Shown in pieces: positions 1-44,005 of a stretch of 44,005 nucleotides of DNA (position 1 is its first letter; every line of letters starts with the position of its first letter). A model generated the notes under the pieces. That model had not been told where the DNA came from and searched no databases. It saw nothing but the letters and a program-made list of their open reading frames with translations. The stretch covers positions 1-44,005 of the forward strand of contig REGH01000001.1 of assembly GCA_003702495.1 (NCBI GenBank), read 5' to 3'. The DNA comes from Candidatus Nitrosopumilus sp. (GTDB lineage: Archaea > Thermoproteota > Nitrososphaeria > Nitrososphaerales > Nitrosopumilaceae). A program made the translations under genes and the position numbers.

Positions 1-206
1 TCTACAGGCCCTACTATAATGGGCTCTCCTGCAGTGGTTTCAATAAAGTTCACCTGATATTCACTATACATGTACATGGCAACTGCCATTGAAGCAATTA
101 TGGCTCCAAATAATATCACAACAGCTACTCCTGCCACAAAAATCTGTGGTTTTTTTGATATATAGTTGCATAGTTTAGAAAAAAAGTGCTTAAGGCTGCT
201 GTGCAA
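1..206 (-). CDS. N-terminal part of a membrane protein, cut by the window edge
   Basis: A minus-strand frame is open from about position 255 to the window start. It encodes a short basic/aromatic stretch (HFFSKLCNYISKKPQ), a strong hydrophobic segment (IFVAGVAVVILFGAIIASM) and then an extracellular-looking stretch (YSEYQVNFIETTAGEPI). This fits a single-pass or secreted protein whose bulk lies outside the window. The start is unclear. A TTG at 206-204 is the first usual start codon in this frame, while an ATG at 264-262 lies one frame away and runs into a stop. A frameshift near 230-260 is therefore possible. Function unknown. Confidence 0.4.
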   Translation of the reverse strand, partial: MHSSLKHFFSKLCNYISKKPQIFVAGVAVVILFGAIIASMAVAMYMYSEYQVNFIETTAGEPIIVGPV

Positions 207-264
207 AATTGCACGAGTGAGAGGAGTAGGGTCTAACTCTGATATTATTACAACATTTTATCAT

Positions 265-573
265 CTAAAATCCCCTTAATTTTTATTCAATCTAGTCTTC
301 TATCTTGGTATTTTTTGGTCATTCTTTGGTCCATTTTTAGCAATTTTTGATGATTTTTTCAACAAAATATGGGGGTTGAGCTTCTAGGCACGACCTAAAA
401 AGATCATACATGTTTAGCTGGGACATCTTGGTGGTTTGAGGGTTGCATTTCATATCTAGGCACAAGTGTTCAACCCCCCCTCAAAACGCCTAATTTTGAA
501 AAATTGGTATTGTGCCTAATTGTGCTAAAATTAGAGGGGGGTTTAACGCCTAGGCATAACTATGCAAAATCCG
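265..573. other. AT-rich intergenic stretch with G/C runs
   Basis: I see no convincing gene here. The stretch holds several copies of a CTAGGCA-like word (384-391, 456-463, 550-556) and an imperfect inverted repeat with C7 and G6 arms. It separates the truncated membrane protein from a set of short, possibly decayed reading frames. Confidence 0.5.
468..547. repeat. imperfect inverted repeat with C7/G6 arms
   Basis: The left arm GTTCAACCCCCCCTC (468-482) pairs with the right arm GAGGGGGGTTTAAC (534-547). A second inner pairing is possible between CTAATTTT (490-497) and AAAATTAG (527-534). Runs of six or seven G or C are striking in a genome this AT-rich. It could be a large stem-loop or the remnant of a small mobile element; no coding frame spans it. 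Confidence 0.5.
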
Positions 574-795
574 TTATTTTAGAAAATTCTGTGTCAACTC
601 TGTCATTATCTCTGAAACTTGAGTAAAAATCTCTGATGAAAGAATTCTAAAATTGTCAAATAGATCATTGGTACTCACAAATGAGTCGTTAATTGTATCC
701 TCATCAATCTCTAAATCATTAATTTCCATGAATTTTTTGCAAAATATTCTGATTTTACCTTCTACTTGTCCACCTGAACATACATTTTCTACCAA
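574..795 (-). CDS. small acidic hypothetical protein, possibly a gene remnant
   Basis: A 73-residue reading frame, acidic in the middle (EINDLEIDEDTINDS) and helical towards the end. I do not recognise a family. The apparent start is TTG. The same frame continues upstream without a stop as far as 834, where a TAG separates it from a 42-residue frame at 832-960. It may therefore be the tail of a broken longer gene rather than an intact small protein. Confidence 0.35.
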   Translation of the reverse strand: MVENVCSGGQVEGKIRIFCKKFMEINDLEIDEDTINDSFVSTNDLFDNFRILSSEIFTQVSEIMTELTQNFLK

Positions 796-831
796 AATAG
801 GGGGGTTTTTTGGGTAAAAATATGGCTTAAA

Positions 832-960
832 CTATCCATCATTTTGCCTGCAAGTTCTGTTACTGGAAAAATGATCAACACCGTGCTCAAAATTGAATAT
901 GTCTCCATCAAAACTATGTTCATTGTTTTGCATTAACTTTGCTAATTCTTCAAAAATCAT
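832..960 (-). CDS. 42-residue hypothetical frame, possibly the broken 5' part of the 574-795 frame
   Basis: It begins with ATG and reads MIFEELAKLMQNNEHSFDG, then FNFEHGVDHF, and ends at TAG (834-832). The next frame at 574-795 is in phase with it. Another frame across 810-890 also reads like protein (IFPVTELAGKMMDSLSHIF), which suggests a frameshift. Either a very small gene or a decayed one; function unknown. Confidence 0.3.
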   Translation of the reverse strand: MIFEELAKLMQNNEHSFDGDIFNFEHGVDHFSSNRTCRQNDG

Positions 961-973
961 GTCCTAAAATTGG

Positions 974-996
974 AAAAAGGGGCAAAAAGCCCCTTT
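974..996 (-). terminator. hairpin plus T-run terminator
   Basis: On the minus strand GAAAGGGGC and GCCCCTTT form an 8-bp stem with a five-T loop, followed by further Ts. It lies about 25 nt after the stop of the 50-residue gene at 1020-1172. The form is that of an intrinsic terminator. Confidence 0.6.
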
Positions 997-1019
997 CATT
1001 GAAATGACAAAATTTGAGT

Positions 1020-1172
1020 TTATTGTTGCTCTACTCTAATTGTAATTTTGCCTTTTTTTGCAGTATTTACTACTTTGAGGGCTCTGTTCATAACCCCCAT
1101 GCCAAATCTTGACAATTCTTTTGTAGAAATTGTAAGTTCTCTTGGTTTTGATTTTGTTGTTTTTCTTTTCAT
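1020..1172 (-). CDS. 50-residue basic hypothetical protein
   Basis: It reads MKRKTTKSKPRELTIS, then STKELSRFGMGVMNRALKVV and KKGKITIRVEQQ. The protein is rich in Lys/Arg, with a central helix and a C-terminal beta-strand pattern; a nucleic-acid or ribosome partner is plausible but only inferred from charge. An ATG start and a good terminator hairpin just downstream support a real gene. I do not recognise the family. Confidence 0.6.
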   Translation of the reverse strand: MKRKTTKSKPRELTISTKELSRFGMGVMNRALKVVNTAKKGKITIRVEQQ

Positions 1173-1230
1173 GAATAGAATATGGTAATTTTTGATATAA
1201 GGCCCGCGTATAACTGATAAATCGTCTATT

Positions 1231-1680
1231 TTAGAATGTCTTCAGTAGGAATCTTGCTGTTTTTTCGTGCATTTCTGAAACTCTGTCCATTGCATCAAAC
1301 AATCCTTGTTGATTGATACTTTCCTCTTTGTCTAATACTACATAGACTCCAATCTTTCGTTTTCCATCTTCTGTAGTATTTTTGTTGATTGCCTGGAGTG
1401 TGTAGCAATAATCTGCCACTTTTTTCTCAAATTTGGTCTTTTCTTCTTCACTAAATCCCAAATATCTTGAAATTTGATTATTTTTCATGTTAATTTTTGA
1501 ACCAATTACCAAAATTCCTTGTTGTGCTTTTGGTTCAAAGATTTCTACTGGAACGCCTGCAGGACCCGCATGTTTTACCAGAATTTGAAACACGTTATCT
1601 GGATTTTTGGTTTCTTCAAACTTTAATCCTTCATGAATCAACCATCTTTCAACATTGTCTCTCATTCTTGATGCACTCAT
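1231..1680 (-). CDS. DUF2299-like (YbjN-like fold) protein
   Basis: About 149 residues. The layout matches archaeal DUF2299 proteins: an N-terminal helix (RDNVERWLIHEGLKFEE), alternating strands (NVFQILVKHAG, VPVEIFEPK, GILVIGSKI), a helical stretch with an aromatic motif (ADYCYTLQAIN) and a C-terminal strand-helix unit (KIGVYVVLDKEESINQQGLFDAMDRV). The family's biochemical role is not known. I chose the ATG at 1680 because a TATATG box lies about 26 nt upstream, giving a leaderless start. A TTG five codons earlier is the alternative. A long palindrome lies 60-90 nt upstream. Confidence 0.7.
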   Translation of the reverse strand: MSASRMRDNVERWLIHEGLKFEETKNPDNVFQILVKHAGPAGVPVEIFEPKAQQGILVIGSKINMKNNQISRYLGFSEEEKTKFEKKVADYCYTLQAINKNTTEDGKRKIGVYVVLDKEESINQQGLFDAMDRVSEMHEKTARFLLKTF

Positions 1681-1741
1681 TACAAATTGTTGCAAGTGCT
1701 TCTATATGATTCAAATCAAATGATTACAGCACTAAATTTCT

Positions 1742-1771
1742 AATATTTCTAAATTCGAGTTTAGAAATATT
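1742..1771. promoter_or_regulatory. 30-bp near-perfect palindrome, copy 1
   Basis: The left arm AATATTTCTAAATTC and right arm GAGTTTAGAAATATT pair at 14 of 15 positions. It lies upstream of the TATA box of the DUF2299 gene and downstream of the small membrane protein gene. It matches two further copies at 2379-2408 and 2454-2475. A dimeric regulator site is the simplest reading; a hairpin-forming element is the alternative. Confidence 0.65.
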
Positions 1772-1804
1772 GAAATTCTTTACTTGTAAAACATCAAATT
1801 TTTC

Positions 1805-2032
1805 TTAGACATTTACTCTGAAACCTGAACCAAATTCAGGAATAAGTGAAGCAATAATTGCATTGAAAACTAAACCTGCAACCATCAATGCAATTCCTAC
1901 ATACAAACAATTCTTTGCTTTCTTTGGATCGTCATTACGCAAAATAAAATATGCTATAATTCCGCCTATTATCCCAAAAAATATTGGTAACAAAAACCAT
2001 AGATTGCTTCTTGTTCTTTCTGGATAGGACAT
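1805..2032 (-). CDS. small two-pass membrane protein
   Basis: 75 residues beginning MSYPERTRSNLW. Two membrane spans are clear, FLLPIFFGIIGGIIAYFIL and YVGIALMVAGLVFNAIIASLI, joined by a charged loop RNDDPKKAKNC. Short proteins of this shape are common in this archaeal group, sometimes after a zinc ribbon, but their role is unknown. I chose the ATG at 2032 because the longer frame starting at 2086 would overlap the zinc-ribbon gene just upstream. Confidence 0.7.
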   Translation of the reverse strand: MSYPERTRSNLWFLLPIFFGIIGGIIAYFILRNDDPKKAKNCLYVGIALMVAGLVFNAIIASLIPEFGSGFRVNV

Positions 2033-2042
2033 TTTCTTAAAA

Positions 2043-2291
2043 TTATTTTGTAGAAGCTGCTTTTTTCTGTACTTGTGTAATTTCAATTTCCACAGTTTCT
2101 AATGGATCTTCTACTTGGTTCCTTTTAATTGAGAACATTTTTGGTTTTTCAAAGTCATCAGTACAATCTGGACATGCATAAACTAGTACTCTGTGTTCGT
2201 TTGGTGCTTTTGGGTTTGATAATCTAGGGTAATACACTAGTCTAGCGCCACAATCAACACAATATCTGTTGGCCCTTCTAGTTCTGACCAA
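2043..2291 (-). CDS. C4 zinc-ribbon protein
   Basis: 82 residues with two CxxC knuckles (Cys11/Cys14 and Cys40/Cys43) about 25 residues apart, the classic zinc-ribbon pattern. An Arg-rich N-terminus (MVRTRRANRY) and an acidic, charged C-terminal tail flank it. Such small ribbons often contact nucleic acid or RNA polymerase, but no specific role can be read here. It lies 10 nt upstream of the small membrane protein gene, so the two are probably co-transcribed. An ATATTTAGA box about 26 nt before the ATG suggests a leaderless transcript. Confidence 0.75.
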   Translation of the reverse strand: MVRTRRANRYCVDCGARLVYYPRLSNPKAPNEHRVLVYACPDCTDDFEKPKMFSIKRNQVEDPLETVEIEITQVQKKAASTK

Positions 2292-2378
2292 TGTAAACCT
2301 CCTGCATTATTCTAAATATGCGATCATCTATTAGATCTATGTTGTCTAATAGTGTAAACCAATTACTGTCAACCGATC

Positions 2379-2408
2379 AATATTTCTAAATTCGAATTTA
2401 GAAATATT
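2379..2408. promoter_or_regulatory. 30-bp perfect palindrome, copy 2
   Basis: The arms AATATTTCTAAATTC and GAATTTAGAAATATT are exact reverse complements. It lies 88-117 nt upstream of the zinc-ribbon start codon and 72 nt from the tRNA-Asn 3' end. It is the most perfect of three copies within 735 bp. Confidence 0.7.
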
Positions 2409-2453
2409 ATTTTTCTAGAGTAGTAATTATGTTACTAGTATCAAAATAAAATG

Positions 2454-2475
2454 TTTCAAAACTCGAGTTTAGAAA
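2454..2475. promoter_or_regulatory. 22-bp palindrome, copy 3
   Basis: The arms TTTCAAAACTC and GAGTTTAGAAA pair at 10 of 11 positions. They share the TCGA centre and TTTAGAAA ends of the other copies but lack the outer AATA/TATT. It sits 4 nt beyond the encoded CCA of tRNA-Asn, so it could also act in tRNA 3'-end formation. Confidence 0.6.
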
Positions 2476-2479
2476 TAAG

Positions 2480-2556
2480 TGGCGCCGCCCATCAGACTTG
2501 AACTGACGACCGTCCGATTAACAGTCGGATGCTCTACCACGCTGAGCTAGGGCGGC
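2480..2556 (-). tRNA. tRNA-Asn (GUU)
   Basis: On the minus strand a 7-bp acceptor stem (GCCGCCC/GGGCGGC), a D arm with CTCAG, an anticodon stem CCGAC/GTCGG-like around the loop with anticodon GTT, and a T arm with GTTCAAGTC are all present. The discriminator base is G and CCA is encoded (2482-2480). No intron is seen. The mature part without CCA is 2483-2556. Confidence 0.95.
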
Positions 2557-2628
2557 AACATGTTTGTACCTTGGCAAAAGTGATTTAATCCTTGCGACTA
2601 TACAATTTAGACCAAAGTTGTTAGTAGT

Positions 2629-2916
2629 TTAGTTAAATTTGGCAAAAAAGTCTTTGATTTCTTTTGAATGGCTCTCTACTAATTCGATTATCTCTAAGTG
2701 CTCATCTGCTGTAGGTTCCCTTTGATGGACTACTTGAAATGCACTTAGTGCAGAACCTACCATTTCCCCCACAAAAAATCCACATAAGAAATCTCCTATT
2801 TTTTCACAATTCCATATCTCTCCCACTCTTGGCGAAGCTCCTGATTTTTTGTATAATTCTAAAGTCTGTGTGATTAGGTCTGTTGTTTGTTTAGCAAATT
2901 CAGGATCTAGGGTCAT
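2629..2916 (-). CDS. conserved-looking hypothetical protein after L6
   Basis: 95 residues, mostly helical, with a glycine/aromatic middle (IGDFLCGFFVGEMVGSALSAFQVVH) and an acidic helical end. No family recognised. It starts 15 nt after the L6 stop, so it is the last gene of the ribosomal operon as read here. That position normally holds L32e and L19e in other archaea. A role connected with ribosomes is only inferred from position. Confidence 0.6.
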   Translation of the reverse strand: MTLDPEFAKQTTDLITQTLELYKKSGASPRVGEIWNCEKIGDFLCGFFVGEMVGSALSAFQVVHQREPTADEHLEIIELVESHSKEIKDFFAKFN

Positions 2917-2931
2917 TAGAAAAACTGGAAT

Positions 2932-3489
2932 TTATTTTTCTATACCTTTTTTCTTTTCATAGACGTAGATACCGTCTAAGAAAACTCTATGATCTTTGTT
3001 TTTTACTTTAGTTTTTAATTCAATATTTGCAGCAGTTTGTGTAATGTCTGTCCAAACTTCTCCTGTAAGAATTACATCTTCACCTTTTGGAATTACTTTA
3101 GTATTTCCCATGATGTGTGTACTTCTTGGGGCTCTCTCACCTTGGAAGTTTTCAATTAGAATTTTTTTACCTTCTACTTTTACTGTAATTGGAAAGTGAG
3201 CAAACACTACTTTCATTTTAATTGTGTATCCTTCAACAAGACCTTCGCAAATATTTCTGATAATTGATCTTGCGGTATGTAGGATTGCGTAATCTCTCTT
3301 TCTTTCACCAATTGTTTTGAGATTAACTTTACCATCTGCAATTTCGATTTTTACTGGAATATTTCTAAAGTTTTTGTGTGTTTTACCTAATGGACCTTGA
3401 AACAATAACATGTTTTTGTTTTGTGTAACTGTTACTCCTTCAGGAATTTCTACCTGATCTTGCATTTTTTCAAGTTGACTAGTAGACAT
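2932..3489 (-). CDS. rpl6: 50S ribosomal protein L6 (uL6)
   Basis: 185 residues, the usual archaeal length. Two tandem alpha/beta repeats are visible, with the typical VEIPEGVTVTQNKNMLLFQGPLG start and the C-terminal rRNA-binding region around IMGNTKVIPKGEDVILTGE. L6 binds 23S rRNA near the factor-binding site. The start overlaps the S8 stop by 11 nt, showing tight translational coupling. Confidence 0.97.
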   Translation of the reverse strand: MSTSQLEKMQDQVEIPEGVTVTQNKNMLLFQGPLGKTHKNFRNIPVKIEIADGKVNLKTIGERKRDYAILHTARSIIRNICEGLVEGYTIKMKVVFAHFPITVKVEGKKILIENFQGERAPRSTHIMGNTKVIPKGEDVILTGEVWTDITQTAANIELKTKVKNKDHRVFLDGIYVYEKKKGIEK

Positions 3490-3871
3490 ATCCTATCAAA
3501 AATCCTCCAATTCCTTTTTGTGTTGCTTCATGATGTGACATTACACCTTGATTAGTAGTGACTAGAAGCATTCCTCTATCATATGCTGGTAAGTACTGTT
3601 GTTCCCAGTTATTGAATTCGTCTGTCTTTACTTTGAATCTTGGTGAAATTGCTCCACACTTTGTTATTTTTGCTAATAATTTGATTTTGAATTTTCCTCC
3701 TCTTTTGTCATCAATGTGTTCAAACTCTCCAATGTATCCGTCTTTTTGAAGTGTTTTGAGAACTTCAATTCCTAATTTTGAAGTTGGAAGAATAGTACAT
3801 TCACCCTTTCTTCTTGTCTCATTATTGTATAATGTGACGAATAGATTTGCTAAAATGTTAGTTGCTGGCAT
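3479..3871 (-). CDS. rps8: 30S ribosomal protein S8 (uS8)
   Basis: 130 residues with the archaeal S8 pattern: N-terminal NILANLFVTLYNNE, the internal strand region KRGGKFKIKLLAKITKCGAISPRF, and a C-terminal S8 signature-like stretch (DRGMLLVTTNQGVMSHHEA). S8 is a primary 16S rRNA binder of the central domain. It lies between S14 and L6, the standard archaeal order. Confidence 0.96.
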   Translation of the reverse strand: MPATNILANLFVTLYNNETRRKGECTILPTSKLGIEVLKTLQKDGYIGEFEHIDDKRGGKFKIKLLAKITKCGAISPRFKVKTDEFNNWEQQYLPAYDRGMLLVTTNQGVMSHHEATQKGIGGFLIGYVY

Positions 3872-3877
3872 CTTTTA

Positions 3878-4057
3878 TCACCGATTTTTCCTAAATCCTA
3901 GAGATGTTGCTACTTCTCTGAAGCATCGTCTGCATATCATTAAATCATATTTTTGAATAACTGCTGTATAATCCCCACATCTTTTACACCATCTGGAACC
4001 TCTACCAAAATCGTGTTTTTTTCTTCCAGTGAATTCGTATGATCTATCTTTTGCCAT
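3878..4057 (-). CDS. rps14: 30S ribosomal protein S14, zinc type (uS14)
   Basis: 59 residues, too short to be seen easily but clear by content: YEFTGRKKHDFGRGSRWCKR, then two CxxC pairs (WCKRCG and ICRRCF) that bind zinc, and the end SLGFRKNR. S14 sits in the head of the small subunit. Its ATG overlaps the L5 stop by one base (TAATG), and S8 starts 6 nt after its TGA. Confidence 0.95.
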   Translation of the reverse strand: MAKDRSYEFTGRKKHDFGRGSRWCKRCGDYTAVIQKYDLMICRRCFREVATSLGFRKNR

Positions 4058-4578
4058 TATGCTACCGTCACTCCAAACTCTTTTGCTAGATAATCCTTTG
4101 CTTCTTGACTAGTAATAATGTGAGATTTACCAACACTTGCTTTGTGCTTACTTCTTCTTCTAATTCCGTATCCTGGTCTAGTCAATGTGACTGAAATTCC
4201 AAGACCTAAAATTCCAATTGATGGTTCATATTTTACACCTGGAATGTCGATATGTTCTCTAATTCCAAATGAATAATTTCCAAAGTTATCAAAGGATCTT
4301 CCATTTACTGTATTTCCTTTTGCCTCAAGTAATCTTTTCAACAATGCCTTTGCATCATCACCACGAATTGTTACTGCAACTCCGATTGGCTCTCCTTTTC
4401 TAACTCCCCAATCTCTTTGTGTTTCTTTTGCATTACGTGGTGCTGGTTTTTTACCTGAAATTTGTTCTAATGCTCTACTTGCAATTTCAATTACATCTCC
4501 TGATTTACCAACTCCCATATTGAGAACTACTTTCTCTAAGGAGATTCTTTTCATTGGAGATTCTGTTGTTTGAGACAT
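4057..4578 (-). CDS. rpl5: 50S ribosomal protein L5 (uL5)
   Basis: 173 residues, normal archaeal length. L5 features include ISLEKVVLNMGVGKSGD at the start and GISVTLTRPGYGIRRRS near the end. L5 binds 5S rRNA and contacts the P-site tRNA. It follows S4e by 4 nt and shares its stop with the S14 start. Confidence 0.97.
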   Translation of the reverse strand: MSQTTESPMKRISLEKVVLNMGVGKSGDVIEIASRALEQISGKKPAPRNAKETQRDWGVRKGEPIGVAVTIRGDDAKALLKRLLEAKGNTVNGRSFDNFGNYSFGIREHIDIPGVKYEPSIGILGLGISVTLTRPGYGIRRRSKHKASVGKSHIITSQEAKDYLAKEFGVTVA

Positions 4579-4582
4579 ATTA

Positions 4583-5299
4583 TCACTTTAATTGAATTAC
4601 TGGATCCTCTTTTCCGATTGGCATGATGATATCTGCTGGAATTTCGATTTTTCTATCTCCTAAAGATAGGATGACTCTTTTTGGAAGAATGAATGTACCT
4701 TCTTCAATACTTTCAATTTTTCCAATTTGTCCTGCGTTAATTCCACGTGTAACTAATCCATTGTTACCTGCTTCTAATTTGATTACTTCAAGAATTTTTT
4801 GATCTGGTACTTGTATCAAACATACATCACCAACATTTACTTTGGTATCTGAAATTGTTGAACGACCATCATGGAATCCAATTTGCATTTTTCCTTTGTT
4901 GATTGTGGTTTTACTTGTAACTCTTACAAGTTTTTTTGTTTTCTCTGATTCGTTAATTTTGATTGGTTTTAGTAATTTACCATCCGTTGGAACAAGACGA
5001 TAAACATCTGAAACATTTTCTAATTCGACCACATCCATTAGACCAATTGCATGATGAAGTGATTTTCTAACAACACCATCAATCTTTACTTTTCCAGAAT
5101 AGATTGAAGTCTTTGCTTCTCTAAGACTTGTAACTATCTTTAGCATATCTCTGAGGAACACAGCTGTTGGAACTGATTGTTGTTTTTTGTGTGGTCCTGG
5201 TCTTGTTGTAATTACAAATCTCTTGTCTTTTCTGGCTATTCCCCAGAATTGAGGTGCCATTTGACGTTTGAGCTTTTTACTACCTGAAATACTTACCAT
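4583..5299 (-). CDS. rps4e: 30S ribosomal protein S4e (eS4)
   Basis: 238 residues with an S4-like RNA-binding region (VFLRDMLKIVTSLREAKTSI, KVKIDGVVRKS) followed by a KOW-type domain and a C-terminal strand-rich part. It is archaeal/eukaryotic specific. Its ATG overlaps the L24 stop by one base. Confidence 0.96.
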   Translation of the reverse strand: MVSISGSKKLKRQMAPQFWGIARKDKRFVITTRPGPHKKQQSVPTAVFLRDMLKIVTSLREAKTSIYSGKVKIDGVVRKSLHHAIGLMDVVELENVSDVYRLVPTDGKLLKPIKINESEKTKKLVRVTSKTTINKGKMQIGFHDGRSTISDTKVNVGDVCLIQVPDQKILEVIKLEAGNNGLVTRGINAGQIGKIESIEEGTFILPKRVILSLGDRKIEIPADIIMPIGKEDPVIQLK

Positions 5300-5712
5300 T
5301 AACCTTCATTCTCCTTATTTTCGGATTTTTTCTCCACTTTTGTTTCTTTAGGCTGTTTGGTTGGATCTTTACCCTCCAGTTTTGCCATTCTCCATTTGTC
5401 ATCTGTGTTTAATGATGTGACTAGTAAGTTTGAGGTGTGAATGTATACATCAAATTTATCACCCTTTGTTTTTTCTTTTTTTACTCCTTCAATTGCAACA
5501 CTGCTTTTCTCTGTAGATACTTCTGAAACTTTGCCATCTACACCCTTGAATTCTCCTCTGAGAATTGTAACACTGTCACCTTCAATTACTCTAACACTTC
5601 TCTTTCCATATTTTTTATGCAGATCTTTTGATAGTGCACTTCCAAGTTGTTTACTTTTTGTTTGGTAGGATGCTCGATAAATCATCTTGTTACGCATTTT
5701 AGTTGGTTTCAT
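5299..5712 (-). CDS. rpl24: 50S ribosomal protein L24 (uL24) with charged C-terminal tail
   Basis: 137 residues. The KOW motif is visible ([19 protein letters not shown]) after a basic N-terminus ([20 protein letters not shown]). The last about 30 residues are a Lys/Glu-rich tail ([16 protein letters not shown]), an extension beyond the core fold. L24 is an early assembly protein near the exit tunnel. It lies 4 nt after L14. Confidence 0.95.
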
Positions 5713-5716
5713 TTTC

Positions 5717-6139
5717 TTATACCACCATTGATGCCAAGTTAGCTACTCTAGGCCATTTTTCTGAAGCTTCTGCTGCTACTGGTCCTTTGATGTCTGTTCC
5801 TTTTGTTTCTCCTTCTGGAGTAATCAACACTGCTGCATTGTCTTCAAAACAAACTCTTACACCGTTTAATCTTCGAACTGGATATTTTTGTCTAATTATA
5901 ACTGCACCATACACTTGCTTTCTTAATTCAGCTGGTCCTTTCTTTACAACAACATTACAAAAGTCTCCAACTGATGCTGAAGGTAGTCTTGATGCTCTTG
6001 TTTTGTGTCTTGGAACATTGATTACTTCTAAAATTTTTGCGCCAGAATTATCTGCACATACAATATTTGCTCCAACTGGAATTACTTTAGTTACATATGG
6101 ACGGAATTCCTCTACTCCCTTACCTGCTTGCTTTGCCAT
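5717..6139 (-). CDS. rpl14: 50S ribosomal protein L14 (uL14)
   Basis: 140 residues with the L14 signature region ([20 protein letters not shown]) and a conserved [15 protein letters not shown] stretch. L14 contacts the small subunit (intersubunit bridge) and 23S rRNA. The start shares bases with the S17 stop. Confidence 0.97.
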
Positions 6140-6462
6140 TATGATCTAACCTCCACTACAACATATGAGACTGATTTTGATATTGGTCTGCATTCTGCAG
6201 TCAATACACTATCTCCGGATTCCACGTCAATGCAACCTGGTACGTGAGCATGAATGCTACTCTTACCCCTTGCATATCTCTTGAATTTGTTAAAGTAAAT
6301 TGGTGCATCTTTTTGCAAAGTGATTGTTTGTTTTGCTTTACTACCTGTGACTTTACCGTCAAAGAGTTTACCTCTGATTGCTAATTCTCCGTGGAATGGA
6401 CAGTGTTTATCTGTGCACTCTCTCTTTGGTTCTTTTACTTTTAATCCAATGTTTCTAGTCAT
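6139..6462 (-). CDS. rps17: 30S ribosomal protein S17 (uS17)
   Basis: 107 residues, archaeal type. It carries the N-terminal CTDKHCPFHGEL stretch of archaeal/eukaryotic S17 and the S17 strand pattern (IHAHVPGCIDVESGDSVLTA, then RPISKSVSYVVVEV). S17 is a primary binder of 16S rRNA. It overlaps the Rpp29 gene by 4 nt. Confidence 0.96.
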   Translation of the reverse strand: MTRNIGLKVKEPKRECTDKHCPFHGELAIRGKLFDGKVTGSKAKQTITLQKDAPIYFNKFKRYARGKSSIHAHVPGCIDVESGDSVLTAECRPISKSVSYVVVEVRS

Positions 6463-6725
6463 GCCTTACCTCCAATTCTATCAAATGGTCTTTTTGCAAT
6501 TTTGGAACCTTCAACAATAATATCATTATTGTCAATTGAGAATTTCCAATTACTTGTTGATTTTGCAATTGATCTCATTCCATTTTCTGTGTTAATTGTA
6601 AACATTGATTTTGTTTCATTTTCAATTCTTCCATTTAATCCTATTACTTGTTGATTGGTTGATTCTACAATCTCAGTGTTCAATCCGATAAATTCATGTG
6701 AGGTTATGTTATCTGCTGTGATCAT
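6459..6725 (-). CDS. rnp1: ribonuclease P protein component 1 (Rpp29/Pop4)
   Basis: 88 residues. Sm-like barrel features of archaeal Rpp29 are visible: ITSHEFIGLNTEIVESTNQ, GLNGRIENETKSMFTI and the end SKIAKRPFDRIGGKA. It helps the RNase P RNA process tRNA 5' ends. Its place between L29 and S17 is the normal archaeal one, but the SUI1 gene that usually separates L29 and Rpp29 is missing. Confidence 0.92.
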   Translation of the reverse strand: MITADNITSHEFIGLNTEIVESTNQQVIGLNGRIENETKSMFTINTENGMRSIAKSTSNWKFSIDNNDIIVEGSKIAKRPFDRIGGKA

Positions 6726-6928
6726 TTCTCTTTCTTCATCTCGTTTAGTCTAGTTAGCATTCTTGCAATGTCGTGGCGTAGTGGTCTTAGTTTTCCACTT
6801 TCTTTTCTTAGAGTGCCTTTTGCTGCATCTACTCTAAGTTTTGCAAGTTCACTTCTTGATTCTTGGATCTTGCTTTTTAGATCTTTTTCGTTTAGTTGTT
6901 TAATTGTCTTCATACTGATTCTGGTCAT
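6722..6928 (-). CDS. rpl29: 50S ribosomal protein L29 (uL29)
   Basis: 68 residues forming a two-helix hairpin: [20 protein letters not shown], then [20 protein letters not shown]29 lies at the tunnel exit where targeting factors dock. It overlaps the S3 gene by 4 nt and Rpp29 by 4 nt. Confidence 0.95.
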
Positions 6929-7680
6929 TTGAGTTTGGCCTCCTCTTCTTCTAATGTTTCAAGCTCTTTCATCTTCTCTTCTTCCATTGCAATTTGTTCA
7001 GATTCAGTTCTTGCTTTCTTCTCGGCTGCTGTTTCATCTCTCATCTTTCCAGTTTGGGCATCCTTGACTTGTTTTGCTTTCTTTGGTTTTTCAGCCTTCA
7101 TTTCAAATTCTGGAACAAATTTTTCTTTTCTTGCAATTCTAATTCTAATTCCGATTAATCCCATTGCAGTTCCTACATGTGCAATATCTTCAGCAACAAT
7201 TACTTCTGCATGATGGCCTGCTCTTGGCAAAATTCCTGCTGTGTGTTTCTCAAATGCAGAACGGTCACCTCTTAGTTTACCTGAAATTGTAATTTGAACT
7301 CCCATTGCACCATTTTCCATGATTTGTTTTAGAGTCCACATTGTTGCTCTTCTAAATGCTGTACCTCTTTCAAGATGAGAAGCCATTCTATTACACATTA
7401 CACTTGGTGATAATTCTGGTTTCTCAATCTCTACTACTGAAATTTGCGGGTTCTTTAATCCAAAGTCTGTTGCTAGTTTGTCAGTGAGTTCTCTAATTCC
7501 TGAACCTTTTCTTCCGATAACTATTCCTGGTCTTGTTACATGTAATGCAACTCTTGTACCTGTTGGTGTTTTTGAAATCTCTGCGTGTGAAAATCCTGCT
7601 TCTTTGATTGCTTCTCTGAGATAGTCTTTGAGGAGCATCATGTTGTAATTATCTTTGATTACATTTTTCACAGATGACAT
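6925..7680 (-). CDS. rps3: 30S ribosomal protein S3 (uS3) with acidic/Lys tail
   Basis: 251 residues. A KH domain is visible ([19 protein letters not shown]) followed by the S3 C-terminal domain ([20 protein letters not shown]). The last about 55 residues form a charged coiled-coil-like tail ([20 protein letters not shown]). S3 lines the mRNA entry channel. It starts 2 nt after the L22 stop. Confidence 0.97.
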
Positions 7681-7682
7681 TT

Positions 7683-8150
7683 CTAAATCTCCTGAGCCAC
7701 CAACTCAACATGTGTCAATACGTTGTTCTTTGGAGTTGCTCTTCCCATTGCTCTTGGGATGAATCTTTTTACGATTACTCCTTTGTGAACAGTTGCGTTT
7801 ACAATCTTTAATCTATCTAAATCCATACCTTTGTACTCTGCATTTGATTCCAAATTATCTAAAACCTTGATGAATTCTTTTGCTGTTTTTTGTGGATAAC
7901 GTCCAGCCATCATACCTGGGTCTGCTTTGTGTCCTACTTGGTTCTTGAATCTTCTAAATGCAACTGCTCTGTCTTTATGTACTACTGCTTGCAAGTAATC
8001 TCTTGCTTTTTCAATTGATAATCCTTTAATTGCTACTGCAACTTCTCTTGCATGTTTATGTGAAATGTCTTTTTCTCTCAATGAAGAACGTACATGTCTT
8101 GTTGCATCATAATTTTGGAAAGCGTAACCGAATCTACCCATACTAATCAC
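7683..8150 (-). CDS. rpl22: 50S ribosomal protein L22 (uL22)
   Basis: 155 residues, archaeal length, beginning [20 protein letters not shown] after a possible three-residue extension. The L22 core helix region ([20 protein letters not shown]) and the beta-hairpin end are present. L22 lines the exit tunnel. Two starts are possible: ATG at 8150, overlapping the S19 stop by 4 nt, or ATG three codons later. Confidence 0.96.
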
Positions 8151-8542
8151 TTCAATGGTACGTAGAGGCTGGATCTTGATGCGCCAACACCTGGTGCACC
8201 GTGTGAAACCTTTCTGTTTGTTATGACATATTCTCCCAAGTAATGACCAATCATCTCTGTTCTGATTGCAACTGGTCTGAATTCTTTTCCTGAGAAAACA
8301 TTTACTGTAACATCTACCATGTATGGTAGGATAATCAAATCTCTAACATGAGTCTTGATTGGATTTTTTAATTTGCCTGCTTTTGCTGCTTTGATCTCTT
8401 CAATTAATTTTCTTTTACCATCATTAATTCCTCTGGTAAGAGATCTTCTTTGTCTTGCATTGAATAATTGGAATAATTTTTCTAATGACATGTTGTCTAG
8501 TTCTTCTTTTGGAATTCCTCTATATGAAAACTCTTTGACCAT
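8147..8542 (-). CDS. rps19: 30S ribosomal protein S19 (uS19)
   Basis: 131 residues with the archaeal N-terminal extension (FSYRGIPKEELDNMSLEKLF) and the S19 core (VFSGKEFRPVAIRTEMIGHY). S19 sits in the small-subunit head with S13. It lies 27 nt after L23; the L2 gene expected between L23 and S19 is absent. Confidence 0.96.
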   Translation of the reverse strand: MVKEFSYRGIPKEELDNMSLEKLFQLFNARQRRSLTRGINDGKRKLIEEIKAAKAGKLKNPIKTHVRDLIILPYMVDVTVNVFSGKEFRPVAIRTEMIGHYLGEYVITNRKVSHGAPGVGASRSSLYVPLK

Positions 8543-8569
8543 TTTTGTTCTTCCCCTTCTAGCTCCCTA

Positions 8570-8836
8570 TTATAGCATTCCTATCTTTGTTGCGAGGTCT
8601 CTTGCTTTTTCTGTATTTTCAAACTGGACAAATGCTTTCTTACCGTAAATTGTTCTGGCAGTGTTGACGTTAGTGACTTTTTCATTGTATAATGTGTTAA
8701 CTGCATCAGCAATCTCTGGTTTGCTTGCTGATCTCTCCACTATGAAACAAATCTTACTTTCGTTTTCTACCATTGCAAATGTCTTTTCAGTGATGTATGG
8801 TTTGATTATGATTTTACTTGCTTGATCTACATTCAT
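8570..8836 (-). CDS. rpl23: 50S ribosomal protein L23 (uL23)
   Basis: 88 residues with the L23 fold pattern: IIKPYITEKTFAMVENESK, SKPEIADAVNTLYNEKVTNV, and the end GKKAFVQFENTEKARDLATK. It sits at the tunnel exit and docks SRP. It overlaps L4 by 4 nt. Confidence 0.96.
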   Translation of the reverse strand: MNVDQASKIIIKPYITEKTFAMVENESKICFIVERSASKPEIADAVNTLYNEKVTNVNTARTIYGKKAFVQFENTEKARDLATKIGML

Positions 8837-9648
8837 TGTACTTTCGCCATTACCTCTAGATGTGTTGATTTTATTTTTCCAATCTCTTCAATTGCAGATT
8901 TTGAATATACGGTTAATCTAATTGGGTCTGAACCCGGAGCTAAATCTAGTACGCTCAAATCTTTGACACTTGTTGCCTCTACTCCTGGTAGTGCCCCAAT
9001 TGCTTTTGAAATATTTGATGCGTCTTTAGTCACAAACAATACACTCTTTCCAACCTTCTTGCTTCTTCCTCTAAGTCTTGATTGTCCAGAACGTGGTTTT
9101 CTGGCTAGTAATCTTTCTACATCTTGTGTTAGTTTTAATGAATCTAGTATTTTTGACACTTCACTTGTTTTAGAAACTGATTCAATATCATCTGAAACCA
9201 CAATTGGGAATGATTCTATTCCTTCTACTTTATGACCTCTTGATTCAACTCTATCTTTTGATGCAGTTGCTGCAATTGCAGAACATAATGCTAATTTCTT
9301 TTCTTTTTTGTTTAATTTTTTGTAAATCACTTTCTCAACAATAGGTGGGTGTGCTTGTCTTCCTCCTCTTGTGGATGCAACTTCTGCACCTTGACCTTGT
9401 CTTCCACCGCCTCCACCTTGTGCTCTTGCAACTCTAGAGACACCTTGACCTGTTGGTGGATCATTAGAATCTGCAACTACATCTTGTCCTGCAGTTGGAT
9501 GTCTTCCTTGTGGTTGGAATTTGTGTGATGTAAGATTAGTGAAAGCTTTGTGGATCAATTCTCTTCTAAATGGTGTGGAAAATACTGGTGGTAGTTCTAC
9601 TTCTCCATCTTTTGTTCCAGTTGTTGTGTATACTGATGCTTTGGTCAT
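8833..9648 (-). CDS. rpl4: 50S ribosomal protein L4 (uL4)
   Basis: 271 residues. The internal Gly/Arg-rich extended loop that reaches the exit tunnel is visible (RVARAQGGGGGRQGQGAEVA, then RGGRQAHPP), followed by the Rossmann-like part. L4 contacts domain I of 23S rRNA. It overlaps L3 and L23 by 4 nt each. Confidence 0.97.
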   Translation of the reverse strand: MTKASVYTTTGTKDGEVELPPVFSTPFRRELIHKAFTNLTSHKFQPQGRHPTAGQDVVADSNDPPTGQGVSRVARAQGGGGGRQGQGAEVASTRGGRQAHPPIVEKVIYKKLNKKEKKLALCSAIAATASKDRVESRGHKVEGIESFPIVVSDDIESVSKTSEVSKILDSLKLTQDVERLLARKPRSGQSRLRGRSKKVGKSVLFVTKDASNISKAIGALPGVEATSVKDLSVLDLAPGSDPIRLTVYSKSAIEEIGKIKSTHLEVMAKVQ

Positions 9649-10640
9649 ACTACTACCTCCAAGATGTTTGGCTTGTTGACTTTGTCTGGAACATTTCTGA
9701 TTTGACTTCTCAGTTTGATTAGTCTTCTATATGCTCCTGGAACTGACCCTTTCAAGACGATAAAATCTCCTTTAACCAATCCAAAGTGTTTGAAACCACC
9801 GTCTGGATTGATTTTTAATTTATCGTCATCAGTGTTACCCATAATCATAATTCTTTTGTCATATTCAACTCTTTGATGGAATCCAAACTGTCCTGCTCTT
9901 GGAACTGTGTACATGACACTTTGTGGTGAAATTGGACCGAGGGAACCAACTTCTCTAACTGTCTTTCTTGATTTGTGTTGTTTCTTTTTCACGTTCCATC
10001 TTTTCAAAACACCTTGCCATCCTTTACCTTTTGTAATGGCAGCAACGTCAACACTTGCACCTGTTTCGAAAATTTGATCAATCTTAATTTCTTTTCCAAG
10101 TAATTCTTTAACATGTGTAAATTGTTTTGGAATATCTCCGCCGCTTACTGAAGCTTCAAAGACATATGGTTTCTTTTGCTCAAGTCCTGCTGCACTTGGG
10201 GATATTGCAACAATTGCAAAAATCTCTTTAATCTTTTTCAAACTTTTTTCTGCATTGTCTATTGCGTTTTCTTGTTTATTTTTTAATGAAATTTCTTTAG
10301 CGATATTTTTTGGAATGTCTTCTGCATAAACATCAAACTCTGCATGACGTCCGTCATGATCTTTTGAATAACCTCTAATTCCTAGAATCAAAACTGGTGG
10401 TGTAACTAGAACTGTTCCAAGACTTACTAGTTGCTTTCCTGCATTAGGTACTTTTTCACGATCATCAATACTGACAATCTGAACACATCCTGCTTTGAAA
10501 CCACAGTGAGCTAAAATTTTTGGCTCTTCTGAATCTAATTTTGGCCATGCTCTGATTCTTGCCTCCATGCTTTTAGCACGTACTCTAGGTGAATACGCAA
10601 GGCTTCCTCTACGTGGTGAATGTCTTTTTCTAGCACCCAT
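9645..10640 (-). CDS. rpl3: 50S ribosomal protein L3 (uL3), first gene of the ribosomal operon
   Basis: 331 residues, archaeal length. It begins MGARKRHSPRRGSLAYSPRV and carries the L3 core (ITKGKGWQGVLKRWNVKKKQ, then HKSRKTVREVGSLGPISPQS, PRAGQFGFHQRVEYDKR). L3 is one of the first proteins to bind 23S rRNA and reaches the peptidyl-transferase centre. Two identical 10-bp palindromes lie 47-78 nt upstream of its ATG and are likely operon control sites. Confidence 0.97.
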   Translation of the reverse strand: MGARKRHSPRRGSLAYSPRVRAKSMEARIRAWPKLDSEEPKILAHCGFKAGCVQIVSIDDREKVPNAGKQLVSLGTVLVTPPVLILGIRGYSKDHDGRHAEFDVYAEDIPKNIAKEISLKNKQENAIDNAEKSLKKIKEIFAIVAISPSAAGLEQKKPYVFEASVSGGDIPKQFTHVKELLGKEIKIDQIFETGASVDVAAITKGKGWQGVLKRWNVKKKQHKSRKTVREVGSLGPISPQSVMYTVPRAGQFGFHQRVEYDKRIMIMGNTDDDKLKINPDGGFKHFGLVKGDFIVLKGSVPGAYRRLIKLRSQIRNVPDKVNKPNILEVVV

Positions 10641-10686
10641 GTGTAAAATTCAGCATCGATTGCCCTCTATTAAACCATGTGAGACT

Positions 10687-10718
10687 TGGTTAACCATTAA
10701 AAAATTACTGGTTAACCA
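10687..10718. promoter_or_regulatory. twin TGGTTAACCA palindromes before the ribosomal operon
   Basis: TGGTTAACCA occurs at 10687-10696 and again at 10709-10718. Each is a perfect palindrome, and their centres are 22 bp apart, about two helical turns, so two dimers would sit on the same DNA face. They lie between the L3 start (10640) and the stop of the 36-residue gene (10732). A TTTAATA-like box is nearer to L3, so the twin sites lie upstream of it. No regulator is assigned. Confidence 0.6.
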
Positions 10719-10731
10719 ACTGTGCCTAAAA

Positions 10732-10842
10732 TTAAGGATTTAGAATTTCATTTACCATATTCCAAATTGTAACTGTTCCAATTACAACTCCTGCAACTCC
10801 GACACCAATAGCCAATAACAAAAAATTTTTTCTTTCTGCCAT
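10732..10842 (-). CDS. 36-residue single-pass membrane protein
   Basis: It reads MAERKNFLLLAIGVGVAGVV then IGTVTIWNMVNEILNP: one membrane span with a short basic N-terminus. It starts 2 nt after the stop of the RNA methyltransferase gene, so it is probably translated from the same transcript. No family is recognised; it is too short and differs from archaeal SecE or Sec61-beta. Conservation would decide whether it is real. Confidence 0.55.
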   Translation of the reverse strand: MAERKNFLLLAIGVGVAGVVIGTVTIWNMVNEILNP

Positions 10843-10844
10843 GA

Positions 10845-11657
10845 TTATGATGCACTTTGTGCATTAATTATGGATAATGTTCCTAGTAATGCTTCTTCTA
10901 GACGTACTGTTTGTGTGGCTTGATTTGGGAAAAAGTTTAGAGACTTTGCATTTTGTACATTTTTCATTTTACCTCCTAGGATCTCGTGAATTCCTTTTTC
11001 AGGAGAACCAAACACAACAAGTATTGGCTGATCTGACTTTGTATATTTTGCAATCTGTTCTTTTGTTGCAGTTTTACCTTTTCTTGAGGTAAGGATTATG
11101 TTTCCTTTCCATTCTGATAATAGTGAAAATAGGTTTGCACGCTCTTTGACAGCATATCCCCAATAATCTGGTGTCTCATTTCTGTTAATTTCTTTAATTG
11201 AGAAATTTGGATATCCTTCCTTGAATTGTACTGTGACTCTTTTTCCCATTGATGTTTTACCAAAAAATGGAATTAATTGATTGATACCAACATCCACAAA
11301 TCTTTTTCCTTTAACACCTACAACTATTCCTTCTCTAACATCCCCTCTGCTAATCTTTTTTGGATTTGCAAGTGTAACATGACTTGGTATTCTTAATGGT
11401 TGCAAAACCCCTGCAAATTTCAAATCATTTACTTTGGAAAACAGTCTTCTTCTCAAAAATTGTGGTGTTTCTAAATATTTTAGAATCATTACCATCAAAC
11501 TTCCATCTTGTTTGTTGTTTCCTTCTTGGTATACGTAGATTGTTTCAATTTTAAAAATTGCACATGCTCTTGCTAAAACTGAGATTTTTCTTGTTTTGTC
11601 TATCTTTAATGATTCATCTGATAGGGAAGATTCTGGAATTGCAACAGATAATTTCAA
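10845..11657 (-). CDS. SPOUT-class RNA methyltransferase (PF02598/COG2106 type)
   Basis: 270 residues. The N-terminal half starts the knot fold (LSVAIPESSLSDESLKI, VLARACAIFKIETIYVYQEG), an OB-like insert follows (RGDVREGIVVGVKGKRFVDV), and the C-terminal knot carries the cofactor-site pattern (ILVVFGSPEKGIHEILGG, then LNFFPNQATQTVRLEEALLG). The family contains archaeal genes that sit next to L3 and human SPOUT1; 23S rRNA is a likely substrate but is not shown here. It is followed closely by a 36-residue gene and then L3, and preceded by proteasome alpha 31 nt away. Confidence 0.9.
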   Translation of the reverse strand: MKLSVAIPESSLSDESLKIDKTRKISVLARACAIFKIETIYVYQEGNNKQDGSLMVMILKYLETPQFLRRRLFSKVNDLKFAGVLQPLRIPSHVTLANPKKISRGDVREGIVVGVKGKRFVDVGINQLIPFFGKTSMGKRVTVQFKEGYPNFSIKEINRNETPDYWGYAVKERANLFSLLSEWKGNIILTSRKGKTATKEQIAKYTKSDQPILVVFGSPEKGIHEILGGKMKNVQNAKSLNFFPNQATQTVRLEEALLGTLSIINAQSAS

Positions 11658-11688
11658 TATAATCGAGTCTCACAAACAGATAAAATAA

Positions 11689-12426
11689 TTAATTTTTGTC
11701 GTGTGGATAATTTTGTTTAGCAGTATTTGCATAATTTGTAACCTGCTCCTCTGAAACAATTTCATACAAACCAGTTTCTGTTTTGATGTGTGCCATTCTG
11801 ATGTGACCTGTACCATCTTTATCTTCACTTGATAGATAAATTCCTGCACAAGCTAATGCTGCTGCATCATCTAATGAAAGATCATTTTTGTATGTTTTTT
11901 CTAAGAAATCAGTTACTTGATCAGAACCTGAACCAATTGCAATTGCATCATATGAGATGTATGTACCACTTGGGTCTGTCAAATACAATTGTGGTTTACC
12001 TCCAACAACTCCTCCAAGAATTAATGCAACACCAAATGGTCTTACACCTGCATATTGGGTATATTGTTGAGATTGATCAGCTAAGTGTTTAGCAATTGTT
12101 TCAACTTCTACAGGTTCATCATAAATCATTTTGTTACTTTGAGAAAAGAATCTTGCATTGTCAACTTGACTTCTTGCATCTGGAATGTATCCTGCTGCAG
12201 CAACTCCTACATGATCATCGATTTGGAAGATTTTTTGTGCTGTTTTAGAAATCTGCAATTTTCTTGGTTTTTCTTCAACTGCTATTACGATACCATCTTT
12301 ACATTTTACCCCCACTGCAATTGTTCCTCTTCTTACCGTCTCAATTGCATATTCGACTTGGTATAATCTGCCGTCTGGTGAGAATACTGTGATTGCTCTA
12401 TCGTAACCTTGTTGTGCAGGAAGCAT
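11689..12426 (-). CDS. psmA: 20S proteasome alpha subunit
   Basis: 245 residues with the alpha signature (YDRAITVFSPDGRLYQVEYA), the conserved RRGTIAVGVKCKDGIVIAVE region and the usual C-terminal helices. It forms the outer heptameric rings of the archaeal 20S proteasome and gates substrate entry for AAA partners. It is divergent from the DUF371 gene with 52 nt between the starts. A TTTAATTTAA box in the middle lies about 26 nt from both start codons. Confidence 0.97.
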   Translation of the reverse strand: MLPAQQGYDRAITVFSPDGRLYQVEYAIETVRRGTIAVGVKCKDGIVIAVEEKPRKLQISKTAQKIFQIDDHVGVAAAGYIPDARSQVDNARFFSQSNKMIYDEPVEVETIAKHLADQSQQYTQYAGVRPFGVALILGGVVGGKPQLYLTDPSGTYISYDAIAIGSGSDQVTDFLEKTYKNDLSLDDAAALACAGIYLSSEDKDGTGHIRMAHIKTETGLYEIVSEEQVTNYANTAKQNYPHDKN

Positions 12427-12447
12427 TTGATTCCAATGCTCTGAAAG

Positions 12448-12457
12448 TTTAATTTAA
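12448..12457. promoter_or_regulatory. shared TATA-like box between psmA and the DUF371 gene
   Basis: TTTAATTTAA is centred at 12452.5, which is 26.5 nt from the psmA ATG (12426) and 26.5 nt from the DUF371 GTG (12479). Read from either strand it is a plausible TATA box at the usual archaeal spacing for a leaderless start. Confidence 0.55.
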
Positions 12458-12478
12458 GTCTAGCCTATTTATTTTGCC

Positions 12479-12895
12479 GTGAGATTCGAAATTGAATTTT
12501 CAGGACATGAAAATATCAGATCCAATCATCAAAAAACTATAGAGATTACGAAAGAGTCTCATTTGACACCTCAAGGTGATTGTATAGTTGGTGTTAATGC
12601 AAATCATGCATGTGCTGATTTGCCACAAGATCTAAAAAATAAACTCAAAAATCCTGATTCAAAAGTTACATTTTCAATTAATGTTGGTGATTATAGTTTC
12701 TCTGTAGAGGGAAAAGGACACCCTGATCTTATTCTGACCCATGATGAAGATATTGTAATTAGAAAAAGTGATTTTGTATGTCCTAGAACTTTAGCTGTAA
12801 AATGTGACAAAGCATCTGATTTGTTACCTAGAGAAATGGTTTCTTTATTACAAGATCCTAAAACTAAAGGGATCTTTACTATCACTGTTGATTAA
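12479..12895 (+). CDS. DUF371 family protein
   Basis: 138 residues with the archaeal DUF371 pattern: an N-terminal GHENIRSNHQKTIEITKE-type strand region, the conserved TPQGDCIVGVNANHACADLP stretch and the repeated Asp-Leu-Pro/Leu-Pro-Arg motif in the second half. The protein looks like two similar halves (LTPQGDCIVGV/ACADLP versus KSDFVCPRTLAVKC/ASDLLP). Biochemical function is unknown. The start is GTG, supported by the box 26 nt upstream and by the absence of an in-frame ATG. Confidence 0.88.
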   Translation: MRFEIEFSGHENIRSNHQKTIEITKESHLTPQGDCIVGVNANHACADLPQDLKNKLKNPDSKVTFSINVGDYSFSVEGKGHPDLILTHDEDIVIRKSDFVCPRTLAVKCDKASDLLPREMVSLLQDPKTKGIFTITVD

Positions 12896-12936
12896 AACTG
12901 TGACAATTTTATAGTGATTAGCTGTATTTTTTGATC

Positions 12937-13056
12937 ATGGGAATGAAAACTAATTTGTTTATTTTAGTGCCCTTGGCTGCATTTGCAGCAATAATTCTTG
13001 GGTCCGGAATGTATTTGACATTGTGCAAAAATTCTTTAGTTCCACTCCCTTGCTGA
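12937..13056 (+). CDS. 39-residue single-pass membrane protein
   Basis: It reads MGMKTNLFILVPLAAFAAII then LGSGMYLTLCKNSLVPLPC: one hydrophobic span, then a short tail ending in Cys. It lies alone between DUF371 and the 113-residue gene, same strand. No family recognised. Confidence 0.5.
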   Translation: MGMKTNLFILVPLAAFAAIILGSGMYLTLCKNSLVPLPC

Positions 13057-13128
13057 CTCAATAATTTCTATCTTTAGTTAATTCTGATTTATCAAGATTT
13101 TCTTAAGACATGACAAACTAGATACTTC

Positions 13129-13470
13129 ATGGCAAAAACTACTATTGAGTTACCTATTTCTAAAAAACCAACCGACGCTGAACTAAAAAAACTCAAAGAT
13201 TATTTCAAAGATATGCCTGTTGAAGAAATTCTTACTGGATTAAAATTTGCTAAAAACAGATGGTCTGCCAAAGATGCAGGAACTCTAAAGGTTGGAAGAA
13301 AAAGTATTATCCAAAAGGAAGTTCATTCTGTAACTACTGAACAAGCTCAATGGAGATTGAAAAATTGGAAGATGATGATTGCAAATTATCGTCGACGTGG
13401 ATATAGTTACCCTACAATTTCTAGAATAAAAAAAATTCTTGTTCAAAAAAGTAAAAAGAAATCAAAATAG
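13129..13470 (+). CDS. basic hypothetical protein
   Basis: 113 residues. An N-terminal helical pair (PTDAELKKLKDYFKDMPVEE), a basic middle (KFAKNRWSAKDAGTLKVGRK) and a Lys/Arg-rich C-terminus (ANYRRRGYSYPTISRIKKIL, ending KSKKKSK) are seen. The charge suggests a nucleic-acid or ribosome contact, but the family is not recognised. It converges with the secreted protein gene, 1 nt between the stops. Confidence 0.7.
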   Translation: MAKTTIELPISKKPTDAELKKLKDYFKDMPVEEILTGLKFAKNRWSAKDAGTLKVGRKSIIQKEVHSVTTEQAQWRLKNWKMMIANYRRRGYSYPTISRIKKILVQKSKKKSK

Positions 13471-13471
13471 A

Positions 13472-14362
13472 TTATTGGCTCCAACCCATACTGATTAATT
13501 TTTGAACGCTTGAATGTTTGACACAAGCAGGTTGTCCTGATGATTTGAACACAAGTGAATGTGTTATTTTGCATTGAACTTCATTTGGTTCAACACCTTC
13601 TTTGAGTTGTTTCAAAGGAGCTAAACTTGCAAGATATTCTAATTCATGATCAGATACAATTGATTGAATTCCGGACAATTCTTCAAATTCTTGAATTATC
13701 AAATCAATAGAATTTATTACATCTGTAGGTTCTGCCCTTGAGTCAAAGTCTGACCAAACTTGAGAATAATACTCGTTGATTCTTTCAGCATCTATGGGGT
13801 CTAGTTCATTTTCAAATGTGCTGAATATTTGCTGTGATTGCCAAATGAATGCTGTTCCATCTTGAAATTCTGCCATCTCTTCAATAACTCCATTAACAAC
13901 TGCCTCATTGTATTCAACTTTTGATGTTTCCAAAAGACCATTGATTAATTGCATTTTGAATTCAGACTCATCACTTAATTCTTGACCTACTACAATTCCT
14001 CTTGCTTCTCGAATGATTTCTTTTGCTTCGTCAATTGCTGTTTGAGCTTCTTCTCTGCTTACATTCGTACTAGCTTTATCTTTTAACTCTAACAATGTTT
14101 GTTCTAGTTTTTCATCAAAATTTGAATTATTTTCTAGATGAGTACTCATCGTATCATACAATTCTGAAATTGGATGTGTGGCGTGCACTAATGCAAGTTT
14201 TGAATTATTTTCATCAAGGTTCAATTCCAATGCCCAAAAATGTCCTAATGTCTCTTCCAATGTTCCTGCAAACTCTAATTTTGAATCTCTATCTGAGTCT
14301 GCATAAGCTATTGGGATACCCAAAACAATCATGACCATAAAAATTCCTATGATTTCATTCAT
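13472..14362 (-). CDS. secreted helical protein with a Cys-pair C-terminal module
   Basis: 296 residues. A signal peptide (about residues 1-21, ending IPIAYA) precedes a long helical region that begins FAGTLEETLGHFWALELNLD and includes HATHPISELYDTMSTHL. This recalls the helical extracellular parts found with FTR1 iron permeases and imelysin-like proteins; the resemblance is by eye only. The last about 48 residues (SPLKQ-type PLKQLKEGVEPNEVQCK, then VFKSSGQPACVKHSSVQKLI) form a module with two Cys that I know from many secreted proteins of this group. Binding partner unknown. Confidence 0.75.
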   Translation of the reverse strand: MNEIIGIFMVMIVLGIPIAYADSDRDSKLEFAGTLEETLGHFWALELNLDENNSKLALVHATHPISELYDTMSTHLENNSNFDEKLEQTLLELKDKASTNVSREEAQTAIDEAKEIIREARGIVVGQELSDESEFKMQLINGLLETSKVEYNEAVVNGVIEEMAEFQDGTAFIWQSQQIFSTFENELDPIDAERINEYYSQVWSDFDSRAEPTDVINSIDLIIQEFEELSGIQSIVSDHELEYLASLAPLKQLKEGVEPNEVQCKITHSLVFKSSGQPACVKHSSVQKLISMGWSQ

Positions 14363-14441
14363 TAATTTTTTTTATAACATTATCATTGTTTAAAGGAACG
14401 AATGATTTTCATGTGTGATTCTAAAAAATTAGAATACTGTT

Positions 14442-15092
14442 CTAGATGAAAATGTCAGATTTTCTCTCAACAATTTGTTGCTTGAGAGAGTCTGGAACAT
14501 CTGGAATTGATGCTTTAGTTTGACCTGCAATAACACCTTGTGCTTCTTCTAAGATTGCTAATGTGTCTGCATTGGCTTCTCCGCCAATGTTCATGGAATC
14601 ACCTAATTCTACTGATGAACCTGACATCACATCTCCAAGAATTGATGACAAGTCTTGCATTGATGCATTTGCCTCTGGCATGATTCCGTTAAGTGATGGG
14701 GCTAATCCTTTGATGACTGACATACATGGGCTAAGTGTGACCACTACATCTCCTAGTTCTGATACTGTGTCTAGTCTGAGTTTAACTTGCTCCATTGAAA
14801 GTTTGGCACCGCTAACCATGTTTTTCATTTTTCTAACTTGTGCTAGTTCATTTGCATATGCTTGTGCGTATGCATTCTTGTTACTTTTATGAGCATGAAC
14901 GATTTTTTCAAAAATTTTATCATGTTTTACTTGTAATTTTTCATTGATTCCTTCTAATTTTGAGATTTGAAATTGTAATTTTTTCTGTGCAAAGTCGATT
15001 TTGTTCTTTAGTGGCTCATCTGGCTTTACTTTTCCCATAACTTTTTGAGAAATGCTTTCTTCCTGTGTTTTGTTCCAAGAGTTACTTATCAT
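14442..15092 (-). CDS. CdvB-like ESCRT-III (Snf7) protein
   Basis: 216 residues with the Snf7 layout: a basic helical hairpin (DFAQKKLQFQISKLEGINEK, HKSNKNAYAQAYANELAQVR) followed by shorter acidic helices. The C-terminal tail has a proline motif (SIPDVPDSLKQQI) that resembles a MIM-type site for the CdvC/Vps4 ATPase. Such proteins form filaments for division or membrane remodelling in archaea. There is no winged-helix domain at the C-terminus, so this is a CdvB1/B2-like paralogue rather than a CdvB with broken-wing domain. CdvA and CdvC are not in this window. Confidence 0.9.
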   Translation of the reverse strand: MISNSWNKTQEESISQKVMGKVKPDEPLKNKIDFAQKKLQFQISKLEGINEKLQVKHDKIFEKIVHAHKSNKNAYAQAYANELAQVRKMKNMVSGAKLSMEQVKLRLDTVSELGDVVVTLSPCMSVIKGLAPSLNGIMPEANASMQDLSSILGDVMSGSSVELGDSMNIGGEANADTLAILEEAQGVIAGQTKASIPDVPDSLKQQIVERKSDIFI

Positions 15093-15136
15093 GTCTAATT
15101 CTCGATATTGGTCAAAAATTTTGTTTTAAAGAGATT

Positions 15137-15167
15137 TGTCACCGTAGATGGTGTCACTGGAGTGACA
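15137..15167. promoter_or_regulatory. nested hairpins before the CdvB-like gene
   Basis: TGTCACT (15152-15158) and AGTGACA (15161-15167) are exact reverse complements around GG. An overlapping CACC/GGTG pairing lies just before it. The site is between the stop of the thioredoxin-like gene region (15184) and the CdvB start (15092), about 60-75 nt upstream of that start. It could be an operator or a terminator for the upstream gene. Confidence 0.4.
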
Positions 15168-15183
15168 GATAGTTGTAGTTACA

Positions 15184-16281
15184 CTATCCAAAGGTAAATG
15201 TGAATATCTGGAATCCTTCACCTTTGATCTTTATCTCCATTACGTGGGATGCGCTATCCTCACTGGTGACAATATTGTATAGTCCTGGTTCTGAAACACT
15301 TATTGTATTTTCAAAAGTAATATCTTGTCCTGCATATTTGATTGAAAGTGGCTCTCCGTCAAGATAAATTTCAAGATCAGCATTATTTGCAGTAACAATG
15401 TTTACTTCTTTTGCATTGTACAGTAATTTTATCTCTCCAGTTTCTGAAACCAACTCCATACTGTCTTCATGATTTTTCCATGCTCCTGTTGGGTAAAACT
15501 TGTGTAATTCTATTTTATCAGGATTCTCATATGTTACTATCTTTTCTGGTTGGAATCCTTCTTCACTTCCTAATTGATTTCTATTTTGTGCAAAATAGTA
15601 TCCAAAATATAATTCTGGAGTTCTAAACAAAGTATGTTCAAATTCTTCAATATCAACTAGTGCTGAATCTGATGTCATTTGAATTCCTAATGCATCGGAT
15701 CTTTCTTTGATTAGTTGCTGAATAATTTTTTCAGTTTCTTGATACCCGCCTTCTCCAATATGATCATATCTGATATATCCCTCATGATCTGCAATGTATT
15801 TTCTTGGCCAATATCTGTTTTCAAATGCTTCCCATGTTTCCATGTCATTGTCCATCACAACAGGATAATTGATTCCATGTTTTTCAATTGACATTTGTAC
15901 ATTTTCAGGAACTTTTTCAAATTCAAATTCAGGAGAATGAATTCCAATAACTAACAATCCTTGATCAGCATATTTGTCATCCCATGCTGTAATGTATGGT
16001 AAAGTTCTGATACAGTTGATGCAACTGTATGTCCAAATATCATATAGTACAACTTTTCCTTCTATCTCTTGGGCTAGTTTTTCGGGAGTTGTATTCAGAT
16101 AATGGGCAATTCCTACTAAATCAGGTGCTTTCTTGAATCCTGACTTGTCTATCTGAGTGGAATCTCCGACTATGTTTGTAACATTAGTCTGGTCAAGTGT
16201 AGAAAATACCATACTTATTGCTGCAATGCCTACACCTATTGCAACTGCTAGAAAAATTGCTGTTTTAAATTCTGACTTCAT
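15184..16281 (-). CDS. membrane-anchored thioredoxin-like protein (TlpA/DipZ C-terminal type)
   Basis: 365 residues. One N-terminal membrane anchor (about 8-28), then a thioredoxin-like domain with the redox pair Cys87/Cys90 (WTYSCINCIRTLPY) and a cis-Pro in RYWPRKYIAD, then a C-terminal beta-rich domain (from about 215) as in DipZ proteins. It should reduce or rearrange disulfides outside the membrane. CcdA, 4 nt upstream in the same operon, would supply electrons from cytosolic thioredoxin. In bacteria the two parts are often fused as DipZ. Confidence 0.88.
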   Translation of the reverse strand: MKSEFKTAIFLAVAIGVGIAAISMVFSTLDQTNVTNIVGDSTQIDKSGFKKAPDLVGIAHYLNTTPEKLAQEIEGKVVLYDIWTYSCINCIRTLPYITAWDDKYADQGLLVIGIHSPEFEFEKVPENVQMSIEKHGINYPVVMDNDMETWEAFENRYWPRKYIADHEGYIRYDHIGEGGYQETEKIIQQLIKERSDALGIQMTSDSALVDIEEFEHTLFRTPELYFGYYFAQNRNQLGSEEGFQPEKIVTYENPDKIELHKFYPTGAWKNHEDSMELVSETGEIKLLYNAKEVNIVTANNADLEIYLDGEPLSIKYAGQDITFENTISVSEPGLYNIVTSEDSASHVMEIKIKGEGFQIFTFTFG

Positions 16282-16285
16282 TTGA

Positions 16286-17020
16286 TCACCCTAAGAGTAT
16301 TAGTTCATTGAGTAGCGGAAAGTTTGCAATATATGCTAGCTGATTTGTAAATACCAAAACTCCCAATACTATGATGAATCCTCCTAAAATTATGTTATAA
16401 TACTTTAGATGTTTACTCATTGAGCGAATGATTTTGTTTGCTCTAGAGTAAAACACTCCAATTAAGATGAATGGAATTCCTAGTCCTAAGGAGTATACCA
16501 ATAGTAAATTAAATGCAAGAGATGGTGTTGTTGCTGCAAGTGTAAGTATACTTCCTAGTATTGGGCCAACACATGGAGTCCAACCGGCTGCAAATGCTAA
16601 ACCAAACACAAATGACATTGGATAACTAGCCCTAGATCTTTTTGGAAAGAATTTTCTCTCCAAGTTAAGCTTGTTTATTTTCATTGAAAGGAGTAAGAAA
16701 ATTCCGAATCCTATTATGATCACACCTCCAATTTGATTAAGCTCATCTACTATTTCCCATGATGCAGACGATAACGTACTGTTGATAATTACTCCTATGG
16801 TTGAAAAGACAACTGAGAATCCTAGTACAAAAAATACTGAATTTAAAATGATGTTTGTTCTATTTACTGAAACTGTATTTGTTCCATCTTTCTGATTTAA
16901 TTCTGAAAGTGTTGTACCTGAAATGTATGCAAGAAATGCTGGAATCATAGGTAAAATACATGGTGCAACAAATGATCCAAGTCCAGCCAATGCTGCAACT
17001 GCTAGAGTTATTTCTGCCAC
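16286..17020 (-). CDS. ccdA: CcdA/DsbD-type transmembrane electron carrier
   Basis: 244 residues with six hydrophobic segments. The two redox cysteines of the family are visible, Cys21 in FVAPCILPMIPAF and Cys150 in GWTPCVGPILGS, in the two pseudo-symmetric halves. It passes electrons across the membrane. Its partner is the thioredoxin-like protein encoded directly after it. The start is leaderless, about 26 nt from a palindromic CTTTAAAG box shared with the divergent small gene. Confidence 0.92.
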   Translation of the reverse strand: MAEITLAVAALAGLGSFVAPCILPMIPAFLAYISGTTLSELNQKDGTNTVSVNRTNIILNSVFFVLGFSVVFSTIGVIINSTLSSASWEIVDELNQIGGVIIIGFGIFLLLSMKINKLNLERKFFPKRSRASYPMSFVFGLAFAAGWTPCVGPILGSILTLAATTPSLAFNLLLVYSLGLGIPFILIGVFYSRANKIIRSMSKHLKYYNIILGGFIIVLGVLVFTNQLAYIANFPLLNELILLG

Positions 17021-17041
17021 ATACTAAAGTTGTAATTTTTA

Positions 17042-17049
17042 CTTTAAAG
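17042..17049. promoter_or_regulatory. palindromic TATA box shared by ccdA and a divergent small gene
   Basis: CTTTAAAG is its own reverse complement. Its centre (17045.5) lies 25.5 nt from the ccdA ATG (17020) and 26.5 nt from the ATG at 17072 on the other strand. It is the only TATA-like box I see in the 51-bp gap. Confidence 0.6.
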
Positions 17050-17071
17050 CATTCTTCCAGATTTTTACCAA

Positions 17072-17221
17072 ATGGTAATACAATCCGTTTTTAACTGGGT
17101 TGCGCCTAATTTTCGTATGAATAAACGATTCATAATAGTTGGTGTCACTTTGGGCATCATTATTGTGGCTGCTGTTTTAATTGGATCGCCAATGTTTGGT
17201 GGCTTTGACTCTATGAGATAA
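17072..17221 (+). CDS. 49-residue single-pass membrane protein
   Basis: It reads MVIQSVFNWVAPNFRMNKRF, then IIVGVTLGIIIVAAVLIGSP, then MFGGFDSMR. One membrane span follows a short basic region. A second ATG at 17117 would give a 34-residue form; the first is preferred for its TATA spacing. It is divergent from ccdA and convergent with bioF, where the stops abut. Function unknown. Confidence 0.6.
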   Translation: MVIQSVFNWVAPNFRMNKRFIIVGVTLGIIIVAAVLIGSPMFGGFDSMR

Positions 17222-18361
17222 TTAGCAGAATTTTGTGTATGCTTTATCAAATATCTCTAGTGCTCTTTCAATATGCTTATCTTGAAACCATGCCGTGACT
17301 GAAATTCTTAATCTGGCTTGATTTTTAGGAACCGTTGGATATCTTATTGGCTGTGCGAATATCCCTTTATTGAATAGGAATTTCCCAAAGTCCATTGCAG
17401 ATTTTTCATCTCCAATAACAATTGGGATAATTTGAGATTCTGAATTTATCTCAAAACCAATTTGTTTGAGACCTTTAGATAGTGATTTTGTATTTTCCTC
17501 TAGTTTCTTTTTTTGTTTTTCTCTGTTTGACTCAAATCTTTTTAGAGAATGTTTCACCAAAAATGATGGTAAAGCAGATGTATAGATAAATGATTTTGAT
17601 TTGTTGATGCATAAATCGACAATATTGTTTTGTGCAGCAATATACCCTCCGAATGATCCTAAACCTTTACTTAAACTACTAACATACAAATCAATTTTCT
17701 TAGCAACATTAAATCTGCTTGGTGTTCCTTTTCCGTCTTCACCAATTACAAAATCTCCGTGCGCATCATCTACAATTGTTATGGCATTAGATTTTTCTGC
17801 AATCTCAGTTATTTGTTTTAGAGATGATACATCTCCATCCATACTGAAAATTCCCTCAGTGATTATGAATTTGTTTTTTCCTTTTTGTTTTGACTTTATT
17901 TGTAAATCTTGCATGTCGTTGTGTTTGTAAATTGAAACTTTTGCATCAGTTAGCTTACATGATTCAATAATACTTGCATGGTTTAACTCGTCACTAAGAA
18001 TCAAATCCCCTTTCTTTGCAATTGCAGAAATTGAACCCAAATTTGCCATATATCCAGTAGGATAAATCAAACTGTTTTGCTGTGACTTGTGTTTTGCAAG
18101 TACTTTTTCTAATTTTTTGTAAGATTCATCATTTCCGGATACTAGTCTTGAACTTGATTGTAGTTGATTTGCTTGAATTTTTGTTATTGGGATTCCTAGA
18201 TAGTCATTTGAGCATAAATTGAGTAGTTTTTGACCATTAATTGTAATGTGTGCACCATTTGCCTTTCCATATCTTAATTTCCTATAGAGATTGTTTTGTT
18301 TTATTGCTTGTAACTCTGCATCAACAAAGTCAAGTTTATGCCTGGAGGCCAATTTTTTCAA
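17222..18361 (-). CDS. bioF: 8-amino-7-oxononanoate synthase
   Basis: 379 residues, PLP-dependent alpha-oxoamine synthase. The cofactor lysine is Lys232 (VSSLSKGLGSFGGY); the Asp/His pocket residues lie in TIVDDAHGDFVIG. It joins pimeloyl-CoA (or an ACP form) with alanine in the first ring-building step of biotin synthesis. It overlaps bioB by 26 nt and follows it, so the two are one transcript. Confidence 0.95.
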   Translation of the reverse strand: MKKLASRHKLDFVDAELQAIKQNNLYRKLRYGKANGAHITINGQKLLNLCSNDYLGIPITKIQANQLQSSSRLVSGNDESYKKLEKVLAKHKSQQNSLIYPTGYMANLGSISAIAKKGDLILSDELNHASIIESCKLTDAKVSIYKHNDMQDLQIKSKQKGKNKFIITEGIFSMDGDVSSLKQITEIAEKSNAITIVDDAHGDFVIGEDGKGTPSRFNVAKKIDLYVSSLSKGLGSFGGYIAAQNNIVDLCINKSKSFIYTSALPSFLVKHSLKRFESNREKQKKKLEENTKSLSKGLKQIGFEINSESQIIPIVIGDEKSAMDFGKFLFNKGIFAQPIRYPTVPKNQARLRISVTAWFQDKHIERALEIFDKAYTKFC

Positions 18362-19313
18362 TCATTTGACGGTCTTTTTGAGCCTCATTACCGCCCATAG
18401 TTAGATAACCTGAAGTGATAATCCCATTTGCACCGCTTTGAAGCAGTTCTTCTCCAGAGTCATCTAGTTGGGTCTCTCTTCCACCCGATATCTTGATGAC
18501 TGATTCAGGCAGCAAGAATCTGATCACAGAAAACATTCTAACAATTTCTGAATTTGGTAAATCTGTTTGCAATTCTAATGGTGTTCCTGGAACTGGAACT
18601 AGTATGTTTATTGTAACTTCTTCAGGGAATAATCTTGCAAGTTCTAGTGTTAGTTCTAATCTTTGTTCTCTTGTTTCCCCCAAACCGATAATTCCACCAG
18701 TACACAACTCTAAACCGGCTTCTCTTGCAATTCCTAATGTCTTCAACCTGTCTTCATATGTGTGAGTAGTACAAATCTCTGGGAATTTTGATTTTGCAGT
18801 CTCTAAGTTATGATTGTACCTTTTTACTTTGAGTTCTTTGAGTTTCTTTGCTTGATCTTCCGTAAGAAATCCCAAACTACATTCTACACTGATTCCAACT
18901 TTATCATTAATTTCAGTAATAATTTTGCAAACTTTCTCAAAATCATTCTTTGATGGTTCACGCCATGCTGCAACAAGACAATATGATTCTGCACCTTCAT
19001 CTTTTGCTTTTTTTGCTTTGGACACAACTTCTTCAGGTGATGGTAATTGGTATGTTTCAATACCTGTATCAAAGAACGCTGATTGTCCGCAAAATGTACA
19101 GTCTTCACTGCATGCATTTTTTTTAATATTGTTTAGTTGTTCAACATCTACTTTCTCTCCATTAAAATCTCGAGTAATCTCATTTGCACATTTTGCTAAA
19201 TCTTTGAGATTCTCATCTGGAATGTTTAGTAGTTTTTCAGCATCTTCTGCAGTGATGTGATTTCCTGAGAAGACTTTTTCCTGGCATTCTTTAATAAATT
19301 CCAAAGTACTCAT
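18336..19313 (-). CDS. bioB: biotin synthase
   Basis: 325 residues, radical SAM enzyme. The CxxxCxxC cluster motif is Cys68/Cys72/Cys75 (NACSEDCTFCGQS), and later family features (YNHNLETAKSKFPEICTTHT, GGIIGLGETREQR) are clear. It inserts sulfur into dethiobiotin. The leader is about 80-90 nt long and carries a BirA-like operator at the probable transcription start. Confidence 0.97.
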   Translation of the reverse strand: MSTLEFIKECQEKVFSGNHITAEDAEKLLNIPDENLKDLAKCANEITRDFNGEKVDVEQLNNIKKNACSEDCTFCGQSAFFDTGIETYQLPSPEEVVSKAKKAKDEGAESYCLVAAWREPSKNDFEKVCKIITEINDKVGISVECSLGFLTEDQAKKLKELKVKRYNHNLETAKSKFPEICTTHTYEDRLKTLGIAREAGLELCTGGIIGLGETREQRLELTLELARLFPEEVTINILVPVPGTPLELQTDLPNSEIVRMFSVIRFLLPESVIKISGGRETQLDDSGEELLQSGANGIITSGYLTMGGNEAQKDRQMIEKIGLQA

Positions 19314-19391
19314 AACCAGATATCGCTATTTTGCATTTATGACGACAATAGTGGTCAAAAACAACCAATCATTGTCATCAAATTGAAAATA

Positions 19392-19421
19392 TGTTAACCT
19401 CCATAAATTATGGGGTTAACA
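19392..19421 (-). promoter_or_regulatory. BirA-like biotin operator at the bioB promoter
   Basis: TGTTAACC (19392-19399) and GGTTAACA (19414-19421) are exact inverted half-sites with a 14-bp spacer. This closely resembles the spaced GTTAAC-type half-sites described for BirA regulation of biotin genes. A TTTATAAA box (19427-19434) lies just upstream in the direction of bioB, which places the transcription start inside this element. Confidence 0.7.
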
Positions 19422-19426
19422 CGGGA

Positions 19427-19434
19427 TTTATAAA
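19427..19434 (-). promoter_or_regulatory. TATA box of the bioB-bioF operon
   Basis: TTTATAAA lies about 114-121 nt before the bioB ATG. With the usual 26-nt spacing the start site falls near 19404, within the BirA-like element, leaving a leader of about 90 nt. Confidence 0.55.
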
Positions 19435-19452
19435 ATTTTCAAAGTTGAGAAT

Positions 19453-19656
19453 CTAGGATTTCTTTTTACTTAGATTTTTGACTTGTTTTTCTAAGATTTC
19501 GATTCTTCTTTTGTATGTGGCGTTAATTTTATCACCCTTTTTTGCACGTTTTTCTAATTTTGCAATTTGGGTTTTTGTTTTGGTCAATTCTTTCATGCCA
19601 GCTTTATGCATTTTGTTTAATCTAGTTCTCAATTCTTGGATTTCATTTTTTGCCAT
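19453..19656 (-). CDS. small coiled-coil protein
   Basis: 67 residues, almost entirely Lys/Glu/Leu helix: MAKNEIQELRTRLNKMHKAG, later KTKTQIAKLEKRAKKG and KRRIEILEKQVKNLSKKKS. A coiled coil is likely. I chose the ATG at 19656 because a TTAAAAAT box is centred about 25 nt upstream; a longer form would overlap the neighbouring gene. Its promoter belongs to a repeated type in this region. Confidence 0.7.
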   Translation of the reverse strand: MAKNEIQELRTRLNKMHKAGMKELTKTKTQIAKLEKRAKKGDKINATYKRRIEILEKQVKNLSKKKS

Positions 19657-19663
19657 GATTCCA

Positions 19664-19685
19664 ATCTTACATAGATCATTTTTAA
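19664..19685 (-). promoter_or_regulatory. promoter of recurrent type, copy 1
   Basis: ATCTTACATAGAT (19664-19676) is a near palindrome ATCTA-N3-TAGAT with one mismatch, directly beside a TTAAAAAT TATA box (19678-19685). It precedes the coiled-coil gene. Confidence 0.55.
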
Positions 19686-19715
19686 CAATTTTGCTTATCT
19701 CCACGACTTTAAAAT

Positions 19716-20099
19716 CTAAGAAAGCAAATGACTCAATTGTGGATCTTTTGCAATATCTATTCTTAATTCCACACAACCCTGAGGATTTTCATCAGGATAT
19801 TTTTCACAAAATTCTATGGCATCTCTAAAATATTCAAGATGACAAGAATCCCATTCCTTTGAATTTTCTGTTAACGTTTGACAATGTTTATGTCCTGCAG
19901 AGAGCATTTCCATCCATTCTTGTTTTTCTTTTGCTTCTTTTTGAAATTCTTGTTCTGAATAGGATGTATTTTGTTGTGGATTTCCAATTACTTGTATGTC
20001 TGCTTGTTTTTGCATTTGGTCGATATGCCCCATTCCAAAGATTACTGCTATAACTACTGCAGAAGCAATACCTAAGTTACGAAGTAGTTTAAGATTCAA
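19716..20099 (-). CDS. membrane-anchored extracytoplasmic protein with Cys
   Basis: 127 residues. An N-terminal anchor (LGIASAVVIAVIFGMG) is followed by a polar region with four Cys (HKHCQTL, WDSCHLEYF, IEFCEKY, PQGCVEL) and an acidic helix. The Cys spacing could give two disulfides. The start is TTG at 20099, about 26 nt after the TATA box of the recurrent promoter. Function unknown. Confidence 0.6.
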   Translation of the reverse strand: MNLKLLRNLGIASAVVIAVIFGMGHIDQMQKQADIQVIGNPQQNTSYSEQEFQKEAKEKQEWMEMLSAGHKHCQTLTENSKEWDSCHLEYFRDAIEFCEKYPDENPQGCVELRIDIAKDPQLSHLLS

Positions 20100-20107
20100 C
20101 GATTACA

Positions 20108-20129
20108 ATCTAACATAGATCATTTTTAA
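20108..20129 (-). promoter_or_regulatory. promoter of recurrent type, copy 2
   Basis: ATCTAACATAGAT (20108-20120) is an exact ATCTA-N3-TAGAT palindrome, followed on the upstream side by the TTAAAAAT box (20122-20129), 26.5 nt from the TTG start at 20099. Confidence 0.6.
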
Positions 20130-20151
20130 CAATATTGTATATTCTCAAATT

Positions 20152-20310
20152 TTACAATGTCTTACTTTTGGTTTTCAATGCAAAATGTCCACACTTTGGA
20201 CAGCGATGTTTTTTCAAAAGTTCTGAATGTGTTTGCATTGGTTTTTTAGAATAAGTAACCTGTGCTCCACAATCCATACATTCCCCTGGAAGGTCTCCTT
20301 TTGGAAGCAT
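20152..20310 (-). CDS. 52-residue zinc-ribbon protein
   Basis: It begins MLPKGDLPGECMDCGAQVTY and continues through LLKKHRCPKCGHFALKTKSK. Two CxxC pairs (Cys11/Cys14 and the later CPKC) mark a zinc ribbon. It starts at an ATG 25 nt from a TATA box of the recurrent type. No specific role is readable. Confidence 0.75.
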   Translation of the reverse strand: MLPKGDLPGECMDCGAQVTYSKKPMQTHSELLKKHRCPKCGHFALKTKSKTL

Positions 20311-20797
20311 GACTCCAATCTAACCTAGACCATTTTTAAAAATTTGTCAATTTTAAAAGAGAGTGCGTCCAAAAAGAGTACGTCTTGATTGCAATTCAGG
20401 CGTGAGACTTTATGGACACAAAAAACAAAAAATATTTTGCATTTAATGATGCTTCTAAAAATCAAAGATGATAATACCTAGTCTTGAACGAACCTATTAT
20501 TTCTGGGGTTTATTCCGGTTATCATTTCTATTATAAACTAGATTGGTGTTTGTTTCATTTTGAACACACAACTGATTATGTATCATATTTTTCTAGTAAT
20601 CTTGATTCAAGATCTCAAGACAATCGATTCCCAGACAATATTGTTTTAGATGCCTGATTCATTTTTTATTTCTGAGTTATTATTGTCCTTAACATCCAAA
20701 ATAATGGTGAGATATCAGTCCCAAAAAATGGTAATGTGTTTTGTTTTTCACAAATTATGATACAGTACTTTAAATGAAAAATCATCATAGTGACTTT
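20311..20797. other. gene-free stretch with the zinc-ribbon promoter at its edge
   Basis: I see no reading frame longer than about 30 codons with coding character here. The left edge holds the zinc-ribbon promoter and the right edge the promoter of the 33-residue gene. The rest (about 20350-20760) is AT-rich without strong inverted repeats. A small RNA cannot be excluded. Confidence 0.45.
20318..20340 (-). promoter_or_regulatory. promoter of recurrent type, copy 3
   Basis: ATCTAACCTAGAC (20318-20330) matches the palindrome ATCTA-N3-TAGAT with one mismatch; the TTTAAAAAT box follows at 20332-20340. It serves the zinc-ribbon gene that starts at 20310. Confidence 0.55.
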
Positions 20798-20899
20798 ATG
20801 ATCAGCGAGAGAAAATTAAGAAAGGATCATAGAGAAAGGGCAGTATTCTTTATTGGTTTGGTCACAATAATTGGAATTGCGGTATTGCTAATTCCATAA
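20798..20899 (+). CDS. 33-residue single-pass membrane peptide
   Basis: It reads MISERKLRKDHRERAVFFIG then LVTIIGIAVLLIP: a highly charged N-terminus and one membrane span to the end. A TTTAAA box about 26 nt upstream supports a leaderless start at this ATG. No family recognised. Confidence 0.5.
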   Translation: MISERKLRKDHRERAVFFIGLVTIIGIAVLLIP

Positions 20900-21001
20900 C
20901 TCCTTTTTCATATGTCCCTACCATGTAAACTATTTTCTAAATAAAGACTCATCTGTATAGGCCATTTTTAATAATTGGAATTTCTTCAAATAATTTAGAA
21001 T

Positions 21002-21208
21002 CTAATCCGCTTCTTCATCAGCAAATGTTACAGGTTCTTCATTTTCATCATGTTTAACATGCTCTTCATGTTCCATAGATTTTGCATCATCTAAATCAAC
21101 ATAAGTTACAGGTTCTTCATTTTCATCATGTTGTAGATTTTTTTCATGTTTTAGCGCATCATCAATATCTTTTTTCATTTTTTCTTTTGTTTTATCAAAC
21201 AAACCCAT
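21002..21208 (-). CDS. acidic protein with a two-fold internal repeat
   Basis: 68 residues. After a basic start (MGLFDKTKEKMKKDIDDALK) the unit HDENEEPVTYVD/HDENEEPVTFAD occurs twice, about 27 residues apart; the DNA of the repeat is almost identical (around 21026-21051 and 21105-21130). The rest is charged and probably disordered. It starts 2 nt after a 24-codon membrane peptide frame, with which it probably shares a transcript. Confidence 0.6.
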   Translation of the reverse strand: MGLFDKTKEKMKKDIDDALKHEKNLQHDENEEPVTYVDLDDAKSMEHEEHVKHDENEEPVTFADEEAD

Positions 21209-21210
21209 GA

Positions 21211-21285
21211 TTACAACCTCTCAACTAATACCATGATCACTTTGGAGATTACAGTTATTGCAATATGAATAATAATCTCTGTCAT
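21211..21285 (-). CDS. 24-residue hydrophobic peptide upstream of the acidic protein
   Basis: It reads MTEIIIHIAITVISKVIMVL then VERL. It has the recurrent promoter 25.5 nt before its ATG, so it is the first frame on the transcript, and it ends 2 nt before the start of the acidic protein. It could be a membrane micropeptide or just a translated leader. Confidence 0.4.
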   Translation of the reverse strand: MTEIIIHIAITVISKVIMVLVERL

Positions 21286-21292
21286 GATTATA

Positions 21293-21314
21293 ATCTAACC
21301 TAGATCATTTTTAA
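21293..21314 (-). promoter_or_regulatory. promoter of recurrent type, copy 4
   Basis: ATCTAACCTAGAT (21293-21305) is an exact ATCTA-N3-TAGAT palindrome beside a TTAAAAAT box (21307-21314), the box centred 25.5 nt before the ATG at 21285. Confidence 0.6.
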
Positions 21315-21332
21315 CAATAATAGTAGTCAAAA

Positions 21333-21404
21333 TTAGTTATTATTTCCATTGAACCAAATCTTGCCTCCTACTTGTTCAACTATTCCTTTAACAATTGCTA
21401 ATCC
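21333..21404 (-). pseudogene. 3' remnant of a histidine kinase gene
   Basis: A minus-strand frame encodes GLAIVKGIVEQVGGKIWF followed by NGNNN and TAA. This is the G2-box end of a HATPase_c domain, as in the kinases of this window (for example GLAICKRLTELLGGQIWVES). Nothing kinase-like precedes it: the upstream DNA is the end of bioA in another frame, overlapping it by 7 nt. It is therefore a leftover of a kinase gene joined to the bioA 3' end. Confidence 0.7.
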
Positions 21405-22723
21405 ATCACATGTTTTTTTGCAGAATTAATAGTCTTGATTGTCCTTTTTAGTAACAATCCTAACTCCTTTTCTGATATTGCTAGAGGTGGAACAAGCATG
21501 ACAATGTTGCCCAATGTTCTGAGGTAGATTCCATTCTTTTTTCCTATCTCGTAAAAAATTTTGTTGATAGATTTCTTAGGGTGAATTGGTGTTTTTTTCT
21601 TCTTATCTGTTACTAGTTCTATGCCCATGAGCATTCCTTTATGTCTAATATCACCTACCAAATCAATTTCAGAAATCTCATCATAATACTCTTCAAAGAT
21701 TTTGGATGTTTTTTGGACTTTTTTAATTAGATTGTTTTTCTTATACATTTTGATATTTTCATTTGCAACTGCTGCTGCAAGTGGATTTCCGGTATATGTG
21801 TGTCCGTGGAATAAATGCCTCCAGTCATTAAACTCTCCTGAAAATGAATCATAGACTTTTTTGTTTGCAAGGGTAGCTGCCATAGTGAGATATCCTCCAG
21901 TTAACATTTTACCATATGCAACAATATCTGGTGTTGATTTTTGATCCTGGAATTGTGTCATGGAACCTAGTCTGCCAAAACCCGTTGCAATCTCATCTAG
22001 TACAAACAACACATCATACTTTTTACATAATTGACTAATTTTTCTTTGAAATCCTTTAGGATAAATGATGACTCCTCCTGCAACTTGTGCACCACTCTCC
22101 ATTACAAATGCTGCAATATTGTTATTTTTTGAAAACTTTTTTTCTATCTTTTCTAAACATTCGTTTTGGTAATCCGATAATGTATATCCTCTTGGCAATC
22201 TATACTTGTTTGGAACCGGGAATTGTATTGTTGAGAATAATTGCTTTTTGAATTTTCCAAAGAACTGTGGAACATATCCGACTGCCATGGCGCCAAATGT
22301 ATCGCCATGATAGCCATTCTCTACTGTTGCAATTTCTGTCTTTTTCTCACCAATGTTTTTCCAGTATTGTAATGCAATCTTAATTGCAATCTCCATTGCA
22401 GATGATCCATTATCTGAATAGAACACCTTGTCCATTCCAGGTGATATCTTGATTAGATTATCTGCAAGTTGCTCTGCAGGCTCATTTGTAATGTTAAACA
22501 TTGAAGAATGTTGTAGTTTTTGACTCTGATTTGTAATTGCTCTTACCAATTGAGGGTTAGAATGTCCCCATACATTACACCACATGGAAGCCACAGCATC
22601 AATCATTTTGTTATCTTTGGAATCAATTAGCCACACACCTTTGGCTTTGATAATTTTATCAAATGAACTCCATTCCTTCATTTGTGTATTTGGATGCCAA
22701 ACAGAACTTTTCAACTGATTCAC
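21398..22723 (-). CDS. bioA: adenosylmethionine-8-amino-7-oxononanoate aminotransferase
   Basis: 441 residues, class III PLP aminotransferase. The cofactor lysine is Lys272 (VAYGKMLTGGYLT); the Asp of the pocket is in VLDEIATGFGRLG, and substrate-site features WHPNTQMKEW and HGHTYTGNPLAAAVA fit BioA rather than other omega-aminotransferases. It makes 7,8-diaminononanoate using SAM as amino donor. It stands apart from bioB-bioF and has no BirA-like site that I can see. Confidence 0.94.
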   Translation of the reverse strand: MNQLKSSVWHPNTQMKEWSSFDKIIKAKGVWLIDSKDNKMIDAVASMWCNVWGHSNPQLVRAITNQSQKLQHSSMFNITNEPAEQLADNLIKISPGMDKVFYSDNGSSAMEIAIKIALQYWKNIGEKKTEIATVENGYHGDTFGAMAVGYVPQFFGKFKKQLFSTIQFPVPNKYRLPRGYTLSDYQNECLEKIEKKFSKNNNIAAFVMESGAQVAGGVIIYPKGFQRKISQLCKKYDVLFVLDEIATGFGRLGSMTQFQDQKSTPDIVAYGKMLTGGYLTMAATLANKKVYDSFSGEFNDWRHLFHGHTYTGNPLAAAVANENIKMYKKNNLIKKVQKTSKIFEEYYDEISEIDLVGDIRHKGMLMGIELVTDKKKKTPIHPKKSINKIFYEIGKKNGIYLRTLGNIVMLVPPLAISEKELGLLLKRTIKTINSAKKHVMD

Positions 22724-22764
22724 TCATACATCAGATCTTAATAATTATCCGATTTTTTAGAAAA

Positions 22765-22950
22765 TTAATCAACACCTATGCCTCTCATTGCCGCGCAGGC
22801 CTTTCCTCCTTTACTCCAACACTTACAAGAGCATGATACTGCCTTTCCACTTTTTATCTCTTTTACTACTTTATGGAAAACCCCTTCTCTAACTTTGGAT
22901 TCTATTGTTATGGTTTCATATTTCTCAGAATCTTGAAAGTTTTCTGACAT
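22765..22950 (-). CDS. 61-residue Cys-rich protein
   Basis: The first half is charged (MSENFQDSEKYETITIESKV) and the second half has four Cys in SCSCKCWSKGGKACAAMRGI. A metal-binding role is possible; the pattern is not a standard zinc ribbon. It lies between bioA and bioD, divergent from bioD. A TTAAAAAT box is 24.5 nt before the ATG, with only a weak match to the recurrent promoter palindrome. Confidence 0.65.
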   Translation of the reverse strand: MSENFQDSEKYETITIESKVREGVFHKVVKEIKSGKAVSCSCKCWSKGGKACAAMRGIGVD

Positions 22951-23032
22951 GATTACACATCATAATAGGTATTTTTAACAATATAGGAATAACCGATGAG
23001 TTAATCAATGGAATTATTCTAAAAATTTCAAG

Positions 23033-23719
23033 TTGAAATCCCTCTTTATTGGTGGAACCGACACTGATGTTGGTAAAACCTACATCACAGCAGGTCTGGC
23101 AGTCGCACTCAGAAAGATGGATGTAGATGTAGGTGTGATGAAGCCCTTTGCAGCAGGAACTGCTCAGAAGAAGGGATACAAATCTGAAGACGTTGAAATT
23201 TTAGCAAGAGCTGCACAATCATCTGATCCTGAAAATTTGGTAAATCCACAGTTCTTTCCAATTCCTGCATCGCCATACACTGCTTGGAAGAATCTAAAGA
23301 TAAAACCCAAAGTTTCTACCATATTATCTAGTTTTAAAAAATTATCAACACTTCATGAGATGCTTCTTGTAGAGGGAATGGGTGGAATGATGACTCCGAT
23401 CCTCAAGGACTATTACATTACAAATTTGATTAAAGAAATGAAGATTCCAACAGTAATTGTAACTAGAAGCAAGGTAGGAACTGTTAATCATACCATAATG
23501 ACAATTTTGATGTGTCAAAAATACAAGATTCCAATCAAAGGAATTATCATCAATAATTTTGATGATGATGGCTATCCTGTAAAAAATCTAAAACGAGATT
23601 TGGAAAGCCTTACTGGTGTTAATGTTCTAGGCTCTATTCCTTTTATCAAAGATATGAGTGATGCATCACTCAATAGAATCTTCAAAAAGAATCTTGATTT
23701 GAAATCTCTGTTGAAATAA
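23033..23719 (+). CDS. bioD: dethiobiotin synthetase
   Basis: 228 residues. The P-loop with family extension is clear (FIGGTDTDVGKTYITAGLAV), then the Lys-containing VMKPFAAGT and the LLVEGMGGMMTPI motif. It closes the ureido ring of dethiobiotin from diaminononanoate, CO2 and ATP. The start is TTG; no in-frame ATG or GTG is available upstream before a stop. Its stop abuts the 3' end of a kinase remnant on the other strand. Confidence 0.95.
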   Translation: MKSLFIGGTDTDVGKTYITAGLAVALRKMDVDVGVMKPFAAGTAQKKGYKSEDVEILARAAQSSDPENLVNPQFFPIPASPYTAWKNLKIKPKVSTILSSFKKLSTLHEMLLVEGMGGMMTPILKDYYITNLIKEMKIPTVIVTRSKVGTVNHTIMTILMCQKYKIPIKGIIINNFDDDGYPVKNLKRDLESLTGVNVLGSIPFIKDMSDASLNRIFKKNLDLKSLLK

Positions 23720-23721
23720 TC

Positions 23722-23964
23722 TCATGCTTTAGGTATTGTAAAAAGAAATACTGTTCCTTTTCCCTTTTCACTTTCCAACCAAATCTTTCCGCTCATTCCC
23801 TCTACTAGTTCTTTACTTACAACCAACCCTAACCCTGTGCCGCCATATGTTCTTGTCATACCTGTTTTTATCTCACCATATTTTTTAAATATCTGATCTT
23901 GTTTTTCTTTAGGAATTCCGATTCCGTTATCTTTTACAAAAAATGTAACTTTGTCTTTTTCATC
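23722..23964 (-). pseudogene. 3' remnant of a histidine kinase (HATPase_c) gene
   Basis: About 80 codons encode VTFFVKDNGIGIPKEKQDQI, FKKYGEIKTGM, YGGTGLGLVVSKELVEGMSG, KIWLESEKGKGTVFLFTIPK and stop. This is almost the same as the end of the 964-residue kinase (27494-30388), so it is a decayed paralogue. The N, sensor and HisKA parts are gone; upstream the frame joins the start of a receiver gene. Confidence 0.85.
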
Positions 23965-24007
23965 GTTTCAATCATTACTAGATTATCATCAATAACTAAT
24001 ACCTTCA
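23965..24007 (-). pseudogene. 5' remnant of a response regulator gene
   Basis: From an ATG at 24007 the frame reads MKVLVIDDNLVMIET, the first strand and acidic pair of a CheY-like receiver, and then runs out of phase into the kinase remnant at about 23964 and stops. A deletion that removed most of a receiver gene and most of a kinase gene explains the junction. Confidence 0.7.
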
Positions 24008-24040
24008 TTGATTCATCACTTAATGCCTAGTATTTTATTT

Positions 24041-24409
24041 TCACTTTAATTCTTTAGTGTCGTGTATTTTTGCTATTAAATCATCTGGGTCTATGGGTTT
24101 TTTCAAAAGTAAATTAATACCCAATTGTTCTAGCTCCATTTCTTGTTCTGATGTGATTACAGATGCTGTTAAAACAATAATTTTTGATTTGAGTACCAAT
24201 CCATCTGAATTTATTTTTTTTAGAAAATCCCACCCTGAAAATTTTGGCATATTTAGGTCCAATATGACAACATCAAAATTATTTTTTTGAATTAATTCTA
24301 AACCGTTTCTGGCATTATTGGTATCCATAGCATCAAAATTTTTTTTATTTAGATATTTTACTAACATGGATGAAATACTAGAATTATCTTCAATAATCAG
24401 AATTTTCAT
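24041..24409 (-). CDS. single-domain response regulator (CheY-like)
   Basis: 122 residues, a stand-alone receiver. The acidic pair is in MKILIIEDNSSIS, the phosphoacceptor Asp is in FDVVILDLNMPKFSGW, the Thr in IIVLTAS and the Lys in LLLKKPIDPDDL. There is no output domain, so it acts by protein contact or as a phosphate shuttle. It overlaps the PAS kinase upstream by 20 nt, which makes that kinase its likely partner. Confidence 0.93.
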   Translation of the reverse strand: MKILIIEDNSSISSMLVKYLNKKNFDAMDTNNARNGLELIQKNNFDVVILDLNMPKFSGWDFLKKINSDGLVLKSKIIVLTASVITSEQEMELEQLGINLLLKKPIDPDDLIAKIHDTKELK

Positions 24410-25697
24410 TTTGTCTTACTCTCCTTAATCTTCTATTTTGATTGGTGATATTAAATGGAATTTGAAAATACACTGTTGTACCTATTCCTACAGAACTCTC
24501 TACCCATATTTTCCCACCTAATATGTCGATTATTCCCTGACATATTGCTAATCCTAATCCCGAACCCCCAAATTCTCTATTTTGAGAAAAATTTGCTTTA
24601 TAGAACTTTTCAAATATTTTATCAATGTCTTCTTTTTTAATTCCGATCCCGTTATCTTTCACTAAAAATGTAATCTCATTTTCATTATGAGATGCTGAAA
24701 TCTGAATTTTTCCACTATCATTTGAAACAAAATCTAAAGAATTTAGAATGAGATTTTTAAAAACTTGTTTTAATCTATTTGTATCAGATTTGAAATTTAA
24801 TGAATCTGATGTGCCATTACTAAATTCTATTCCTTTATCATCAAAAAATATTTTATTTTCATTATAAACATCTGTCATGAATTTTTTTAATTCTATTTCC
24901 TGAAAATCTAATGATAGTCTACCTAAATTGATCTTTTGTAGGTCTAATAAATCTGAAATTAAACTCTCCATTTTTTTACAATTACCATAAATCTCTTCTA
25001 ATGAATTTTTTTGTTCTTCGTTAATTTGACCATATGTTTCATCTAACAAAGTTTTTGATTGAAATTTTATTGGAAATAATGGTGTTTTTAATTCATGTGA
25101 TGCCATCGAAATAAATTCGTCCTTTAACTTATCTGTCCTCTCTAAACCTTCTACTTTTTCTTTCAAAAGTTGCTCATATGCTCTTTGAATGAATTCTATT
25201 TGCTTGTCTTCTGATTTTTTGGAAATTATTACCATTTTTCCAAATGGCTGTCCTGAATTATCTGTCATAATTCCAATGTCTAATTTAACAGGAATCAAAT
25301 GGTTTTCTATCTTTAAGTTTACTTCTACATTTTTAGAAATTCCGTATTTTTCTAATTCTTTTTTAGATTTTTTAATTACTTTAATACTATCTTCAGTACA
25401 AAACTCAAACCATGATCTTCCTTTAAGATTTATTTTTTCACCTCCAAAAATTTCTCTCACTCCATCATTATGCATTAAAACCTGATTATTGTTATCAAAA
25501 ATTATAATGCCCTCCGGTGATAAATTAAAGATATTTCTGAATTTTTCTTCTGATTCAAGAAGTAGTTTTTGAGTTTGTTTTAAGAACTTGTTGGACTGAG
25601 AAAGAATTTCGTTACTTTTTTTAAGTTCAACATTCTCTTTTTCTAATTCATGCAAGTTGTCTTGACGTTTTTCAGAATTCACAGAATGTGTATACAT
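24390..25697 (-). CDS. cytosolic PAS histidine kinase
   Basis: 435 residues without membrane segments. Coiled-coil start (1-50), PAS domain (about 51-165, FRNIFNLSPEGIIIFDNNNQ), HisKA with the phosphoacceptor His201 (SMASHELKTPLFPI), then HATPase_c with N box (LILNSLDFV), G1 (KDNGIGIKKED) and G2 (GGSGLGLAICQGI). It should sense a cytosolic signal and phosphorylate the receiver encoded directly after it. ATG chosen; GTG/TTG alternatives are not needed. Confidence 0.93.
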   Translation of the reverse strand: MYTHSVNSEKRQDNLHELEKENVELKKSNEILSQSNKFLKQTQKLLLESEEKFRNIFNLSPEGIIIFDNNNQVLMHNDGVREIFGGEKINLKGRSWFEFCTEDSIKVIKKSKKELEKYGISKNVEVNLKIENHLIPVKLDIGIMTDNSGQPFGKMVIISKKSEDKQIEFIQRAYEQLLKEKVEGLERTDKLKDEFISMASHELKTPLFPIKFQSKTLLDETYGQINEEQKNSLEEIYGNCKKMESLISDLLDLQKINLGRLSLDFQEIELKKFMTDVYNENKIFFDDKGIEFSNGTSDSLNFKSDTNRLKQVFKNLILNSLDFVSNDSGKIQISASHNENEITFLVKDNGIGIKKEDIDKIFEKFYKANFSQNREFGGSGLGLAICQGIIDILGGKIWVESSVGIGTTVYFQIPFNITNQNRRLRRVRQNENSDY

Positions 25698-25732
25698 CCA
25701 TATTTTATTAATTCTACCTTGGCCTGCTCAAA

Positions 25733-26686
25733 TCAAAAATTATTTTCATTAATTCTATTGTTATCCACTAACACTGTAAAAGTCATCTTTGTAAATTTTC
25801 CAACTTCACTTTCCACCCAAATTTGACCTCCTAATAGTTCTGTTAATCTTTTACATATTGCCAATCCTAACCCAGTTCCACCATGTTTTCGTCTCAGTGT
25901 TGTGTCAACTTGATAAAATTCTGTAAAGAGACTACTCTGATCTTCTTTTTTAATTCCAATCCCATTATCTTTGATCGAAATTTTTACTTTATCTCCATCC
26001 TTATGTGCATTAATTTCAATTAGACCTGTATTTTCACTTACAAAGTCTATGGAATTATTGATCAAATTATTAATAATTTCACCCAATCTTAATTTGTCAC
26101 TATTCAGTGTAATGTCATCCACATTAAACTGCATTTTGATATTTTTTTCTTTGATAATATTATTTTGTAATTCAATTATTTCTTGAATAAATTTTTTCAA
26201 AGTAAATTTTTCATTTTTTATAGTAATTTTACCTAGCACAAGTTTTTGAATTAATAATAAATCATCAATTAAAATTTGAAGTGTTTTTGCACTATTTTCG
26301 ATTTTTTTTACCATGTCTAATTGTTCATCTGTCATTTTATTTCTAAACTTTGGATGGGTTAGAACTTCGCAGTATCCAAAGATTGGACCCAAAGGTGTTT
26401 TTAATTCGTGTGTAATCATGGATGTAAACTCACTTTTTTGTTTGTCTAATTCTTGCAATCTGACAATTTTTTCTCTAGTTTGTTCTTTGATTATTTCTTT
26501 TTCCGTTTCTTCTAATTCAATTTTAATTTTATTTTCTATGTATTTCTTTGTAGCAATATAAGCCAACCCGACTAAAAGATAACCGATTATTGCTACAACA
26601 TAAGATAGATTGCTTACTGAAAATCCTTCTAAATTATCTAGAGTTAACCGTAAATCTTTGTTTAGAATTGTAATATTTTTATACTG
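25733..26686 (-). pseudogene. kinase half of a CHASE histidine kinase, downstream of an in-frame stop
   Basis: Open without a stop from 26686 to the TAA/TGA end at 25733. It starts with a membrane-outside stretch (NKDLRLTLDNLEGFSVSNLS), then a membrane span (YVVAIIGYLLVGLAYIA), a linker helix, HisKA with His in SMITHELKTPLGPIFGYCEV, and a complete HATPase_c (DNGIGIKKED, GGTGLGLAICKRL). It is in phase with the CHASE frame upstream and separated from it only by TAA (26689-26687). A TTG at 26566 inside the membrane span would give a shortened 277-residue product without the anchor's first half. Confidence 0.8.
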
Positions 26687-27490
26687 TTAAAATTCATTTT
26701 TTCCAAAATTAGTACTTTTATTATAATCGTAAACTGTTCTTCCTTCATACTCTATTTTCATTTGAAATTTATCCGCATCACTTCCAAATGATTCCTCAAA
26801 AACATTTTCCAGAATTGGATCATACCTAAAAGCAAGCGTGACAAATCCCTCTGGACTATTTTTTTCAATATCTGAAAATATGGTATGACAAATCAATGAT
26901 GCATAAATCGGGTCTTCTATATCTTGATTTAAAATTAAAATTTCTGAAAGAACTGGCTTTTTAATTTCAATGCTTTCTAAAGTACACAGTCTGCGTTTTT
27001 CCTCAAATGCATTATCATAACCTATCAAAAATTCTAATTCTTCACTATATGGCGATATGTATTTTATTGGAAAATAAAATTCTGAACTACTCTCAGGAAT
27101 AATTTCATAGTTTTCCATTTCCTTTTGCATCTCCAATTCAAAATTTTCTTTATTATTCGAATTTACATATCCTACATATGAGACTGTGATTGAATCATCA
27201 AATCTATTTGATAGTTCTAATGATTTAATAAAAACATCCCATTCTTCAAAACTAATTTTTTCAGAACCTGCGTTAAACCCTCTGCCAGCGTAAACAACAT
27301 GTTCATAATCTTTTAGTCTATCTACTAACGCATCTGTCATCTTATCTAAACCCTGTTTCAATTCTTCATCTAATTTGTTAAAATCTTCATAAATGCTATC
27401 TGCTAAAGCAATAGTAACTATAGAAAATGCTATTAACAAAATAATAATCGGTTTTTTACCGTCCGAAACTAATCCACTACTCTGTTTCAT
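26687..27490 (-). pseudogene. CHASE sensor half of a split histidine kinase
   Basis: 267 residues. An N-terminal membrane span (KPIIILLIAFSIVTIALA, about 13-30) and an extracellular CHASE domain (VVYAGRGFNAGSEKISFEEW, then the region around VSYVGYVNSNN and PEGFVTLAFRYDPILE). It ends in TAA exactly where the second membrane span and kinase should follow, and those do follow in the same frame. It starts 3 nt after the 964-residue kinase. The likely origin is a nonsense mutation of a 585-residue kinase; a sequencing error or a real split gene are alternatives. Confidence 0.8.
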
Positions 27491-27493
27491 AAT

Positions 27494-30388
27494 CTACGCC
27501 TTTGGTATAGTGAAGAAAAATGTTGCACCTTTACCTTCTTCACTTTCTAACCATATCTTTCCGCCCATTCCTTCCACAAGTTCCTGTGAAACTGCTAAAC
27601 CCAATCCAGTTCCTCCAAACTTTCTTTTTGCATCTGATTTTACTTGGCCATATTTTTTGAACAACTGATCTTGTTTTTGTTTTGGAATTCCTTCTCCATT
27701 GTCTTTACAGAAAAATGTGACTTCGTTTTCACCATCAGTTACTCCGATCTCAATTTTTCCATTTACAGGTACAAAGTCATGTGCGTTTAAAATCAAATTT
27801 GTATATGCTTCTAGTATTCTTCTCTTGTCTCCTTTTATCTTGACATCCTCTGAATGTGACTCAAAATATTGGATTTTTTTGTCTGTCATTGCAGGAGAGT
27901 GAGTTTTGATACACTCTGCAAGAATATTCTTTGAAGAAAGTTCTTCAATTTCATATTTCATTGCGCCTGCACCTAATTTTTGTGCTGAAACAAGATTGTC
28001 AATCATGGACAGTTGTCTTGATGCATTTGCCTGAATTTCTTTAACACACTCCATCTGCATATCACTTAATTCGCCCATTCCTGCCATGGTCAATAATTCT
28101 GCGTTTCCTTGAATTGGGACCAGAGGTTGTTTAAGATCATGTGTGATCATAGCTACAAATTCTTCTTTTTCTTTTTGTGACTCTTCAATTTTCTTTAATG
28201 ATTCGGCTAACTTTTCTTCCAATTCCTTTTGTTTTGTCAAATCCATTCTAATTGCCATGTATTGTTTTGGCCTTCCATTCTCATCTAGGAATGGGGTGAT
28301 TACTGTATTGACCCAGTAGGTTGAACCATCTTTTGCAATATTTTTTACAACACCTGTCCACACTTTTCCTTTTGAAATCGTTCCCCACATTCCGTCAAAA
28401 AAGCTATCTGGATGAAATCCTGATTTTAGAATTCTGTGATTCTTTCCAAGTAACTCTTTTTCAGTATATTTAGAAATGTCTTCGAATTTCTTATTGGCAT
28501 AAGTGATTGTACCTTTTTCATCAGTTATTGCAGTAATTGTTGAGTTGTCCAATGCTTTTAGAACATTATCTTTTTCCTCTTTTTCTGATTTTAATTTAGC
28601 AACTGTTTTGTTCATAATTTCAGATAATTGGCCAATCTCATCAGATGTTTCAACAGGAACATGAGTGTCTAATTTACCGTCACTGATCTTTGATGCTAAG
28701 TCCTTCAATTTTATCAACGGATTTGAGAAAAGTCTTGAAATTGATACTCCAAAAATTGCAGAACCAATAATGAATACACTTGCTAAAGTGATAATATCCT
28801 GTCTTAATTGATTTGATGGGGCATATGCCTCTGAAACATCAATCTTTGATACTAGACCCCAATCTAAAACTGAACTATATCTCCATGATGCAAGAACCCC
28901 TTCTCCCCTGTAGTCATTTGCAATTCCAGAGCCTCTCATGCCGTCCATTGCCTTAAATCCTAACTCACACATGGAATAATCCTCACACAAGATAGAGCCA
29001 CTGACTAATTCATTGTCTAGTCTGACATTATGAAGAACTGAGATCTCATCATCAATGTAAGATACAATAAAACTCTCTCCCGTATTTCCAAAATAAGTCT
29101 GTTTCATAGTATCTAAAAGAACTTGATCAATTGGTACATCTAACATCAATAAACCAAGCAATTCTTCATTGCTGTTTTTGATTGGTGCTGTAACAAAAAG
29201 ATCTAGCTTTCCATCAACACCCATATCTTTGAAAACTTTAGAAATGTAAACATCTTTTTTGCCTTCTTCAAAACTTGGTTTGTGCATGTCTTGCATTTTG
29301 ATTCCCATTAATTCTTGAAAGTCATCATTTGATATGTAGATTAACTCCCCATTTGTATTGGCTACTGCAATGTTATCGTATCCGTATGCGCTTTGAATAA
29401 TCTTTATCCTTTCATCAACTTTGATTTTTGACGCCAAGTATTCTGGATTATTTTTATCTTCTAATCCCATTTCCAAATTTTTAATTTCATTTTTGAGAAT
29501 ATCCAAATTACTATTTACTTGAGCATCTGCAATTCTTTCCTTAAACAACAATTCAATCTTTGATAGTGTGTTGTCTGCTTGTTCGTTTAGATTTAATAGA
29601 ATATCACGTTCAATATTGTCTTGCGATAAATTGTAAGACGCGGCACCAATTACAGAAATTGGAATAAAAGAAACAACCAAAAACGAAAATATCAATTTAG
29701 CTGAAATAGGAATTCCTCTTTTTCGCTTAACTTCTTTTTCTGAGTATTTTGAAATCCCCAATGAAATTAGTGCAATTCCTGAGAGGCAAAATGCAATTGC
29801 AGTGTGTACTGCCATAGCTCCACTAATTTGAGAGATTTGATAGTATAGTTCAGGAATATCTGTTGCATATCCAATTAACGCAACAACTCCAAAAATCATC
29901 ACAATCACGCCTGAAATTAGGACATATTTTTTGTATCTTTGATGAACAAGTAATGAAGTAAAACCTACAACATTAATCACGATAAAACTAATGGCAGTTC
30001 CCAAAGACGTTAAACCTGGTTTTAGAGTGTATATTGCTGAAACATCATCTTTGACAAAAAGACTGTTCACTCCAGAATTTGTATCTGAAAATAAACTAAC
30101 CAGCGAAGTTCCCATAAAGAACATTATGATAATCAATGGTGCAAAAAGTAGAATTCTTGAAACCTCTGAATTGTTGTTTCTGTACTCATTCATCAGTAAA
30201 ATAACAATACCGCTCATCAGAAATGATGCAGCAGTACTGAACTTCATTGTGACCCATGTTGGTGAAAGACTCTTTAGACTGTCAATGTCTAAAATCCAAC
30301 CTGAAATAACAACTAGTCCAATAATGATAATTATTGCACAGATTAAACGTGTAATTGTAGAGTAAGATTTTGTCTTAGTTTGCTTCAA
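27494..30388 (-). CDS. large multi-pass histidine kinase with Cache, HAMP and PAS domains
   Basis: 964 residues. Six hydrophobic segments (about 13-210) form an integral-membrane sensor-like part; a seventh (about 228-249) leads to a large extracellular Cache-like domain (250-525, with YGYDNIAVANTNGELIYISN and VTAPIKNSNEELLGLLMLDV). Then an eighth span, HAMP (about 555-605), a PAS-PAC pair (about 615-735, FHPDSFFDGMWGTISKGKVW), HisKA with His750 (THDLKQPLVPIQGNAELL) and HATPase_c (DNGEGIPKQKQ, GGTGLGLAVSQEL). It begins directly after the binding protein gene, which is its likely ligand partner. Confidence 0.92.
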   Translation of the reverse strand: MKQTKTKSYSTITRLICAIIIIIGLVVISGWILDIDSLKSLSPTWVTMKFSTAASFLMSGIVILLMNEYRNNNSEVSRILLFAPLIIIMFFMGTSLVSLFSDTNSGVNSLFVKDDVSAIYTLKPGLTSLGTAISFIVINVVGFTSLLVHQRYKKYVLISGVIVMIFGVVALIGYATDIPELYYQISQISGAMAVHTAIAFCLSGIALISLGISKYSEKEVKRKRGIPISAKLIFSFLVVSFIPISVIGAASYNLSQDNIERDILLNLNEQADNTLSKIELLFKERIADAQVNSNLDILKNEIKNLEMGLEDKNNPEYLASKIKVDERIKIIQSAYGYDNIAVANTNGELIYISNDDFQELMGIKMQDMHKPSFEEGKKDVYISKVFKDMGVDGKLDLFVTAPIKNSNEELLGLLMLDVPIDQVLLDTMKQTYFGNTGESFIVSYIDDEISVLHNVRLDNELVSGSILCEDYSMCELGFKAMDGMRGSGIANDYRGEGVLASWRYSSVLDWGLVSKIDVSEAYAPSNQLRQDIITLASVFIIGSAIFGVSISRLFSNPLIKLKDLASKISDGKLDTHVPVETSDEIGQLSEIMNKTVAKLKSEKEEKDNVLKALDNSTITAITDEKGTITYANKKFEDISKYTEKELLGKNHRILKSGFHPDSFFDGMWGTISKGKVWTGVVKNIAKDGSTYWVNTVITPFLDENGRPKQYMAIRMDLTKQKELEEKLAESLKKIEESQKEKEEFVAMITHDLKQPLVPIQGNAELLTMAGMGELSDMQMECVKEIQANASRQLSMIDNLVSAQKLGAGAMKYEIEELSSKNILAECIKTHSPAMTDKKIQYFESHSEDVKIKGDKRRILEAYTNLILNAHDFVPVNGKIEIGVTDGENEVTFFCKDNGEGIPKQKQDQLFKKYGQVKSDAKRKFGGTGLGLAVSQELVEGMGGKIWLESEEGKGATFFFTIPKA

Positions 30389-31531
30389 TTATTGTTCAAC
30401 CTCCGAACTCATTGCACCCTGTGTTGATTCAAATTTTAATTCACCATCTACAATTTTTGAAGGATATAGACCAAACTTGATATCTTGATTTTGAGGATAT
30501 CCATAAATTGTTCCAAAAATTCCAGTGTAAATAAATCCTGAATCAAATGATTCTTTAAGATTTTCTCTTGTAATTTCTTTATCATCTAATAGGCCCTTGA
30601 TTATTCTAATCACATCGTAACTGTTTGCTCCATTATGATCTAATTGTTTATCAAACTTATTTTCAAATCTTATTCCAACTTCAGTGGCTAGTTTTAATTT
30701 TGTATTGTATACTAGAGGGGCTGCAATGTGAACATTTTGAGCCTCTGCCATTTGAAAAATATCAAACATGGCACCATCTGAAGACATCAAAATCTCTCCC
30801 TCGTAATTAGACTGATCAATCTCTTTGAGAATTATTTTGACATGATCTGGAAATCCTACTAGGTAAATTGCCTCCTGATCTTTTAATCTCTCAATATTTT
30901 CTAGAAATTCTTTTTGATTATTTTCAAATGGTTCATCCACGACATTTCCTTTTAGAGAAAAGTTTTCTCCTACTTCTTTTGCAATTGATCTTCCAAATTC
31001 GTCGTCCAAATATAATATTCCTAAACTTTTGATTTCCAAATCATCTAATATTTTCAAAATTGGCTTTGCTTCATCTTCTGCCATTGGAAAATATCTAAAA
31101 GTCCATTCTTTTCCCGCAGTTACATCTGGTGCAACAGCTGATAGTGATACTAGCACAACTTTTTCTTTTTCTGCCATTTCTGAGAGTCCTGTTGAAATAA
31201 AACTCAGTGAGCTGATGTGTAATAGTGGTTCATAACTTTGTTCTTGAAAGTTAAAAATCTCTTTTGCTTTTTCTAGATCCGTTTGATTATCTTCAATGAT
31301 TAAATCAATTTGTTTTCCTTTAATCCCTCCTTTATCATTAATCTCTTTAACTGCTAGTGTTAATCCGTCTCTTTGCTCAATACCTATTCCGCTCCCCGGA
31401 CCTGAGATTGGAAGGTTTGCGACGATTTTGATTTCATCAACTTCTGAATCTTGCTCCATAGAAGAAAATGCAACAATTGCTAAAGTGACTGCAATAATTC
31501 CTATTGGGATTGACAACCCTTGTTTTCCCAA
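30389..31531 (-). CDS. periplasmic binding protein (branched-chain amino acid type), with no transporter
   Basis: 380 residues. An N-terminal membrane segment or signal (IPIGIIAVTLAIVAFSS) precedes a type I periplasmic binding fold: KIVANLPISGPGSGIGIEQR, GLTLAVKEINDKGGIKGKQI, then LGILYLDDEFGRSIAKEVGE. This is the family of Leu/Ile/Val and amide binding proteins. No permease or ATPase is near; instead it is flanked on both sides by kinases and its stop abuts the 964-residue kinase. It probably serves as an extracellular ligand sensor. Ligand unknown. Confidence 0.88.
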   Translation of the reverse strand: MGKQGLSIPIGIIAVTLAIVAFSSMEQDSEVDEIKIVANLPISGPGSGIGIEQRDGLTLAVKEINDKGGIKGKQIDLIIEDNQTDLEKAKEIFNFQEQSYEPLLHISSLSFISTGLSEMAEKEKVVLVSLSAVAPDVTAGKEWTFRYFPMAEDEAKPILKILDDLEIKSLGILYLDDEFGRSIAKEVGENFSLKGNVVDEPFENNQKEFLENIERLKDQEAIYLVGFPDHVKIILKEIDQSNYEGEILMSSDGAMFDIFQMAEAQNVHIAAPLVYNTKLKLATEVGIRFENKFDKQLDHNGANSYDVIRIIKGLLDDKEITRENLKESFDSGFIYTGIFGTIYGYPQNQDIKFGLYPSKIVDGELKFESTQGAMSSEVEQ

Positions 31532-31554
31532 TTATCTCCTCTCCTGTTTTTCAA

Positions 31555-32469
31555 TCAATGCGCAATACCGTATTGTTTAGATTTTCGTGGAAGATTTATG
31601 GTAAATGTTGTACCTTTGCCTTCTTCACTTTCAACAGAAATCTTTCCATTCATTCCTTCAATGAATCCTTTAACAATTACTAGTCCTAAACCTCCCCCTC
31701 CATGTGCTCTTCTGTGCGAAGTGTCAATCTGATGGAATTTTTTGAAAAGTTCATTGTGTTTTTCTTTTGGAATTCCTGAACCATTATCTTTGACTTTAAA
31801 TTCTATTGAACCATTCTGTGATTTTGCCTCGATTATAATTTTACCATTCTCTGGAACAAAAACAATTGAATTTTCAATTAAATTGGAAAAAATTTGAATT
31901 AATTTAGAGTTGTCTGCATAAACATTAAGATTTGATTCTATATTTGTTGAAAATGATATTTTCTTCTCCATAACAGAATTAGAAAATTTATTTGAAATTT
32001 TATTAAAAAATTCTGTAACATCAATTAATTCCAAATGATATTTTATCTTACCCAACTCAAGCTCTTGAGCATTCCAAAAATCATTAATCAAAACATTCAA
32101 TCTATTTGAATTAACTTGAATTTCATTTAGAGCTTCTTTTTGAAAATCATCTAACGGACCTAATTTTTCAGAATTTAACATCTCGCAATATCCGAGAATT
32201 GGTACGAGAGGAGTTCGTAATTCCCTTGGAAGAATATCTAGTGAATCTGCTTCTTCCACTCTTTTTTGTTTTTCAATTATTTGCTCTATCAAAATCTGTA
32301 ATTCTAAAATATTTTTCATGATTTCTTTAACTGCATCATACTGATCATTTGTTAATTTACCAAATTTTGGATTTAGCAACATCTCACAATATCCCAGAAT
32401 TGGAACTGTTGGTGTTTTTAGTTCATGACTGATTAAATCTATTATTTGACCTCTTTTAGAAATTGCCAT
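31555..32469 (-). CDS. histidine kinase with two HisKA units, the second lacking the His
   Basis: 304 residues, no sensor and no membrane span. The first HisKA unit starts almost at the N-terminus with His15 (DLISHELKTPTVPILGYCEM). A second, very similar unit follows (DILPRELRTPLVPILGYCEM), where Arg82 stands at the His position. A complete HATPase_c follows (NLIENSIVFV, KDNGSGIPKEKH, GGGGLGLVIVKGF). It lies 23 nt after the receiver gene and 23 nt before the binding protein gene. It probably takes its signal from partner proteins. Confidence 0.9.
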   Translation of the reverse strand: MAISKRGQIIDLISHELKTPTVPILGYCEMLLNPKFGKLTNDQYDAVKEIMKNILELQILIEQIIEKQKRVEEADSLDILPRELRTPLVPILGYCEMLNSEKLGPLDDFQKEALNEIQVNSNRLNVLINDFWNAQELELGKIKYHLELIDVTEFFNKISNKFSNSVMEKKISFSTNIESNLNVYADNSKLIQIFSNLIENSIVFVPENGKIIIEAKSQNGSIEFKVKDNGSGIPKEKHNELFKKFHQIDTSHRRAHGGGGLGLVIVKGFIEGMNGKISVESEEGKGTTFTINLPRKSKQYGIAH

Positions 32470-32492
32470 AATGAATAATTGTTTGTATTTAC

Positions 32493-32858
32493 TTATGATT
32501 TACTAATAGCTTCAAGTGTGGAAACTAGTGTATCTAATTGAAGAGGCTTTTTGAGAATTTCTTTAACTCCTTTTTCCTTCAAGCCATCTAATTCTTCATT
32601 TGAAACTGAAGATGCAGTAAGAATCACAATTTTCTGCTCATTAATTCTTCCACTTTGTTTTAGTGCGTCTACTACATCAATTCCTGAGAATTCTGGCATT
32701 GAAACATCCAAAATCGTTGCATCAAAAGTATCATTTTCAAGCAAAGATAGTCCTGCCCTGCCTCCGTTTGCAACAACTACTTCGTGGCCTTCCATTTTGA
32801 GTAGTTTTGAGAACATTCCAGTAATGCTTGTATTATCATCAATTATGCAGACTTTCAT
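32493..32858 (-). CDS. single-domain response regulator (CheY-like), first gene of the signalling operon
   Basis: 121 residues from the chosen start (MKVCIIDDNTSITGMFSKLL). Phosphoacceptor Asp in FDATILDVSMPEFSGI, Thr in IVILTASSVS and Lys in ILKKPLQLDTL. No output domain. I prefer the ATG at 32858 because a TTTAATAT box lies about 27 nt upstream; an ATG eight codons earlier (32882) would sit on that box. Confidence 0.92.
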   Translation of the reverse strand: MKVCIIDDNTSITGMFSKLLKMEGHEVVVANGGRAGLSLLENDTFDATILDVSMPEFSGIDVVDALKQSGRINEQKIVILTASSVSNEELDGLKEKGVKEILKKPLQLDTLVSTLEAISKS

Positions 32859-32957
32859 ACTGACATCCTCATCATGTCTCATTTAATATTTTTGATTCCT
32901 ATTTTGGAACTATTACACAATAATTTATAGAAGAGAAATTAGTCATTATACTGGAAA

Positions 32958-34151
32958 ATGAGTTCTGAAAATTCTGATGAAAAACCCCTTTCATTATCTG
33001 AAATTGAAAAAAAACTTCAAGATGCTATGAAGGCAGTTGAGGTTCTCAAGAAAGGTGAAAGTATTGCAATCGGGCAAGAATCAATTTCTGCAAAATACGA
33101 GGAACTCAAAAAACAGTTTGAACAAAAATCAGCTGATTATGAAGAATTAGATGAACAATTCAAACAACTAACACAAGAAGTCTTGGAATTACGACAAGAA
33201 AAAATGATGTTTGAGCAATTTACCAATTTAACTGAAACAGAAAAAGAAGAGATGCAAAAGACTCGTGATGAAATGAAGGAAAAATATGAGACCGAACGAC
33301 AGACAGCATTAGAAAAAGAACAAGAAAAAATGTTCATGGAAAAAGAATTAGAAATTGAAACTAAAGAAAAAGAAAAAGCCAAAGTGAAATACTACAAAGC
33401 AATAATTATTTCAGCCGTTGCAATTGCAGTAGTTGCAGGAGGTTATTCTGTAATGTTTGCAGAACTTGCAGGACAACAGTATCAAGTTGAAATTGAACCG
33501 CAACAAACAGGTTATACCATTCAAAACTTGAGAGGTGATATCATTGATACATATCTTTCGTGGAGATTGGTTGAAGGTGATACAATTACGGTAAATGTTC
33601 TAAATGCTGATCAGTATGACCCTGAGGTATTTGAGACAATAGAAAAGGTAATCATGTCTGAAGAAGTATTAGAAATTGATAATTCATTACTTCACAAAGG
33701 ACCTAAAGGAACGATGTCTGTAATGTATGAAGGATGGCAGGGTGCCATGAAGGCTGCTTCAGAAACTGAAACTCAACTATACATTCCTGTAAGCTTTGAG
33801 GTAATTCAATCAAATAATGGTGAAGGCGATATCACGATTGAGCTTACCAATCAACAAAATGCAGATGGCTTTTCTGGATGGGCAAATTCCATCGCTGATC
33901 AATCGCAAAACCAGATTCTAAAATCCCGAATCACAATATTTGCAGTAGATACACTATCCCTAGCTGCACTTGAGACTATTGCAAGACATGAGGTAGGACA
34001 TGCATTGGGATTGGCACACTCTACAGCACCTGAAGACTTGATGTTCCCAACAATTGAGACAAACTTTCCATACATCTCTGATTGTGATATTGATGCAATA
34101 GAAGCATTGTATGATGGTGGAAATACAAGCGAAGTAGTTTGTGAGAGCTAG
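32958..34151 (+). CDS. membrane-anchored metzincin protease with a long cytosolic coiled coil
   Basis: 397 residues. Residues 10-145 are a charged coiled coil without a signal peptide, 148-168 a membrane span, and the rest a matrixin-like metalloprotease: zinc motif His344-Glu345-His348-His354 (ARHEVGHALGLAHS) and a Met-turn at Met362 (DLMFPTIE). The topology places the coiled coil inside and the protease outside. It is divergent from the signalling operon with 99 nt between the chosen starts. Whether the kinases and this protease are linked in function is not shown. Confidence 0.88.
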   Translation: MSSENSDEKPLSLSEIEKKLQDAMKAVEVLKKGESIAIGQESISAKYEELKKQFEQKSADYEELDEQFKQLTQEVLELRQEKMMFEQFTNLTETEKEEMQKTRDEMKEKYETERQTALEKEQEKMFMEKELEIETKEKEKAKVKYYKAIIISAVAIAVVAGGYSVMFAELAGQQYQVEIEPQQTGYTIQNLRGDIIDTYLSWRLVEGDTITVNVLNADQYDPEVFETIEKVIMSEEVLEIDNSLLHKGPKGTMSVMYEGWQGAMKAASETETQLYIPVSFEVIQSNNGEGDITIELTNQQNADGFSGWANSIADQSQNQILKSRITIFAVDTLSLAALETIARHEVGHALGLAHSTAPEDLMFPTIETNFPYISDCDIDAIEALYDGGNTSEVVCES

Positions 34152-34546
34152 GAATAGTACTCTTTGAATCCCTTGTCTGTAGAATAAAGTTCAACTTTTG
34201 GTCCAAACATTCCTTGTTTTTGAATTACTTTGATAAGATCACGTTTTTCCAAATCTTGCAAAATTGAATCCAGTTCTTTTGAATCCATTTTGAGAGTTCT
34301 TTGAATTTTATCAAATGTATTTGCACCTTGATGCATGATTCCTAAAACCTGCATATCTTTTGTTTGTGGTTTTACTGATTCTTGTTTAGCACTCCATTGT
34401 GTGTTTTGTGATTCTTGAAATGGTTCTGGTCTTGTATATTCGTCTACACTTGGACGTCTTTTTGCAAGAATTCTTGGGATGATTCTTGCCAATGGTATTG
34501 CTAGAAAAATTATCAGATAAATCCAAGAAAAGTTAGGATCTTCCAT
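34148..34546 (-). CDS. membrane-anchored winged-helix protein
   Basis: 132 residues from the chosen ATG (MEDPNFSWIYLIIFLAIPLA). One N-terminal membrane span, a polar linker rich in Gln/Ser/Pro, then a winged-helix-like C-terminal domain (MQVLGIMHQGANTFDKIQRT, SILQDLEKRDLIKVIQKQ, PKVELYSTDKGFKEYYS). A membrane-bound DNA-binding role is possible. A longer form from a TTG at 34591 would add a basic stretch. Its 3' end overlaps the protease gene by 4 nt (convergent). Confidence 0.7.
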   Translation of the reverse strand: MEDPNFSWIYLIIFLAIPLARIIPRILAKRRPSVDEYTRPEPFQESQNTQWSAKQESVKPQTKDMQVLGIMHQGANTFDKIQRTLKMDSKELDSILQDLEKRDLIKVIQKQGMFGPKVELYSTDKGFKEYYS

Positions 34547-34653
34547 AATGTAGAGTAGTTTTCTTCTGATAAATTTGTTAATCTTTGGCAAATATGATGC
34601 CTAAATCTATAATTTACAGATGGTATAATAGTAGTAACTGCATAAAAAAATAG

Positions 34654-35517
34654 TTGTCAAAGTACCAGTCACCAAAAATGAATGTAAACATGAATGCAGC
34701 ACGAGGTGTTGCAATTGGAATTATTATCTTAATTATTATCGGTGTAGTTGCATTTGCATCTGTAAAGATTGTGGATGCAGGTCATCGTGGTGTATTACTA
34801 CATTGGAATGCAGTCGATCTTACTCAACCTCCACTAGATGAAGGTCTACATTTTGTGGTTCCATTCCAAGATGATGTAGTACAGATTGAAGTACGTACTC
34901 TGAAATATGCAAATGATGCCAGAAGTGCTTCAAGAGACTTGCAAACAGTAGAGACTACAGTTACTGTAAACTATCATCCTGAAAGAGAAGCAGTGCATAG
35001 ACTGTACAAGAATCTGGGATTAGATTACGAAAATAGAGTAATTCAACCAGCCATTGAAGAAACAGTAAAACAAGTAACTGCAAATTACAATGCTGAGGAA
35101 CTAATCACAAAAAGACCCTTGGTTAAAGCAGATATAGAATCATCTATTAGAGACAGACTAAATAATTTTGAAATTGTAACTGAAGTAATTTCTATTACTG
35201 ATTTTGAATTCTCACCATTATTTGCTCAAGCAATCGAGTCCAAAGTAGAAGCAGAACAAAAAGCCCTCAAAGCTGAAAATGACTTGAGAAGAATCGAAGT
35301 TGAAGCAAAACAACGTGAGGCAAATGCTGTGGGTCTAGCAAATGCAAACATTGCTGAAGCAAGAGGTGAGGCCGAAGCAATTGCAATTATTAACAAAGCA
35401 CTTGCTGAGAATCCAAACTATTTGGAATGGTTAAAGACTCAAGCATGGGATGGAAAACTTCCTTTGGTAGTTGGTGAAGGCGGAACTCCATTTATACAGA
35501 TTCCAGTCAATCCTTAG
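34654..35517 (+). CDS. prohibitin-like SPFH/Band 7 protein
   Basis: 287 residues. One N-terminal span (GVAIGIIILIIIGVVAFASV), then an SPFH domain (VDAGHRGVLLHWNAVDLTQP, then VTVNYHPEREAVHRLYKNLG) and the typical charged helix (AEQKALKAENDLRRIEVEAK). It is close to prohibitins, which form ring-like membrane scaffolds that often work with proteases. The start is TTG, placed 27 nt from a TATAATA box; an ATG at 34678 is the alternative. Confidence 0.92.
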   Translation: MSKYQSPKMNVNMNAARGVAIGIIILIIIGVVAFASVKIVDAGHRGVLLHWNAVDLTQPPLDEGLHFVVPFQDDVVQIEVRTLKYANDARSASRDLQTVETTVTVNYHPEREAVHRLYKNLGLDYENRVIQPAIEETVKQVTANYNAEELITKRPLVKADIESSIRDRLNNFEIVTEVISITDFEFSPLFAQAIESKVEAEQKALKAENDLRRIEVEAKQREANAVGLANANIAEARGEAEAIAIINKALAENPNYLEWLKTQAWDGKLPLVVGEGGTPFIQIPVNP

Positions 35518-35812
35518 AACTGTCGTGTTTAAAATCTCTAATTGCATCATACATTGTTAGAAATTCATCTGGACCATTTTGTCTGTAGCTCTTCTCTAGA
35601 TTCTGAATCTCTTTGTGGGACATGCTTTCCCCCTTGTTTTGGTAATACTCTTTGATTATTTGAAAAGGGGTTTTCTTGATATTGTATTTTTGTAATGCAT
35701 TGTTTACTGCCCTTTTACAAATCAAATCATATATGAAATACTTGTAGACTAGAAAACCCGATAGCCCTACAATTGCCACAATAACAATTGGAAAGATAAT
35801 GAGTGATGCCAT
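35507..35812 (-). CDS. small membrane protein with a polar C-terminal domain
   Basis: 101 residues. One N-terminal membrane span (IIFPIVIVAIVGLSGFLVYK), then a basic helical domain with PFQIIKEYYQNKGESMSHKE and RQNGPDEFLTMYDAIRDFKH. No family recognised. It converges with the prohibitin-like gene, overlapping it by 11 nt. Confidence 0.65.
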   Translation of the reverse strand: MASLIIFPIVIVAIVGLSGFLVYKYFIYDLICKRAVNNALQKYNIKKTPFQIIKEYYQNKGESMSHKEIQNLEKSYRQNGPDEFLTMYDAIRDFKHDSSKD

Positions 35813-35853
35813 GTATAATGTTCGTTTTTTTTGATATTTATTCCCTTTTTGAG

Positions 35854-36411
35854 TTATATACGTAAAATTTTGAATTTGTTTGCACTATTGACATTGCTAA
35901 ATTGTGCAATCTCAAAGATGATTTTAGAAAATGATGAATCTTCTTTTGATAGAACAAATGTTTTTTTGTCTATATCCATATTCTCAGATAAAACCACCCA
36001 GATGTTTTCCTTGACTGGTTGAATTTTCTCTAATTGGGAAATTTTTTGCTCTATGATTTGTTTATCTGATGACTTTGGGATGCAAATGATCAAGCTCATC
36101 TTAGAGTCTTTTTCTAATGTTTTGATATCTGGAACTACAATGTCTAATTCTACTCCACGGAACTCAATTTTTCTCTGACTATTCAAAAGTGCATTAGTCA
36201 GTAAATAGTGAAGAATACCGGTAGCTAATACTCCTACTGCAATATTTCTTTCATCCATTGCAGCAATTTCATCGTAACATTTCTCTACAATCTCATCAAT
36301 TACCATATCAAATTTTTTCTCTGAAATTAGTTGAGGTATGGTCTGTGAACTTTTGATATAATCAAATAGATAATCCTTGATTGGATTTACTTCTTCATCC
36401 ATTCTATCCAA
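35854..36411 (-). CDS. hypothetical protein with an endonuclease-like core pattern
   Basis: 185 residues. An N-terminal helical part (MDRMDEEVNPIKDYLFDYIK), then a strand-turn-strand region FRGVELDIVVPDIKTL and MSLIICIPKSS. A charged residue pattern (E, D, then IPK) resembles a PD-(D/E)xK fold, but that is a weak visual match and I do not claim the activity. C-terminal part alpha/beta. No family recognised. Confidence 0.55.
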   Translation of the reverse strand: MDRMDEEVNPIKDYLFDYIKSSQTIPQLISEKKFDMVIDEIVEKCYDEIAAMDERNIAVGVLATGILHYLLTNALLNSQRKIEFRGVELDIVVPDIKTLEKDSKMSLIICIPKSSDKQIIEQKISQLEKIQPVKENIWVVLSENMDIDKKTFVLSKEDSSFSKIIFEIAQFSNVNSANKFKILRI

Positions 36412-36476
36412 ACTCTTGAGTAGCCTTATATGAATAATTCACGTTTAATTCAATACGCTTAAACTCTCAAATCTGT

Positions 36477-36788
36477 ATGAATGACATGGGCAAATCCTTG
36501 ATGGATTACAACATTGAACAATCCTCTTCTAAAGATATTAAAAATATCAAATGGACAAAAAAAAACTCTACAGAACATAATAAACCAAAAAAGAAAAAGA
36601 AGAAACAAACCTCTCCAACAAACATCATTTCAAACGAAACCCCAAAAGCTCAATTAGATACTCAAAAAATCTTCAAAATTGAAGAAAGTTCTACTAAACC
36701 AAAAAAGAAAAAGACAACTAGTAAAGCTCAAAATTCTTCATTAGATAATTGCAAAATAGAACAAGGATACAAACGTAGAGCGAGATAA
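36477..36788 (+). CDS. Lys-rich low-complexity protein with a repeated KPKKKK motif
   Basis: 103 residues, with two runs of the form KPKKKKKK/KPKKKKTT about 35 residues apart, embedded in Ser/Thr/Asn-rich sequence. The C-terminus is YKRRAR. It is likely disordered and could bind nucleic acid. Its stop abuts the HMG-CoA synthase stop (convergent). A real but rapidly evolving gene is plausible; function unknown. Confidence 0.5.
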   Translation: MNDMGKSLMDYNIEQSSSKDIKNIKWTKKNSTEHNKPKKKKKKQTSPTNIISNETPKAQLDTQKIFKIEESSTKPKKKKTTSKAQNSSLDNCKIEQGYKRRAR

Positions 36789-38183
36789 TTATTCGTTATA
36801 GATGTAACGTCTCTCACCACGAGATTCAGTTTCAGTCTTAACATGAACTAAACTAAACTCTTTTTTGGATTTTAGCATGGGTTCTTCAGGAGATAGTTTG
36901 TTTTCATGTAATTCCTCATATTCATCCCATGTTAGTCTACGTCTATCCCCAATTTCAGCTTCCAAGTTCATGTTCTTTACAATCTCTTCAAACTCTGGTT
37001 GAACTACACCACTAAACACCATCGCACTACTGCCACTTCCATATGATCCAAACCCAATTCTTTTTCCTTCTAACTCTATTCCTTTTTGATATTCATATTC
37101 TAAACTACTTCTAAATCCCAAGTAAAGTGATGCAGTGTACAAGTTACCAATCATGCTAGATGCAATAAGTGAACTTGCAAGTTTTGATTCATAAACTTCT
37201 TGGTATTCTGGAGTTTTTGTAAATAATTTAGTAAACTCGTGATCTTTTGCCATAAATTCTTCATCCCCTAGGACTGATTCTATTGTTCCACGAGGATCTT
37301 TTGGTATTGGCTCATCCATTCCAATTTCTTGTAAAACTTTCTTCCATCTTGGAAGTTGACGCCATTCGTGTCTTACCAAATATGCTAATGCCTTCTTTCC
37401 CATGTTGCTGTATGGCAAGTGCATGTTAATGTAATCCATATGGTCTAGAATTGTCTCACCTGACTCGATATTGATCAATCCAGTTGAGATTACTTTTTTC
37501 TTATATGCTTCAAGTGCTTTCCTTACTTGAATCATGTATAACATGTTCGAATACTGTCCATGAACTATAGGAGTCTCTTTTCCAAATGGTCTATAGAAAT
37601 CATATTCATCTTTAATTGAAGTTGATGTGACCTTTGGGTCAAATGCCAACAATCTTGGCTTATCATTGAGAAGCATTACCACTGCTCCTGCCCCTTGGGT
37701 CATCTCTCCACTAGAACCCATATCATATTTTGCAATGTCTGATACCACTACAAGTGCGTGTTTTCCTTCTGCTTCTCCTGCTCTAATCCAGTTTGTATTG
37801 TCATATAGGGCATAAGAACCACTGACACATGCAAATTTTGTTTCCACACCACCGCAGTGCTCAAAAGCACCCTGTCCATAGACTTGTTCTAGCATTCCGA
37901 TAACAAAAGAGTTCATTGCCTTTGATTCATCAAATGATGATTCTGTTGAAACGTATAATCTGCCAATATCTTCAGGAGATAACTTATTTTTTTGCATAAT
38001 CTTCAAACAGGCATTTGCAGCCAATATTGCAGGGTCTTGATTGGCATCAACTATTGCCATTTGAGAAACTCCGAGACCTTTTTGTAATTTTACAGGGTCC
38101 AATCCCCTTGCTTCAGCAAAATCTGCTGCGTCAATGTACAATCTTGGGATGTAAATGGAAATGTCGTCTATTCCAGCTGCCAT
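36789..38183 (-). CDS. mvaS: hydroxymethylglutaryl-CoA synthase
   Basis: 464 residues, thiolase-fold enzyme. Catalytic residues of the family can be placed at Glu81 (STESSF), Cys119 (TKFACVSGSYAL) and His208 (IVHGQYSN). The length and the C-terminal part (GKRIGFGSYGSGSSAMVFSG) resemble the bacterial/eukaryotic-type HMG-CoA synthase more than the short archaeal form of about 350 residues. It makes HMG-CoA for the mevalonate route to archaeal lipids. It stands alone; thiolase and DUF35 genes are not next to it. Confidence 0.93.
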   Translation of the reverse strand: MAAGIDDISIYIPRLYIDAADFAEARGLDPVKLQKGLGVSQMAIVDANQDPAILAANACLKIMQKNKLSPEDIGRLYVSTESSFDESKAMNSFVIGMLEQVYGQGAFEHCGGVETKFACVSGSYALYDNTNWIRAGEAEGKHALVVVSDIAKYDMGSSGEMTQGAGAVVMLLNDKPRLLAFDPKVTSTSIKDEYDFYRPFGKETPIVHGQYSNMLYMIQVRKALEAYKKKVISTGLINIESGETILDHMDYINMHLPYSNMGKKALAYLVRHEWRQLPRWKKVLQEIGMDEPIPKDPRGTIESVLGDEEFMAKDHEFTKLFTKTPEYQEVYESKLASSLIASSMIGNLYTASLYLGFRSSLEYEYQKGIELEGKRIGFGSYGSGSSAMVFSGVVQPEFEEIVKNMNLEAEIGDRRRLTWDEYEELHENKLSPEEPMLKSKKEFSLVHVKTETESRGERRYIYNE

Positions 38184-38287
38184 AAGCTTGGCTCCGAGAA
38201 TTCATTAATAAGGTTAGCGGGTAAATTCTAGATAACTAGGAAGGAAATTTTGGTAATTTTTTTGACAAATTATGCCTATTGTGATCG

Positions 38288-38998
38288 CTAACTCTGTTTT
38301 TTTAACTCATCATCAAAGACTCTCTCAAATGTCTCATATGGTTGTGCACCAAACAATCTTGTTACTTTTCCATCTGGACCAATCACAAAAAATGCAGGAG
38401 TTCCAGTAAGTTCTAGTGCTCTTGCATCATCATTACTTCCAACTATAGTTTGAGAATGATCTCCATTAATCATACATTCAGACCATACGTTGGTATCAAG
38501 TCCAATCTCTTGTGCAAATTTTAGTAGATTTTCTGAAGATGCCCAGCCATTATTTTCTCCAGTCCAGTTGTTATACAAAATATCGTGATATTCCCAAAAC
38601 ATACCTTGATCATTTGCACAATGCGCACCATGTGATGCATTAACTGAATCAGGACCAATGATATTGTAATCTTTGAAGATCATTTTCACTTTACCCGTAT
38701 CTACATAATTCTTCAAGATATCTCCTTCAGTAGAATGAAAGAAAACATTGCAAAAATGACACTGATAATCTCCAAATTCAACTAGAGTTACTGGAGCCGT
38801 TGCATCCCCCACCATTGGTGAACCATTTGCCAAAAATGTCTGCATCGTTACTTTGGCAGGCCCTTCCGGTTGAATTGTCGGGGTTGGTTGCATTACCAAT
38901 TCAGGTTCATTAGCCATCCCATCAAAGCCCATAAACACAATTAATAATACAACTGCAGAAATTCCTGCACCTATTGCTAATGATGGACCATGTATCAA
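38288..38998 (-). CDS. DsbA-like thiol oxidoreductase
   Basis: 236 residues. An N-terminal membrane anchor (LAIGAGISAVVLLIVFMGF), then a thioredoxin-like domain with CxxC at Cys80/Cys83 (FGDYQCHFCNVFF), an inserted helical part with another two Cys (Cys127, Cys175) and a cis-Pro at 201 (LTGTPAFFVIGP). This is the Thioredoxin_4 (PF13462) type. It should introduce or isomerise disulfides in exported proteins and could work with the CcdA/thioredoxin-like pair at 15-17 kb. Confidence 0.92.
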   Translation of the reverse strand: MIHGPSLAIGAGISAVVLLIVFMGFDGMANEPELVMQPTPTIQPEGPAKVTMQTFLANGSPMVGDATAPVTLVEFGDYQCHFCNVFFHSTEGDILKNYVDTGKVKMIFKDYNIIGPDSVNASHGAHCANDQGMFWEYHDILYNNWTGENNGWASSENLLKFAQEIGLDTNVWSECMINGDHSQTIVGSNDDARALELTGTPAFFVIGPDGKVTRLFGAQPYETFERVFDDELKKQS

Positions 38999-39036
38999 TG
39001 GTTTTTGAGAATTTTTTAGCTCATTTAGTCTTTATG

Positions 39037-39750
39037 CTATGGTGAACTATCGTTATCTGGTATTGTTCCAATTGTATACATTTGTAAAATCTTAGAGGAT
39101 TTTGAATTATCATCTTCAGCAGAAACTGTTACAGTTAAAGTTCTTTGAGGATACCTCTCAGGAATATAAAATTCTGTTTCAAAGAATCCTTTATCATTTG
39201 TTATTCCTGCTGATGAATGGAACTCTTTATCGTTTTCATCTAACACTGTTACTTTGATGTCTATATTTTTCAAGAAACCATAGTTCAGATTAAAATCCTT
39301 TAACTTATTTTGCTGTGGATCATATGTTTTAATTTCAATTGATGCATATTGTTTAGAGTAAACTCTTTGTGTGTATTGAACAAGAATCTGTAGGTCATCT
39401 TCTTTTTCTACAATAGTATCCTGAGTTGACTCTTCAATAAAAGATAATTTCACAAACTTACCTCCGATAAAGATTATTCCGTGTGTGTTTACTTTGTCTT
39501 CTAAAATCTTTGAATATGTAATATATGGAAACCCTTCAATTGTTTGTCCTGAAACTCTAATTATTTTTCCATTGGAAAATTCTCTTGTATTCATATCATT
39601 ACTTATTTGAAATTGATTATCATCTGAATGGATAATTCCCGTATCCAAGAATATAATGTTGCTAAGTAGATCAATCTCTCCAAATGCAGGTGTTCCTAGA
39701 ACTAGTACTAAACTAAGGGAAAACACAGCGTATGCCGAAAGTGAGTTCAC
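39037..39750 (-). CDS. secreted protein with a C-terminal Ig-like domain
   Basis: 237 residues. Signal peptide (about 1-24, LSLVLVLGTPAFG), then a beta-rich body. The last about 100 residues look like an Ig/macroglobulin-type domain (NIDIKVTVLDENDKEFHSSA, ITNDKGFFETEFYIPERYPQ, then TLTVTVSAEDD). Cell-surface location is likely. Family not recognised. Confidence 0.65.
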   Translation of the reverse strand: MNSLSAYAVFSLSLVLVLGTPAFGEIDLLSNIIFLDTGIIHSDDNQFQISNDMNTREFSNGKIIRVSGQTIEGFPYITYSKILEDKVNTHGIIFIGGKFVKLSFIEESTQDTIVEKEDDLQILVQYTQRVYSKQYASIEIKTYDPQQNKLKDFNLNYGFLKNIDIKVTVLDENDKEFHSSAGITNDKGFFETEFYIPERYPQRTLTVTVSAEDDNSKSSKILQMYTIGTIPDNDSSP

Positions 39751-39815
39751 AGATTTATTTTGGTAAATTAGATTAAAAGAATTCTTATCAGATTGTGCGA
39801 TTTAGGCTTGTTTGA

Positions 39816-40964
39816 TTATTTACCATTCCCTTTTCCAGCACTTTTTCCTTTACTGTCATTAGCATTACCGTTTCTTTTATCTGAATTTCCTGAACCTTGG
39901 TCGGCTTTACTAGATTTGTTGTTTGATTTGTTTTCTCTAGATTCTTTTCTTTGTTTCTCTTTTTCTTGTTCTAATTGTTCTTCATCTTCTTCAGTTACTT
40001 CAACTACTTTATCTAATGAGGAAATTACTTCTTCATCCAAAATTGACTCTATTGTTTGAACTTCAAATTCTTCATACACTTGCTGAACTTCATTTAATGA
40101 CCCAATCAATTCATCTTCTATAACTTTGTTTAAAATTCCACCAAAACCAATTTCAAATTCATTGAATTGGATTGGGATCTGAGTAGATACTTGAGGGCCT
40201 CTAGATAATCCAAATATTTCATTTTCTGTTTGTTTGGATTTTCTTTCTTGAATTGTTTGGATTTTATCTTTTACAGCATGAAGTTTCTCTTTGATTTTTT
40301 CATCATTTACTTGTGGAATAATTCTGTCAATTGCAGGGATTGCTAATTCTAATTGTTTAGATGAAATTATCTCTTTAATTGCAACCTTGTGATGGATCTT
40401 TTCAACAATTCCACCGTTTGCATCATTAGCTAATTTTACTCCAATTTCGTTAACAAGTTTTTGGTATTTTTCTTTAGCCTCTGTCTTTTTGAGTTCTGTA
40501 ACAATTCTATCAACTTTCTCTTTTTCTAAGTTTTCTTTCTGTTCATTACCGTCAAATGTTAATTTGCTTTTGATGATTTTAGAAACAAGTTTTTTCTCAG
40601 ATGCAGATAATCCATTTTCTTTTGAGTACTTTTTTACATCTTTCTCAATATTTTCAAATGCGCTTTGATAACTATCCTTTAGGTAGGAGTAAATTTTGTT
40701 GTAACGTTTATCGTTGCCGTTATTCATCTCATTAATCTCCAAGAGATCATTCTTGATCTGATTCATCTGAAATGCTGATTTTGCCAAGCTAAATTTGTCA
40801 AGTTCGCCCTCGTTGTTTTGCAATTTCATTAGTTTTTCATTGACTTCCATCATTTTGAATAGCATGCTATCCTCTTCAGCGTATGCTTCTTGTTCATGCA
40901 TACCTGTTACTGCCATGATGGAACCAATTATTGCTAATATTGTAAGTGATTGATACGTTTTCAT
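39816..40964 (-). CDS. secreted helical protein with a charged and Gly/Asn/Lys-rich tail
   Basis: 382 residues. Signal peptide (about 1-29, IIGSIMAVTG... AYA), then long charged helices, a short hydrophobic stretch (FEIGFGGILNKVIEDELIGS), an acidic helix (EVTEEDEEQLEQEKEKQRKE), and a C-terminal low-complexity tail (NSDKRNGNANDSKGKSAGKG). It may be a surface protein. It lies 65 nt upstream of the previous secreted protein gene. Confidence 0.65.
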   Translation of the reverse strand: MKTYQSLTILAIIGSIMAVTGMHEQEAYAEEDSMLFKMMEVNEKLMKLQNNEGELDKFSLAKSAFQMNQIKNDLLEINEMNNGNDKRYNKIYSYLKDSYQSAFENIEKDVKKYSKENGLSASEKKLVSKIIKSKLTFDGNEQKENLEKEKVDRIVTELKKTEAKEKYQKLVNEIGVKLANDANGGIVEKIHHKVAIKEIISSKQLELAIPAIDRIIPQVNDEKIKEKLHAVKDKIQTIQERKSKQTENEIFGLSRGPQVSTQIPIQFNEFEIGFGGILNKVIEDELIGSLNEVQQVYEEFEVQTIESILDEEVISSLDKVVEVTEEDEEQLEQEKEKQRKESRENKSNNKSSKADQGSGNSDKRNGNANDSKGKSAGKGNGK

Positions 40965-41240
40965 TTTACAATACTATTACGGCACTGTAACCCATATTCA
41001 GAATGGAATATTCTTCATGAAATTATTTCCTAAAAGGATAATTCTTGAGAAAAACAGTGTTTTTTTGGCACAGAAAACAGACCACTTTTTTATCCATTTT
41101 GGATCACATCTCTTTGTAAAAATTTCCAAAAAGGAATAATCTAATTTTCTTAGTTAACGCTTATTTTTTTTAATTTTATTGAAAAGTATTCGTCATAGTT
41201 TTATCAATAACTACAAAAACAGGAGGGTTTTTGTTAAAAT
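40965..41240. promoter_or_regulatory. divergent promoter region of gapdh and the secreted protein gene
   Basis: 276 nt without a gene. It is AT-rich and contains a purine-rich AGGAGG at 41221-41226, 14 nt before the GAPDH ATG, so that mRNA probably has a leader, unlike many genes here. Long T-runs (around 41165-41182) are seen; no strong palindrome beyond AGAAT/ATTCT near 40999-41013. Confidence 0.4.
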
Positions 41241-42293
41241 ATGAAAAAAATCTTTGTTAATGGTTATGGTTCTATTGGAAGTAGAATCACTGCTTTTCTC
41301 AAAGACGATCCTCAAATCACCCTGGTTGGAGTAGGAAAGTACTCTCCAGATGATGATGTAAATGTTGCAATTTCTAGAGGATTGAATGTATTTGTTCCTG
41401 AAAAGAAATTAGATGAATTCAAAGAATTCAAAATTTCAGGCTCGATTGAATCTGCATTAGATCAATCTGATCTTGTTATTGATGCTGCTCCCGGTGGCCA
41501 TGGGTATAAGAACAAGAAAAATTTGTATGAACCACGCAATCTTCCTGCAATTTACCAAGGTGGAGAATCAACAATTGGTGCTGAAGCAGTTTCAGATTTA
41601 CTGTTTAACTCGAGGGCAAATTATGAACTTGCTATTGGTAAACCGCATGTTATGCAAGGCAGTTGTAACGTTACGGGAATGGGACGAATTCTTGAACCAT
41701 TAAGAGACAAGTTTGGAGATAATCTGATTAGATTTGATGTTACATTAGTTCGAAGATGGGCAGACATTGAACAGACTGACAAAAAATTATCGGACACTAT
41801 TGAAATGACTGAAAAACCACACCATGGAGATGATGTTAAGTTGTATTTTGGTAAAGATGCACCATTGTATGTTAGAGCAATCAAAGTCCCAACAAGACAG
41901 ATGCACTTACACATTATGGATATTAGGTTCAAAGATATTGCGCCAAAACCTTCAGAGATTCATGAATTGTTTACAAATGAATTTGGTGTAGCAACATTGT
42001 GGACTGCAAAGGGAACCAAAGATGTTAGAGATTATGCTCAGAGTATGGGCTTTAACTTTACCGATACCAATATGATTCACATTCATGCAAATATGACTAC
42101 GTCTATTGGAGATACTGTTCAAATGATGTATTCTGATGATCAAACCGGTATAGTCATTCCTGAAAATCACATGTTGATGCAAGCCATGTTGTTTGAAAAA
42201 TCATATGCTGAGGCATTTGCACACACAGAATCTATCTTTCACATGGTTGAAAAGAAGCAAAAACTGCAAGAGTATTTTGCAAAATCAGATTAA
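41241..42293 (+). CDS. gap: type II (archaeal) glyceraldehyde-3-phosphate dehydrogenase
   Basis: 350 residues. Rossmann start (KIFVNGYGSIGSRITAFLKD), archaeal-type core with the catalytic Cys142 (VMQGSCNVTGMGRILEPL), and later family features (LVRRWADIEQTDKK, PTRQMHLHIMDIRF). It interconverts glyceraldehyde-3-phosphate and 1,3-bisphosphoglycerate, in this lifestyle chiefly for gluconeogenesis from fixed carbon. Archaeal GAPDHs usually have SCNTT; here it is SCNVT. Confidence 0.95.
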   Translation: MKKIFVNGYGSIGSRITAFLKDDPQITLVGVGKYSPDDDVNVAISRGLNVFVPEKKLDEFKEFKISGSIESALDQSDLVIDAAPGGHGYKNKKNLYEPRNLPAIYQGGESTIGAEAVSDLLFNSRANYELAIGKPHVMQGSCNVTGMGRILEPLRDKFGDNLIRFDVTLVRRWADIEQTDKKLSDTIEMTEKPHHGDDVKLYFGKDAPLYVRAIKVPTRQMHLHIMDIRFKDIAPKPSEIHELFTNEFGVATLWTAKGTKDVRDYAQSMGFNFTDTNMIHIHANMTTSIGDTVQMMYSDDQTGIVIPENHMLMQAMLFEKSYAEAFAHTESIFHMVEKKQKLQEYFAKSD

Positions 42294-43543
42294 GTTCGAA
42301 TTTTTTCTATTCTAATTTTTTGAGGGATGTTTTTTGATACTTTTTCTACAACTATTCTGAGATCTTCTACTTCTACTTTGTCACCTTCCTGAGGTATGTC
42401 CTGTAGTCTTTCATGCAGTAAACCGCTCAATGTAGCATAATCATCTCCTTCAGGTACATTGGTTTTGAAAATTTCATTTACAATGTCTATCTCGATATCT
42501 CCGTTTGTAACAATTGTATCTTGATCAACTCTTTCATATCCTCTTGTTCGGGTGAGATCTGTCTCATCCTCAATCTCTCCTACAATCTCTTCTAACAAAT
42601 CCTCCAGAGTAACTAATCCCTCAACTCCACCATGCTCATCAACTACAATTGCCATGTGTGTTTTTCTTCCTTTCATTTCTTTTAGTAAAGAGCTAACCAT
42701 CTTTTCTTGTGATGCAAATACAGGCTTTCTTGCAATTTGTTCCAAACTAACAACTTCATTGTCTTTTTCTAATTCTTTTAAGACGTCCCTCGCATGAATA
42801 AAACCTACAATATCATCTTGTGTTTCTCCATAAATTGGAATTCTAGAATGACCACTTTGGTTAATTTGTGGTAATGCCTCAAAAAGTAACATTTTTGAAT
42901 TTAGTGTAAACATCTTTGTTCTTGGGGTCATTACCGAACGAATTACAGTATCATCAAATTTCAATGCCCCATGAACTAACTCCATTTCATCTTTTTCAAG
43001 TGCTTTTTCTTCCAAACCTTGATCAATTACTCCTTTAATCTCCTCTTCAGTAATCGGTGGTGGGGTATAGCTACTACCAGTTAATCTAACTACTCCTTTT
43101 GTAATGACTTCAAAGAATTTTACAACTGGATAGAACACATAACTAAATGCCAACAATATGGGGGCGTATCTTAATGCAACTTTTGTAGAGTTTGCATTAC
43201 AGTATGTCTTTGGGGTAATCTCACCAAAAATTAAAATCAAAAATGTCATGATACCCACTGCAATTCCTAGTCCTTCATCACCAAATATCCTGATTGCAAC
43301 ACTTGTTGCCAATGCAGATGCACCAACATTTACCAGATTGTTACCTAAGTTAACACTAGACATCATCCAACTTGGATTTGTTTTTAATTTGTGAAGTGCT
43401 TTGGCACCTTTTTTCTCTTCATTGAGTAATTGAACAACTTTGGATTTTCTTACTCCAACTAATGCTACTTCCAATCCGCTAAAGAATCCAGATAACCCAA
43501 GTAGTACAGCTAACGCTCCAATCTCAACCCATAAATCTACCAT
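42290..43543 (-). CDS. CNNM/CorC-type membrane protein with CBS pair
   Basis: 417 residues. DUF21/CNNM membrane domain (1-190: GLSGFFSGLEVALVGVRKSK, FLILIFGEITPKTYCNANST), a CBS pair (about 205-330: VIRSVMTPRTKMFTLNSKML, THMAIVVDEHGGVEGLVTLE) and a CorC_HlyC domain (about 345-417). The family is linked to Mg2+ or Co2+ efflux. It overlaps the GAPDH gene end by 4 nt (convergent). Confidence 0.93.
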   Translation of the reverse strand: MVDLWVEIGALAVLLGLSGFFSGLEVALVGVRKSKVVQLLNEEKKGAKALHKLKTNPSWMMSSVNLGNNLVNVGASALATSVAIRIFGDEGLGIAVGIMTFLILIFGEITPKTYCNANSTKVALRYAPILLAFSYVFYPVVKFFEVITKGVVRLTGSSYTPPPITEEEIKGVIDQGLEEKALEKDEMELVHGALKFDDTVIRSVMTPRTKMFTLNSKMLLFEALPQINQSGHSRIPIYGETQDDIVGFIHARDVLKELEKDNEVVSLEQIARKPVFASQEKMVSSLLKEMKGRKTHMAIVVDEHGGVEGLVTLEDLLEEIVGEIEDETDLTRTRGYERVDQDTIVTNGDIEIDIVNEIFKTNVPEGDDYATLSGLLHERLQDIPQEGDKVEVEDLRIVVEKVSKNIPQKIRIEKIRT

Positions 43544-43682
43544 GATCTTGTCCTCCAGAAAATTTTATCATAACAACTATGTTGTTTTTTCATTTAGTAT
43601 TTTTGCACCATCTCTTTGGTATACTAAATTCACAAAACAGGGATTTAACCTTTAAGATATGAAAATTATTCTAAAATTTTTG

Positions 43683-43699
43683 AGCCTAAAAACGAGGCT
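43683..43699 (-). terminator. hairpin at the end of the threonine synthase gene
   Basis: AGCCT (43683-43687) and AGGCT (43695-43699) pair around a 7-nt loop at the threonine synthase stop. The stem is short and there is no clean T-run after it, so the call is weak. Confidence 0.35.
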
Positions 43700-44005
43700 A
43701 ATTCTTTGGTGGTTTTGCAAATTTGTTTGAAGGATCATGATGATAATCTACAGGAAGCATTGCATCTTTCTGTCTACCTGTGAGGATTCCTACAACCGTA
43801 TCATCTTTCTTTATGACTCCTTCACTCATCAATTTTTTAACTCCAACTACTGATGCACCTGATGCCATCTCACAATCAAAACCATTTAGACCTACTACAG
43901 ACATTCCATCAAGCATTTCAGAATCTGAAACTGTTGTTGCAACCCCATTTGTGAATTCTAGTGCACGTAATCCTTTCAAAATATTTGCCGGTCTTCCAAT
44001 TTGAA
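43698..44005 (-). CDS. thrC: threonine synthase, C-terminal part (cut by the window edge)
   Basis: About 101 codons of the 3' end are present; the frame stays open to the window edge (FQIGRPANILKGLRALEFTN). Family features of the threonine synthase C-terminus are ASGASVVGVKKLMSEGVIKK and DDTVVGILTGRQKDAMLP. The enzyme makes threonine from phosphohomoserine with PLP; the PLP lysine lies outside the window. Confidence 0.88.
   Translation of the reverse strand, partial: QIGRPANILKGLRALEFTNGVATTVSDSEMLDGMSVVGLNGFDCEMASGASVVGVKKLMSEGVIKKDDTVVGILTGRQKDAMLPVDYHHDPSNKFAKPPKN

Follow-up and report, generated by a model that had tools for sequence, protein, structure and literature searches.

An archaeal CHASE sensor histidine kinase gene interrupted by one in-frame TAA, probably through a recent nonsense mutation

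Introduction

In the archaeon Methanococcoides burtonii, the histidine kinase LtrK carries an extracellular CHASE domain whose ligand is unknown, and the protein has been shown biochemically to respond to temperature (PMC4823666). The locus described here, from a Candidatus Nitrosopumilus genome, resembles LtrK by description, being an archaeal histidine kinase gene with an extracellular CHASE domain; LtrK, however, is intact and biochemically characterised, unlike the present gene, which a single in-frame TAA divides in two. Bacterial genes with maintained in-frame stops, TAA included, have been described, the stop being common to several genomes (PMC7918605). For archaea, the stop codon redefinition reported in the literature concerns UAG or UGA (PMC8211752). 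We analysed the locus in its context, a stretch of 44,005 nucleotides (hereafter the window), and compared it with the same gene across the archaeal family.

Results

The CHASE frame (27490-26687, minus strand) begins with ATG and encodes 267 amino acids before the TAA, after which 317 sense codons continue in the same frame up to a TGA at 25733, giving a joined frame of 585 codons (Table 1). A preliminary description had reported this arrangement, with the second membrane span, the HisKA domain and the HATPase_c domain all downstream of the TAA and with 40 codons, none of them a stop, between the TAA and the first ATG, GTG or TTG (the TTG at 26566). Its coordinates and counts proved right, and Pfam and hydropathy analyses agreed with its domain assignments. 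In the Pfam search, the upstream part matched CHASE at residues 78-246 (1.6e-20; 74.1 bits against a cut-off of 25), the lowest score among full-length family members, and the part after the TAA matched HisKA (3.5e-14) and HATPase_c (5.3e-29), with the phospho-acceptor His of HisKA and the N, G1 and G2 boxes of HATPase_c all present. CHASE sensor histidine kinases carry sensor and kinase in one uninterrupted frame; here the TAA at codon 268 interrupts it, and the locus is a broken, not an active, member of this class.

Table 1. Features of the interrupted CHASE kinase locus and its operon, in positions of the window
Feature	Position	Strand	Remark
Receiver	32882-32493	-	
HisKA/HATPase kinase	32469-31555	-	
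Periplasmic-binding protein, Peripla_BP_6	31531-30389	-	
HAMP/PAS histidine kinase, sub-threshold dCache match	27494..30388	-	upstream neighbour, 3 nt before CHASE start
CHASE sensor frame, 267 aa + TAA	26687..27490	-	TM1 and extracellular CHASE without the final beta-hairpin
In-frame TAA, codon 268 of the joined frame	26687..26689	-	variable alignment column; start of predicted strand 268-275
40 sense codons, stop to first possible start	26567..26686	-	covers the final two sensor strands and most of TM2
Second transmembrane helix, residues 295-313	26552..26608	-	hydropathy; helix 294-364 in model
First downstream ATG/GTG/TTG (TTG)	26564..26566	-	inside TM2
Kinase part, HisKA + HATPase_c, ends TGA	25733..26566	-	H, N, G1, F and G2 boxes intact
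PAS histidine kinase, intact	24390..25697	-	downstream neighbour, 35 nt after kinase frame
Receiver	24409-24041	-	

At 27.8% GC, the chance that random untranslated codons contain no stop is about 6e-15 for 317 codons and about 0.016 for 40. Between 5.5 and 6% of single substitutions in the downstream codons create a stop; a second stop is expected with 95% probability at d = 0.057 neutral substitutions per site, and none is present. For the 40-codon gap alone the same limit is much weaker, at 0.43. The lack of a second stop in the 317-codon tail thus means either that the break is young or that the tail is still translated.

Another reading is that the TAA undergoes readthrough, yielding full-length kinase in small amounts. 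The intact tail accords with such readthrough, and maintained in-frame stops are known from prokaryotic genes (PMC7918605), but the codon is TAA and not the UAG or UGA of known archaeal redefinition (PMC8211752). The stop is also absent at this column in intact relatives, so that the conservation of the stop that marks programmed readthrough is not seen. A search for a suppressor tRNA found no TTA anticodon among the roughly 40 tRNAs of this 92.8% complete genome (41 candidates, for all but one of which ARAGORN gave an anticodon); at this completeness the result counts as supporting evidence. Together these points leave readthrough barely credible. The one tRNA left uncalled by ARAGORN (L116; G000:C87:18687-18752) reads by eye as an Arg tRNA with a CCT anticodon; its D-arm region contains an insert that is probably a non-canonical intron.

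We then considered where the stop falls in the protein. Hydropathy of the joined frame placed TM1 at residues 15-33 and TM2 downstream, so that two membrane helices flank the CHASE domain on opposite sides of the TAA; the TTG at 26566 corresponds to residue 309. An AlphaFold2 model of the joined frame, in which the TAA was read as Ser (alignment A1, 15 sequences), had a mean pLDDT of 81.7 and a pTM of 0.49. In this model codon 268 is the first residue of strand 268-275, the second-last sensor strand, which is followed by strand 278-286 and then by the long helix that starts with TM2. Histidine kinase cores dominate among the matches listed in a fold search of the joined model, and a PDB sequence search with the CHASE part returned chance matches only.

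This placement bears on a split kinase, in which a CHASE chain and a separately started kinase chain would act together. In its favour, each half is an open frame, and a TTG is available in frame for the kinase. That TTG, the first downstream start, lies inside TM2, however, and a kinase begun there would have a membrane-helix fragment only; the upstream chain, ending at the start of strand 268-275, would on the predicted fold lack the last two sensor strands, which form the final beta-hairpin, as well as TM2. With these parts missing and the sole downstream start inside TM2, two cooperating chains are unlikely. A start of its own ahead of all needed parts, conserved in relatives, is not found, and no relative has a two-gene arrangement. 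The 40 codons that such a kinase would leave unused still encode the strands and TM2. In random sequence, 40 codons would lack a stop with p = 0.016, although by mutation alone this stretch could stay open to d of about 0.4. A split kinase therefore appears very improbable.

To place the locus among its relatives, we searched 250 family genomes for CHASE (PF03924) and obtained 20 loci not cut by a contig edge. The gene is an unbroken single ORF of 543-870 codons in 17 of them, and the joined frame of the window matches this usual size. Relatives with separate sensor and kinase genes, which the preliminary description had named as a finding that would speak against an interrupted gene, were absent from all 250 genomes. 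The three interrupted loci are the one in the window and two decayed genes: one (L120, G198:C58:15200-17600) contains several stops (TGA, TAG and TAA), and the other (L119, G057:C10:41606-42339) carries one frameshift, the remaining CHASE and the kinase being intact in another frame. The alignment to relatives is continuous across the TAA and on through the final extracellular strands and TM2. At the TAA column the relatives vary (S, T, K, L, E, H and others), so that several different sense codons could plausibly have given rise to the TAA by a point mutation, and none of the intact relatives aligned has a stop there. The locus thus combines intact single-frame homologues with a stop inside a conserved domain, as a nonsense pseudogene does.

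Searches for closer copies were negative. At the DNA level, 100 relatives contained no close copy of the locus, and no conspecific or DNA-close copy occurs among the genomes searched. A scan of genome contigs with the CHASE part gave one weak, irrelevant match, and a tblastn search of plasmids gave distant CHASE proteins only. Among the 17 single ORFs is a locus of a related archaeon (L030, G142:C14, 1492-3117) whose C-terminal half, judged by eye from the alignment, is apparently a class III nucleotide cyclase and not a histidine kinase.

The CHASE kinase locus lies within a same-strand (minus) run of two-component genes, whose successive gaps are 23, 23, 0, 3, 35 and -20 nt. With gaps of 0-35 nt or an overlap, true junctions in this operon have starts near the preceding stop. 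We also scanned about 416 kb of the genome (19 overlapping stretches plus the window, overlaps included) for same-frame junctions, defined as an open segment of 150 codons or more followed in the same frame by another of 250 codons or more. Among the 11 junctions found, the 40-codon gap from stop to start in the window was by far the longest; the next was 18 codons, and most were 0-13. A scan for an internal promoter, built for bacterial promoters, gave nothing beyond shuffled sequences.

Just past the run lies the relic of a deleted gene (23706-24007, minus strand), in which the start of a receiver-like gene is joined to an HATPase_c tail. The DNA of this tail is 74% identical to 27480-27729, including bases just past the stop of that gene, which points to tandem duplication and deletion at work in the operon region. 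The relic is a supporting case of decay in the same operon. Elsewhere in the run, the kinase at 31555-32469 (minus strand) contains two HisKA copies in tandem: the first retains its H-box (SHELKTP), and the copy adjoining HATPase_c reads PRELRTP, so that its phospho-acceptor His is gone. The spacing between the Peripla_BP_6 protein (30389-31531) and the HAMP/PAS kinase (27494-30388) is zero. No ABC permease gene is present in the operon run, and the Peripla_BP_6 protein is possibly used for sensing.

A further reading is that the gene is intact and that the TAA is either a wrong base in the assembly or a minority allele that entered the consensus of a mixed sample. The assembly comprises 93 contigs and is 92.8% complete, a single substitution would suffice, and no catalytic box of the kinase is damaged. 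Since the reading frame does not change across the TAA, such an error would have to be a substitution and not an indel. Indels are the commoner type of assembly error, and no frame-shifting indel is seen at the locus. In the scanned 416 kb there is no other long same-frame pair without a nearby start, so errors of this kind are not frequent in the genome, and the same type of gene has decayed in two independent relatives. We consider an assembly error unlikely.

Finally, the two halves of the gene differ in how far they have diverged. Counting columns at least 80% conserved in the family, with relatives scored leave-one-out, the CHASE half of the window gene keeps 23 of 50, against 40-50 of 50-54 in each of 16 intact relatives, whereas the kinase half keeps 23 of 29, inside the relatives' range of about 76-100%. 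Leave-one-out profile scores gave the same contrast: 128 bits for the CHASE half against 235-294 in all relatives, in a comparison that takes in two relatives from another family of the order, and 163 bits for the kinase half, within the relatives' 157-276. In trees, the branch of the window gene is 2.21 for CHASE (the next longest being 0.84) and 0.64 for the kinase. A nearly invariant Trp before TM2 is Leu in the window protein.

Since the frame stayed open while the sensor diverged, this divergence must be older than the stop. Pseudogene drift after the stop was considered as its source and rejected, as drift that large would leave many stops; the decayed gene of G198:C58, which keeps 28 of 29 conserved columns in its readable part, also opposes it. 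The divergence therefore arose in a translated protein, by a change of ligand, under weak constraint, or by recombination between a distant CHASE domain and the local kinase. The kinase half has relatives of 44-47% identity joined to unrelated sensors, so domain exchange is possible. On this pattern, the sensor may have changed its ligand or come under weak constraint ahead of gene loss. Alternatively, the rapidly diverged CHASE part could have turned into a separate membrane-anchored extracellular protein with the kinase translated apart. This would be a split of sensor and kinase observed at its very onset, the stop being tolerated because the sensor had lost its ligand-sensing role earlier; we regard this as highly improbable.

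Discussion

We interpret the locus as a recently broken CHASE histidine kinase gene of a fast-changing two-component operon, with one nonsense mutation to TAA at codon 268, a reading to which we assign a probability of about 0.7. It is favoured because the relatives are single ORFs, siblings decay likewise, and no usable downstream start exists. Of the four options offered in the preliminary description, the nonsense mutation is thus the best supported and an assembly error is possible, but the split kinase is disfavoured and readthrough is unsupported.

Under the nonsense-mutation reading, the ancestral gene would have encoded one membrane-bound CHASE sensor histidine kinase in the order TM1, extracellular CHASE, TM2, HisKA and HATPase_c. 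Its sensor half would have diverged first, with the frame still open, and the point mutation that breaks the gene would have come later. Translation would now end within the extracellular sensor and yield a membrane-anchored sensor without its last beta-hairpin and TM2. The kinase would not be made, or at most weakly from the TTG at 26566 without a full membrane helix, in which case extracellular sensing could not reach it. The retention of all catalytic boxes in the kinase half would also fit continued use.

If real, the break is a fresh one in a sensor of a small archaeal genome, and a small case of the gain and loss of environmental sensors in ammonia-oxidising archaea. Gene callers will annotate two proteins at the locus, a CHASE-only protein and a soluble kinase, and probably neither of them works as a sensor. 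What deserves specialist attention is how strongly the sensor has diverged beside a kinase that is normal.

Prokaryotic nonsense pseudogenes and genes with maintained stops share with this locus a coding sequence that is intact but for one in-frame stop (PMC7918605). That study requires the same stop in at least two genomes, whereas the stop in the window occurs in a single genome. CHASE kinases of the family (for example L032, L048 and, in the same genome, L049) have the same order of parts as the window gene, TM1, CHASE, TM2, HisKA and HATPase_c, are 560-566 amino acids long compared with 585, and are 42-43% identical to it in the kinase domain. Unlike the window gene, they have no interrupting stop, and 45-47 of 51 conserved columns are kept in their CHASE halves, compared with 23 of 50 in the window gene. 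Set beside these systems, the locus most likely represents an ordinary gene that broke recently, not a new mode of sensor splitting: the observation is real and the biology ordinary, with the diverged sensor as its one mildly unusual feature.
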